Of a stretch of 44,859 nucleotides of DNA, positions 1-44,859 are shown one piece after another. Source of the stretch: a virus; IMG/VR virus record IMGVR_UViG_3300032086_003527, positions 1 through 44,859 of that record. One strand, given 5' to 3'. A program made the translations under genes and the position numbers. The notes below the pieces were generated by a model, which had not been told where the DNA came from, did not search any database, and was given only the letters and a program-made list of their open reading frames with translations. Position 1 is the stretch's first letter. Every line of letters begins with the position of its first letter.

Positions 1-122
1 CCATATTTATGGACAAGATACATGCCCAGGATAGGAACAAACACTAAAGCAAATCCCATGACACCTAAGCACCATGGAGTTTGCATTACTGATCGAATAA
101 AAAGTTGTGTGTGATGCATCAT
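1..122 (-). CDS. partial small membrane protein, cut by window edge
   Basis: An open frame begins with ATG at 122 (or a second ATG at 119) and runs without a stop off the left edge, giving about 40 residues. A purine-rich AGGGG lies just upstream of the start and could serve as a ribosome-binding site. The visible protein has a short polar start (MMHHTQLF) and then a hydrophobic stretch, roughly residues 18-36, that would make one membrane segment. It sits 76 nt downstream of the zwf stop on the same strand, so it may be a fourth gene of the metabolic operon. I do not recognise the family. Only the N-terminus is visible, so no function is assigned. Confidence 0.5.
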   Translation of the reverse strand, partial: MMHHTQLFIRSVMQTPWCLGVMGFALVFVPILGMYLVHKY

Positions 123-198
123 CCCCTATATCTACCTGGCCATGTTAGGTGCATACCACCACAAAGTAACAATATGAAAGGAAATACAAACAATACGG

Positions 199-1572
199 TC
201 ATGCTGGATAATCCCAATCTGTTATAAAATCTGTTTTATGTTGTGGACCCCACCCACCAGTGTAGATGTAAGGGACAGTACGAATTGGGCAAGAATCACC
301 AGTACACAGAAGGTCATCTACAATCCTCCAAGATTCCATTACTTCATCAGAATGAACAAAGTGTGACTGGTCTCCCTCAATAGCATCGTAAAGAAGCTTC
401 TCATAACCATCAACACCTAACCAATCAGGATACCTGTGAGTCAGTGTTGCTGGTTCAACTCCATCACCCATTCCAGGTGTTTTGATATCCATCATAATAT
501 CAAGGTGTGCATGTGGTTGAAGCCTCATCACAATTCTGTCATTTACCTCACCATCAAATAGTTTTTGAGGTGGAGATTTAAATTTAATTACAACTTCCAC
601 ACAACCAAATGGCATACACTTGCCAGTTAGGACGCGAAAAGGAACTCCCTCCCAACGCCAGTTATCACAGTATAGAGTACCAGCAACGAAGGTAGGAGTG
701 TTACTGTTAGGATCAACACCCTCCTCATTACGATAGCCGTGGTATTGTCCAAGGATAATGTCCTCCCCTAAACGAGTTGCAGCAAGAACTTTAGTTTTCT
801 CACGACGAATCTCTCTTGCATCCATCTTGCAAGGAGGTTCCATAGCAACTAATGCAAGAACCTGAAGAATATGGTTCTGTAACATATCACGAACCTGACC
901 AGAGGTTTCATAGTATTGAGCACGACCTTCACAACTGATAGTTTCAGTTGCAAAGATTTGAATCTCTTCTACGTATTGCCTGTTCCAAAGTGGTTCCAGA
1001 AGAATATTACTAAAACGGGTGGCAAGGATATTATTAACAGTATCTTTACCAAGATAATGGTCAATGCGATATACCTGTTTCTCCCGTAGATGTCGGCTAA
1101 CCACAGACTGTAAACGATCAGCAGATTTATAATCGTATCCAAAGGGTTTTTCGATAACCACCCGAGAGAGTTCTGGGTGTTCAAGGAGTCCTGCTGCTTT
1201 GAGATTGATGATGGCACTCTCATATCGTTCTGGGGGAACAGATAAAAAGTAAGTTGTATCGTCTAAATCTGGAAGTTTTTCTAGTGACTCTGGATTAGAG
1301 AGATCTGCAGAAATATAATCCAGATGATTCAAAAACTCTTCTGGATAATCTCCAAGAGTTTTTTTCCATTCAGAAGGAGAAGGAGATCTTCTCGCACAAC
1401 CAGTGATTAAAAAACCAGCTGGTAGAAGACCCTTCTCCCAAAGTTTATGTAGTGCTGGAATGAGTTTTCGTTTGCATAGATCTCCAGTAGCACCGAAGAT
1501 AACTATGCCTCTGGTAAGGGGTTCAGTGTGCTGTTCCATTTCCATCGTAGTCGTCTGAGTCATAGTAGTCAT
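199..1572 (-). CDS. zwf: glucose-6-phosphate 1-dehydrogenase
   Basis: This enzyme oxidises glucose 6-phosphate with NADP+ in the first step of the oxidative pentose phosphate pathway. Numbered from the start chosen here, the nucleotide-binding motif GATGDLCKRK lies near residue 27, EKPFG near 141 and the active-site signature RIDHYLGK near 169. The length, about 457 aa, fits the family. I chose ATG 1572 because AAAAGGTG sits 4 nt upstream. The frame is also open to an ATG at 1641 that overlaps the gnd stop as TGATG, which would add 23 residues unlike known G6PDH N-termini. The gene follows gnd and the oxidase gene in the same direction. Carriage of zwf and gnd by marine cyanophages is well documented. 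The likely role, inferred from that, is NADPH and pentose supply for phage nucleotide synthesis. Confidence 0.95.
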   Translation of the reverse strand: MTTMTQTTTMEMEQHTEPLTRGIVIFGATGDLCKRKLIPALHKLWEKGLLPAGFLITGCARRSPSPSEWKKTLGDYPEEFLNHLDYISADLSNPESLEKLPDLDDTTYFLSVPPERYESAIINLKAAGLLEHPELSRVVIEKPFGYDYKSADRLQSVVSRHLREKQVYRIDHYLGKDTVNNILATRFSNILLEPLWNRQYVEEIQIFATETISCEGRAQYYETSGQVRDMLQNHILQVLALVAMEPPCKMDAREIRREKTKVLAATRLGEDIILGQYHGYRNEEGVDPNSNTPTFVAGTLYCDNWRWEGVPFRVLTGKCMPFGCVEVVIKFKSPPQKLFDGEVNDRIVMRLQPHAHLDIMMDIKTPGMGDGVEPATLTHRYPDWLGVDGYEKLLYDAIEGDQSHFVHSDEVMESWRIVDDLLCTGDSCPIRTVPYIYTGGWGPQHKTDFITDWDYPA

Positions 1573-1640
1573 TTTCACCTTTTCGTATCCCGAAATAGAT
1601 GGTGGCACATACAAAAGGTAGTGCTGCCCAAAGTAAGACA

Positions 1641-2660
1641 TCAGCGAACGTCATGACCACCAAACATAGCTCTCATTCCATTCAAAACCTTGGCTGCGAA
1701 AGTACCAAGACGGCGCGACTCAAAACGTGAATACAACGCGCTGCTGATAACAGGAGCGGGTACGCCAAGATCCACAGCAGCGTGAACTGTCCAACGACCT
1801 TCACCAGAGTCTGATACTCCCCCATCGAACTTGCTAAGCTCACTATCGCGGCGTAATACATCAGCGGTAAGATCAAGCAACCAACTACCAACCACGCTAC
1901 CGCGACGCCATAACTCAGCCACTTCAGCAACATCAATATCGTATTGATAGTCTGCTGGATTTTCCATCGGAGCAACCTCAGCATCGCCCTCCTTAACATA
2001 AGCTGACCCAGCATTAGCTTCATGCAGGATATTAAATCCTTCTGCGTATGCTTGCATGATTCCATACTCAACACCATTATGTACCATTTTTACAAAGTGA
2101 CCTGCTCCAGCTGGACCACAATGTAACCAACCATGTTCGGCAGATGTCTCATGGCTGAGTGGGTTAGTTCTGTTAACGGCCCCGATACCTGGGGCAAGGG
2201 CGCGGAAGATAGGAGCGCAGACGGATATTGCATGATTTGCACCACCAACCATAAGACAGTATCCACGCTCCAGACCATAAACTCCACCAGAAGTACCGCA
2301 GTCAAGATATTGGATGCCAAGTTTAGCCAACCTTTCTGCCCTGCGGCGAGAGTCTTTAAAATTGGAATTGCCATGATCAATAATAATATCTCCTTCACCA
2401 CAAAATTGTAGTAACTCATTGAGTGTGTCCTCCACAGTTTCAGCGGGTACTACCATCATATAGATGCCAGGACCTTTTTCTCCAACTACTTGAACAAGGC
2501 TTTGAATAGAAGTGGTGCATCCACTGATATAACCCTTCTCAAATTGTTCTTCAGCCTTTTTATAATTTTTGCGATATCCATAAACTGTGATACCTGATTT
2601 GATCATACGACGAGACATACCCTCGCCCATTCTACCTAAACCAATTAATCCTACTCTCAT
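1641..2660 (-). CDS. gnd: 6-phosphogluconate dehydrogenase (decarboxylating), short form
   Basis: This enzyme converts 6-phosphogluconate to ribulose 5-phosphate and CO2 with NAD(P)H formation. The N-terminal Rossmann motif GLGRMG is at residues 7-12. The substrate region GTSGGVYGLERGY is at 122-134, and GHFVKMVHNGVEYG at 187-200 holds the catalytic-type Lys191 and Asn195. At 339 aa it is the short bacterial form, not the roughly 470-aa form. The start overlaps the oxidase stop as ATGA and its stop overlaps the upstream-most zwf ATG as TGATG, so the three genes are probably translationally coupled. Coenzyme preference cannot be settled by eye. Confidence 0.95.
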   Translation of the reverse strand: MRVGLIGLGRMGEGMSRRMIKSGITVYGYRKNYKKAEEQFEKGYISGCTTSIQSLVQVVGEKGPGIYMMVVPAETVEDTLNELLQFCGEGDIIIDHGNSNFKDSRRRAERLAKLGIQYLDCGTSGGVYGLERGYCLMVGGANHAISVCAPIFRALAPGIGAVNRTNPLSHETSAEHGWLHCGPAGAGHFVKMVHNGVEYGIMQAYAEGFNILHEANAGSAYVKEGDAEVAPMENPADYQYDIDVAEVAELWRRGSVVGSWLLDLTADVLRRDSELSKFDGGVSDSGEGRWTVHAAVDLGVPAPVISSALYSRFESRRLGTFAAKVLNGMRAMFGGHDVR

Positions 2661-3163
2661 TTGATCATCTCCATTGCGGCGTGTAATTCTTGTGCGTGAT
2701 GAATTTCATCATTCATAATTCTGATAATGTCTTGATCATTATGATCCTCGTATGCAAGATAATGTGCATATGTATCTGCGGCGTGAAGTTCTATTTCGTA
2801 GGAGAGATGGTAAGCAGCACGAGGAGCCACCCAATAATAAACCACATTGACCCAATAATAGACAAGTACGAGGTGTCTGGCGACAAAGCGATCCACAAAA
2901 TAAGTGTTACCGCCCCTACTTTCCATATATTCAAGATGTTCTGTTTCATTGACGCTCTGTGCGAAGTGTTCTTTCATCAAATACAGATGTTCAGGACCAC
3001 GAAGTCCCATACTCTCACGCAAATGTAATACACTCAAAAAAGCAAAATAGGGTGCTCGAGCAATCTCCTCAAGCACCCAAAAACGTTGAAAGTGTCTACC
3101 TCTGTAAAAATAATCAATAATAGAGATAGTAATAGATAAAACGAACTTGTTTACTTTTTGCAT
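2657..3163 (-). CDS. plastoquinol terminal oxidase (PTOX, alternative oxidase family)
   Basis: This is a di-iron carboxylate oxidase that passes electrons from plastoquinol to oxygen and acts as an electron valve at the thylakoid membrane. All six iron ligands expected for the alternative oxidase family can be placed: Glu32 (LEEIARAPYF), Glu73 and His76 (NETEH), Glu125 (IELHAADTY), and Glu153 and His156 (DEIHH). At 168 aa it is compact compared with plant PTOX, which fits cyanophage versions. Aromatic hydrophobic segments near residues 97-113 could dip into the membrane. It is the first gene of an operon with gnd and zwf and overlaps gnd by 4 nt. A sigma-70-like promoter candidate lies upstream. 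Confidence 0.93.
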   Translation of the reverse strand: MQKVNKFVLSITISIIDYFYRGRHFQRFWVLEEIARAPYFAFLSVLHLRESMGLRGPEHLYLMKEHFAQSVNETEHLEYMESRGGNTYFVDRFVARHLVLVYYWVNVVYYWVAPRAAYHLSYEIELHAADTYAHYLAYEDHNDQDIIRIMNDEIHHAQELHAAMEMIK

Positions 3164-3183
3164 GGCACATTGCCAAGGTCTAC

Positions 3184-3214
3184 ATTATATATTTTTATTA
3201 AGTTATGATCGCAA
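3184..3214 (-). promoter_or_regulatory. candidate sigma-70-like promoter for the oxidase-gnd-zwf operon
   Basis: Reading the minus strand, TATAAT (3184-3189) is a perfect -10 match. It is preceded after 19 nt by TTGCGA (3209-3214), a partial -35 match. The spacing is on the long side. It lies in the only intergenic gap (3164-3243) upstream of the oxidase start. Host-sigma recognition would allow expression before late transcription begins; that timing is inference. Confidence 0.4.
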
Positions 3215-3243
3215 TGATACATATTTTGATTTCAGGATAAAAC

Positions 3244-3462
3244 TTAATTAATAGTAATACTTAACCATGGGAAAATGGGATCAATTACACCAATAAGCCT
3301 TAGTAGTCCCTCAGCAAATAAAGCAAGAACCACCCAGCCGACGCACATACTAATGATAGAAGCATTACGGTTGTGTCTTCTGATAGCATCATCAATCATC
3401 TCCTGACACTCTTGACGAGTGACATATTGTTCAGGTTTCAATTCATTCATCCGATGAGGCAT
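3244..3462 (-). CDS. small single-pass membrane protein, unknown function
   Basis: A 72-aa protein with a polar, mixed-charge N-terminal half (EQYVTRQECQEMIDDAIRRH) and one hydrophobic segment at about residues 36-58 (SIISMCVGWVVLALFAEGLL), followed by a short tail. It looks like a type II or tail-anchored single-span protein. The start overlaps the end of the upstream Cys-containing gene by 20 nt; an internal ATG four codons later is an alternative start. I do not recognise the family. The position next to a metabolic operon and a small-membrane-protein gene does not by itself reveal function. Confidence 0.6.
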   Translation of the reverse strand: MPHRMNELKPEQYVTRQECQEMIDDAIRRHNRNASIISMCVGWVVLALFAEGLLRLIGVIDPIFPWLSITIN

Positions 3463-3733
3463 CTCGAAGGTCTTCTAACATTTTTTTGCGAGCATCTATC
3501 GCACCTTTAATATATCCAGCACGTTCGGCCCAGGTGTCTCCACCGTCAATACCTTTTGATGGATTGATACATTGATCATCACCAAGTTTATTACAAACCA
3601 ATCCCGCAAGATCTAATTCGTTGCCAGTTCTACCTGTTGCCCAAACATGTTGACCATTAATCCAAGTGGCCTGGCATTTGGGACATTCCTTTCTCTCCAT
3701 GGAGAGATCAGACATTGTTCTGTCGTTTTCCAT
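3443..3733 (-). CDS. hypothetical protein with CxxC-type cysteines
   Basis: About 96 aa from the ATG at 3733; upstream (3754) and downstream (3715) ATGs are alternatives, and none has a strong ribosome-binding site. The N-terminal part contains ECPKCQATW, with a later pair of single cysteines (LVCNKL and DQCINP), so four cysteines could bind a metal. The middle is rich in Gly and Asp and the C-terminus is helical and charged (AIDARKKMLEDLRDA). It overlaps both neighbours on the same strand, as expected in a phage operon. A zinc-binding role is inference from the cysteine pattern only; I cannot name a family. Confidence 0.6.
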   Translation of the reverse strand: MENDRTMSDLSMERKECPKCQATWINGQHVWATGRTGNELDLAGLVCNKLGDDQCINPSKGIDGGDTWAERAGYIKGAIDARKKMLEDLRDASSDE

Positions 3734-3926
3734 TTTTGTTAGGTGTGATCCCAAGTTGTTGTTCCAACTTGCGTCTCATGAAGTACAATCGTATTCTAGT
3801 TACCTGATATAAGAGTGTCAACTCAATATATCGGAATACTCGCAAAGTACCTTCGACACCTGCATACCAAACCATCCAGGCAACAATGGCTATGGTCAAA
3901 TAAAGACCAATCAAATCTGGATACAT
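3708..3926 (-). CDS. small membrane protein with basic tail
   Basis: A 72-aa protein with a hydrophobic N-terminal segment (about residues 5-22, LIGLYLTIAIVAWMVWYAG), then an amphipathic stretch and a strongly basic C-terminus (YFMRRKLEQQLG, NKNGKRQNN). The start at 3926 is supported by TAGGA 5 nt upstream. By the positive-inside rule the basic tail would sit in the cytoplasm. It is the first of three small genes in this strand-run, following an 86-nt intergenic gap after the 451-aa structural gene. Size and topology would be compatible with a holin-like or host-membrane protein, but nothing specific supports that. Confidence 0.6.
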   Translation of the reverse strand: MYPDLIGLYLTIAIVAWMVWYAGVEGTLRVFRYIELTLLYQVTRIRLYFMRRKLEQQLGITPNKNGKRQNNV

Positions 3927-4012
3927 ATATCCTACTTGGGCTTAAGCTGTATCTATAAGATACACTATTTCTTAAGACTTCCGCAGTATAACTTCATACT
4001 TGTTTCAACACA

Positions 4013-5368
4013 TTAACGTGTTTCTCGCCACTGAATAGTATTGAAGACATCTGTTGTTGTGTTAGTGTCTAAGTTATTCACAATGACAGCAAAAATATTA
4101 CTATCATCTGAATCAATGTTTTGTGCAATGTAAGATCTTCTAGCCGCAGTTGGATTGAATGCCACAGTAGAGGATGCTTGCTGACCCGATGGATTGTTTG
4201 CAGCAATCAAAGATGCCTGTCTCAAATCTCCACCAGTTGTTGTGAAGTTAGTCCCTATCGTAACATTATACTCAGCTGCCGAATCATCATCCGCGCTTAC
4301 CCAACTTCCACCAGTAATGTTGTTGTTACTTGGCAATCTCCAAATTTCAATTCTGCAATTTGTAGAATCACTCAAGCATTCAATATCAGTTAGCCTTACA
4401 GTTGTTCTATTAGGAATTCCCTTAAATGTATTCTTACAACGAAGAGCCATAACACACTGTCTTGCAGTTGCTCCACCAGAGTTGGAGAATGATATTGGTC
4501 CATTAAATGCACCAAACTCAACACCACTCTCAACATATCCACCTTCACTCAACACAGTGGAGCAAATCTGTTCCATTGATGTGATACCAACAGCAGTGCC
4601 AGTATTTGCAACCTCACAACGAATTGGAAGTGAAGGTAAACTCCAATAGACATGATTTAGATTATTTGCATGTTGAAACTCATGGAAATAGAAATTGGTT
4701 CCGTCCAGAACTAATCCACATCTAAGTCTTCCAACTCCTAACCACTGAAAGTCTGTGATGAACAGTTGAGTTTTTGTCCAGTCAACGGATACTCCAGACG
4801 AACCAGTTCCATCTAAGGGATCCAAACTCCAGTCAGATTGATTTACAACAGTATCAACTGCGGTTCCTGTACTATACGATCTTCTTACAATAGAAACAGT
4901 ACCATCTCCAGTCTGTTGAAGAAACACTCCATTTCTATCATCAAAGTATCCAAGTTTTTTAGTTGTATTTTCTCTATAATCAATAAAGTTAAAACTTGCC
5001 ATGGCAAACTGAGATTTACCTGGCATATAATGGTGATACATTCTAGATTGGTGTATCACTTGTGCAGTTGATGCAACACCAACCACAAGTCCAATAGATG
5101 CAGTGTTTGCGTTTGTAACGGTTGTGGAACCAGCACCGATTGTTTTGGTTAATAACTCAACTTCTTCACCATAAATGTGGGAATAGTCTGCAAGTGTAAA
5201 CGGTTCAGATACACGCATCCTACCAAACGCATCATATCCTCCACCACCTACTCCAGTAGCAACTCCACAGTTTCCAATGTTGCCGTATCTATCGGCACAC
5301 ATGAAAACTTCATGAAGAGTTCTCTCTTGGTTGAGATAGTCTTGTGTATTCTTATTCCACTGAGCCAT
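4013..5368 (-). CDS. putative virion structural protein, 451 aa
   Basis: A Gly-, Thr- and Ser-rich, beta-predicted protein without signal peptide or membrane segment. The N-terminal part contains GGGGYDAFGRMRVSEPF and later YHHYMPGKSQFAMASFNF, which looks like a conserved phage structural core. The C-terminal half carries IEIWRLPSNNNITGG and repeated Thr/Asn-rich strands, as in a jelly-roll or fibre domain. It ends an apparent operon with the 688-, 205- and 101-aa genes, 3 nt after the last of them. No ribosome-binding site is obvious, so translation may be coupled. I cannot say whether it belongs to head or tail; a decoration or head-fibre role is possible from the neighbours. Confidence 0.7.
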   Translation of the reverse strand: MAQWNKNTQDYLNQERTLHEVFMCADRYGNIGNCGVATGVGGGGYDAFGRMRVSEPFTLADYSHIYGEEVELLTKTIGAGSTTVTNANTASIGLVVGVASTAQVIHQSRMYHHYMPGKSQFAMASFNFIDYRENTTKKLGYFDDRNGVFLQQTGDGTVSIVRRSYSTGTAVDTVVNQSDWSLDPLDGTGSSGVSVDWTKTQLFITDFQWLGVGRLRCGLVLDGTNFYFHEFQHANNLNHVYWSLPSLPIRCEVANTGTAVGITSMEQICSTVLSEGGYVESGVEFGAFNGPISFSNSGGATARQCVMALRCKNTFKGIPNRTTVRLTDIECLSDSTNCRIEIWRLPSNNNITGGSWVSADDDSAAEYNVTIGTNFTTTGGDLRQASLIAANNPSGQQASSTVAFNPTAARRSYIAQNIDSDDSNIFAVIVNNLDTNTTTDVFNTIQWRETR

Positions 5369-5371
5369 GAA

Positions 5372-5677
5372 TTATACCCAATCTAATTTTGCAGGATGAT
5401 AACGTTTTGCGCTTTTAATATTTAGCTCACTCTCAACATTGGGATAAATTTGTTGGACCAACGCACCAGGATATTTGGATTGGAGACTTTCGGCCAATTC
5501 GTCTTTCGAAGTCATTTTACCTCTCAGTTCAAGACGATAAAGACTTCCTTCCCAGACAATATCTGCAAAGTAAGATTCCTGTGCAGGTTCTGGTTGGGAA
5601 CCCCCTACGTTGAGGGTTCCATTGAAATCACCATTAATGGTGATACTTTCGGATAAAAATTGATTGAAAGATTTCAT
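5372..5677 (-). CDS. putative internal head protein with capsid-targeting-like N-terminus
   Basis: The ATG at 5677 was chosen because GGAGGA lies about 6 nt upstream; the longer frame to 5692 adds five residues and lacks that site. The protein (101 aa) begins MKSFNQFLSE, position for position like the 10-residue capsid-targeting peptide of T4 internal proteins (MKTYQEFIAE), which the gp21 protease cuts after Glu10. Here L-S-E at 8-10 fits the (L/I)xE cleavage rule. The rest contains WEGSLYRLELRG and YPGALVQQIYP, which match the N-terminal domain of the 688-aa protein two genes upstream. A role as a packaged internal or scaffold-core protein is inference from the targeting peptide. Confidence 0.68.
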   Translation of the reverse strand: MKSFNQFLSESITINGDFNGTLNVGGSQPEPAQESYFADIVWEGSLYRLELRGKMTSKDELAESLQSKYPGALVQQIYPNVESELNIKSAKRYHPAKLDWV

Positions 5678-5678
5678 A

Positions 5679-6296
5679 TCAGACTCCTCCACGACCCATC
5701 AAATCGCCAGGTGAAATAGGACCACCTGAAGCACCAAGGCCAACACCATATGGTGTTGCTGTCATACCCCGAGATGCAAATCCACCAGTTCCACCTCTTC
5801 TACTACGAGAAGTATTACGAGTGGTACGTCTTCTAGTATTTGATGGAGTTACTGTTCCACCAAAAGTTCTTGCAGCTGCAGATGGTGACATTTTGATTTG
5901 TTGTTGACCAAGAACAGATCTTCCACCATATTTATCAATGTATCTTTGCGGTAAAGTTGATCTATCTAATGTTCCTCGTGGATTTGTTTGGGAGCCTGTT
6001 CCTGGTACACCTTTCCTTGCGCCAGGATTTGTGTATGTATTTCCTGTTTGTGGATTAGTTGTACTAAATGCTGGTCTACTACCACTAATTTTCAGGTTAC
6101 CTTTGTAGGGTCTTCCTCGATAAACGGGAACCTGTTGTCTTCCAGCAGCACCAGATCTAACAGTTGTTCTCCCACCAAAAGGATTTAACATACCTCTGCT
6201 CATTATATTTCTAAATGCCTGTAGAGGATTTTCATCCAATTGGTTTGATTCGTAAACGGCGTATGCCTCTTGTACAAATTGATTGTATGTCTTCAT
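5679..6296 (-). CDS. putative internal head protein, Gly/Arg/Ser-rich, capsid-targeting-like N-terminus
   Basis: A 205-aa protein starting MKTYNQFVQE, close to the T4 internal-protein targeting peptide MKTYQEFIAE. A second candidate gp21 cleavage site is L-D-E at residues 20-22 (SNQLDE, followed by NPLQ). The remainder is low-complexity and strongly basic, with many Gly, Arg, Thr and Ser (for example TRRRTTRNTSRSRRGG), as expected for a DNA-associated protein packed with the genome. It starts 2 nt beyond the 688-aa gene's stop (TGATCATG) and is followed by the 101-aa gene. A DNA-binding internal protein is the best guess; the sequence shows only the composition and the N-terminus. Confidence 0.65.
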   Translation of the reverse strand: MKTYNQFVQEAYAVYESNQLDENPLQAFRNIMSRGMLNPFGGRTTVRSGAAGRQQVPVYRGRPYKGNLKISGSRPAFSTTNPQTGNTYTNPGARKGVPGTGSQTNPRGTLDRSTLPQRYIDKYGGRSVLGQQQIKMSPSAAARTFGGTVTPSNTRRRTTRNTSRSRRGGTGGFASRGMTATPYGVGLGASGGPISPGDLMGRGGV

Positions 6297-6298
6297 GA

Positions 6299-8365
6299 TC
6301 AGCAGTTCCAGGCGCGGAGGGACTTATTGATTCTGCTATCGGGATCGTTAGCAGTTTTAGCTGAAGTCAGTTTCTTTTTCATACCTTTCATTCTTGCACA
6401 GAATGATGCACGTCTCTTGTTACCGACTTTCTTTGAAGGAGCTTTTAGATCAGAACCAGGATTCTCTCTTTCGTAGGACTTACGTCCTTTTTCATTGAGA
6501 CCACCAGACTCAGACTTTCCTGCTTTCCTTGTCCAGGCTGCTGACTCGTTAGTGCTCTTTTTTGGAGTAAAGTAACCGTGCTTCGGCATAGTGGCAGCAC
6601 CACGACCGAGTTCTTTATTAACTCTCTTTACCTTTTCCGCACTCTGCCTATTGATTTTATCAACTACATCCATTGCCTTTTGGATGATGTTGAACTCATC
6701 AATCTGCTCACCTTCTGGTTCAAAAGAATTTTTAACATTAAACCTCATAGGAGGGTTGCCAGCGTAAACTTTGCGTCCCTTCTCATCAGTCCAATTTGCA
6801 GTATTGACCTGCTTTGATGAAAGCCTTTCCTGATTTCTTCTGCCCCTATCTATCACTTGTTGCATGGTTTGATTATCTTGTTGCATACGAGCATAACCAC
6901 CAGCAGATTTAAAATAACCTCTTTCTCTTCTAGAAAGTTGGCTTCCTCTCAATTCAAGAGACCTTCTAAGGTCAGGTCTTCCCTGATATACATCAGAAGG
7001 AACAGTCATATCAGTACCACTTCTTTGACGATATGTTGCTTGTTCAACCATATCACCTTCTGGCTCATAATCATTCATCTGAGTGGTTGTTTTCTTTCTA
7101 CTTTGGATAGATTTTCTAATAGCATTGATTCTATTTGCAATACTATCAAGTTCTTCTACTTCTTTTTCATCATCATCCTTGATTCGATCCCTGACTGTAT
7201 AACCACCAAGTTTCTTATCTTTGAGTTTATCGTACTCTTCCTCATCGAGTCTTTCTACTGTTTCTACTTCTTCTTTCTTGACACAGTTTGGATATCTCTT
7301 ACCAAACATGGTCTTCATACCTTTCTTCTCATAACCCTTCCAACACTTTTCAAAGAGAGTGTCGTAGTATTCATCATTGAACTCGTAGGTATAATCTTCT
7401 TTCTTAGAGTTACCCCAGTTGGCAGCACCAACTTTGCGACACTTAACTAGTGCTCCAGATGCATATGCAGAAGGCCATACAGAATAACGAGACTTAACTT
7501 TATGGTAGCAAGCATCTTTCTTACCACTACCCTTACCTGGTTTGTCCTTTGCTTCGTTAACTTCCATTTCCTCCTTCCTAGTTTTTCTGTCGGTTTTTAC
7601 CATGGTTGGAGCAGCAGCTCCAGATTTTTTTTGTTGTCCTGGATCTTCTCTTCTTTTTGCAGCTGCAGCAGCAAGTCTTTCTTTCTTAGACATACTAGCT
7701 CTTTTTGCAGAAGATACACACTTAGGAATACCCTCACCAGGTTTATCACTTGCACAGGAATCACCTGTTACAACATTGACCCAACCTTTCTTACCATCTT
7801 TTGATTTGGACTTACCAAACCAATCACGAAGGCCTTCTTCGGATACAGTTTCTTCAGTATAAGAAGAAGCTGCGTCCATATTGTGATCAGTGTCGGTAAT
7901 TTTGGCTTGAACCCATGCAGGAAGATTCTTTTCTTTAGAACCTAACTTTTTCTTGAGTTTTTTGGCATTCTCAATGGTCTTATCTAATTGAGAATGAGCC
8001 ATGGAAACTTCATGGTCCTTTTCTTCTGCCATTTTTTTACGACCTTGACAATGAGCACGTTGCGAAAAACCTTTGGGGTTATCACAGTCAATAGACTTTT
8101 TATACTTTGCGGACCAACCCTCTTTCGCAACACGAATGGTTGGTTTAGTGGGATCAGTGGTAGTAGGAGAAACAGTCTGTACAACTGCATTTGGATAAAT
8201 GCCCTGTACTTGTTTTGTTACTTCTTGTCTGGTTGGAAACTTAGCCCCAGGAAAGAACATCTGAAGTCTGTAAAGTTGACCTCTCCAAAGTAAATTAACT
8301 ACAATGGTTTGGCCCACTTCGACATAACGTTCGATTTTCTCAGAGAGAAGTCCCATTGTATCCAC
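6299..8365 (-). CDS. large lysine-rich multidomain virion/head protein
   Basis: The frame starts with GTG at 8365 (AAAAAGG 7 nt upstream) or ATG at 8356 (MGLLSEKIERY). Residues about 20-75 form a small domain (LLWRGQLYRLQMFFPG, YPNAVVQTVSP) paralogous to the 101-aa protein. Further on are Cys-containing patches (DCDNPKGFSQRAHCQGRKK; GLRDWFGKSKSKDGKKGW; CYHKVKSRYSVWPSAYASG; NCVKKEE) and a conserved C-terminus (FCARMKGMKKKLTSAKTA, ending SLRAWNC). I recall this C-terminus from domains of unknown function in marine phage structural proteins. A motif EPEG(D/E) with following acidic residues occurs twice. No membrane segment. The high Lys content suggests association with packaged DNA or the prohead core, but this is inference. 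A divergent late-type promoter lies just upstream. Confidence 0.72.
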   Translation of the reverse strand: MDTMGLLSEKIERYVEVGQTIVVNLLWRGQLYRLQMFFPGAKFPTRQEVTKQVQGIYPNAVVQTVSPTTTDPTKPTIRVAKEGWSAKYKKSIDCDNPKGFSQRAHCQGRKKMAEEKDHEVSMAHSQLDKTIENAKKLKKKLGSKEKNLPAWVQAKITDTDHNMDAASSYTEETVSEEGLRDWFGKSKSKDGKKGWVNVVTGDSCASDKPGEGIPKCVSSAKRASMSKKERLAAAAAKRREDPGQQKKSGAAAPTMVKTDRKTRKEEMEVNEAKDKPGKGSGKKDACYHKVKSRYSVWPSAYASGALVKCRKVGAANWGNSKKEDYTYEFNDEYYDTLFEKCWKGYEKKGMKTMFGKRYPNCVKKEEVETVERLDEEEYDKLKDKKLGGYTVRDRIKDDDEKEVEELDSIANRINAIRKSIQSRKKTTTQMNDYEPEGDMVEQATYRQRSGTDMTVPSDVYQGRPDLRRSLELRGSQLSRRERGYFKSAGGYARMQQDNQTMQQVIDRGRRNQERLSSKQVNTANWTDEKGRKVYAGNPPMRFNVKNSFEPEGEQIDEFNIIQKAMDVVDKINRQSAEKVKRVNKELGRGAATMPKHGYFTPKKSTNESAAWTRKAGKSESGGLNEKGRKSYERENPGSDLKAPSKKVGNKRRASFCARMKGMKKKLTSAKTANDPDSRINKSLRAWNC

Positions 8366-8381
8366 ATGGATGCCTTTTTAT

Positions 8382-8388
8382 TATTTAG
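8382..8388 (-). promoter_or_regulatory. candidate late promoter for the 688-aa structural operon
   Basis: On the minus strand the box reads TCTAAATAAT, close to the T4 late promoter TATAAATA. Initiation 6-8 nt downstream would leave a very short leader that still holds AAAAAGG before the GTG at 8365. It faces a matching box at 8401-8407 on the other strand. Confidence 0.5.
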
Positions 8389-8400
8389 AAGTTCTATCTC

Positions 8401-8407
8401 CTAAATA
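8401..8407 (+). promoter_or_regulatory. candidate late promoter for the plus-strand exported-protein cassette
   Basis: The sequence CTCCTAAATATTTTGG contains CTAAATA, a one-base-short variant of the T4 late box. It lies 23 nt upstream of the ATG at 8430, with ACAGGAG in between as ribosome-binding site. Only 12 bp separate it from the opposite-facing box at 8382-8388. Confidence 0.5.
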
Positions 8408-8429
8408 TTTTGGTCACAGGAGTATCAAC

Positions 8430-8915
8430 ATGCGTAAGTTTCTCCCACTTATTATGTTAATGATGGCGGCCCCCGCACATGCCGATATTACTCACAAGAT
8501 TTCTACATCAGTTCAACTAAGTGTTGATTCTGCTGCCTCTCAGGCAACTAGACTTGGTTCTACCTATTCTGTAAGTGGGAGTAACGTTTCAATCACAACA
8601 GAGGGTGGACTTGGCACACTTACTTCTGGTAGCGCAGTTGGTTACACAGCAACCGATTACTCCGCTCCCACAGACGGAACATCCTACTCCTTCAGCGAAA
8701 GTTTCATCGAAGGAGATGCAGTGTCCTCGGGAACGACCATTAGTAGCGGTGTGGCTGCATCCCTCCCCGCATTTGGAAGTGTCACAACAACTTCTGGTGG
8801 CGTGGCTGGTTCTCTCGCTGGTAGCATCGATACTTCTGGCACGATGTCATTAACTGCTGGTGGAGCAGGTACATCCGCTACAGGACAATTTGTAACCGAA
8901 ATCACTGTTAAATAA
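8430..8915 (+). CDS. putative Sec-exported Ser/Thr/Gly-rich protein 1
   Basis: The start at ATG 8430 was chosen because it gives a textbook signal peptide (MRKFLPLIMLMMAAPAHA, cut before DITHK) and has ACAGGAG 8 nt upstream; the frame is open 20 codons further. The mature part, about 143 aa, is rich in Ser, Thr, Gly and Ala with no cysteines, and reads as alternating beta strands (GTLTSGSAVGYTATDY, SGGVAGSLAGSIDTSG). No catalytic motif is visible. It is the first gene of a three-gene plus-strand cassette and its stop is immediately followed by the next ATG (TAAATG). I do not recognise a family. Export to the host periplasm or outer membrane, or exposure on the virion, are the options. Confidence 0.72.
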   Translation: MRKFLPLIMLMMAAPAHADITHKISTSVQLSVDSAASQATRLGSTYSVSGSNVSITTEGGLGTLTSGSAVGYTATDYSAPTDGTSYSFSESFIEGDAVSSGTTISSGVAASLPAFGSVTTTSGGVAGSLAGSIDTSGTMSLTAGGAGTSATGQFVTEITVK

Positions 8916-9350
8916 ATGACTAGATTACAAGAAGCAATCGGTCTTGGGTTGGTTCTTGGTGTCATGCATGGGGCAGCACAAGCTGTCCCAGTCGTGCCAA
9001 ACTTTACCCAAGGCTCAATGACTAGCCATACGGAAACCACTTCAAAGGTTACCGAAACCATAAACTCTATGGATTACAATACTGGCTATCAATATTCGGC
9101 AACTGGATCGGGTATCACAGTAAATGGCAATCTATCTCCAGGAACTGGATCAACAAATGTAAATATTGATGGAGTAACATCATCATGGACAGGTGTGACA
9201 AGAAAACCAACGTTTACGCAAACAACACCAGGGAATGCGTTCCAATTCACCGAAACATATCAAGGTCCTGGTTTAAGCAATCAGACGATAATTCAAAGGG
9301 TAACAGAGGTTACCAGCGTAACAGACACTACAAGTATCTTCCAGCAGTAA
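8916..9350 (+). CDS. putative Sec-exported Thr-rich protein 2
   Basis: A 144-aa protein starting directly after the previous stop. The N-terminus (MTRLQEAIGLGLVLGVMHGAAQA) has a basic residue, a hydrophobic core and an A-Q-A site typical of signal peptidase I. The mature part is Thr-, Ser- and Gly-rich and beta-predicted, with repeats of charged strands (KVTETINSM, TVNGNLSPGTGSTNVNI, VTEVTSVTDTTS). It resembles its upstream neighbour in composition, and both may derive from one fold, although I see no clear sequence alignment. No cysteines and no catalytic motif. Translation is probably coupled to gene 1. The downstream gene overlaps its 3' end in another frame. Confidence 0.7.
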   Translation: MTRLQEAIGLGLVLGVMHGAAQAVPVVPNFTQGSMTSHTETTSKVTETINSMDYNTGYQYSATGSGITVNGNLSPGTGSTNVNIDGVTSSWTGVTRKPTFTQTTPGNAFQFTETYQGPGLSNQTIIQRVTEVTSVTDTTSIFQQ

Positions 9351-10045
9351 TTGCATTACTATTTGCATCTCCAGTCAACGCAGAAACTGTTGGTGGCGTT
9401 AGTGCAACCGCAGCTCCTGTGGCTAATTCCAGTGGATCTGTTACCAATCAAGCTATCCAAGTTTTACAAGGTCCATATATCACGAATACCTATGGCGGTG
9501 GTATCCAGTGTCAAGGGCCAACTCTAAACATTACTCCTTTCATCACGGGTAGTGGTTCAATTCAAAAACCATATGAACCATATTTTGATTCTCCAGTCTA
9601 TGACATGAGAGATATCAATGATGATGGAGCACCTGATAATCCAGGATCAATTTTATACAAAGTTCCCACAAGAACAGGTCAGAAAGATAATTACAATCTT
9701 TCATTAGGTGTTAGTGCTACTTGGAGTATTCCACAAGATAGGAAACTTCAGAATCAATGTAAAGAAGCTGCATCAACTCAAATTGCACTACAAAAACAAC
9801 TTACTGCAAATAAACGTTTAGATTTTGAGATTGCAAGACTTAAAAATTGCGGTGAATTATTAAAACAAGGAATTCAATTTCATCCCAAAAGTCCATACTA
9901 TTCAGTATGTGCAGATGTGGTGGTTCATAACGTTAACTATATCAAACCACATAGACATACTATTCCTTCCCCTTCAACTTCCGAATCGCGTGTGAGCGAA
10001 TTCGCTGATGATCTCGGCGGTCCTTTACAGACTCAACGACGATAG
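9185..10045 (+). CDS. putative exported protein 3, start uncertain
   Basis: The frame encodes an obvious signal-peptide core (YLPAVIALLFASPVNA, cut before ETVGG) followed by a mature domain of about 220 aa. The domain contains GGGIQCQGPTLNITPF, a conserved-looking core (YKVPTRTGQKDNYNLSLG) and a helical region (EAASTQIALQKQLTANKRLD). Four cysteines in the mature part could form disulfides outside the cytoplasm. The only ATG in frame is at 9185, which would put 51 non-signal residues in front, all read over the previous gene. No GTG, TTG or CTG occurs between that ATG and the hydrophobic core. True initiation is therefore probably near 9300-9340 through a non-standard start, or the frame is entered by a -1 shift from gene 2. 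The 3' end overlaps the opposite-strand 221-aa gene by 86 nt. Confidence 0.65.
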   Translation: MDRCDKKTNVYANNTRECVPIHRNISRSWFKQSDDNSKGNRGYQRNRHYKYLPAVIALLFASPVNAETVGGVSATAAPVANSSGSVTNQAIQVLQGPYITNTYGGGIQCQGPTLNITPFITGSGSIQKPYEPYFDSPVYDMRDINDDGAPDNPGSILYKVPTRTGQKDNYNLSLGVSATWSIPQDRKLQNQCKEAASTQIALQKQLTANKRLDFEIARLKNCGELLKQGIQFHPKSPYYSVCADVVVHNVNYIKPHRHTIPSPSTSESRVSEFADDLGGPLQTQRR

Positions 10046-10625
10046 ACTTCCCCCTGATAGCAGCGATCTTTTTAATAACTTTTTTGACCGTTGGTTTGAC
10101 TACTTTCAACAGTAAGTCTGCCAACGGTTTTGCCATAAGTGCTGAAGTTGTAGCAACAACTGCGATAGAAGCTGTAGTTGTTACTGCACCAGGGGATGGT
10201 AAATATTCTTCTGTCCAGGGAATTTCTGGTGGAACTTCTTCCACAGGTTTTTTTATAACTGCAGTTTGAGGAGGTGTTGCAGGTATTTCTGGAGTTGGTA
10301 TTTCTGGAGTTGGTGGTGAGGGAACTTTGGGAACTTTTGCGGGTTTAGTTATAGTAAGATTTTCTGGTGAATAATCAATAGGGTTATAACTTGGAATGCC
10401 ACCATCGCAGTAAGTTACAACCCCATTTTCATCATCCTGAGCGAGGTTTTTATTTTTATTCTTTGATTCGTGAGCCTGGACACACCCTGGGATATCCACA
10501 ACAGGAACACCAATTTTAACTGTGACTGGCACAGCTATAGGTATGGATGTTGGTGGATTTGTTACCCAGGGTTGAATGTCGGGTACATTTAAATCACGAA
10601 TTTCAATATCACGAATTTCGGGCAT
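9960..10625 (-). CDS. Pro-rich protein with membrane segment and basic tail, unknown
   Basis: A 221-aa protein. Residues 1-60 are hydrophobic and Pro/Val-rich (IPIAVPVTVKIGVPVVDIPG) and include two cysteines. Residues about 90-145 form a Pro/Glu/Lys linker (PSPPTPEIPTPEIPATPP). One hydrophobic stretch follows at about 148-172 (VTTTASIAVVATTSALMAKP), then a long Lys/Arg-rich C-terminus. This resembles a membrane-spanning linker protein whose Pro-rich arm crosses an envelope space, in the way of TonB-like or spanin-like proteins, but no family match is claimed. It overlaps the upstream 90-aa gene by 1 nt and shares 86 bp of antisense 3' overlap with exported protein 3. Confidence 0.65.
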   Translation of the reverse strand: MPEIRDIEIRDLNVPDIQPWVTNPPTSIPIAVPVTVKIGVPVVDIPGCVQAHESKNKNKNLAQDDENGVVTYCDGGIPSYNPIDYSPENLTITKPAKVPKVPSPPTPEIPTPEIPATPPQTAVIKKPVEEVPPEIPWTEEYLPSPGAVTTTASIAVVATTSALMAKPLADLLLKVVKPTVKKVIKKIAAIRGKSIVVESVKDRRDHQRIRSHAIRKLKGKE

Positions 10626-10894
10626 TAGAAAGGCACAGCAGGTCCAGTCGTCTTAGGAAGGGACGTATCACCTTCTGGAATAACACCACCAGTTACCTCA
10701 GGCATCTCTGGCATAGCAGCGTCTAGCATCCCTGGTAGGGCACCAGCAACGCCTGCTACAGCAGCATCAGTAACCTTATTGATGGCATTTTCTACGAGAG
10801 CATCTTTTTGTGTATACAAATAAGCACCACCACCAAGAACTGCCAGTGAGGTCAGTCCTGATAAGAGTGCGATAACATTAATTAACTTTTGCAT
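10625..10894 (-). CDS. small membrane-anchored protein, unknown
   Basis: ATG 10894 is chosen over the longer frame to 10945 because AAAGGAGG lies 6 nt upstream. The 89-aa product has an N-terminal hydrophobic segment (LINVIALLSGLTSLAVLGGG, residues 4-23), then a helical Ala/Gly-rich portion and an acidic, Pro-containing C-terminus. It could be a signal anchor or an uncleaved signal peptide. It overlaps the 100-aa gene upstream by 17 nt and the 221-aa gene downstream by 1 nt, so the three are probably one translational unit and may form one membrane complex. Confidence 0.68.
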   Translation of the reverse strand: MQKLINVIALLSGLTSLAVLGGGAYLYTQKDALVENAINKVTDAAVAGVAGALPGMLDAAMPEMPEVTGGVIPEGDTSLPKTTGPAVPF

Positions 10895-11180
10895 TTTGTT
10901 CCTCCTTTTTACCAATCGGCGGGGCTTTCTTTGGAGCACTACCATTTTTAGCGGGGCTCAGTCCAAAAGCGGCCAAAGAGCCACTAAAAACTGAAGCGAT
11001 AAACGTCGGGTCAAAGTCTAAGATTTTCTGACCATTTGGCAAACGAACATAACTAAAAGTTAAGAGAGACGCAGACCAAATAAGAACGACTACTTTTACC
11101 AAATTACCAAGAACTTCACTTTTGTCTTCATGATCATGATCCTCACTTTCCTTTTTAATTTCGGGGTTAGAATCAGCCAT
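10878..11180 (-). CDS. small protein with two membrane segments, unknown
   Basis: A 100-aa protein with a highly charged N-terminus (NPEIKKESEDHDHEDKSE), a hydrophobic segment at about residues 25-44 (LGNLVKVVVLIWSASLLTF), a second weaker one at about 60-76 (FIASVFSGSLAAFGLS), and a basic tail (PAKNGSAPKKAPPIGKKEEQ). Two spans with charged termini and small size are compatible with a holin-like protein, but nothing specific proves it. It overlaps the end of the gp16 gene by 8 nt. It occupies the position where T4-like genomes usually place the large terminase gene. Confidence 0.62.
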   Translation of the reverse strand: MADSNPEIKKESEDHDHEDKSEVLGNLVKVVVLIWSASLLTFSYVRLPNGQKILDFDPTFIASVFSGSLAAFGLSPAKNGSAPKKAPPIGKKEEQNAKVN

Positions 11181-11589
11181 CTAATTTTCCTTTTTTAAGA
11201 AGTTTTTGCAACTCAGCGGTTGACCCTACGAATAGTGCGTTGGTTACATTATTAGGACCCTTTTCTTTGGGTTCCTCAATGTCTCTTAATTTTTTCTGTA
11301 GGTCTAATAATTTATCAGTGGCATCAGCCACACTTTTAATTATCTGACCAGTAACTTCATAGGCTCTGGCAGACCCCGTTTCTTGTGAGATCTCCATAAT
11401 CCCATCGATGGCCTCTTGACCTTTTTCGATGAGAGAATAAAGTTGACCACGGGTATATTCGTAATCTCTCTTTAAGTCTGTTTTTTCTTCTTTTCCAACG
11501 ATTTCAACATCGCGCTTAATAGGGGTAACCTCACCGCATCCATCTGTCGCATTAATGTCAAGAGCATCCCCGATTGGATCGTTCGCCAT
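11173..11589 (-). CDS. 16: terminase small subunit, T4 gp16 homologue
   Basis: T4 gp16 binds DNA and stimulates the gp17 packaging motor. The recognition rests on the C-terminal motif here, NNVTNALFVGSTAELQKLL, which lines up with T4 gp16 (NIQNATVFMGSPTELMDEI), and on a central helical pair (DYEYTRGQLYSLIEKGQEAI and AYEVTGQIIKSVADATDKLL) similar to the T4 coiled-coil core. It is 138 aa against 164 in T4. The start has TGAGGA upstream. The gene follows gp15 in T4 order, but the large subunit gene 17 is not next to it and not in this window. Confidence 0.85.
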   Translation of the reverse strand: MANDPIGDALDINATDGCGEVTPIKRDVEIVGKEEKTDLKRDYEYTRGQLYSLIEKGQEAIDGIMEISQETGSARAYEVTGQIIKSVADATDKLLDLQKKLRDIEEPKEKGPNNVTNALFVGSTAELQKLLKKGKLDG

Positions 11590-11604
11590 TGTGATTCCTC
11601 ACTA

Positions 11605-12684
11605 TTAAACATCAGTTCCTTGAGAAGGAGAATATTGTTTGAAGTCTTGATAGAAAGAACTTAGTTCATTGAAACCAAAGTCATCTCCATCAAGAATCAG
11701 AGCATCATCCCCAGTCAGTGGTAGATCGGGAGTTCTAGTTCCACTAATAATGTTTATAGTAGTTCCAGAAGGATGGTCACTGACTGTTGTTCCATCAACA
11801 CCGCGATACACGGTGAGAGTATCTCCCGAGATGGAACGAATTTGCATATTTTCAGAACCAATAACAATGTAATCGTCAGCTGCAAATCCTGCCGCATTGT
11901 TAACCGTAAGAACAGTTTGTTTCGATGTTAACTCTTTTGCAAGAGCTCCAGTCTTATCATCGTTGTAGTCTTTCAGAGCGCGAGGAGTTGCACGATAACG
12001 AGCCTCTCTTCTGGCTTCCACAATATTTGTATCTGTGAAATAATCCACCTGAACTTTTTTGATAAGTCCATCTGGAGAATCTGCAATGGCTCCGAACAGA
12101 TAAGTCTTAGCCGTAAATGTGATGGTAGTAATCATTGCACGACGATTATCGAAGTTGCCTTCGTAATCATCAGACATATTAATAGTTTCAATTACAATGG
12201 GAATATCACGTTTTTCACCAATACTATCCACTAAGTTGATAGTAATGTTAAATGCTGGTTGAAAATATGGAAGAATCTGCTCCATGATTTGAAGCATGTC
12301 ATCATTGGTTTTTGTTGCAATACTAAGTTGAAATGCAACATTATAAGGAACAGGCATGAAAACCTTTTTGATGTTCCCTTGGGTGGATCCACTATTACTC
12401 TTAAATGTTTGAGTTACTGTGGCTTTTCTTGTAGGATCATAACTGATCCCAGTCATTTCAAACGATAATCGAGGAAGAGTGATCGCAGGTCTCCCTCTTA
12501 AATCTGCATTCTGATCAATCTTGGCTAAGAACTTTTGCATTGGTCCATAAGCCAGAGGCACTTTTAATCGATTCTCTTCAGAACCGCCATCATTTTTCTG
12601 ACGAATTTCAAGGTTATTAAAAAGAGTACCGAAACCAATAACAGTACGTCTTAAAATTTGATGATAAAAATATGTGCCTACCAT
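11605..12684 (-). CDS. 15: tail completion / proximal sheath stabiliser, T4 gp15 homologue
   Basis: T4 gp15 caps the finished tail and forms the connection to the neck. Clear matches include the start (GTYFYHQILRRTVIGFGTLF against T4 GYFYNSSFRRYATLMGDLF) and the core DDMLQIMEQILPYFQPAFN, nearly identical to T4 DDMFQIVEQILPYFQPHFN. It is 359 aa against 272 in T4. The extra C-terminal part, about residues 255-315, is a beta module (DYIVIGSENMQIRSISG, YRGVDGTTVSDHPSG) also found in the baseplate giants. The start at 12684 lacks a clear ribosome-binding site and follows a candidate late promoter by a few nucleotides. Confidence 0.95.
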   Translation of the reverse strand: MVGTYFYHQILRRTVIGFGTLFNNLEIRQKNDGGSEENRLKVPLAYGPMQKFLAKIDQNADLRGRPAITLPRLSFEMTGISYDPTRKATVTQTFKSNSGSTQGNIKKVFMPVPYNVAFQLSIATKTNDDMLQIMEQILPYFQPAFNITINLVDSIGEKRDIPIVIETINMSDDYEGNFDNRRAMITTITFTAKTYLFGAIADSPDGLIKKVQVDYFTDTNIVEARREARYRATPRALKDYNDDKTGALAKELTSKQTVLTVNNAAGFAADDYIVIGSENMQIRSISGDTLTVYRGVDGTTVSDHPSGTTINIISGTRTPDLPLTGDDALILDGDDFGFNELSSFYQDFKQYSPSQGTDV

Positions 12685-12697
12685 GATGTTTTTTAAC

Positions 12698-12704
12698 TAT
12701 TTAG
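12698..12704 (-). promoter_or_regulatory. candidate late promoter for gp15
   Basis: The minus strand reads TTCTAAATAGTT; the TAA is also the stop codon of gp14. The box matches the CTAAATA variant at 8382 and 8401. Initiation 6 nt downstream would leave a leader of under ten nucleotides before the gp15 ATG at 12684. Confidence 0.4.
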
Positions 12705-14671
12705 AAAGTACCGAATGGATTGGATTCTGTAAAGTCGAGAATATCCTCGGCTTCATCTTCAATCTGTTTATTTTGTGCAAAAGAATCTGTGTTTTTAACT
12801 TCGGTATCATTATCATAAGAGATACTCTTGAGAGCATATCTACCAGTAATATGAGATGTATCTGCAGCACCTACCGTTCCAGCAGATCCTGCAATAATTT
12901 CACCAATTCTAAAGTCACCAGCCACACTATAAATTTCTAGTTTGCCCTCATCAGCATCCCAAGTTTTGACACGAGCTGTAGATAGTCCAGTCTCACCAGT
13001 AATGATCTCATTGTATAGGAAATTACCAGTATTAATTCCCAACGAAGGAGAGGAGAAAGACAGACTTGGTACTGTTGTATATCCAGCACCCACATATGTG
13101 ATGGATACCGCAGTCACAATACCATCTGAATTAATTGTTGAGGTAGCGGTGGCCGTCCCTATACCACCGCTTAAAGACACTGTAGGTGGTTCGGTATAGC
13201 CAAGACCAGGATTTGTAATTGTTACACCTGTAACGATACCAGTCGTTGTGTTAACAAAAGCAGTTGCAGTAGCGGTAGTTCCTGTTCCTGGTGATGATAG
13301 TGTTAATACTGGTGCGGATACATATGCAACGCCTCCAAAATCAATAGAGAGTGAATTGACTGTACTACCAATCCCAATTCCTGCGGTGACAATACCAGAT
13401 CTAAATCCAGATGGTGTGGAAACAGTTACTTCTGGTGCAGTTGTGTATCCAATTCCAACATCGGTAATAATGACTGGTGCGGAAATGGTTCCAAAACCAA
13501 CTGTACTAATTCCAACAGTTGCTCGTGCAGGTCTTGTCTGATCAGGATTGTCTATGATGACTGCAGGTGGTAATGTATATCCAAAACCAGCATTGGTCAG
13601 TTGTATACCAAAACATGTTCCAGCCGTAGAAACCAGAATCTCTGCAGTTGCGTTTGCACTAGCAACACCAACTGGAGAAGTGGTAATAGCAACTCTTGGA
13701 GCAACAGTATATCCTCTACCACCAGGGAATCCACCTCCAGAAATAAGAGATGCATAGATTGCACCATCTGCAAGTTGTGCTCTAGCTTTTGCACCAGTTC
13801 CACTCCCAATAAATGTAACTGTAGGTGGTTCTGTATATCCAAAACCTGGATTAGTAATCCTAACAGACTGGACAGAGTATGCAGTTTGACCAGCTCCAAT
13901 TGTTCCAATAGCTACTGCTGTTGCATTAGCAAATGAGTTTCCATATGGGGAAGTAGAAATAGAAACTATAGGGGTAGAGCCATATCCAATACCATCATTT
14001 TCTAAAATGATTTGATTTACTGCATTATCGGCTAACTGCGAAATGGCAGAAGCGGTCTCTTGTAATCCAGAAAGAGTAAGAGTGACAACATATCCTAGAT
14101 CTTCAACATTATCATCAATTTGATCAATTCCAGTATCAATAACTTCTTGTTCATACTCAAAGAGTTCGCATCTCAATTCATATGTGTAAAGTTTACCTAA
14201 TTGATAAAAAGGATTTTCATGTTCTACAAATTTAATTTCAAATAAACTATCAGAAAGTGGAAAATAAATTAAATCACCCTCTACAGGTCTAGCTGCAATA
14301 GATCCATCTTCATCTCGTCTTCTTTTGTTATCATCCACATCGACATTGCTCATAATATCAGCAATGTAATCTTCAAATCTTTCTTTTGAAATAATAAAAG
14401 TAGCTTCGTCAGTGACTCTAATGCCAAACTTGGTCATCAAATCACCAGAACCTTGAAAACCATCTACATTTGCAACATAAGCTTCAAGTGGATATGCGTC
14501 ATCAAACATGGAGAGAATATTCTCTCGCATAATTTCATCTGTACCCAGATATTTTCTAGGCATGTAGAAAACTTCTTGGCCATACATCCGAAGATGTTCA
14601 TTGACCAAATCTTGTACCAGTCTCTGTTCACTGGCAACTTCTTGTCGGAAAAAAGGATTAAGAGGAGTCAT
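12701..14671 (-). CDS. 14: neck protein, T4 gp14 homologue with repeat expansion
   Basis: T4 gp14 joins the head portal to the tail together with gp13. The N-terminal 180 residues match T4 gp14: GQEVFYMPRKYLGTDEI (T4 VECYYVPREYVNLDLI), then GDLIYFPLSDSLFEIKFVE and NPFYQLGKL (T4 GDLIYFPMDNSLFEINWVE and DPFYQLGQN). T4 gp14 is only 256 aa. Here residues about 222-545 insert eight copies of a beta repeat of the type NPGxGYTxPPTVxx, and a further C-terminal domain follows. The gene overlaps gp13 by 1 nt (TAATG). The repeat region probably forms an extended surface fibre or collar elaboration; that role is inference. Confidence 0.92.
   Translation of the reverse strand: MTPLNPFFRQEVASEQRLVQDLVNEHLRMYGQEVFYMPRKYLGTDEIMRENILSMFDDAYPLEAYVANVDGFQGSGDLMTKFGIRVTDEATFIISKERFEDYIADIMSNVDVDDNKRRRDEDGSIAARPVEGDLIYFPLSDSLFEIKFVEHENPFYQLGKLYTYELRCELFEYEQEVIDTGIDQIDDNVEDLGYVVTLTLSGLQETASAISQLADNAVNQIILENDGIGYGSTPIVSISTSPYGNSFANATAVAIGTIGAGQTAYSVQSVRITNPGFGYTEPPTVTFIGSGTGAKARAQLADGAIYASLISGGGFPGGRGYTVAPRVAITTSPVGVASANATAEILVSTAGTCFGIQLTNAGFGYTLPPAVIIDNPDQTRPARATVGISTVGFGTISAPVIITDVGIGYTTAPEVTVSTPSGFRSGIVTAGIGIGSTVNSLSIDFGGVAYVSAPVLTLSSPGTGTTATATAFVNTTTGIVTGVTITNPGLGYTEPPTVSLSGGIGTATATSTINSDGIVTAVSITYVGAGYTTVPSLSFSSPSLGINTGNFLYNEIITGETGLSTARVKTWDADEGKLEIYSVAGDFRIGEIIAGSAGTVGAADTSHITGRYALKSISYDNDTEVKNTDSFAQNKQIEDEAEDILDFTESNPFGTF
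13040..14008 (-). repeat. eight-copy GYTxPPTV beta repeat inside gp14
   Basis: Repeat cores in order: NDGIGYGSTPIVSI, NPGFGYTEPPTVTF, GGRGYTVAPRVAI, NAGFGYTLPPAVII, DVGIGYTTAPEVTV, DFGGVAYVSAPVLTL, NPGLGYTEPPTVSL and YVGAGYTTVPSLSF. Periods are about 35-55 residues. The same core is present in gp8, the gp7-position protein and the 2510-aa protein. Confidence 0.85.
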
Positions 14672-15792
14672 TAGCCGATCATGTCAAGGGGTGGAAGTTC
14701 ATAATCAAACGACATTCTTTGTTGAAGTTCTGCAAGTTCTCTTAGTGCATCTTCATACATCTGTCTACCATTCAGTTCAAGACCACCAGGTAACTTAACT
14801 CCTTGGAACTTCATCAAGTTTTGACCCCATTGTCTCTTGATCAACGAAGTCAAATATTTCTTGAGGAAACTATCATTGTAAACTTCTGAATATGTAGAGG
14901 GATCCAGAAGTCTATAACAATCAATCACAAGATAGTCACCTGCAGTTTGAGAGGCCCAATCCATATCAATATATAATCGATTGCCTCTCTTATTAAATCT
15001 AACTTTTTTATCTGGACTTATCAAGAATTGGATGGTCTCAAGATATGACTTAACCATCGTGTAATTCAAGAGTTCAACAGAACTGAAGTTGTAAACATCG
15101 TTCAGGAAGATCTGATACGAGATACTGAACATGTTTTGGGAAATGGTATTATCATCAAATCTGAAAATACCCTGAACACCCATGATATGTTCTGGAATTT
15201 CAATATAATTTCTCGCTTCTGTATATTCTGTTTTTGTTGTAATGAAGTGTGTTGATCCAACACCAACATTCGTGAAGGTTATGGCAGTTCCAGCCTTTGC
15301 GTCTGCAAGAGAGGCAGCCACCCGAATCTGATTGCGATTATCTGCAATAGCATACAGTTCAACACTATCAGTGCTAATTCCCAAAAACGAAGTTGTACCA
15401 ACACCCGCAAGTACGATGTCTGATGTAATGCCAATGGATGTTGAACCAGCACCAAGGCTGTAGAAGACTTGTGTTCCTGTGGCAAGTCCATGATTGGGTA
15501 ACGTTATGTTATCTGCCGTGGTACTTACACCCGACGACCCATTAAATGACTGTGAATGAATACCAACAGAACCAATCTGTTTAGTTCTCGCAGCGTCAAT
15601 TTCCCATTGTTGGACTTGGTGTTTGAGAAACATTCTCTCAACACCATCCATATGACGTTCTTGGAAATATTGCAGAGCGTCATCGACCAGATCATCAATC
15701 TGGTCTTCATCAACGTTTACTTCCAGAACTGGTTCACCCAGCTGTCTAAGACAGTAATCAATCAGTTCTTGTCTAGTGCTAGGTTTCGCCAT
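14671..15792 (-). CDS. 13: neck protein, T4 gp13 position homologue
   Basis: This gene lies directly upstream of gp14, in T4 neck order (13-14-15-16). The 373-aa protein starts with a helical region (TRQELIDYCLRQLGEPVLEV, DDLVDDALQYFQERHMDG) typical of gp13 neck proteins in T4-like cyanophages. The second half carries NYIEIPEHIMGVQGIFRFDD, MFSISYQIFLNDVYNF and IDCYRLLDPSTYSEVYND. Residues about 90-190 appear to be an inserted beta module (NITLPNHGLATGTQVFY) that recurs several times in the gp7-position protein. The call rests on position plus overall pattern, since I cannot align it residue by residue with T4 gp13. Confidence 0.82.
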   Translation of the reverse strand: MAKPSTRQELIDYCLRQLGEPVLEVNVDEDQIDDLVDDALQYFQERHMDGVERMFLKHQVQQWEIDAARTKQIGSVGIHSQSFNGSSGVSTTADNITLPNHGLATGTQVFYSLGAGSTSIGITSDIVLAGVGTTSFLGISTDSVELYAIADNRNQIRVAASLADAKAGTAITFTNVGVGSTHFITTKTEYTEARNYIEIPEHIMGVQGIFRFDDNTISQNMFSISYQIFLNDVYNFSSVELLNYTMVKSYLETIQFLISPDKKVRFNKRGNRLYIDMDWASQTAGDYLVIDCYRLLDPSTYSEVYNDSFLKKYLTSLIKRQWGQNLMKFQGVKLPGGLELNGRQMYEDALRELAELQQRMSFDYELPPLDMIG

Positions 15793-15816
15793 TTATATAA
15801 AACTAGCTTCAATAGC

Positions 15817-15824
15817 TATTTATC
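15817..15824 (-). promoter_or_regulatory. candidate late promoter for the gp13-gp14 genes
   Basis: The minus strand reads TGATAAATAGC, one base from T4 TATAAATA. It lies 25 nt upstream of the gp13 ATG at 15792, in the short gap after the tail-fibre-like gene. A 5-bp inverted repeat (TAGCT, AGCTA) sits in the leader; I attach no function to it. Confidence 0.55.
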
Positions 15825-15828
15825 ATGA

Positions 15829-17646
15829 TCAATAGAACCCACAATCAATGGTGTCTGTCCAAACAGGAATGTTGGATGCACCAATTCCCACAGATGTCAA
15901 TAAGTAACGAGAACTTGTGATTCCTGCACTTGGCGCAGAAGTATATCCAACAAATCCACCAGTACCAGCATAAGCAACTGCATTTACTGCAGGTCCAATA
16001 TCAATACGAAGTGTACCTACTGTTGCAACTCCAGTAGCTTCAATGTCCCTGGCATCAAGATCTGTAGTATCAACAGTGGGGATTGTAATAGTACCACCAG
16101 ATGTTGCATCATTAAAAGTAATATCGGAAAAATCACCAGTAGCCGTGCCAGATGCACCAACAGTGGTGTTGTTAATAACACCAGAATTAATCTCTACCTG
16201 TTGTAGAGTACCAATACCAGCAATAGTTACATTTGTTAATTCTGAAGTTCCAGAAACATACAAACTTCTCCACTGAACAGCTTCACTACCAAGATCATAT
16301 GTGTTAGAACTGTATGGAAACCAAGATTGATTTGCTGTAAATGCAGCTAGTCCAGCTGACCAAACAATTTCATAATCAGTATTACCTTTAATAGAAATAC
16401 CACCACCGTCAGCTGCAACATCTGAAGGACTATCAGAATATGCAAGATCAATTTTTTTATCTTGAATTTGAGTGATAGTACTATCAAGATAAGTCAAATT
16501 ACCTTGAACTGTCAGACTACCACCAATAGTCGTGTCACCAGAGACCGTTAAAGCTCCACCAACCGTTACATCATCTGTTAATGCAATGGTAAGTGTTCTA
16601 CCAATACCAGGTGCATTAGTTTGAATTTGATTAGCTGTTCCTAAAATATCCCAAACTTCACTACCAAGTCCAACAGTACCGGCTAAGTCATCTGTTTGGA
16701 AATTTAATCTACTATCAAGAGTTGCAAACGATGATGTTGTACCATCAGGGTTCATCTTCAAGATTTGCCCAGTAGTACCAGCACCAGCTGGTAATTGATA
16801 CTGAGTTCCAGCCGCACCTACCGTAAGGGTAGTAATAATACCAGTACTATATCTAACAGTAGTACCATCTAGTGTTGTTACAACACCAGCATCAGCGCGT
16901 AGTGTATTAACACCAATAACACCATTAAAAAGTTCAAGTCTCAGATCAGTTTCTGAGTATGCTAGACCAACAGGAGAACGAAGTGTATATGTATCATCTA
17001 CATATGTTAAAGCGTTAGGTGTAAATCCATAGTTTGTTATTTGTTGTGTAGTAAGTCTGCCGTCATCACTTACACTAAATTCAGTAAATCCAGCACCTGC
17101 AAATATACTACCACCAATGTTTACACGACTGGAAAGAGTACTTAATCCACTGACAAACAGATCTTCATTAATATTAAGTCGGTTAGTTGTAACTATACCT
17201 GTAAAATTAACATCCTCATAAGCCAACGTAACACCAGTGAGAGTGTCAATCGAGCCAGTTGTTGCAGAAATAGAAACAAGAGAAATATCATTAAACTCTG
17301 CACTTCCTGTAAAAGTTGATGCACCACCAACAGTTAAGTCACTAGTAATACCAACGTCATTTAATGTTGTGAATCCAACAACATTCCAATCGTTTACTGT
17401 TCCAGCATTACCAACAATGACAGCTTTGTTATCATAAATGATAGATGGTTGGTGTCCAAGAAGTGATGTGAAATATTCTCCACCAACAGTTATAGCTATA
17501 CCAGCAGCGTTTCCTACAAATAAACGACCTGCCTCATTACCAAAAGCACCCTCAGTCGCCTGTACTAGAGTTACGGCAATTTCACCAATACCAAGAGAAG
17601 ATGGTCCTACCGTACCAGTGGACCTTTTGATACGAATAATAGCCAT
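15829..17646 (-). CDS. tail-fibre-like structural protein, 605 aa
   Basis: The N-terminus (IRIKRSTGTVGPSSLGIGEI, then RLFVGN) fits the adsorption-domain N-terminus seen in many phage fibre and tropism-determinant proteins (RxGTxxxxxLxxGEIxxxxD). The body consists of short beta repeats such as TVGGALTVSGDTTIGGSL and VGIGTLQQVEINSG, which suggest a trimeric beta-helical shaft. Toward the C-terminus are NQSWFPYSSNTYDLGS and VQWRSLYVSG, a pattern common in cyanophage fibres. It is 605 aa, close to T4 gp10 (602), but I see no gp10 sequence match. It overlaps the 70-aa gene by 1 nt. Host-range or baseplate fibre is the likely role. Confidence 0.72.
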   Translation of the reverse strand: MAIIRIKRSTGTVGPSSLGIGEIAVTLVQATEGAFGNEAGRLFVGNAAGIAITVGGEYFTSLLGHQPSIIYDNKAVIVGNAGTVNDWNVVGFTTLNDVGITSDLTVGGASTFTGSAEFNDISLVSISATTGSIDTLTGVTLAYEDVNFTGIVTTNRLNINEDLFVSGLSTLSSRVNIGGSIFAGAGFTEFSVSDDGRLTTQQITNYGFTPNALTYVDDTYTLRSPVGLAYSETDLRLELFNGVIGVNTLRADAGVVTTLDGTTVRYSTGIITTLTVGAAGTQYQLPAGAGTTGQILKMNPDGTTSSFATLDSRLNFQTDDLAGTVGLGSEVWDILGTANQIQTNAPGIGRTLTIALTDDVTVGGALTVSGDTTIGGSLTVQGNLTYLDSTITQIQDKKIDLAYSDSPSDVAADGGGISIKGNTDYEIVWSAGLAAFTANQSWFPYSSNTYDLGSEAVQWRSLYVSGTSELTNVTIAGIGTLQQVEINSGVINNTTVGASGTATGDFSDITFNDATSGGTITIPTVDTTDLDARDIEATGVATVGTLRIDIGPAVNAVAYAGTGGFVGYTSAPSAGITSSRYLLTSVGIGASNIPVWTDTIDCGFY

Positions 17647-17858
17647 TAGAAGGCACCTCCATCAATATCAAGTTCATCTGGTAAATTAGACTGAGATTTC
17701 CACTTGGTTTCTGATTCGTTATAAACCAAGATATATCCGTTATCCAAATCTCCCACGTCAGTATCTGCCAGGGCAGCTAATGTACCCCCCGATTCTGCTC
17801 TTGACGTTGAAACAACTTTAACGCCTTGACCACCTGGAACCCTAACTTTGATAGCCAT
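17646..17858 (-). CDS. small virion-type protein, 70 aa
   Basis: A 70-aa soluble protein whose centre, LADTDVGDLDNGYILVYN followed by SETKWKSQSNL, is the short beta motif (LxDVDxxxLxxGdxLxYdxxxxxW) found repeatedly in phage tail-fibre proteins. Here it stands alone as a mini-gene directly before the fibre-like gene and overlaps it by 1 nt. It could be an adaptor or small fibre component. No catalytic residues or membrane segment. Confidence 0.65.
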   Translation of the reverse strand: MAIKVRVPGGQGVKVVSTSRAESGGTLAALADTDVGDLDNGYILVYNESETKWKSQSNLPDELDIDGGAF

Positions 17859-17862
17859 TCAT

Positions 17863-18201
17863 TTACTCTCTAGTTGCACTTTCCCTCACAAGTGCCTGAC
17901 CCTCAAGAACTTTAGATTTTTCACCGTTTGAGTCAGTTAAAATAATATCGTAAACATATCGACCAGGTTTAATTCTCCTTGTAATAACGTCAGTCAAGGA
18001 GATTTTAATCTGGCCAGATGCTCTATCCGTAAATTCTACGGTAAAATTGTATGCATTTTTACTGCCTGCATGTTTCCTCATCTGGGCAGAGGCAGTGTAG
18101 TTCGTTAAGAGTAACGGTTGTTCATTAGCCGCAGTCAAATCAAAGGTTTGATTAAAGTCAGCACCCTGATTAATGACTAAGTTAACAATATATACTGCCA
18201 T
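17863..18201 (-). CDS. small structural protein of baseplate-upper-protein-like type
   Basis: A 112-aa beta-rich protein: NLVINQGADFNQTFDL, then ASAQMRKHAGS, FTVEFTDRASGQIKISLTD and GRYVYDIILTDSNGEKSKVL. This arrangement (qGdd.....tDa.G.pi..t.y.a..qir, then a strand ending in W/YDi...d..G) is typical of small beta-sandwich phage proteins, such as N-terminal BppU-like domains that attach receptor-binding proteins to the baseplate. Membership is judged by pattern only. It is preceded by a late-type promoter and followed after 4 nt by the 70-aa gene. Confidence 0.6.
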   Translation of the reverse strand: MAVYIVNLVINQGADFNQTFDLTAANEQPLLLTNYTASAQMRKHAGSKNAYNFTVEFTDRASGQIKISLTDVITRRIKPGRYVYDIILTDSNGEKSKVLEGQALVRESATRE

Positions 18202-18227
18202 AATTACAGGGTACGTTATCTATAAGG

Positions 18228-18235
18228 TATTTATG
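18228..18235 (-). promoter_or_regulatory. candidate late promoter for the 112-aa, 70-aa and fibre-like genes
   Basis: The minus strand reads ACATAAATACC, with CATAAATA differing from T4 TATAAATA at one base. It lies 27 nt upstream of the ATG at 18201, in a 35-nt gap. Confidence 0.55.
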
Positions 18236-18236
18236 T

Positions 18237-18440
18237 CTACAATTTGTTAATCAGATCTTTTAGTAGAGACTTAATTTCACCCACTTCATTTTCTAGATTA
18301 TCAAGTCTCTGTTTTTCTTTAATTTTTTGTTCCCTCATTGTAATGTAATTTTGATATGCAGTGGTGTCGTTGTTTATCACGGCACCACTATCCATATCTC
18401 TAATTAATTCAGAGTGACCTTCAACTTTTTTGTACATCAT
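18237..18440 (-). CDS. small coiled-coil protein, 67 aa
   Basis: A 67-aa mostly helical protein. The second half (EQKIKEKQRLDNLENEVGEI, then KSLLKDLINKL) has heptad spacing of Leu and Val and ends in a leucine zipper-like helix. It probably trimerises or dimerises. It overlaps the stop of the 2510-aa gene by 4 nt (ATGA), so it is translated with it and may bind the baseplate. I do not recognise a family. Confidence 0.6.
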   Translation of the reverse strand: MMYKKVEGHSELIRDMDSGAVINNDTTAYQNYITMREQKIKEKQRLDNLENEVGEIKSLLKDLINKL

Positions 18441-21400
18441 GCGTATGCGATTGCTCTGAGATCTTTGACTAGTGGAGGATAGGCTTGATTGGTACTGGTC
18501 ATAATAATTTTAATTTCAAATCCATTGAACTCAGAAAGATTACTTGCAGTAAACTGATAATCCCTAAACTCATCCTCAACTCTAGAAGCAGGGACTAACT
18601 TATCGGGACGACCATTATTATTCTTAGGATCAATAACCCTATCACCAAAACCATCACCAGTAGTGTCTGTCAGATTATTGTATCCAGGGAATAATTCAAA
18701 TGGTTGTTCACTGTCCACACCATCAGTTCTAAACAATCTATACATTACACGAATATCTGCAGATGGGTGACGATATGCAGCCAGTTTTACTTGTAAGAAT
18801 GTTGCTGGATTTTCAAGATCAATTCTCTTACTGAGATAGACTGCAGAGTTTGGATCCGCAAAAGGAGTATTTACTCTTTCATCATCTGCATAGTTTGTAA
18901 TCGGTCTATCAACTCTGTTTGTTGTAGTAATCAGAGAAATTCTATCGGTGTCAATTACAGGAGAAACGTTAATATCTTCTGTAGAAAGTACCAACTCCAT
19001 AGTCAGAGACTTATTACCAGGGAGAGTATTGAGTTGATTCTGTTCATTGATCTTAGATGCGATCATTCTTGGAGAATCGAAAGTTGTATTTCCTCCAAGA
19101 GCCAAAGATTCAAATCCCTTATCTTGGAAAGAAATCTCATTTCCATCAACACTAGTTGCGGAAATTGTTCTTATTCTCGCAGAGATATTTGTATCTTTTG
19201 GAGATAAGAACTGTACATTAGGTCTTACCGATTCAAATTGAGTGTTCTGAGTGGCTCTTACTTTAGTTCCTCCAGTTCTATCACTCTCGGCAATCTTAAG
19301 TGTTGGGAAAGAACTACTTCCATCTCTAACAGTACCGACTCCAGTTGATGTTGTATCAACTTTGAGATAGTAACTATCAAGTCCACGGGGAATATCATTT
19401 GAAACATTTGCAAAATTATGAGTGGTATTTATTCTCCTCAGAGAAATACCAGCGGCTTCATATTTTTCAACGGTGTCACCAACTTCATGAGTTTCAGCCG
19501 TCGTATTATCAATACCTCTGGTGATACCAGTAAGTCTTTGTGGAGTGGATCCAGCATTAACACCAGTGTATGCGATGATCTCTTTATTGATCTTCACATA
19601 ACCAGGATTTGTTGTGGATACGCCAACATTTTCAAAACTTGCAAATACACCAACATTTCCAACACGAATATCAGCCGTTGAAGTATTTCCATATCTTCTG
19701 GAAACCGTAGTTGTTGTATTGACTCCAACTACTCCAGAAATAGTAACTCTGTTGTTACTTCCATGCATACCATGGTTTCTATGATTAATCTTGACATGCA
19801 GTCCATCTCTCCAAGCTTTGGTGTTGGAAATTGAAGAAGGTAAAGAACCTGGTAAAGTAGATGCAACACCAACAGCATTAATTGTCATTAATTCACTGCT
19901 GGTGTTAAATTCACCCTGAACTTTGTCGAGAATTACACTATTTGTTGCAGAAAGAATTCCAACATTAAATCTTACATTTAGACCAGTTTCACCAAGATCA
20001 CAACCAAGAACATCACCAACTGCATAGCCAGATCCACCATTAGTTACTGTTACAATACCTATTGATCCACTAGAAACTTGAATATTAGCAATAGCACCAG
20101 AACCGTCACCTGTAATTGAAGTCAGTGCAATTCCAGTATATGTAAAGTCAGATGCAGATGGTGTTAATCCAGTACCAACACTATTTGTTGTGATACCTCC
20201 AGCTTCAGTTTTACTTGTATTAATCTTGATAGAACCAAGAGACTTGACAAGATTACCTTCTGCAGTTGTATTATCAACTTGAGTAAATCTAGATCCAACA
20301 TTAAAGTCTCTAGTTGCAACGGTGGAACCAAATCCAACTCTAACTTCCTGACTTAAGAATATTGCAGGATTTCTTCTAAGTTTTGGACGACCTTGGGAAC
20401 CTTCACCTCTTTCTGGATTGTAAAGTCTGAGAGTACCAGGTGTTTTCACATATTGAGCTTTATAGATGTTGAATTTAAGATCTTCAAATTGTGCAGGAGT
20501 CCAAGTAGAACCATTCTGAGATTTGAACAAGGAACCCATATAGGGTTGTTGAGAAACAATTGTTCTTTCACTTTCAGGAAGTCCAAGAGTTGTAATATCC
20601 TCCTGTTCCATCACTGCAATAAAGACTTCATAATCGTTTGAAGCCGAAAGAAGAACAATCGCATATTCGTTCTTTCCTGCCAAATATACAGGAGATGGGA
20701 AAACGAACTTAGTAGCTACAGATCCATTATTGGATAACTTAATTTGTTTTGGTTCATAAACTACCTCACCAAATGGAACAATTGTATTTGTAGGCAGACC
20801 AGTTTGCATGGTTCTGATCTGACAAGTAACTGGAATGGATTTATCTTTTGATTTAAAGAATACATCAACTGCAGTTACAAATACACCATTTTCTTCTACA
20901 ATCTCAAAAGATTCTGCGAGAGGATCGTACCACTGGTTTTGTTGTACTGTTCTTTCTTCAAATGATCGAGTTTGAATAACTCTGTTTACAGTTTGAGATC
21001 TTACTGTAGAATCACTCAGAGTTTCTCTCTGGACATCAGCATTACGAACACTCAGAACATCTTCTTGGAAAGTATCAAGAGTACCCTCTGCACGGAAAGT
21101 AGTTTCTGCAGTAGAGGGATTGTCTACGGGACTCAGTGAATTTACTTTAGAACTTGTAACTCTGAAAGTCTTTACTCCTGTTTCAAAACTAGGAGCGGTT
21201 GGATTTTCAGTAGGATCTGGAATAAAGAAGGAAGCCTGTAAGGTTCCCTTTTCATCAGTAATCAATCTTACATCTCTGATTACCGCCTCAGCTCCACTAG
21301 TTTTACCAACCAGTCTCATTCCCTTTGCAGCATAACCAGAAAACTTACCAAGAACCTGAAGTTGCAACGAAGCCGTATCAACATTCAATACAGAACTTGT

Positions 21401-24400
21401 AGAAGAATACTTAGAACCAAGACCAACTTTATCAGAATATGGATTTACATCATATGTCGTTGTTGGTTTATTGTATGCACCATACTTATGATTTGGTTGA
21501 GCAACACGGAAGTCGAATTCAGGACTAGATCCATTTTTCCTTCTCTTTGGCATAAAGCCTTCAACTTTTTCTCCAACTCGGAAAACACCTTGAGTCATTC
21601 TGATCTCTAGGAGTTTAGGTGTTGTGTACTTAGTTACATTCTGACCGTCAAAGAATGCATAGAATTGAGTTCTTGGTTTAATACGACTACAAAGTATCTC
21701 AATATTTCTAGATCTCATTGCAGGAATTACTTCCTTACTTACCAATCTAGTACCAATACTTTGAGTATCAATTCTCTCATTAACCTTGAATTGAATACCA
21801 GATCTACTCAGACCCGTCGTGACTTTTGTGGATTCTTGAGTAAAGACATCAAAGTTATCTCTAACGTTAATATCACGAGTTCTAGATATCAAACCCTTAC
21901 TTGCTTGTGGTAAGAGTTCACCACCTTTAGTAAATCCTCGTCTCCAATCACCAGTTCTGCGTTGACTATTGACAAGTTGTCTGCCAATTTGTTCTGTGGA
22001 AACGTCCGTGGAACTCCAATCTTCTTCCCATACACCCCAATCAATTGGAGACAAACCTGTATTTGGATCAATAGCAAGATTACTCATGAAAGCTTCATAA
22101 GAACCTTCCATAGAAATGTTATTAACTGCAAGATTTCTCTCATCAACCCAAACATCGGAAGATGGACTTAAGTCCATAATACCAACCCAGTTAATAACAG
22201 CAAATGGGTTTACATTTTCAGTTGTCGTTGCAAATTGTTGTTTGATGAAGGCTTTTTCTTTATATTTTAAAGTTACAACATCTCCAGTCTTTTGGAGAGA
22301 ATTAGATTGTAAATCAGAAATCTGTGTAAGATCTGCATCTGGATTTGCAGTTGTTCCAATGCCAACTACTTGTTCTGATCCAAGAAGTAAATCGATTCCA
22401 GTGGTGTAGTGAGAAGGTCTCAGATAACCATTTTTCTTATCAACAGAAGCTTTGAACATTCTGTTAGAAATCGCATGAGATCCATGATCTCTAAAGTTAT
22501 CAACAAAGAATCCAGACTTAAATCTATCCAATCCAGTAGTAGCATCCTTAATTGTAAGGTTTGCTGTTTCTGTTTCAAGAAGAGAAAGTTGTGTATAGAA
22601 TTCAACATTTTTAAGTCTGGTCTCAAGACGACCAATGTCAAACATTGTATATCTCTTATGTTGAGATAAAATTACCTTACTTTCTCTATTAGCTGCTCTT
22701 ACATAAGGAGCATGGAACAGAGTTGCTACTACAAAACCACCACCAGGAGTTTCTGGTGGAACGGGATTAACAGCAGGAGCTCCTTTCTTAAGTTCAAAGA
22801 ATCCATCCTTATTAAGTAAAAGTTTGTCAGTTCTAGCAAGATAATGAGAATATCCGATGGTTAGATTTTCATCAGGTACAAGAATATTTGGTACAGAAGT
22901 ACCAGACTGCGAAAAGTCCCTGAAATCATATTCAAACGGAGAATCCGTATCAGTTGCAGGATCGTAATTCTTAACTCTAGGTCTTACATCAATGAAGTCA
23001 GAAGAAACCGTAGTTCTGAATGAAGTAAGATCTTCATCATAATTATCTGGAGAATAACTATTAACGGTTACTAAGTCTCCACCCGAACCACTATCTACAG
23101 TATAGTGATCGAAAACAATTGCAAGTTGTTTTTTAGGCTCAGCAGCATCAGAATCTCTAATCAATCTTGCATAGTCATAATATTCTTTTCTTTGACCATT
23201 ATCAAAGGTGAAATCAGTAAGAATATTATTATCACCACTTACAATTGCAGAAACTTCTCCACTGATTCCCGAAGATTGGAAAACAACAGATTCTTCAATA
23301 TCAAATGTAAGTTCGTTTTGATAAACAATGTCTACACTTCCAGCAGCTCTTGTAACAACCCTAGCAACTGCACCACTATCGGCACCAATTACCAATTCTC
23401 CTTGAATTGTATCCGTAAGATCAGAACTTCTGTTAATTAATGTAATTGATGGGAGAATCGGAGCCGAAGTCGTACTGGATTCAAAAATTGCGTGAACTCG
23501 CAAGCCATCAGGAACATTCAGACAAATTTCATCATCTTCAACTCTAGTTCCATAAACAGTATTATAAGTCAGTCCATTATTAAAGTTAGTTCCTGCAGCT
23601 CCAGAATATTCATGTTTAGATCTGTTTACAATTAACTTACTACATCTACTTAAATCTTTACCTTTGGAGGTAATGTTGACTTTTTTAAGAGTCGCTACGA
23701 GAATAGCATTACTATCAGAAGCTTTGCTGAGTCCCCTAAGAGTTACTGTTTTAAATGTAGAGTTAAATATAACCTTTCCTCTAGTAAGAGATTCAATGGT
23801 TCCATCAGAGTAAACAAGATTATATCTTTCTTCATCAAATGGTTGGAAGAAAAGATCTTGATCTTCTAAAGTTACAGTTCCACGACTAGAAGAAATATTC
23901 AGAATGTATTGTTTTCTGATTTCTAAATCAGCATCATCAAGATCAACCGAAGAAATAAATTTTTCGGGAAGAGGTGTGATAAGTTTAGAATCTCGTGCAT
24001 TCAAAAGTTGAGGTCTAATAATTTTAAAGTCACTAGCCTGAACGTTACTACCAGGTAGAGCACCATTACAAATTCCACTTCTAGTTGTTTCTGCAGAAAC
24101 AGTAATTGTAGATCCGTCAGCAGAAATAGATGTTACTCTATTGAATGTTGCATCACTAACATTACTTCTATTATAGGTAACAATATCTCCTGTCTTAACA
24201 CCAACCGCAAAACGATTGCCAGGGGCAACTACAACGCCAGTAGATCTAACAGTAACGTTAGTGCCTGGTGGAACAACATTAGATGTAGAAGTAAGTTCAA
24301 GGTCTGCGGTAAATGTGTTTACTCCGTCATTCTGATAGAGTGATTTAACATCTCCAAAACTATATTCTCTAACCGAAGTGACCGTTACTGGTTCTTGAAC

Positions 24401-25969
24401 ACCATTTAGAATCAGAGGTTCATCTACAATAAAAGTTCCAGTAGTATCTGTGAGAGTTAGTGTGGTATCATCACTCACATTGTTCTTGAGGAATCCCTTT
24501 GCACCACTTCTAGCACCTTTTACATGAACTGGAGTAGTAAGAGTTTGTGCAGTATTTACGGTGAGAGTTGTAAATGTTTGGACATCATAAAGACGAACTT
24601 CATACTTAGTTGTAAGATCCGAATATGCAGCAGCTTCTAGTTTATAGTCATATACTTTTGCATTTCCAATTTCATCACCAACTTCATTTCCGTTAGTTGT
24701 GACTCTTCTAGTTCTAAGACTCAGTGTTGAAGTTGTACCAAAACCAACAACAGGAGATCCATAGACATTATTAATAAAAACACTGGAAACTGGAGAGAAT
24801 GCTAATTGGGTAGCTTCTTCAGTTTTGATTGTTCTTGGTTTTTCTACATCAATAATGGTGTTAGTAATTTTTTCAATATCATATCCTTTGACATATGCCT
24901 TACCAGGAGACACGCTATAGACCATCAAATCGTTGGATGGTACATCTCCGTTTGCAGTTCTTTGATTGTCAAAATATACACCATTATTTCCTCTTCTGTC
25001 ATTTAGAGATTCTTTGACAGAAACTTGGAATGGTTTCACATAATAGTCACCATCAGAATCATAAGTTCTTCTGGCTAATTCATCTCTAATTACATTATAG
25101 TCAGTTTTCTCAACAAATTTTTCAAGTACACCTTCATTAAGTCTCATCAACTCAACGAAATTTTCATCGTTGAATTCATCAATATCTTTCTTAATTAGAG
25201 TGGTTTTAACTTGGAATCTATCGGCACCAGGAGCCGCAAAATTACTAAAACCAGCTGCATTATCGAATAGAGTGGGATCGTTATATGCAGTTACGATATT
25301 TTCTTCAATAAAAAGACCTACTCGTAAAGTGGGTTTTGCATCATATTGATTAAGAATAATTGTATTGGAAGGGACTTTTACAAAAAATCCTCTAATAAAG
25401 TAAACACCTTCTTGGATAGCTGCAGCACATCCGATAGAAGTTGCATTAGATGGAATACAGGCAGCAAATGGAGTATTTGCAACAATTCTAGAAATTCCGT
25501 ACTCAATATCAACATCACAAATCAAGTTTTCCCCATCTTGGAAAACATCTGTTTCAAAATCGTTTCCTGACTTTGAATATTTTATATAAAGTGTATTGGT
25601 TCCCCTTTCCGAATCTTCTGCAAGAATATAATTTACAACTTTGGCTTCTACACCAGTCTCTTCACCGCGAATAACTTTACCGACCAATTGGTCGATGTAA
25701 TCGGATACATTAATACCAAAGAAGGTGTCAACGATTTCTACCGCATAGTAGAGAGGATCGTATGCAATCTGGCCGGGGATTATCTGAGCCCCTTCTTTAA
25801 AGAAATGTTGACCAAATCTTTCAATTTGGTTTTGCAGAATCGTTTGAAGCTGAGTTAATTCTCTAGCCTGTACTGGACTAGCAGGTTTGAAGAGAATCCT
25901 GCTAAAATTTTTGTCCTCATTAAAATCGTCGTAATAAGGACTTACATTGAGGTTTGTCTCTTGTGGCAT
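18437..25969 (-). CDS. giant baseplate/tail structural protein, 2510 aa
   Basis: One uninterrupted frame of 7.5 kb. The N-terminus contains SPVQARELTQLQTILQNQ and RFGQHFFKEGAQIIPGQI, which I associate with the large DUF4815-type tail proteins of cyanophages and related myoviruses. Further on are VMYRLFRTDG near the C-terminus, a GGSGYAVGD module near residues 1960-2000 and an INKEIIAYTG...ITRGIDNTT module near 2120-2165, both shared with other virion proteins here. No enzymatic motif is seen. It follows gp8 by 4 nt. Its place between the gp8 and neck genes suggests a baseplate-periphery or long-fibre protein that takes the part of T4 gp9-gp12, which I do not find. That replacement is inference. 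Confidence 0.75.
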   Translation of the reverse strand: MPQETNLNVSPYYDDFNEDKNFSRILFKPASPVQARELTQLQTILQNQIERFGQHFFKEGAQIIPGQIAYDPLYYAVEIVDTFFGINVSDYIDQLVGKVIRGEETGVEAKVVNYILAEDSERGTNTLYIKYSKSGNDFETDVFQDGENLICDVDIEYGISRIVANTPFAACIPSNATSIGCAAAIQEGVYFIRGFFVKVPSNTIILNQYDAKPTLRVGLFIEENIVTAYNDPTLFDNAAGFSNFAAPGADRFQVKTTLIKKDIDEFNDENFVELMRLNEGVLEKFVEKTDYNVIRDELARRTYDSDGDYYVKPFQVSVKESLNDRRGNNGVYFDNQRTANGDVPSNDLMVYSVSPGKAYVKGYDIEKITNTIIDVEKPRTIKTEEATQLAFSPVSSVFINNVYGSPVVGFGTTSTLSLRTRRVTTNGNEVGDEIGNAKVYDYKLEAAAYSDLTTKYEVRLYDVQTFTTLTVNTAQTLTTPVHVKGARSGAKGFLKNNVSDDTTLTLTDTTGTFIVDEPLILNGVQEPVTVTSVREYSFGDVKSLYQNDGVNTFTADLELTSTSNVVPPGTNVTVRSTGVVVAPGNRFAVGVKTGDIVTYNRSNVSDATFNRVTSISADGSTITVSAETTRSGICNGALPGSNVQASDFKIIRPQLLNARDSKLITPLPEKFISSVDLDDADLEIRKQYILNISSSRGTVTLEDQDLFFQPFDEERYNLVYSDGTIESLTRGKVIFNSTFKTVTLRGLSKASDSNAILVATLKKVNITSKGKDLSRCSKLIVNRSKHEYSGAAGTNFNNGLTYNTVYGTRVEDDEICLNVPDGLRVHAIFESSTTSAPILPSITLINRSSDLTDTIQGELVIGADSGAVARVVTRAAGSVDIVYQNELTFDIEESVVFQSSGISGEVSAIVSGDNNILTDFTFDNGQRKEYYDYARLIRDSDAAEPKKQLAIVFDHYTVDSGSGGDLVTVNSYSPDNYDEDLTSFRTTVSSDFIDVRPRVKNYDPATDTDSPFEYDFRDFSQSGTSVPNILVPDENLTIGYSHYLARTDKLLLNKDGFFELKKGAPAVNPVPPETPGGGFVVATLFHAPYVRAANRESKVILSQHKRYTMFDIGRLETRLKNVEFYTQLSLLETETANLTIKDATTGLDRFKSGFFVDNFRDHGSHAISNRMFKASVDKKNGYLRPSHYTTGIDLLLGSEQVVGIGTTANPDADLTQISDLQSNSLQKTGDVVTLKYKEKAFIKQQFATTTENVNPFAVINWVGIMDLSPSSDVWVDERNLAVNNISMEGSYEAFMSNLAIDPNTGLSPIDWGVWEEDWSSTDVSTEQIGRQLVNSQRRTGDWRRGFTKGGELLPQASKGLISRTRDINVRDNFDVFTQESTKVTTGLSRSGIQFKVNERIDTQSIGTRLVSKEVIPAMRSRNIEILCSRIKPRTQFYAFFDGQNVTKYTTPKLLEIRMTQGVFRVGEKVEGFMPKRRKNGSSPEFDFRVAQPNHKYGAYNKPTTTYDVNPYSDKVGLGSKYSSTSSVLNVDTASLQLQVLGKFSGYAAKGMRLVGKTSGAEAVIRDVRLITDEKGTLQASFFIPDPTENPTAPSFETGVKTFRVTSSKVNSLSPVDNPSTAETTFRAEGTLDTFQEDVLSVRNADVQRETLSDSTVRSQTVNRVIQTRSFEERTVQQNQWYDPLAESFEIVEENGVFVTAVDVFFKSKDKSIPVTCQIRTMQTGLPTNTIVPFGEVVYEPKQIKLSNNGSVATKFVFPSPVYLAGKNEYAIVLLSASNDYEVFIAVMEQEDITTLGLPESERTIVSQQPYMGSLFKSQNGSTWTPAQFEDLKFNIYKAQYVKTPGTLRLYNPERGEGSQGRPKLRRNPAIFLSQEVRVGFGSTVATRDFNVGSRFTQVDNTTAEGNLVKSLGSIKINTSKTEAGGITTNSVGTGLTPSASDFTYTGIALTSITGDGSGAIANIQVSSGSIGIVTVTNGGSGYAVGDVLGCDLGETGLNVRFNVGILSATNSVILDKVQGEFNTSSELMTINAVGVASTLPGSLPSSISNTKAWRDGLHVKINHRNHGMHGSNNRVTISGVVGVNTTTTVSRRYGNTSTADIRVGNVGVFASFENVGVSTTNPGYVKINKEIIAYTGVNAGSTPQRLTGITRGIDNTTAETHEVGDTVEKYEAAGISLRRINTTHNFANVSNDIPRGLDSYYLKVDTTSTGVGTVRDGSSSFPTLKIAESDRTGGTKVRATQNTQFESVRPNVQFLSPKDTNISARIRTISATSVDGNEISFQDKGFESLALGGNTTFDSPRMIASKINEQNQLNTLPGNKSLTMELVLSTEDINVSPVIDTDRISLITTTNRVDRPITNYADDERVNTPFADPNSAVYLSKRIDLENPATFLQVKLAAYRHPSADIRVMYRLFRTDGVDSEQPFELFPGYNNLTDTTGDGFGDRVIDPKNNNGRPDKLVPASRVEDEFRDYQFTASNLSEFNGFEIKIIMTSTNQAYPPLVKDLRAIAYA

Positions 25970-25973
25970 GTTC

Positions 25974-27578
25974 TTAGAACTCTAAAACGATTTTAATGTC
26001 TTCTTTCTGGCTCGCACTACGTTGAATAGCGGCCCTGTTATCTATGTATAAGATCTCCCCAGAATATTTTTTAACTTCTGAGGGAGCAACACCTTCAACA
26101 AAACTTTGCCCTAATTGAACAAAAGCTTGACCGACCGTAGTTCCCGTTCCAGGATTTGCAGTGGATCCAAAACTGGTGTCAATACCAACCGTACCACCTG
26201 CAGATTGACCAGTAATCGTGTAATTTCCACCAACACCTATTTGAGATGTAAAGTCTATTTTTCTGAATCCATAAGTGGTCGATCCAAGACCAACAGGATT
26301 ATAAACTTTCAATACCGCAGTTGCACTGTCCCAACTTGCAACATAACCAACTGCAGTAGATCCAACACCAATGGTTTGATAAACGGGAGTATCTACATCA
26401 AAATCAACGTCAGTAATACTTCCACCACCAGTTGTTTTGAGTTTTAATCCAACCAGAGCACTAGCTCTAGATGATTGAAGAACTGTTCCAGACTGTGTTG
26501 TTGGACTTTTAACTACACCAACTCTAGCAAAATCATTACCAGTGATAAAGTCTGGATTTGTTGCATCGTTTTCAAATCTAGAATACATCAGAACTCTGAA
26601 TGCTCCTAGTTCACTATAAACATCATGTCCATGTCCACCACTAGGTGGAATAATTACTTCAAATTCGGCAACAGAAGTGGTTCCAACACCAACCGCAGCT
26701 AATCCTGCAATTGGTCCACCAGTTTCTGCACCAGGCGCGCCAGGGAAGAAATTAATTGTGCCGCGGCTATATCCAGTACCACCATTAGTAACAGTGATGT
26801 TATTGACTTTACCTTGAGCATCAATAGTGATGGATGCCTTCCCTCCAGTACCATCACCAAGAATTGGAATATTGTTAAATGTTGTGGAAATCGGTTGATA
26901 ACCACCACCAGCATTAACAATCAAAGCTGTTTCGATTTTTCCATCAACTGCAGCATTCTTTACATCTGCAGTATCTCCTGTACCCCAATCATTTGGAACT
27001 GGGATATAGTCAATAGAATCAAATTTGATAATATCAGTTGGAACAATCGTATAAAGATATTTCCAAATATATCCATCACCAGAAGTACCAGCTGCTCTTG
27101 GTTCTAAATCAGTGAATGTTGGTTCATCAAGAGATTGTTTACCAATTGGAGATGAAGGACTTTGACCGTTGTTTATACAAACGTAAACTTTAAATTGACT
27201 GTTTACAACATAATAACGACAATCATAGAGATTGGTTGATGCTGTTTGAGGGGAAAGATTTTCCCTCGTATAGTTGTGTTTGTACATCTCATAGACTGTG
27301 CCCGCAACCCATGAGTATTTTCTAACCATCCTTTTTATATCACCAGTGCCCATTTTTTTAAGGGCAATCATAGTGTCATAAACATCATTATACTCCTTAA
27401 AACCGTCTTTAGGTGCAGGAGTATTAGAATTCCAATCCGTAGTACCATAACCAAGGCCTACATCACCTGAATTAGGCAATCCAAGGAAAGTATAATATGA
27501 TTGTGTCGTATCCGCCACACCAGCGACAAAGTTCGCAGCGTTTAGGATCCTGAACTGATCAGAAATAATCGCGGGCAT
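25974..27578 (-). CDS. 8: baseplate wedge protein, T4 gp8 homologue
   Basis: T4 gp8 is a dimeric wedge subunit of the baseplate. Matches are clear in GDGYIWKYLYTIVPTDII (T4 GDGYVWEYLFEIPPDV), PVPNDW (T4 VVPWPEE region) and the C-terminus SGEILYIDNRAAIQRSASQK followed by EDIKIVLEF (T4 SGEMIYMENRPPIIMAMDQT followed by EEINILFTF). The 534 aa exceed T4's 334. The middle inserts Gly-rich beta repeats (NAGGGYQPISTTFNNIPILG, NGGTGYSRGTINFFPG) of the type found in gp14. A late-type promoter lies just upstream at the end of the gp7-position gene. Confidence 0.94.
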   Translation of the reverse strand: MPAIISDQFRILNAANFVAGVADTTQSYYTFLGLPNSGDVGLGYGTTDWNSNTPAPKDGFKEYNDVYDTMIALKKMGTGDIKRMVRKYSWVAGTVYEMYKHNYTRENLSPQTASTNLYDCRYYVVNSQFKVYVCINNGQSPSSPIGKQSLDEPTFTDLEPRAAGTSGDGYIWKYLYTIVPTDIIKFDSIDYIPVPNDWGTGDTADVKNAAVDGKIETALIVNAGGGYQPISTTFNNIPILGDGTGGKASITIDAQGKVNNITVTNGGTGYSRGTINFFPGAPGAETGGPIAGLAAVGVGTTSVAEFEVIIPPSGGHGHDVYSELGAFRVLMYSRFENDATNPDFITGNDFARVGVVKSPTTQSGTVLQSSRASALVGLKLKTTGGGSITDVDFDVDTPVYQTIGVGSTAVGYVASWDSATAVLKVYNPVGLGSTTYGFRKIDFTSQIGVGGNYTITGQSAGGTVGIDTSFGSTANPGTGTTVGQAFVQLGQSFVEGVAPSEVKKYSGEILYIDNRAAIQRSASQKEDIKIVLEF

Positions 27579-27602
27579 TTTACTACGAGTTTTCTATAAG
27601 TT

Positions 27603-27610
27603 TATTTATG
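27603..27610 (-). promoter_or_regulatory. candidate late promoter for gp8 and the 2510-aa gene
   Basis: The minus strand reads TTCATAAATAAAC; its TAA doubles as the stop of the upstream giant gene. CATAAATA is the same variant as at 18228-18235. The gp8 ATG follows 25 nt downstream. Confidence 0.55.
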
Positions 27611-30600
27611 AAGTCTCATCAAGATCATTATAACTTTCTCCGATTTGTTCTCTTCTTGTAGCCGTAGATGAAGTAGACAAACCAGCGATACCATTACCAA
27701 TTTGAGCAGGGAAAGATTTAGGATTTAATCTATCTCTAGTATAGTTAAACAGTCTACCCCAACTATATTTTCCAATTCTTGGTGCAAAGTCAGTTGAACC
27801 AATACCAGCAATACTCTCAACATTACAGAATACAGTCACAATACCAGAATTTGAAAAATCTCTCTGAGATACAAAGTAAACATTATCAAGGAAAGATTTA
27901 CCAACACCAATTGGAGATCCAGTGTCAGTAATTGAAGTTGTGGGAGCACCTGTTACAGAATTGGTAATAACGAAATATTGATTTGAACCAATACCAGATT
28001 TAGAAATTTCACCAAATGCAGCTTGATTTAAGAAAGAATCGGAATCAAGTTCAAAGATAAGCATTGGACTATCAGTTCCAATACCTGTTGTGGAAGATGC
28101 AACACTGACAACATCGCCATAATCTCCTTCAACTTCAACACTAGTAATAGTTTCTCTTACAAGTGGTTCATATGCAATGAGAACTTCAACAGGTGCAGAT
28201 GGATCATATCCAAATCCACCTTCATTGATATTGATTGCAGAAATACTTCCTGCAGCAGAAACCGTTGCAGTTCCGGCAGCAGAAACCGTTTCAAATTGTG
28301 AAGAGTAAATGTTGGAGGAAAGTCCGACAGTTACAAATTTATTATCTCCAAATGCAAGTCCATTAAAATCAGTACCAACACCAACAAACTTATTATACCA
28401 AGTATTGGTATCAACGGAATTGAGAACCATTCCACTTTGGCCAATTGCAACCCAAACACTATTTGCATAACCAACTCTATTCAAATCAAATGTGCTACCT
28501 GCAGAAACAACATTCCAGGTAATACCGTTGTCAGAAGATCTAACAATAGTACCTGCAACACCAACAGCGATCCATTGGCCATTTGCATAATGGACATGAT
28601 TTAAATTAGTTGTGACAGATGAAGTAGAAACACCAGTCCAGGATTCTCCGTTGTTAGATCTTAAAATAGTGCCATTTTCACCAACTGCAACAAAGACATT
28701 TTGATTTGCACCAACACCATTGAGATTTATACTGGAGTACTTTTGAGTGACTTCAAATGCAGTACCAAAACCAGCCGCACCTGCACTAGTAAATGCAATC
28801 GTTCCGGCTGCACCAACAGCAACACCAACCGATCGACCAAATGTAACATCATTAAAGTCTTGTGTGACTGTGATGTCATCAAAGAAGATTAATGGGAATA
28901 CATTTCTTCTTCTAAGTAATTTGGATGGTTGATAGTTTCTACCATCTGTAGAGTAACCTACCGTGCCAGAAGCACCAACGATAACGGTATGAGTAGTCAT
29001 ACCAATTACACCATTCAAGTCTCCAAATGTTGTGGAATTTCCACTATCTCCCCAGGTAACTCCATCGGTTGATGTATTAATACCTGTAGTTGAGCCAACC
29101 GCAACAAAGAGACCAAAACTGTTTCTATCAACGCTCTGATATTCAACGTCGGTATAAGAAGAACGTTGAGTCCAGGTTTTACCGATTTCTCTGATTTGTT
29201 GAATAGTAGATGCAAAAGCAACAGTTGGTACAGTTTGATATCCACGACCAGGATCAGTAACTGTTGCAATGGCTACCGTACCTCCAGCCGAAACGGATAC
29301 AACTCCATCTGCTCTTTCTACATCATTATATCTAACAAGTTGGACACCACCAATAGGAACCTGATTTGGAGTGGATCTATTGTCATATGCACTGAATAAT
29401 GGGAATGCATTATCAACATAGATGATTTCGGATCCAACTCCAACATCAACAATGATTGAAGCTGTTGGTTGAATTTTTGCTCTTTGGTTTCTTCTAGCTT
29501 TTGATAAAGCTTGACCATCAACATTCAAATCTTGCTTTTGTTTTGTCCAAGAAACGGAACGAGTAAATAATGGATTATCATTTATTCCCTTTCCAGCATA
29601 CAAAATTGTTTCTGCCTGACTGACACCACTAATATTGATAATAGGTCTTCGATTTTGTTGTAATGTGGCATCTTTTCTTTGTAACTGCAAGAAGTCACCC
29701 GTTTTTACGGTCTCAAATGGATCACCGTCATCAACATCATCATTAGATCCTCTGAAGAAGAGAATCTGTAATTTACTACCTGCCTTAGGAGGTTCTGTAA
29801 ATGTAATCTGAGTTCCTCCTTCAAATTGATAGGCTTGACCAGGTTGTTGAAGAACATCATTCAAGAATACTAATAAGTTATTTGCAACATATACGTTGGT
29901 TTGATCAGTATTAATATTAATGATTCTCTTATCAGTCGTTGTTCTGGTCAATGTAAATGTATCTCTAACTCCGTTAAAGTCACTGGAGAAATCATCAAGT
30001 TCAAGAAGTTGACCAAAGGAGAATCCTGCAAATTTATCAAACTTCAGAGAATTAATTGTAATGGTATGAGAACTAAAGGCAGCTCCAACGGCATCAGTTG
30101 GAATACCAGCAACTGTCAAGACCTCATTATTTTTATATCCAATACCAAAATCAGTTACTTGTAGATCAATAATACTTCCACCAGATCCAACGACAACAGA
30201 AGCTTTGAAACCACTTCCACTACCGCCAGTGTAAGTCATATTTGAATAACCAGTGTCAATACCGATGACAATGATTGGTGGAGTTGTGCTTGCATATCCA
30301 CTACCACCACTTACCGTAGTGATGCCAGTAACAGTTCCTGCAGCACCGATAGTTCCCTGAAGAACTGCAGTAGAACCAATACCTAATGGATTGAGAACTT
30401 CAATTGGAACTGGTCCAGAACGATAACCAGAACCACCACCAGTTACAACTACACTTTCAATGGCACCATCACCATTGACAATCGCAGTTGCTGCAGCAGC
30501 TACAAGTGGTTGATATCCAGATCCAATACCAATAGAGAACTCATTAACAATACCACCTTTTGGAAGATCATCTCGATTACTGCCAGTGAATATAATAGAA

Positions 30601-33600
30601 CCACCGATACCAGGATCTTGTGCCTGGACCATGTTAAAGTCAACAGTTGGTCTTTGGGTAATATTATCAATAAGAATAATACCCTCATTCACAACTTCAG
30701 GACCATTAATTGTGGTAACAATACCAGTTACGGGTTCTCCTTCTTGTAAAAGAGTATATGTTTTTCCAATACCAATAAAGTCTGGAGAAATGTCATCAAA
30801 GATAAAGTTTGTAGTTGGATCCTTTCTATTGAACAAACGACCTTGGAACGAAGACTGAGTGCCAATTCCAGGACTTAATGTACTGAATCCAGTTGGTCCA
30901 TATGGAGGTGTTACAAAGTAAATAACATCTTTGACGATGTGGAAAGATCCACCACGAGCAGTACAAGCAGCTGAAACAGCATGAGCTTCAGGAACTGTTC
31001 CAAGTACTCCACGATTTACATTAATAACATTTGTACTTCCAACTCCAATATTGGTAATTTCAAGAATTTCATTATCAATATTAATCAAATCTCCTGCAGA
31101 CATAGAAGTCACGCCTACAACTTTGATTGTTGTAGATCCAACACCAACAGCTTCATCCAACTGAATATCAATTCTTCTTCTGAAGAGTGGTGCTTGAATA
31201 ATCTCATCAATTTCAATAATAACTCTATCGTCTGGTCTCAAAACATCAAACGAATGTTCAGTTCCAGTTCCAATACCTTGAATAATTAATGGATCATTTA
31301 AAGTAGCGGAGGTTGATAATCCCGCAACAGAGAAGAAGTTATTGTTTAATTTAATTGCAAATACTTCCGCAGGCATTTTGTCTGTGGAAACACCACCAAG
31401 AACTCCACTAGTGGCTGTAATACCAAGTCGGTTATCACCATATGCACCACCTGGATCATACTTAATACGTTCACCTGTTTGGAAATTATGATTATTAATT
31501 CTGATTATCGAAGAACCCACAGAAATTGTGTCGGTATCGGAGGGATCAAAAGTTTTTGTAAAAATAACTTCATTACTAGAAGTTAATCTAAAACTGGTCA
31601 ATCCAACGATTTCCGCTGATGTAGTGGTTCCAATACCAGTAAACTGAGGAGCGATGTCATCAATAATGTCTACTTTGTTTGAAATTACATTAATGAACGA
31701 AGAAATTTTTCTATTTCTAAGATCAATAAATTTGGAAACATCCTCAGTGATAAGAGTTTCTCCAGCAAGATCATAATCTTCTCTAGTGAAGAATGATTTC
31801 TCATTATCAATACTGACCAACAAAGAAGTGTCGCTCGCTAAATTTTCTGCTTTTAAATCTCTACTTCTTGCAAATCCAGCTGTAGCTTCAGACTTAACTA
31901 CAAGATCAGAGAAATTTTTATATCCAGTAGGATGAACAATACTGTCAACAGCCGACTTCCAAGTTTCTAGGGGAACTTCACTCTTAATAGAATAAGAGAA
32001 GTTTTGATAATAATCACTATCTTCTAATTTTTGGAAATCATCATTTAATTTACCCGTATCTTTTTGGAATCCCTTTTCTTTTTCTGTTCCATAATCAGTA
32101 TTAAAGAAATCAGAATAAGAATCAAAATTTACTACCGTTCCTGCAGCACGAGAAAGAGTTCCTCTAATGACATCACCATTACGAATTGGTGTAGATAAAG
32201 ATCTCAATCTTAACGTATTAGTGATTTCATTATATCCATCTTGATCGAGAACAAATCCAGTTCCATTTGCACCAAATGTAATTTTTTCACCATTAAAGAA
32301 AGGTTCGGGATTTAATCCACCAGTGAATGTGGGCAAATCAGACTGTTTGATAACTCTACCAGCTGAAGTGTCTGGATCAAAAGTACCACCAGTTGTTCCA
32401 AGTCCAACAATAGAATATGTCAGTTTGGAAGTTAATGGAGAGATAGTATTAACAGTAAAGAATGCATAATCATAATTTTCAGAATTGTAACCACCAGTAG
32501 TTGCAAAAACTGTTTGGGCTGTTCCAACACCTTCAACAAAGATTTTATCACCAACACTAAATGGGAATGTGGCAGGAGTCCAACCATTTAATGGTTGAGC
32601 CAGTTGTAATGTATTTGTATCTCCGTTAGAACTAGTAGATACAATTCCAATACCATTAGAATTGCGAATTGGAATAATTCTTGGTGGATTAGGAACTTCG
32701 TTGAACCCTTGTCCAGATTGATTTACAATTACCTCACCAACAGCAGTACCACTTAAAACTGCGGTAAGATCAACATCAAGAGCTCCAGGAACAATCAATT
32801 CTGGTGGGTTGATATAGTTTCTACCTCCACTAGTAACACCAACACTATTAAGTGCAAAATTATTACTGATAGTAGCAACTGTTGGTAGATCTACACTAGG
32901 TTGAAGACTTCTATCAGATGGATATTCATATCCAATCGACAACATTTCGGTATTGGCTGGTCTTCCAATTGAATCATCGTATATTCTTAGAATAGCATTT
33001 TTACCATTTTCAGTGAGAATAGTAGAAATACCAGGATTTTGTGTGTACTTGACACCACCAAAAGTTACTCTGATTTCATTAATTCCACCCCTAGCAGTTT
33101 TAGAGTCAGTGATATATTTGAACGTATTAATACCAGATGAGGTGTAAGATTCAGATTCTGGTTCTTTATCAACTTGATATTGGAACGTATTTGTACCTGT
33201 TGTCGAAATTGAGAATGATCCAGAATAAACACTGTTATTGATAACAATTTTAGATCCAGCAACAACTGTTTTATCTGGATTAGCGTCTCTCTTAATTACA
33301 CTAGTTCCGTCAAGATTCGTTGGCTCAAGTCTATAATAAAGAGGAGTGGGTACATTTTCAGTTAACTTTAGATTAACTAAAGATCCACTAGATCCAGGAA
33401 TAGCAGAACTTCTAGTGACTTCTGTAGAAACTCCAGCTCCATCATACTTAGTTACAAAATTTTCATCTTCATAGAACTCAAGTTTGAGGTCGGTTAGTGA
33501 GTTATCCGAAACTGCGAATCCAATTGTTTGTCCTCTTGTTGCAACGATCTGTGGATTAATTGCAGAGAATTTATGAACTCCAGCACCAAATGTTGTGATA

Positions 33601-36600
33601 CCAATAAAGTTTCCACCAAAACTTGTTGCATCTTTATAATTGGTAGATAATCTAAATTGATTGTCATTGATAACTTGAGCAAAGTATTCTCCATCATTAA
33701 GTAATGGAGAAATTTCAGAAGAACCAGCCTCATAAAGAAGTTTTTGACCAGGAACAAATTTATGATCCGTAATCGTAATGGTAGAATTAGTTGCACCAAC
33801 TCCAACAAAAGTTGATGCCGCAGAAACATAGTAACCATCGACTAATGTTTTTCTGGCTACCGTGTTATATTCAATTGTTTTTGATACAGTAACATTTGGT
33901 GAAACATCAATTTTTACTTGATCATCAGATTTAAGAGTGTGTTCAAAACTCGTTACCACTGATACGTCATATCTTTCGACATGTCCCGTATAGTCTTTAT
34001 TAGTTTCTTTGAAGAAATGTTCCGTACCTTCTGTGGTAATCCCAGTAAAATACAAAGATGCAGAAGTAGTACCAATTCCAGCAATAGTAGTTGTTATACC
34101 AAGAAGATTAGTACCTTTATTGACAGCATAAACATACTGATCATCTACCAACTGGAATGGATTTGATAATGAAACACTATTAGATACGGTTAACGCAATA
34201 CCAGCTCTTCCTTTATTGTACTTCAGTCTTTGACCTGTGCGGAATCCATGGCCGTTGATTGTAATCGTATTATCTGCATCAGAACCTTCTGGGGGTAACT
34301 CATGACCCTCAAGAATAGTTTCATTAATAGACTTAACTCTAATTGCAGTAGTAGTTCCAATTCCAGCAACAGTCTTTACAACTACTGTTGTTCCAATACC
34401 AATCGAGGACATTGGATTGAAAATAATCTTCCTGTTTTGTTGAGTTTTTAGATCTGTATTAATTCCAACATCGTAACTAAATTTACGTTGGTCAACACTG
34501 AAAGGTTCGCCACTAAAGTGAGTACCAATGTATCCAGGTTGTCTACTAACTCTATAACGACCACTAAGTGGTAATTTTTCCAATACAATTACTCTTTCAT
34601 CAGTACCAATACCAATAATATCATCAACATCGATAGCGTCTTCAGCTGAAGATGGTAATGATAATAAAATTGTAGTCGTAACTCCAGTGGCAGTTGATGG
34701 TCCAAGATTTTCTTGAAGAACTCCAGTAACAGAAGAAACTGCGATTGTTCTTGGACCTTGAATAAATTTAAGTTCTCCAGTGCCAATACCACCAACGATT
34801 ACCAAATCATTATTTGTCAAATTATGAGCTGTAGTTGCAACTCCAACCACAGTTCTATCACCATATACAAATTCAATGTCAGAAACAACTAATCTGTTGT
34901 AGGACAATGTTGACAATCCAGATCCCACAAGTGTTCTTACTTTAGCAGTTGCTTCTGATCCACCAGAGTTTTGATTATTGAATCTTATTTTATCATTTAC
35001 TTTATAGTTTTCACCTGGATCAATGACATTAACTGTCGTGATACCCGATTCAACAGTAGTACGAATAATTAATTCCGTTTCATCTATTTGACTTGTTGTA
35101 AGGTAATCATAATTAGAATTTGCAAATCCAAACTTATAATTGTAAGTATTTCTAATCAGATCTCCACTGTTCAAAATAGGGAGAGATTGAGTAGAAGAAG
35201 GATTCTGATTGAACGAATCTTTCTTATACTTAAAGTTATTCAGAATATAAGGGAAAGCAGGTTCTCTTGTGTTTACAAATGGGAATTCGGAACTATTGGT
35301 AGCTTGAATTGTGCAGAAATATGCATAAACACCATCAGGATATTCTGGAGTTTTGCAGAATCTGCCATTAAATTCATCAAGATCTCCATCATTAGTAAAA
35401 ATATAGTCATCAACAAAATATCCCAGAGGGAACAAAGATTCTGGTGGTCTATTTCCTTTTGATGCAAGTGTATAACCAGGAATCATTCTTCGGATTGCAC
35501 CACCCGTCTTAAATCCATGTCCATATGGTCCATAGATTGGAGATCCATCATAAGCCCATCCCAATATAGGAGAGTGGGTTACTGTTGATTTTTCAGAATA
35601 ATCATTTTCAATGTTATCATTGAAATCATATCTTAATTTTCTACCAGCATATGCATGAACAAATTTTGCACCGTAATTCTCATTTTGACTGGGTAAAATA
35701 AGTCCATCATCATTTTCATTAATACTTCGTCTATATTTTGAGAAAATATCAATATCCCATTTGTTTACCTCAGCCTCAAGTTTCGATCCAGATCCAGGAG
35801 ACGTTAGAGAAACTGTAGTATTTTGAGCTGTATAACCCTTACCAGTATCTACAACAGTGGCACTAGTAATTTTTCCGTCAGTTATATTTGTTATAATTTT
35901 TGCATATTTTCCATCCCCATTGACCACTACTTCTGGTGGAGTAACATATCCACCACCAGCATTTACAATGAAACACTGAACAATTTTACCATCATCAATA
36001 AAGACATCCAAAACTCCTCTGGATCCATTAGAAATCTGGACATTTGGTCTTCTGTGTACATTGATTACATCAGAAGATCCATATCCAGCTCCAGGTGCAG
36101 TAAGTGGACACTGTGTGATTTCACCTCTACAAATAGATCTTACCCTTGGTTGAGAATAAGCTGTATTAGCGACTCCACTAATTGTCTCAACACTTACATG
36201 AACATCAGGATATTTAAATGTATGTGTGGATGTTCCGTTATCACCGAACTTAACATAATCATATTTTTTATAATTCAGATCTGATGTAGTAGTTCCAATA
36301 CCAGCAGAACATACTCTAAATTTATCTTCATCCAGTTTTAAAACATAATAATTTTGTGTGGTAGACAGTCCAGAAATAGGACCAGAGGAACGATACTCAA
36401 CTAAATCTCCATCATTAAAACCATGTTGTTTAAAATAAACATAGTTATTAGCAGTGTTGATTCCAGACTTAATATCATCTACCGTTGTATAGTCAGTAGC
36501 TGGATAAGGCGAACTGTTTACTTCGAGTCTTCTATTTGAATAACCAGATCCTGGATCTGTTACAACGATAGATCCAAGAACTTTTCTGATCTTCGTGGAT

Positions 36601-39260
36601 TGTAAAGTATTAGTACCCGTAGATTTACTAGTTAAAGTAATCGTATTGATACCAGCAACAGCGTCTTCATACGAAGACATAAATTTGACAGTATAGTCAT
36701 CAACTACATTCAAATAATATAAAGAATTATCTACAAGTCCACCAATGGATTCATAATCATCAGCTTTTTTGTAATATACAGATTCTCCATTATCGAACAA
36801 ATGTCTGTCAACAAATGTTACTGCATAAATCGTGACATTTACATCACTTTCTGCATTGAAACTTCTAGTTGTTCTTGATTCTTTTAGTCTAGCTACAGCA
36901 ACTGCACCACTACCATTACCACCTGTAATTACAACATTTGGAGTTTTTTTGATATCATATCCGGCAGATACAACTTCAATACCTTCAAACTTACCGTTTT
37001 CTACAATTGCATAAGCTGTGGCTCCTGTTCCTACAGAATCTGAAATATTGATGTTTGGAGGATTTACAACATCAAAATTGGAACCACCATTTTGAACTTC
37101 AATATTTTTAACAATTCCGTATCTAATAAAATCTCCAGATCTATTAGATACAATCTCAACTCCATTTTTAAACATGCCAATAGGCTCGTTTAAAAATAAT
37201 TCTTTGGATTTGTTAAGGGTCGGAGTTTTTGGAAACTTTCTTAAAAAGTTTTGATGTTGAATATTTTTCCCAAATAATTCCGAAGGAAGAATTTGGTGAT
37301 TTACAGTATCATTAGTTTCTAAGTTAATATATCTCTTGTTAACAGCATCACTATTACTTCTAGAAAGTCTTAGATTGTCATTATCAATCTTACTTACAAT
37401 GTAATCAGTATTTGTAGAGAGACCAGGTAAGGCACTTTGGCCAACTGAAACTGGTGAGTAGTTTACAAGATCGCCAGTTATAAATCCATGATTTACGATG
37501 TTGATGGCATCATTACCACCATTTACATCACTATTCAAAAATGTTTTCTTCCTATTTGTTGCATAGATTTTATATGCAGGAAGGCTACCAGATGTTACAT
37601 ATACATTTTCATCGGTTTTATCGATGTAAGTATTTTGAACCTCTGCAACAAATTCATCAACTTTTACATTAGTATCATTATGAGATGCAAAAATAGTATT
37701 TGAATTTACCTTATAAGTTGTGTTAACATTGAGTGTTCCAGATATTAAATTAAATTGAAAAACATTTGCAGATACTACTTGAGATACAGTACCCTGCACA
37801 TTCTGTGGGAAATTTGAAGTTAAATCTACTAATGTGATTGGGTCTCCAAATTTTAACAAATGAGGATCACTTGTGTTTACTGTATTAGTTGCTATATCAA
37901 TGTTTGATACATTAGTTGCAATGTCTTTTGAAACATTGGTTGTGGTTTTAACATTATGAATCCAGGTATTGAGTCTCTGATCAGAAGCTAGACTCAACTT
38001 ACCAAGAGTTTTGCCCTTCAAGATATCATTTTGCATCAAGTAACCAACACCATGTAATGGAGACCCAGTTGCAACTGCAGTAAGTCTTAATACTACTGGT
38101 TTAGTAGTATCTCCATCTTCATAAGAATATACAGTATTGGCAGATCTTACAAATTGACCATCCGAATATACAGAAGAAACACCAACTACATCAAAAAATT
38201 GTGTGGAACTTTTACTTGCATAAGTAACGATCCCAACAGTTAATCCAGCACCAACATAAATTTCACCACTATCTTTAAAACCAAGAGTTGAATCAACTGT
38301 TAAAACAGTATCACCAATAGAAACTCTATTAGTTAAAGCAGAGCTACCAGTAATTTCAAAATTACCTCTGATAGTTTCTCTACTAAGACTTATTTGATAG
38401 TAAGATCTACCGTTTCTTTCTGTATACTTTACATCAAAAATTGATGCAGATGTAACATCATCTCCAGTTTGACGTAATGTTTGACCTGCGATTTTATTGG
38501 GATTACCACTGATCAATTCAGCGATAACATCTTGAGTTTTTACATAATCAGCATCAGAAGGAGCAAGAAGATAATCAATGGGTTTGATTACTTCACTATC
38601 CTCACCATAAAGAACCTTAAATAAAATCTCAATGGCATTACTTGTTCCCTTTGATGCAAAGAGATCCTTTACCTGCCTTAAAAAGTTAGCTTTGTCAACG
38701 GAATTTACAAGCTTTCGATCTTCAAATCCAGGTAAGAACAGATTTTTTAAATTCTGCCAAAATTCCTGAAGGAAAAGATTACTTAAATTAATTACCTGGG
38801 TTTGATTTTTATGAGATGCTGCAAATGTTTTTGAAAATACTAGTTGTTGCGGGTCAGACTTAGAGTGTAGAGATTCGACTCCTGAGAACCCCCTCAGACA
38901 CCCTGTGAACGACGTTTTAGTCTTTCCAGTGTAAGATATAATTTCATCGTTTATTTTTAATAATCCATACTTCTCTGGCCAACCATCAGTGGAAGTTACT
39001 TCGATAGTTGAATCGAAAAAGTTAACCTTTGAAGTGCAAGTGGTAAAACCGATAAGGTTTTCATTACCACTAAAAGTCTCTGCTTTTTGATAGTCGTTAA
39101 AATTTTGAATGATGTCAATATTACCACCCTGATATTCTTCACCAAGGTAGTAAGTTTTTAAAAAATCGACAAATAAAGGATTTTCTTCTTGTACGAAAGA
39201 TGGTAATTGGCTGGAAATTACCTGATTGACTTGTACTTTCTGGAAACTAGTGTCGATCAT
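27606..39260 (-). CDS. giant protein in the gp7 baseplate-wedge position, 3884 aa
   Basis: An 11.6-kb frame lies between gp6 and gp8, exactly where T4 has gene 7 (1032 aa), and overlaps gp6 by 1 nt (TAATG). The N-terminus (SSQLPSFVQEENPLFVDFLK, then YYLGEEYQGGNI) is the conserved start of these cyanophage proteins. In order follow: an RG-type beta module near residues 85-135; several HGFxxGdxVxY modules between about 450 and 2670; GYxxPPxV repeats; a YHYH-like domain near 1220-1335; and a WxxG propeller near 3370-3655. No single hydrolase or ligase motif is recognised. A gp7 role in the wedge is inferred from position. The extra domains probably decorate the baseplate and may bind the host. 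Confidence 0.78.
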   Translation of the reverse strand: MIDTSFQKVQVNQVISSQLPSFVQEENPLFVDFLKTYYLGEEYQGGNIDIIQNFNDYQKAETFSGNENLIGFTTCTSKVNFFDSTIEVTSTDGWPEKYGLLKINDEIISYTGKTKTSFTGCLRGFSGVESLHSKSDPQQLVFSKTFAASHKNQTQVINLSNLFLQEFWQNLKNLFLPGFEDRKLVNSVDKANFLRQVKDLFASKGTSNAIEILFKVLYGEDSEVIKPIDYLLAPSDADYVKTQDVIAELISGNPNKIAGQTLRQTGDDVTSASIFDVKYTERNGRSYYQISLSRETIRGNFEITGSSALTNRVSIGDTVLTVDSTLGFKDSGEIYVGAGLTVGIVTYASKSSTQFFDVVGVSSVYSDGQFVRSANTVYSYEDGDTTKPVVLRLTAVATGSPLHGVGYLMQNDILKGKTLGKLSLASDQRLNTWIHNVKTTTNVSKDIATNVSNIDIATNTVNTSDPHLLKFGDPITLVDLTSNFPQNVQGTVSQVVSANVFQFNLISGTLNVNTTYKVNSNTIFASHNDTNVKVDEFVAEVQNTYIDKTDENVYVTSGSLPAYKIYATNRKKTFLNSDVNGGNDAINIVNHGFITGDLVNYSPVSVGQSALPGLSTNTDYIVSKIDNDNLRLSRSNSDAVNKRYINLETNDTVNHQILPSELFGKNIQHQNFLRKFPKTPTLNKSKELFLNEPIGMFKNGVEIVSNRSGDFIRYGIVKNIEVQNGGSNFDVVNPPNINISDSVGTGATAYAIVENGKFEGIEVVSAGYDIKKTPNVVITGGNGSGAVAVARLKESRTTRSFNAESDVNVTIYAVTFVDRHLFDNGESVYYKKADDYESIGGLVDNSLYYLNVVDDYTVKFMSSYEDAVAGINTITLTSKSTGTNTLQSTKIRKVLGSIVVTDPGSGYSNRRLEVNSSPYPATDYTTVDDIKSGINTANNYVYFKQHGFNDGDLVEYRSSGPISGLSTTQNYYVLKLDEDKFRVCSAGIGTTTSDLNYKKYDYVKFGDNGTSTHTFKYPDVHVSVETISGVANTAYSQPRVRSICRGEITQCPLTAPGAGYGSSDVINVHRRPNVQISNGSRGVLDVFIDDGKIVQCFIVNAGGGYVTPPEVVVNGDGKYAKIITNITDGKITSATVVDTGKGYTAQNTTVSLTSPGSGSKLEAEVNKWDIDIFSKYRRSINENDDGLILPSQNENYGAKFVHAYAGRKLRYDFNDNIENDYSEKSTVTHSPILGWAYDGSPIYGPYGHGFKTGGAIRRMIPGYTLASKGNRPPESLFPLGYFVDDYIFTNDGDLDEFNGRFCKTPEYPDGVYAYFCTIQATNSSEFPFVNTREPAFPYILNNFKYKKDSFNQNPSSTQSLPILNSGDLIRNTYNYKFGFANSNYDYLTTSQIDETELIIRTTVESGITTVNVIDPGENYKVNDKIRFNNQNSGGSEATAKVRTLVGSGLSTLSYNRLVVSDIEFVYGDRTVVGVATTAHNLTNNDLVIVGGIGTGELKFIQGPRTIAVSSVTGVLQENLGPSTATGVTTTILLSLPSSAEDAIDVDDIIGIGTDERVIVLEKLPLSGRYRVSRQPGYIGTHFSGEPFSVDQRKFSYDVGINTDLKTQQNRKIIFNPMSSIGIGTTVVVKTVAGIGTTTAIRVKSINETILEGHELPPEGSDADNTITINGHGFRTGQRLKYNKGRAGIALTVSNSVSLSNPFQLVDDQYVYAVNKGTNLLGITTTIAGIGTTSASLYFTGITTEGTEHFFKETNKDYTGHVERYDVSVVTSFEHTLKSDDQVKIDVSPNVTVSKTIEYNTVARKTLVDGYYVSAASTFVGVGATNSTITITDHKFVPGQKLLYEAGSSEISPLLNDGEYFAQVINDNQFRLSTNYKDATSFGGNFIGITTFGAGVHKFSAINPQIVATRGQTIGFAVSDNSLTDLKLEFYEDENFVTKYDGAGVSTEVTRSSAIPGSSGSLVNLKLTENVPTPLYYRLEPTNLDGTSVIKRDANPDKTVVAGSKIVINNSVYSGSFSISTTGTNTFQYQVDKEPESESYTSSGINTFKYITDSKTARGGINEIRVTFGGVKYTQNPGISTILTENGKNAILRIYDDSIGRPANTEMLSIGYEYPSDRSLQPSVDLPTVATISNNFALNSVGVTSGGRNYINPPELIVPGALDVDLTAVLSGTAVGEVIVNQSGQGFNEVPNPPRIIPIRNSNGIGIVSTSSNGDTNTLQLAQPLNGWTPATFPFSVGDKIFVEGVGTAQTVFATTGGYNSENYDYAFFTVNTISPLTSKLTYSIVGLGTTGGTFDPDTSAGRVIKQSDLPTFTGGLNPEPFFNGEKITFGANGTGFVLDQDGYNEITNTLRLRSLSTPIRNGDVIRGTLSRAAGTVVNFDSYSDFFNTDYGTEKEKGFQKDTGKLNDDFQKLEDSDYYQNFSYSIKSEVPLETWKSAVDSIVHPTGYKNFSDLVVKSEATAGFARSRDLKAENLASDTSLLVSIDNEKSFFTREDYDLAGETLITEDVSKFIDLRNRKISSFINVISNKVDIIDDIAPQFTGIGTTTSAEIVGLTSFRLTSSNEVIFTKTFDPSDTDTISVGSSIIRINNHNFQTGERIKYDPGGAYGDNRLGITATSGVLGGVSTDKMPAEVFAIKLNNNFFSVAGLSTSATLNDPLIIQGIGTGTEHSFDVLRPDDRVIIEIDEIIQAPLFRRRIDIQLDEAVGVGSTTIKVVGVTSMSAGDLINIDNEILEITNIGVGSTNVINVNRGVLGTVPEAHAVSAACTARGGSFHIVKDVIYFVTPPYGPTGFSTLSPGIGTQSSFQGRLFNRKDPTTNFIFDDISPDFIGIGKTYTLLQEGEPVTGIVTTINGPEVVNEGIILIDNITQRPTVDFNMVQAQDPGIGGSIIFTGSNRDDLPKGGIVNEFSIGIGSGYQPLVAAAATAIVNGDGAIESVVVTGGGSGYRSGPVPIEVLNPLGIGSTAVLQGTIGAAGTVTGITTVSGGSGYASTTPPIIVIGIDTGYSNMTYTGGSGSGFKASVVVGSGGSIIDLQVTDFGIGYKNNEVLTVAGIPTDAVGAAFSSHTITINSLKFDKFAGFSFGQLLELDDFSSDFNGVRDTFTLTRTTTDKRIININTDQTNVYVANNLLVFLNDVLQQPGQAYQFEGGTQITFTEPPKAGSKLQILFFRGSNDDVDDGDPFETVKTGDFLQLQRKDATLQQNRRPIINISGVSQAETILYAGKGINDNPLFTRSVSWTKQKQDLNVDGQALSKARRNQRAKIQPTASIIVDVGVGSEIIYVDNAFPLFSAYDNRSTPNQVPIGGVQLVRYNDVERADGVVSVSAGGTVAIATVTDPGRGYQTVPTVAFASTIQQIREIGKTWTQRSSYTDVEYQSVDRNSFGLFVAVGSTTGINTSTDGVTWGDSGNSTTFGDLNGVIGMTTHTVIVGASGTVGYSTDGRNYQPSKLLRRRNVFPLIFFDDITVTQDFNDVTFGRSVGVAVGAAGTIAFTSAGAAGFGTAFEVTQKYSSINLNGVGANQNVFVAVGENGTILRSNNGESWTGVSTSSVTTNLNHVHYANGQWIAVGVAGTIVRSSDNGITWNVVSAGSTFDLNRVGYANSVWVAIGQSGMVLNSVDTNTWYNKFVGVGTDFNGLAFGDNKFVTVGLSSNIYSSQFETVSAAGTATVSAAGSISAININEGGFGYDPSAPVEVLIAYEPLVRETITSVEVEGDYGDVVSVASSTTGIGTDSPMLIFELDSDSFLNQAAFGEISKSGIGSNQYFVITNSVTGAPTTSITDTGSPIGVGKSFLDNVYFVSQRDFSNSGIVTVFCNVESIAGIGSTDFAPRIGKYSWGRLFNYTRDRLNPKSFPAQIGNGIAGLSTSSTATRREQIGESYNDLDETS
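28290..29150 (-). repeat. seven-blade WxxG/BNR-type propeller inside the giant protein
   Basis: Seven cores in order: FVAVGSTTGINTSTDGVTW, VIVGASGTVGYSTDGRNY, VAVGAAGTIAFTSAGAAGFG, FVAVGENGTILRSNNGESW, WIAVGVAGTIVRSSDNGITW, WVAIGQSGMVLNSVDTNTW and FVTVGLSSNIYSSQF. The pattern (vaVGxxGtixxSxDgxxW) is that of Ycf48/BNR-like beta-propeller blades, and seven blades would close a ring. Confidence 0.75.
35265..35600 (-). other. degenerate YHYH domain inside the giant protein
   Basis: The stretch contains GWAYDGSPIYGPYG, a Gly/Arg linker, then DLDEFNGRFCKTPEYPDGVY and AYFCT. This order (GxAxDGxPIYGP, LDxxNGR, YHYH) is that of the YHYH domain family. The defining YHYH tetrad reads YAYF here, so the usual histidines are lost. 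Confidence 0.7.
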
Positions 39261-41140
39261 TATTCTCTAATATACTTGCCGTTTGAGAAACTAGAAGTGG
39301 TAATAAAGTTGGTTCCAGAGTTATCAGAACCAGAAGCAATTGCATCAATTACAGGAGAAATAGTAGATTTATCAACTGAAAGTTGAACATATAAATCTTT
39401 CAATCCTAAAACATCGTTAGATTCAGGAATTGCCTCTATTTCAATAATATTGTCAGTTAAAGTAGTAGATACAATCCTTGTAGTATCTATAAGGATTTCA
39501 CCAATGTCATATTTGACCGTGCCAGCATTTTTTCTGACAATTTTTGGTTCTTGAGATTCTAAAGTAAAGAAAACTAATCGTCCTCTAGTTTCCGAAACAT
39601 ATTGATCGGTCATGAAGACTTCACCATCAATCCCATCTACTCTGAATCCAGTAGATTTGATGTTATAACCAGTTCTCTTGTTATGAAAAGCATTTCCATA
39701 ACAAATTTCATATTGAGCAGGATTAGATACGTTAGCTTCAAGGTTTCTACGAATTTTAACCTTCGTAATATTTGAAACTACAGCAGAAGAACTTTGATCA
39801 ATGATATTTTGTACTTTACTGTATTTAAATCTACCTCCAAATTTGTTCAAATCTGCAGAATTTGCATAAGTTGTTAAATTTGCAACAACAGCAGTCTTCA
39901 GATCATCAGGACTTGGAATTGCATTGTCGTTATAATATACTGCACTATTAAGTTCAACGTATAAGAACTTAAGATCAATAAATTCTGGTACAATTCCAGC
40001 AACAGAATATTGTTTTAACTTATTTAAAAGTGTTCTTCTATCAAAATCAGAAATGAATTGTCCATTTGTGGGTTTGATGGAGATAAAGACCTTACCAAAT
40101 TGAGGAGGAGTTGCAGATTCACCACCATATGCAACTACACTATCCGTATTTGGATAAATTTGAGGAATAATTGCTTCATAATCAAGAGCGGTGACTGCAC
40201 GATGTTGAGCCGCGTAAAATCTTGGTGCAAGATTTTTAATATTACTCAGAGACTCAATTTCTGCACCATTTCTTGATGGAACATTAGTTACAATTTCAGA
40301 AATTCCTGTTGTAATAGGGAATCCATCATTATCAGCTAATGATCCTGCGAAGGAAAAATTACGAACACCGTTTCCACCAGATCCATTTGTAGTAATATAT
40401 GAAACATCAACAACTTGACCATTATCTAACTTCTTACCAAGATAACCATCACCAAAAATTAACTCATATCTTTCATCTTGAACCTCTTGAATCAAATATT
40501 GTTCGGTTGTTGTCTTAACACCAACAATATTATCAACCAAATTCCAAATTTTGGTGTTTGAAGAGGTAACAGAATCTTTAATCCTAACAACAAAAGTCGA
40601 TGTATCGACGTAAGAGTTGGGAATAATAAATCTTTGGTTTGGTTGAGAGGTATCTACAACAAATCTATTGTTTAAAAACGTACCTTCTTTGATATTTACA
40701 GTGAAATTACAAATTCCGTTGATTACTGGGTTTGTAATATCCTTTTCAACGCAGAAAGTATAGTTTGTGTTTTGATAATCACCGATGGCTACCAAGCCAG
40801 CTTTCAAGGTGACTGAAGATTTAGTTTGCCCAGCTCCCAAATTTACACTAAAACTGATCTGTGCAGTTGAAGCTCGACGAGATCTAGGCACATAACCAAC
40901 ATTTCGCGCTAATGCTACGACATTTTCTCTTAATGTAGCGCTATCGAGGAAAGCCTCATTAGCAACCATGTTGGTATTATATGCATTAACGTAAGTATTG
41001 TACGCTAATGTATCAATAAGGATCGACATATTCGATCCTTCAAAGTCAAAATCCGTGAAATTTGAGTTTGATCTCAAATAATCACGAATTGAAGCCTTAA
41101 TTTCTTCAAAATCTAGAGTTGTATACTGTGTAAATGCCAT
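39260..41140 (-). CDS. 6: baseplate wedge protein, T4 gp6 homologue
   Basis: T4 gp6 forms the inner ring of the baseplate wedges. The start matches T4: FEEIKASIRDYLRSNSNFTD, FDFEGSNMSILIDTLAYNTY and SATLRENVVALARNVGYVPR (T4 FAEIKQNLIEWLNGQNEFLD, YDFEGSRLNVLCDLLAYNTL, NLRSSVVQAAQDNGYLP). It is 626 aa against 660 in T4. It overlaps gp25 at 41140 and the gp7-position gene at 39260 by 1 nt each, in the conserved wedge order 25-6-7-8. Confidence 0.95.
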   Translation of the reverse strand: MAFTQYTTLDFEEIKASIRDYLRSNSNFTDFDFEGSNMSILIDTLAYNTYVNAYNTNMVANEAFLDSATLRENVVALARNVGYVPRSRRASTAQISFSVNLGAGQTKSSVTLKAGLVAIGDYQNTNYTFCVEKDITNPVINGICNFTVNIKEGTFLNNRFVVDTSQPNQRFIIPNSYVDTSTFVVRIKDSVTSSNTKIWNLVDNIVGVKTTTEQYLIQEVQDERYELIFGDGYLGKKLDNGQVVDVSYITTNGSGGNGVRNFSFAGSLADNDGFPITTGISEIVTNVPSRNGAEIESLSNIKNLAPRFYAAQHRAVTALDYEAIIPQIYPNTDSVVAYGGESATPPQFGKVFISIKPTNGQFISDFDRRTLLNKLKQYSVAGIVPEFIDLKFLYVELNSAVYYNDNAIPSPDDLKTAVVANLTTYANSADLNKFGGRFKYSKVQNIIDQSSSAVVSNITKVKIRRNLEANVSNPAQYEICYGNAFHNKRTGYNIKSTGFRVDGIDGEVFMTDQYVSETRGRLVFFTLESQEPKIVRKNAGTVKYDIGEILIDTTRIVSTTLTDNIIEIEAIPESNDVLGLKDLYVQLSVDKSTISPVIDAIASGSDNSGTNFITTSSFSNGKYIRE

Positions 41141-41544
41141 TATTGTCTAGTTGGTTGAAGAATGAATGATACCTCTTGAGGAGGAAAGACTTCACCGACG
41201 ATCGTATAGTTGATATCAACAGTAATTTCGTTGCTATCGGGTGGATATGATGCTCGAACAGACGTTAAATTGACTCTTTTTTCAAAATTTTCAATAGATG
41301 TAGTGATTTCTTGTTCTAGTCTGAACAAAATTTCACTGTCTGCTGTCTCAAAAAGACTTTCACGAACAGTTGAACCAACTAATGAGTTAAAAGGACGTTC
41401 GCCATTTATCGTTTCAACCAGATTTCTAACGGATTTTTTAATAGCTGCTTCGTTTGTTAACGAAATTAGATCATTCGTTACAGGATGCCTCTTAAAACTT
41501 AAGGAAATATCCTTAAAAAATCGTGATTGTCCGATGGCTGGCAT
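41140..41544 (-). CDS. 25: baseplate wedge protein, T4 gp25 homologue
   Basis: gp25 is the small sheath-initiator-like wedge protein of contractile tails. The sequence has SRFFKDISLSFKRHPVTNDL, then KKSVRNLVETINGERPFNSL, the conserved E-x-x-F/L segment after VRESLFETAD, and ending strands (EITVDINYTIVGEVFPPQEV). Length is 134 aa against 132 in T4. It starts the wedge operon behind a perfect TATAAATA box. Some databases label this family lysozyme-like for historical reasons; no lysozyme catalytic motif is seen here. Confidence 0.95.
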   Translation of the reverse strand: MPAIGQSRFFKDISLSFKRHPVTNDLISLTNEAAIKKSVRNLVETINGERPFNSLVGSTVRESLFETADSEILFRLEQEITTSIENFEKRVNLTSVRASYPPDSNEITVDINYTIVGEVFPPQEVSFILQPTRQ

Positions 41545-41569
41545 CTAACGATACACTCTGGTCTCAGTA

Positions 41570-41577
41570 TATTTATA
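41570..41577 (-). promoter_or_regulatory. late promoter for the gp25-gp6-gp7 baseplate operon
   Basis: The minus strand has TATAAATA exactly, the T4 late promoter consensus recognised by the gp55 sigma factor. It lies 25 nt upstream of the gp25 start, in the gap after the 56-aa gene. This is the strongest of the late boxes in the window. Confidence 0.7.
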
Positions 41578-41596
41578 CTTCTTTTTTAAGATCTTA

Positions 41597-41767
41597 CTAA
41601 TCAGCGTGGATGCATCGTGGATTGCAAGGATTTTGTCCACAATTATCACAAGGACCTTCTTTCAGTCTCCTGGCTTTGTCTAAAAGTGCATCAGAAGAGG
41701 GTTGAGTAATCAATCTCATTCCCTGTTTTACAAAATCTTGACCTAAATCTGTAGGTTGAATACCCAT
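41597..41767 (-). CDS. 56-aa protein with a four-cysteine cluster
   Basis: A short gene starting at ATG 41767 and ending with TAG at 41597. The site GGAGGGG lies 6-7 nt upstream. The product starts MGIQPTDLGQDFVKQGMR and ends in CDNCGQNPCNPRCIHAD. Four cysteines in the pattern CxxCxxxxCxxxC could bind zinc or an iron-sulfur cluster, or form disulfides. The metal guess is inference. It lies between ferredoxin and the gp25 operon, and its ribosome-binding site is buried in a hairpin (41774-41815). I do not recognise a family. Confidence 0.75.
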   Translation of the reverse strand: MGIQPTDLGQDFVKQGMRLITQPSSDALLDKARRLKEGPCDNCGQNPCNPRCIHAD

Positions 41768-41773
41768 TTTTTT

Positions 41774-41815
41774 ACCCCTCCAAAAGTTCTAAGTGAAAAG
41801 AACTTTTAAAGGGGT
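41774..41815 (-). promoter_or_regulatory. hairpin sequestering the ribosome-binding site of the 56-aa gene
   Basis: The strand can pair ACCCCT (41774-41779) with AGGGGT (41810-41815) and AAAAGTTC (41782-41789) with GAACTTTT (41800-41807). This makes a 14-bp stem with a 2x2 internal loop and a 10-nt loop. In the mRNA the 3' arm contains the GGAGGGG Shine-Dalgarno sequence. There is no U-run after the stem in the direction of transcription, so it does not read as a simple terminator. Confidence 0.65.
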
Positions 41816-41830
41816 TACTATCCCTGATAT

Positions 41831-41838
41831 TATTTACA
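41831..41838 (-). promoter_or_regulatory. possible late promoter upstream of the 56-aa gene
   Basis: The minus strand reads TTTGTAAATAATA; TGTAAATA differs from TATAAATA at one base. It overlaps the start of the ferredoxin-to-56-aa gap and would begin transcripts close to the 5' edge of the hairpin at 41774-41815. Confidence 0.3.
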
Positions 41839-41840
41839 AA

Positions 41841-42131
41841 TCAGTATAGTTCGTCTTCTTTATTTGTTTCAATTACACAATCCGAGGTGGGTCGGGCTAC
41901 ACATGTAAGAACAAAACCAGCATCAAGTTGATCATCATCAAGGAAAGATTGATCTTCTTGGTCAACAGTACCCTCAACGATACGTCCTGCACAAGAGGAA
42001 CATGCTCCCGCACGACAAGAATAATTGATGTCTACACCTTGTTCTTCTGCAGCATCCAAAATCGAAGTGTCTTCATCACATATGATGTTGACTTCACCAT
42101 CATCAGTGATCAGGGTAACGTTGTAACTCAT
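41841..42131 (-). CDS. petF: [2Fe-2S] plant-type ferredoxin
   Basis: A soluble electron carrier that takes electrons from photosystem I and passes them to reductases. The cluster ligands are Cys39, Cys44, Cys47 ([13 protein letters not shown]) and Cys77 (LTCVARP), the full C-x4-C-x2-C...C set of chloroplast/cyanobacterial ferredoxins. Length is 96 aa, as usual. The acidic surface ([20 protein letters not shown]) fits docking to reductases. The start ATG overlaps the stop of the 48-aa gene (ATGA). Phage ferredoxin supplying reductant to phage or host enzymes is documented in cyanophages; its partner here is unknown. Confidence 0.96.
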
Positions 42132-42274
42132 TTGCCTTGTCCGCGATAACGTTTTTTCTTGTGGTTTGCCGAAGAAGCGGCATATTTAGTGTGTTGTCCC
42201 ATTCCTTGCCGAGTTTTTTTCGGTTTGGATTCAATCATTACCTTCCCTGTCAGGGAGGCTTTAAGTTTCGCCAT
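42128..42274 (-). CDS. 48-aa basic protein, unknown
   Basis: ATG 42274 to TGA 42128. The product is strongly basic: [20 protein letters not shown] at the start, a [11 protein letters not shown] middle and a [11 protein letters not shown] tail. Such small Arg/Lys-rich proteins usually bind nucleic acid or ribosomes, but I cannot say which. It overlaps the 55-aa gene upstream by 14 nt and ferredoxin downstream by 4 nt (ATGA), so it is part of one translational chain. Its coding sequence contains CTAAATA at 42183-42189 on the minus strand, a possible late box for ferredoxin. Confidence 0.68.
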
Positions 42275-42428
42275 GTCTTACTAGTTCTACAATAGATGGA
42301 TCAGGATGACCTGACTCGTAGTATTCTACAGCCAGGTCTTGGATTTTGTCAAGAGCATCGTTTTCATCATCAGTCGAGTAAACGAGCTCGCGGCCGACGT
42401 AGACCTCAAATAACCCGAGTTTTTTCAT
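42261..42428 (-). CDS. 55-aa acidic protein, unknown
   Basis: ATG 42428 to TAA 42261, with TAGGA a few bases upstream. The product starts MKKLGLFEVYVGRELVYSTD, continues in a DENDALDKIQDLAVEYYESG helix and ends with [11 protein letters not shown]. The two beta strands followed by a helix look like a small folded protein with net negative charge. It overlaps the glycosyltransferase stop by 23 nt and the 48-aa start by 14 nt. No family recognised. Confidence 0.65.
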   Translation of the reverse strand: MKKLGLFEVYVGRELVYSTDDENDALDKIQDLAVEYYESGHPDPSIVELVRHGET

Positions 42429-43158
42429 GTCCTACGCGAATCTTGGGATCACACCAGATTTCATAACCCATCTTCTTGGCATCAAGACAGAAAGACACGT
42501 CCTCACCACACATGTCCTGCACCTCACCACTCTCAAAGACTTGCATCTGAGGGGCAAACCAAGGGTACTCCAAGTTCTCAAAGACACCCTTCTTAATCAA
42601 CACCCATCCGAAACCTGTGTAATCCACGGTGAATGGTTTGCGACGTTTTGAGATTGTCTCAACGGTTTCGTGGTTCATCACACCACGGTTCTTCACAAAG
42701 TCATCCTCTTCAAGCCAGTGAGCAACGGAAGTCGTGTGTCCATCTTCGGTTGCATACCAACCAGCTGCGATCTCCTTTTCAAGTCCGAGTTGGAACAAAC
42801 GATAAAAACTCTCAGTACTGAAAACAATGTCGTTATCAATCCAGAGTTGATAGTCATATTCGAGTTTGCCGTCCCATGGAATCTGATTCTTTCCACGCAG
42901 GACGTTCGCTCCAAGTACCTTGCATCGTGCAAAGTTCACCATGGAACTATAGTCTTGTGAAATCTGAATGCTTGCACCACTCTGTACGAGATCAAAACAG
43001 AGTTGTACGAAGTTCTTTAAGAACGTATAAGAACATCCACGACCAGGAAGACAGAACACAATCTTCTTACCCTGGATCTCTCTCTTACACAGTTCAATGT
43101 CGAAATCATCTACAGGGGCAGACGGCGCTGCGGCCTGTACTTTAAATCCTTTTGCCAT
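42406..43158 (-). CDS. glycosyltransferase-like protein (GT-A fold)
   Basis: A 250-aa protein whose layout fits a GT-A nucleotide-sugar transferase: an N-terminal beta-alpha region (KKIVFCLPGRGCSYTFLKNF), a domain with WIDNDIVF at residues 107-113 where DND takes the place of the metal-binding DxD, and the C-terminal part GFGWVLIKKGVFENL, then CGEDVSFCLDAKKMGYEI with an ED pair and IRVGHEK. Phage glycosyltransferases can modify DNA bases, virion proteins or host lipopolysaccharide; the sequence does not tell which. It is transcribed from a strong sigma-70-like promoter and overlaps the 55-aa gene. Confidence 0.78.
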   Translation of the reverse strand: MAKGFKVQAAAPSAPVDDFDIELCKREIQGKKIVFCLPGRGCSYTFLKNFVQLCFDLVQSGASIQISQDYSSMVNFARCKVLGANVLRGKNQIPWDGKLEYDYQLWIDNDIVFSTESFYRLFQLGLEKEIAAGWYATEDGHTTSVAHWLEEDDFVKNRGVMNHETVETISKRRKPFTVDYTGFGWVLIKKGVFENLEYPWFAPQMQVFESGEVQDMCGEDVSFCLDAKKMGYEIWCDPKIRVGHEKTRVI

Positions 43159-43183
43159 GAAAAATTCTCAGTGGTTTAATGTA

Positions 43184-43213
43184 ATCATACCATGTATATA
43201 GGAGCTCGGTCAA
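43184..43213 (-). promoter_or_regulatory. sigma-70-like promoter for the glycosyltransferase cluster
   Basis: On the minus strand TTGACC (43208-43213) and TATGAT (43184-43189) are separated by 18 nt. The -10 is preceded by TGG, an extended -10 element. It overlaps the end of the oxygenase gene (stop at 43210-43212) and lies about 25 nt before the glycosyltransferase start. It is a host-type promoter, suggesting expression before the late phase. Confidence 0.6.
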
Positions 43214-43767
43214 TACTTCACATTTGAAATATTGAACGAAATTGAAATACGATCTTCATTTGATAAATTGGCAGTAACACTATGAAATACCCAAGAAGGG
43301 AATATCATCATTAAGTTATTACTCCCAACAATTTGCATCGAATTAAGACCATTCGTAAAATATTTTTGATCGTTTGATGTTGAAATAATCCCTCTCGGAT
43401 CATTAAATGTTATGTTACCAGATTCTTTGGGTAACATAACATAATATACACCACTCCAATAATTACCGGCAAATGGATCGTGATTATGATCTACGTTATA
43501 TGATCCTGGTGGATTGATATTCACCCATGAAAATAAATCATATGATTGAATTGGTTTGTCCTCCAATTCCATCTCTTTTATCATTAAATGAATGGCTTCT
43601 TCAAGTTCATCATCTCGAAAACCATGTCCTTGATATGCACCCCTCCCAGACCTTTGAGTATTCGGATTCTCCTCTTTAAATTCTAAGCATTTCTTTTCGA
43701 GTCGCTCTAAGTCTAATTCATGTTCCTTGATGTAGATATCAGTCGGAAATGCTGAAAATTTTTCCAT
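43210..43767 (-). CDS. 2OG-Fe(II) oxygenase-like protein
   Basis: A 185-aa protein. The core reads WVNINPPGSYNVDHNHDPFA (residues 81-100), SGVYYVMLPKESGNITFNDP, then MMIFPSWVFHSVTAN (153-167) and DRISISFNI (172-180). His94/His96 followed by Asp97, a distal His162 and Arg173 match the iron and 2-oxoglutarate sites of the small phage family I know as putative 2OG-Fe(II) oxygenases. The substrate is unknown; phage members are guessed to modify nucleic acid or protein. The start overlaps the 55-aa gene upstream by 1 nt (TAATG). Confidence 0.82.
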   Translation of the reverse strand: MEKFSAFPTDIYIKEHELDLERLEKKCLEFKEENPNTQRSGRGAYQGHGFRDDELEEAIHLMIKEMELEDKPIQSYDLFSWVNINPPGSYNVDHNHDPFAGNYWSGVYYVMLPKESGNITFNDPRGIISTSNDQKYFTNGLNSMQIVGSNNLMMIFPSWVFHSVTANLSNEDRISISFNISNVKY

Positions 43768-43934
43768 TAATAAGAAGCCTCCTCATCCCTTTCTTGTTCT
43801 AACGTTTCAATCTCAATCTCTCCGAGTTTGATTTTCTCGGAACGTAAGAGATCCTCCAGTTCGTCCGTTGAAAGACTCACACGTTCTACGTCGTTTGTTC
43901 CTTTCTTATAAACATGAAACACTCGATCAGTCAT
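43767..43934 (-). CDS. 55-aa acidic helical protein, unknown
   Basis: ATG 43934 to TAA 43767, with a good site GAGGAG 5 nt upstream. It starts MTDRVFHVYKKGTNDVERVS and the rest is an acidic helix (DELEDLLRSEKIKLGEIEIE). The charge and length suggest a small regulatory or binding protein, but the family is unknown to me. It overlaps both the 43-aa basic gene (ATGA) and the oxygenase gene (TAATG), so all three are translated together. Confidence 0.72.
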   Translation of the reverse strand: MTDRVFHVYKKGTNDVERVSLSTDELEDLLRSEKIKLGEIEIETLEQERDEEASY

Positions 43935-44062
43935 TTTCTCCTCTTATTACCTGATGCAGTCCTGCGAGATCCACCATTACGCAATGCACGGTTTGAATGT
44001 TTGTTCATCTTTCGGGTTTGTGCGGCTTTTCGATATCCTGCACGTTGTCTTTGAGATGCCAT
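43931..44062 (-). CDS. 43-aa Arg/Lys-rich protein
   Basis: ATG 44062 to TGA 43931; GGGAG lies 7 nt upstream. The product is MASQRQRAGYRKAAQTRKMN followed by KHSNRALRNGGSRRTASGNK and RRK: about a third Arg and Lys, no acidic residues. It looks like a nucleic-acid-binding or ribosome-associated peptide. A longer frame over the same DNA (43977-44177) is a shadow. It is the first gene after the 220-nt non-coding gap. Confidence 0.68.
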   Translation of the reverse strand: MASQRQRAGYRKAAQTRKMNKHSNRALRNGGSRRTASGNKRRK

Positions 44063-44282
44063 ACAGTTCTCCCAGAACATTATAATTTATCGACCTTGGG
44101 GCGTCTTTGTGGCCCACGGAAATTTTTTTGAGGGCCACGGAAAAGTGTTGCGTTTTATATGGCTCTCGTGGACGCATACTTTTATAGATTAGGGAAGTTA
44201 GCGGTTTTATATACTAAGGGGTCAGGGGGGTATACATAAAACCCCCATCAACTGCTCGACCGCTGCTAGAGCACGAAGCACC
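44063..44282 (-). promoter_or_regulatory. 220-nt non-coding gap with repeats and hairpin
   Basis: No gene is seen here. The gap holds: a hairpin GGGGGT/ACCCCC with a 9-nt loop (44226-44246), 37 nt after the stop of the 73-aa gene; three TATAAAA boxes on the minus strand (44153-44159, 44180-44186, 44205-44211) spaced 27 and 25 nt; a direct repeat CCACGGAAA at 44114-44122 and 44135-44143; and TATAAT at 44079-44084 close to the 43-aa gene. It probably ends transcription from the right and starts it leftward; which box is used is unknown. Confidence 0.45.
44226..44246 (-). terminator. possible stem-loop terminator after the 73-aa gene
   Basis: GGGGGT (44226-44231) pairs with ACCCCC (44241-44246). 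The stem is short but GC-rich and lies downstream of a stop codon. It is not followed by a run of U on either strand, so it is at best a factor-independent terminator of atypical form or an RNA-processing or stability hairpin. Confidence 0.3.
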
Positions 44283-44504
44283 TCAGCCGGTCGTCTTGAA
44301 GTAGGCCCCCTGGTTGCCCTCCATCACCAGATCACGGCTCCCAGTGGCGTGGCCGCCATACGCTTGACCTCGGCGGTTGGTGTTGGTGCGGGGTCCTTTG
44401 GTCATGCTGAACACCAGCTCAGACTTGCGGGGTTTGCGGGTGGGCAGTTTGGTCACGGTGAACTCGCCAGAAGCAATGCGAGCATCAAGTTCGGAACGGG
44501 TCAT
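44283..44504 (-). CDS. 73-aa basic protein in GC-rich segment, unknown
   Basis: The product starts MTRSELDARIASGEFTVTKL and continues with PTRKPRKSELVFSMTKGPRT and a Gly/Ser/His tail. It is basic and soluble with no membrane segment. The codons end mostly in G or C, unlike the AT-rich genes to the left. The start is preceded by an A/C-rich leader without a Shine-Dalgarno site, 17 nt downstream of TATACTGGCCA. The 83-aa gene upstream has the same leader design. No family recognised. Confidence 0.68.
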   Translation of the reverse strand: MTRSELDARIASGEFTVTKLPTRKPRKSELVFSMTKGPRTNTNRRGQAYGGHATGSRDLVMEGNQGAYFKTTG

Positions 44505-44532
44505 GGTGTTGGTTGGTGACTTGGCCAGTATA
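44505..44532 (-). promoter_or_regulatory. promoter/leader of the 73-aa gene, repeated copy 1
   Basis: The minus strand has TATACTGGCCA at 44522-44532, a -10-like TATACT, then AGTCACCAACCAACACC before ATGACC. No -35 box is clear. The same TATACTGGCCA stands before the 83-aa gene (44834-44844). Confidence 0.5.
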
Positions 44533-44559
44533 CACGAAAGAGGGGAGAGGGCGAGACCC

Positions 44560-44811
44560 TCACAGTTCCTGCATCATCTCCAGCATCTCGTCTGCATCGA
44601 TGGCGGGGTCAGTCCATGCCACGTCGTCACCCGTCATGGTGCGGGCACAGTTGTCCATGCACCGTTGGAAGATCGCCCAGGGGTTGTCGCCCTTCTCACA
44701 ATACTCGACGCACGCTTTGGCGGTGTTGTACAGGAAGCGGTCGTTCTGAATCCACAGGGAGGCATTCCAGGTTTCGTAGTTTGCCCAACCGTTGTAAGTG
44801 GTGGTGGTCAT
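44560..44811 (-). CDS. 83-aa protein of the YNGWxNYETWN family
   Basis: The N-terminus TTYNGWANYETWNASLWIQN is the signature of a small family I know from phages and bacteria, of unknown function. The rest holds two CxxxC-like pairs (ACVEYCEKGDN, RCMDNCARTM) in a helical protein that ends DADEMLEMMQEL. The coding sequence is GC-rich (roughly 60 percent by eye). The start lies 22 nt after a TATACTGGCCA box and has no Shine-Dalgarno site. Likely acquired from a GC-rich phage or host; the direction of transfer is unknown. Confidence 0.8.
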   Translation of the reverse strand: MTTTTYNGWANYETWNASLWIQNDRFLYNTAKACVEYCEKGDNPWAIFQRCMDNCARTMTGDDVAWTDPAIDADEMLEMMQEL

Positions 44812-44859
44812 GTCGTTTGGTTTGTTTGGTATGTGGCCAGTATAGGGCCCCTAGGGGCA
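44812..44859 (-). promoter_or_regulatory. promoter/leader of the 83-aa gene, repeated copy 2, with 12-bp palindrome
   Basis: TATACTGGCCA (44834-44844, minus strand) precedes an A/C-rich leader (ACCAAACAAACCAAACGAC) and ATGACC, as in copy 1. Upstream of the box is the perfect palindrome GCCCCTAGGGGC (44847-44858), a possible operator or terminator stem cut by the window edge. Confidence 0.5.

Follow-up and report, generated by a model that had tools for sequence, protein, structure and literature searches.

Two adjacent late genes in a fragment of a T4-like cyanophage genome probably both encode cargo of the prohead core that is delivered by an N-terminal capsid-targeting sequence (CTS) and trimmed by a gp21-type protease, as judged from their sequences. 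The closest named relative of the fragment (the window; that is, the whole 44.9-kb stretch of DNA that was analyzed) is Synechococcus virus S-PRM1 (Makelovirus), with 95-99% DNA identity in the head-gene region. The minus strand of the window carries a compact run of late genes, which extends from the terminase small subunit through a 451-aa structural protein and includes several small genes. The relevant features are as follows.

11173-11589, minus strand: terminase small subunit
6299-8365, minus strand: 688-aa multi-module protein with a C-terminal DUF6321 (cyanophage T4-GC 119 type)
5679-6296, minus strand: 205-aa basic protein, headed by a putative CTS
6267-6296, minus strand: putative CTS of the 205-aa protein, MKTYNQFVQE (MKTYNQFVLE in S-PRM1)
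6231-6239, minus strand: L-D-E at residues 20-22 of the 205-aa protein, predicted alternative cut site, conserved in S-PRM1
5372-5677, minus strand: 101-aa protein (phrog_1742), headed by a putative CTS
5648-5677, minus strand: putative CTS of the 101-aa protein, MKSFNQFLSE, with a predicted gp21-type cut after E10 (FLSE, followed by S)
5441-5575, minus strand: beta-beta-alpha-beta domain, residues 35-79 of the 101-aa protein (AlphaFold2 pLDDT ~86-89 over residues 41-80)
4013-5368, minus strand: 451-aa virion structural protein (phrog_1645, by family match), operon neighbor of the 101-aa gene

The stop of the 688-aa gene and the start of the 205-aa gene are 2 bases apart, and a single base separates the stop of the 205-aa gene from the start of the 101-aa gene. 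A GTG start for the 101-aa gene, which would extend the protein by 5 residues, is unlikely because a Shine-Dalgarno sequence, GGAGG, lies just 5′ of the ATG and the starts of homologues agree with it. The 688-aa protein, whose true start is likely the ATG of MGLLSE (8356), has no N-terminal CTS; according to published virion mass spectrometry, its S-SCSM1 homologue is a virion protein. Two dehydrogenase genes that resemble zwf and gnd are found near the head genes (window 199-2660), as they are in S-PRM1.

In T4, the first ten residues of IPIII suffice as a CTS, and gp21 cuts after (L/I)xE; targeting depends on residues 4 and 7, and processing on residues 8 and 10 (reviewed in PMC9026906). The original prediction had pointed to two adjacent proteins with T4-like N-terminal decapeptides, and both are present on the minus strand (5677-5648 and 6296-6267), although the interval that it gave, 5640-6296, takes in all of the 205-aa gene but, of the 101-aa gene, just the start. 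A DNA pattern for MKx[YF]xxFxxE has two matches in the whole window, which are the starts of these two genes; the chance expectation is 0.02 per window, and none of 100 shuffles had two matches. As anticipated, the L-S-E of the 101-aa protein ends at residue 10 and fits (L/I)xE, and the 205-aa protein has an L-D-E at residues 20-22. The decapeptide of the 205-aa protein falls outside (L/I)xE at residue 10 because its position 8 is Val; the original prediction had made no such claim for it.

The 101-aa protein belongs to phrog_1742 over almost its entire length (E = 3e-38); this is a family label without a function, from which the protein does not differ in any apparent way. The original prediction had suggested a test of conservation in the first ten residues: M1, K2, F7, and E10 are invariant in all 93 distinct homologues, a set gathered in part by means of the motif itself. 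Position 4 is F or Y, so that both aromatic targeting positions are occupied throughout; position 8 is L or I in 89 of the 93 and M in the other 4, and positions 5 and 9 are variable. Mean entropy in these homologues is 0.51 over the first ten residues versus 1.05 over the folded domain. The motif is also kept in homologues found by whole-protein similarity (those of S-SKS1, S-SRM01, S-B43, Syn33, S-SCSM1, and S-T4). Beyond the decapeptide, the protein consists of a disordered linker (residues 11-34), the beta-beta-alpha-beta domain, and a conserved C-terminal tail, and its mature part is acidic (pI 5.0). The FLSE at the predicted cut consists of the same four residues as the predicted cut in the N-terminal region of the S-PRM1 major capsid protein (after RSFLSE, before APTNAVG). 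The decapeptide of the 101-aa protein thus has those features of a CTS that can be examined in sequence. We dropped the assignment of a function to the domain from its fold, as the matches are weak and tied: the T7 Gp2-like RNA polymerase inhibitor fold gives a VIA-align Z of 4.9 (49 residues, rmsd 2.4) and a Foldseek E of 0.17, while phi29 p6 gives a Z of 4.5.

The 205-aa protein shares no family with the 101-aa protein. It is basic (pI 11.6, 29 Lys+Arg) and rich in glycine (33 Gly), and it has no family match. Its S-PRM1 counterpart is 93.8% identical, and the family was met only in these two phages: a search of 50,697 phage records gave no further homologue, nor did one of viral contigs at the sensitivity used. 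The targeting residues Y4 and F7 are present both here and in S-PRM1. Because of V8, together with the R8 and Q8 of other CTS-like starts in S-PRM1, cleavage of the 205-aa protein at residue 10 may fail; the L-D-E at 20-22 is its only canonical (L/I)xE and may, from its sequence, serve as the cut site instead. The S-PRM1 starts in question are MKTFNQFREE, directly after the major capsid gene, MKTFQQFQED, and MKTFKQFQDL (loci L001:24696-25352, L002:13046-13339, and L002:5797-5982). Since they keep the aromatics and lack L/I at position 8, the proteins may be targeted yet uncut at residue 10.

To see how widely such starts recur, we scanned 2.9 million viral contigs for MKxFxQF[ILM]xE and found at least 120 matching stretches. 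Among the matches listed, 120 of 123 stand at the head of an open reading frame of at least 30 aa, mostly a few codons past a stop, and the residue after E10 (P1′) is A or S in 78 of 120. With the first ten residues removed, the listed reading frames fall into 52 mutually unrelated clusters. Among the matches listed, phrog_1742 has 34 members and the nucleotidyltransferases have 25; DUF6321, GNAT, and HNH proteins also occur, as do strongly basic proteins, a protein with a lytic transglycosylase fold, and one that weakly matches ADP-ribosyltransferases. Permuting the same codons left 11 matches versus at least 120, and one extra residue between the aromatics left 27, mostly away from gene starts. 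The raw count for a pattern that demands Glu at position 11 and leaves residue 10 free (at least 120) is uninformative as a negative control because most such matches also carry E10; examined at the free residue 10 instead, the pattern speaks for the motif, with Glu there in 83 of 107 among the matches listed. Each of the 12 records examined, which comprise 9 genome records of cyanophages or T4 and 3 viral contigs, has at least one motif start; in T4, the motif heads ipII, ipIII, and 61.1.

Several further occurrences were seen along the way. T4 gene 61.1 (54 aa, hypothetical; NC_000866 18966-19130) starts with MKTFKEFIKE and resembles a further T4 CTS protein. Four neighboring genes on the viral contig L218 start with MKTFKQFI[TSL]E and have unrelated bodies, possibly a cargo island. 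Many cyanophage proteins share a module of ~45 residues, A.RLGL.GDGHG.WYD..GEF.AKTV.G.LKF, shortly after the CTS; it is joined to NMNAT/cytidylyltransferases, an S-CREM2 protein annotated as Cas9, or kinases, or it stands alone (loci L248:7704-13331, L251:38819-40048, L099, L105, L108, L094, and L405:5422-5973). The DUF6321 gene of S-T4 (L090:4502-6001) looks like a fused cargo gene, given an internal CTS-like AKSFEQFIGE just ahead of DUF6321 and, elsewhere, a separate DUF6321 protein, S-SZBM1_192, that starts with MKTFKQYITE.

The original prediction had called for a search for the gp21 gene. No gp21-family protease is encoded in the 44.9-kb window, itself only a fragment of a genome, but the close relative S-PRM1 encodes one (Peptidase_S77), as do T4, Syn9, and S-CAM9. 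The protease is present in all three CTS contigs longer than 150 kb and in 7 of 15 CTS contigs longer than 30 kb, mostly fragments, versus one of six control contigs.

To relate the decapeptide to particle content, we set a strict motif, M..[FY]..[FYW][LIVMF].E, from T4 data and matched it by hand, from tables, to the annotated starts of S-CREM2, S-SCSM1, and S-SZBM1, three phages whose virions have been analyzed by mass spectrometry in published work (PMC10665884, PMC9602691, and PMC9146016); the denominators are gene counts in the papers and records. By the published detection lists, five of the eight strict-motif proteins are in virions versus 127 of 719 genes overall (Fisher, P = 0.006), and seven of ten when the near-variants S-CREM2 gp13 and S-SZBM1_140 are added (P = 3e−4); both values are descriptive and do not represent a blind test because several N-termini were seen before the motif scan, the second value even more so because its near-variants were picked after looking. 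The detected five are S-CREM2 gp6 (SAM hydrolase/lyase, MKDFDSFLEE), gp14 (kinase, MKRFDAFLTE), gp136 (the one of unknown function, MQTFSMFFSE), and gp154 (cytidylyltransferase, MKNFSSFLTE) and S-SCSM1_91 (NMNAT, MKSFLQFLKE); S-SCSM1_30, S-SZBM1_191, and S-SZBM1_192 are not among the proteins listed as detected in the published proteomes. A later check of a fourth phage, S-CRM01, fits: its kinase, which PMC10665884 reports from virions, starts with MISFDQFLSE and matches the S-CREM2 kinase at 32%. The suggested resemblance of the window decapeptides to a T4-type CTS is therefore upheld by position-specific conservation, by recurrence on unrelated proteins, by the gp21 of S-PRM1, and by enrichment among virion-detected proteins.

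If the shared N-terminus were only a general feature of late-gene starts or of translation, and not an address label, its confinement to gene starts in every real occurrence would follow, and MK is a frequent beginning. However, the specificity at F4, F7, L/I8, and E10 is one of amino acids, encoded by varied codons, the shifted and permuted controls collapse, and translation signals leave both E10 and the A/S at P1′ unexplained; we therefore give this explanation almost no credence. It is also improbable that, the motif itself being real, the enzymes in virion proteomes are co-purified contaminants, a concern that the S-CREM2 authors themselves raise (PMC10665884) and under which packaging would be unproven for any cyanophage protein. 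According to the published lists, the motif is enriched among virion-detected proteins, and S-CREM2, S-SCSM1, S-SZBM1, and S-CRM01 have the same enzyme families in common.

A third explanation, tentative and yet the most serious of the alternatives, concerns the 101-aa protein, which could act in the core structure or in assembly, as T4 gp67/gp68 do; it would enter by its CTS and, once cut, would for the most part exit the head without being injected. Its family sits in a head-gene setting, the terS-terL interval, in several cyanophages, a position that equally suits the cargo reading. Its homologues SSCSM1_30 and SSZBM1_191, both small, are not among the proteins reported as detected in the S-SCSM1 and S-SZBM1 virions, and this counts against the cargo reading. 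Its domain is common to the adjoining DUF6321 virion protein: the 688-aa protein opens with the same beta-beta-alpha-beta domain and is matched by phrog_1742 (E = 1e-7), and Foldseek finds the domain again in DUF6321 virion proteins. Against such a role, the 101-aa protein has a single (L/I)xE site beyond the CTS, inside the folded domain, and its gene is lost in S-PRM1, whereas core proteins are usually needed. In one clean step (a deletion in S-PRM1 or an insertion in the window), S-PRM1 lacks window 4013-5648, and with it the body of the 101-aa gene and the 451-aa gene. What is left is a 27-codon stub, MKSFNQFLSDLDCVETSMKLYYATIKK (S-PRM1 9364-9447, locus L001), whose motif ends in ...FLSD; the protein is thus dispensable there.

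The best reading of the T4 precedent and the sequence patterns remains that both window proteins are targeted and trimmed, most likely entering the prohead by the decapeptide tag. During head assembly, the decapeptide would bind the scaffold core via aromatic residues 4 and 7, and the protein would therefore be enclosed once the capsid shell closes. A gp21-family protease would then cut the 101-aa protein after Glu10 and the 205-aa protein after Glu10 or Glu22, which would free the mature parts ahead of DNA packaging. We suggest that the basic 205-aa protein most likely stays with the DNA and is delivered into the cell and that the acidic 101-aa protein is either a low-copy cargo or a core component partly lost at maturation; at least some cargo would be retained in the head for delivery.

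The cyanophage decapeptides resemble MKTYQEFIAE, the CTS of T4 IPII/IPIII, in the aromatic residue at position 4, F7, L/I at position 8, E10, and A/S after the cut, and the setting is alike in the unrelated mature proteins, the gp21 gene of the close relative, and the T4-like head genes. They differ from it in that position 6 is usually Gln and position 4 usually Phe. T4 Ip1, Ip2, and Ip3 have only the N-terminal leader in common and block three different GmrSD nucleases, one per protein, as shown in E. coli only (PMC12373910). They are the model for the counter-defense role that the original prediction proposed, an idea that gains indirect support from the S-CREM2 SAM hydrolase/lyase, a CTS-bearing protein detected in virions. 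The cyanophage cargo, in contrast, is unrelated to T4 internal proteins and includes enzymes, and its cleavage and injection are predicted from sequence. The virion-associated NMNAT/cytidylyltransferase, APH-like kinase, and SAM hydrolase share the N-terminal decapeptide with the window proteins and, unlike them, have other mature parts; the available text of their papers describes no packaging signal. The literature that we searched held no report of a CTS in cyanophages, although one may still exist.

The wider result would be that the cargo of cyanophages follows the CTS code. With moderate confidence, we propose that marine T4-like cyanophages, together with many of their uncultured relatives, have a single decapeptide code in common. 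The prohead core and gp21 would read this code, and it would bring a large, rapidly changing cargo set into the head for delivery at infection. Among the cargo would be nucleotidyltransferases and kinases, SAM lyase, GNAT and HNH proteins, possible ADP-ribosyltransferases, and basic DNA-associated proteins, with the window proteins as two of the cargoes and with several enzymes carrying the second, 45-residue module right after the code. Cyanophage proteomics keeps meeting enzymes in purified particles, and the proteomics papers, in their available text, do not decide between cargo and contaminant. With a ten-residue tag as a predictor of loading, this question would become testable gene by gene, and the genomes of uncultured marine phages could be searched in a simple way for early-acting proteins that are injected, candidate counter-defense proteins among them.
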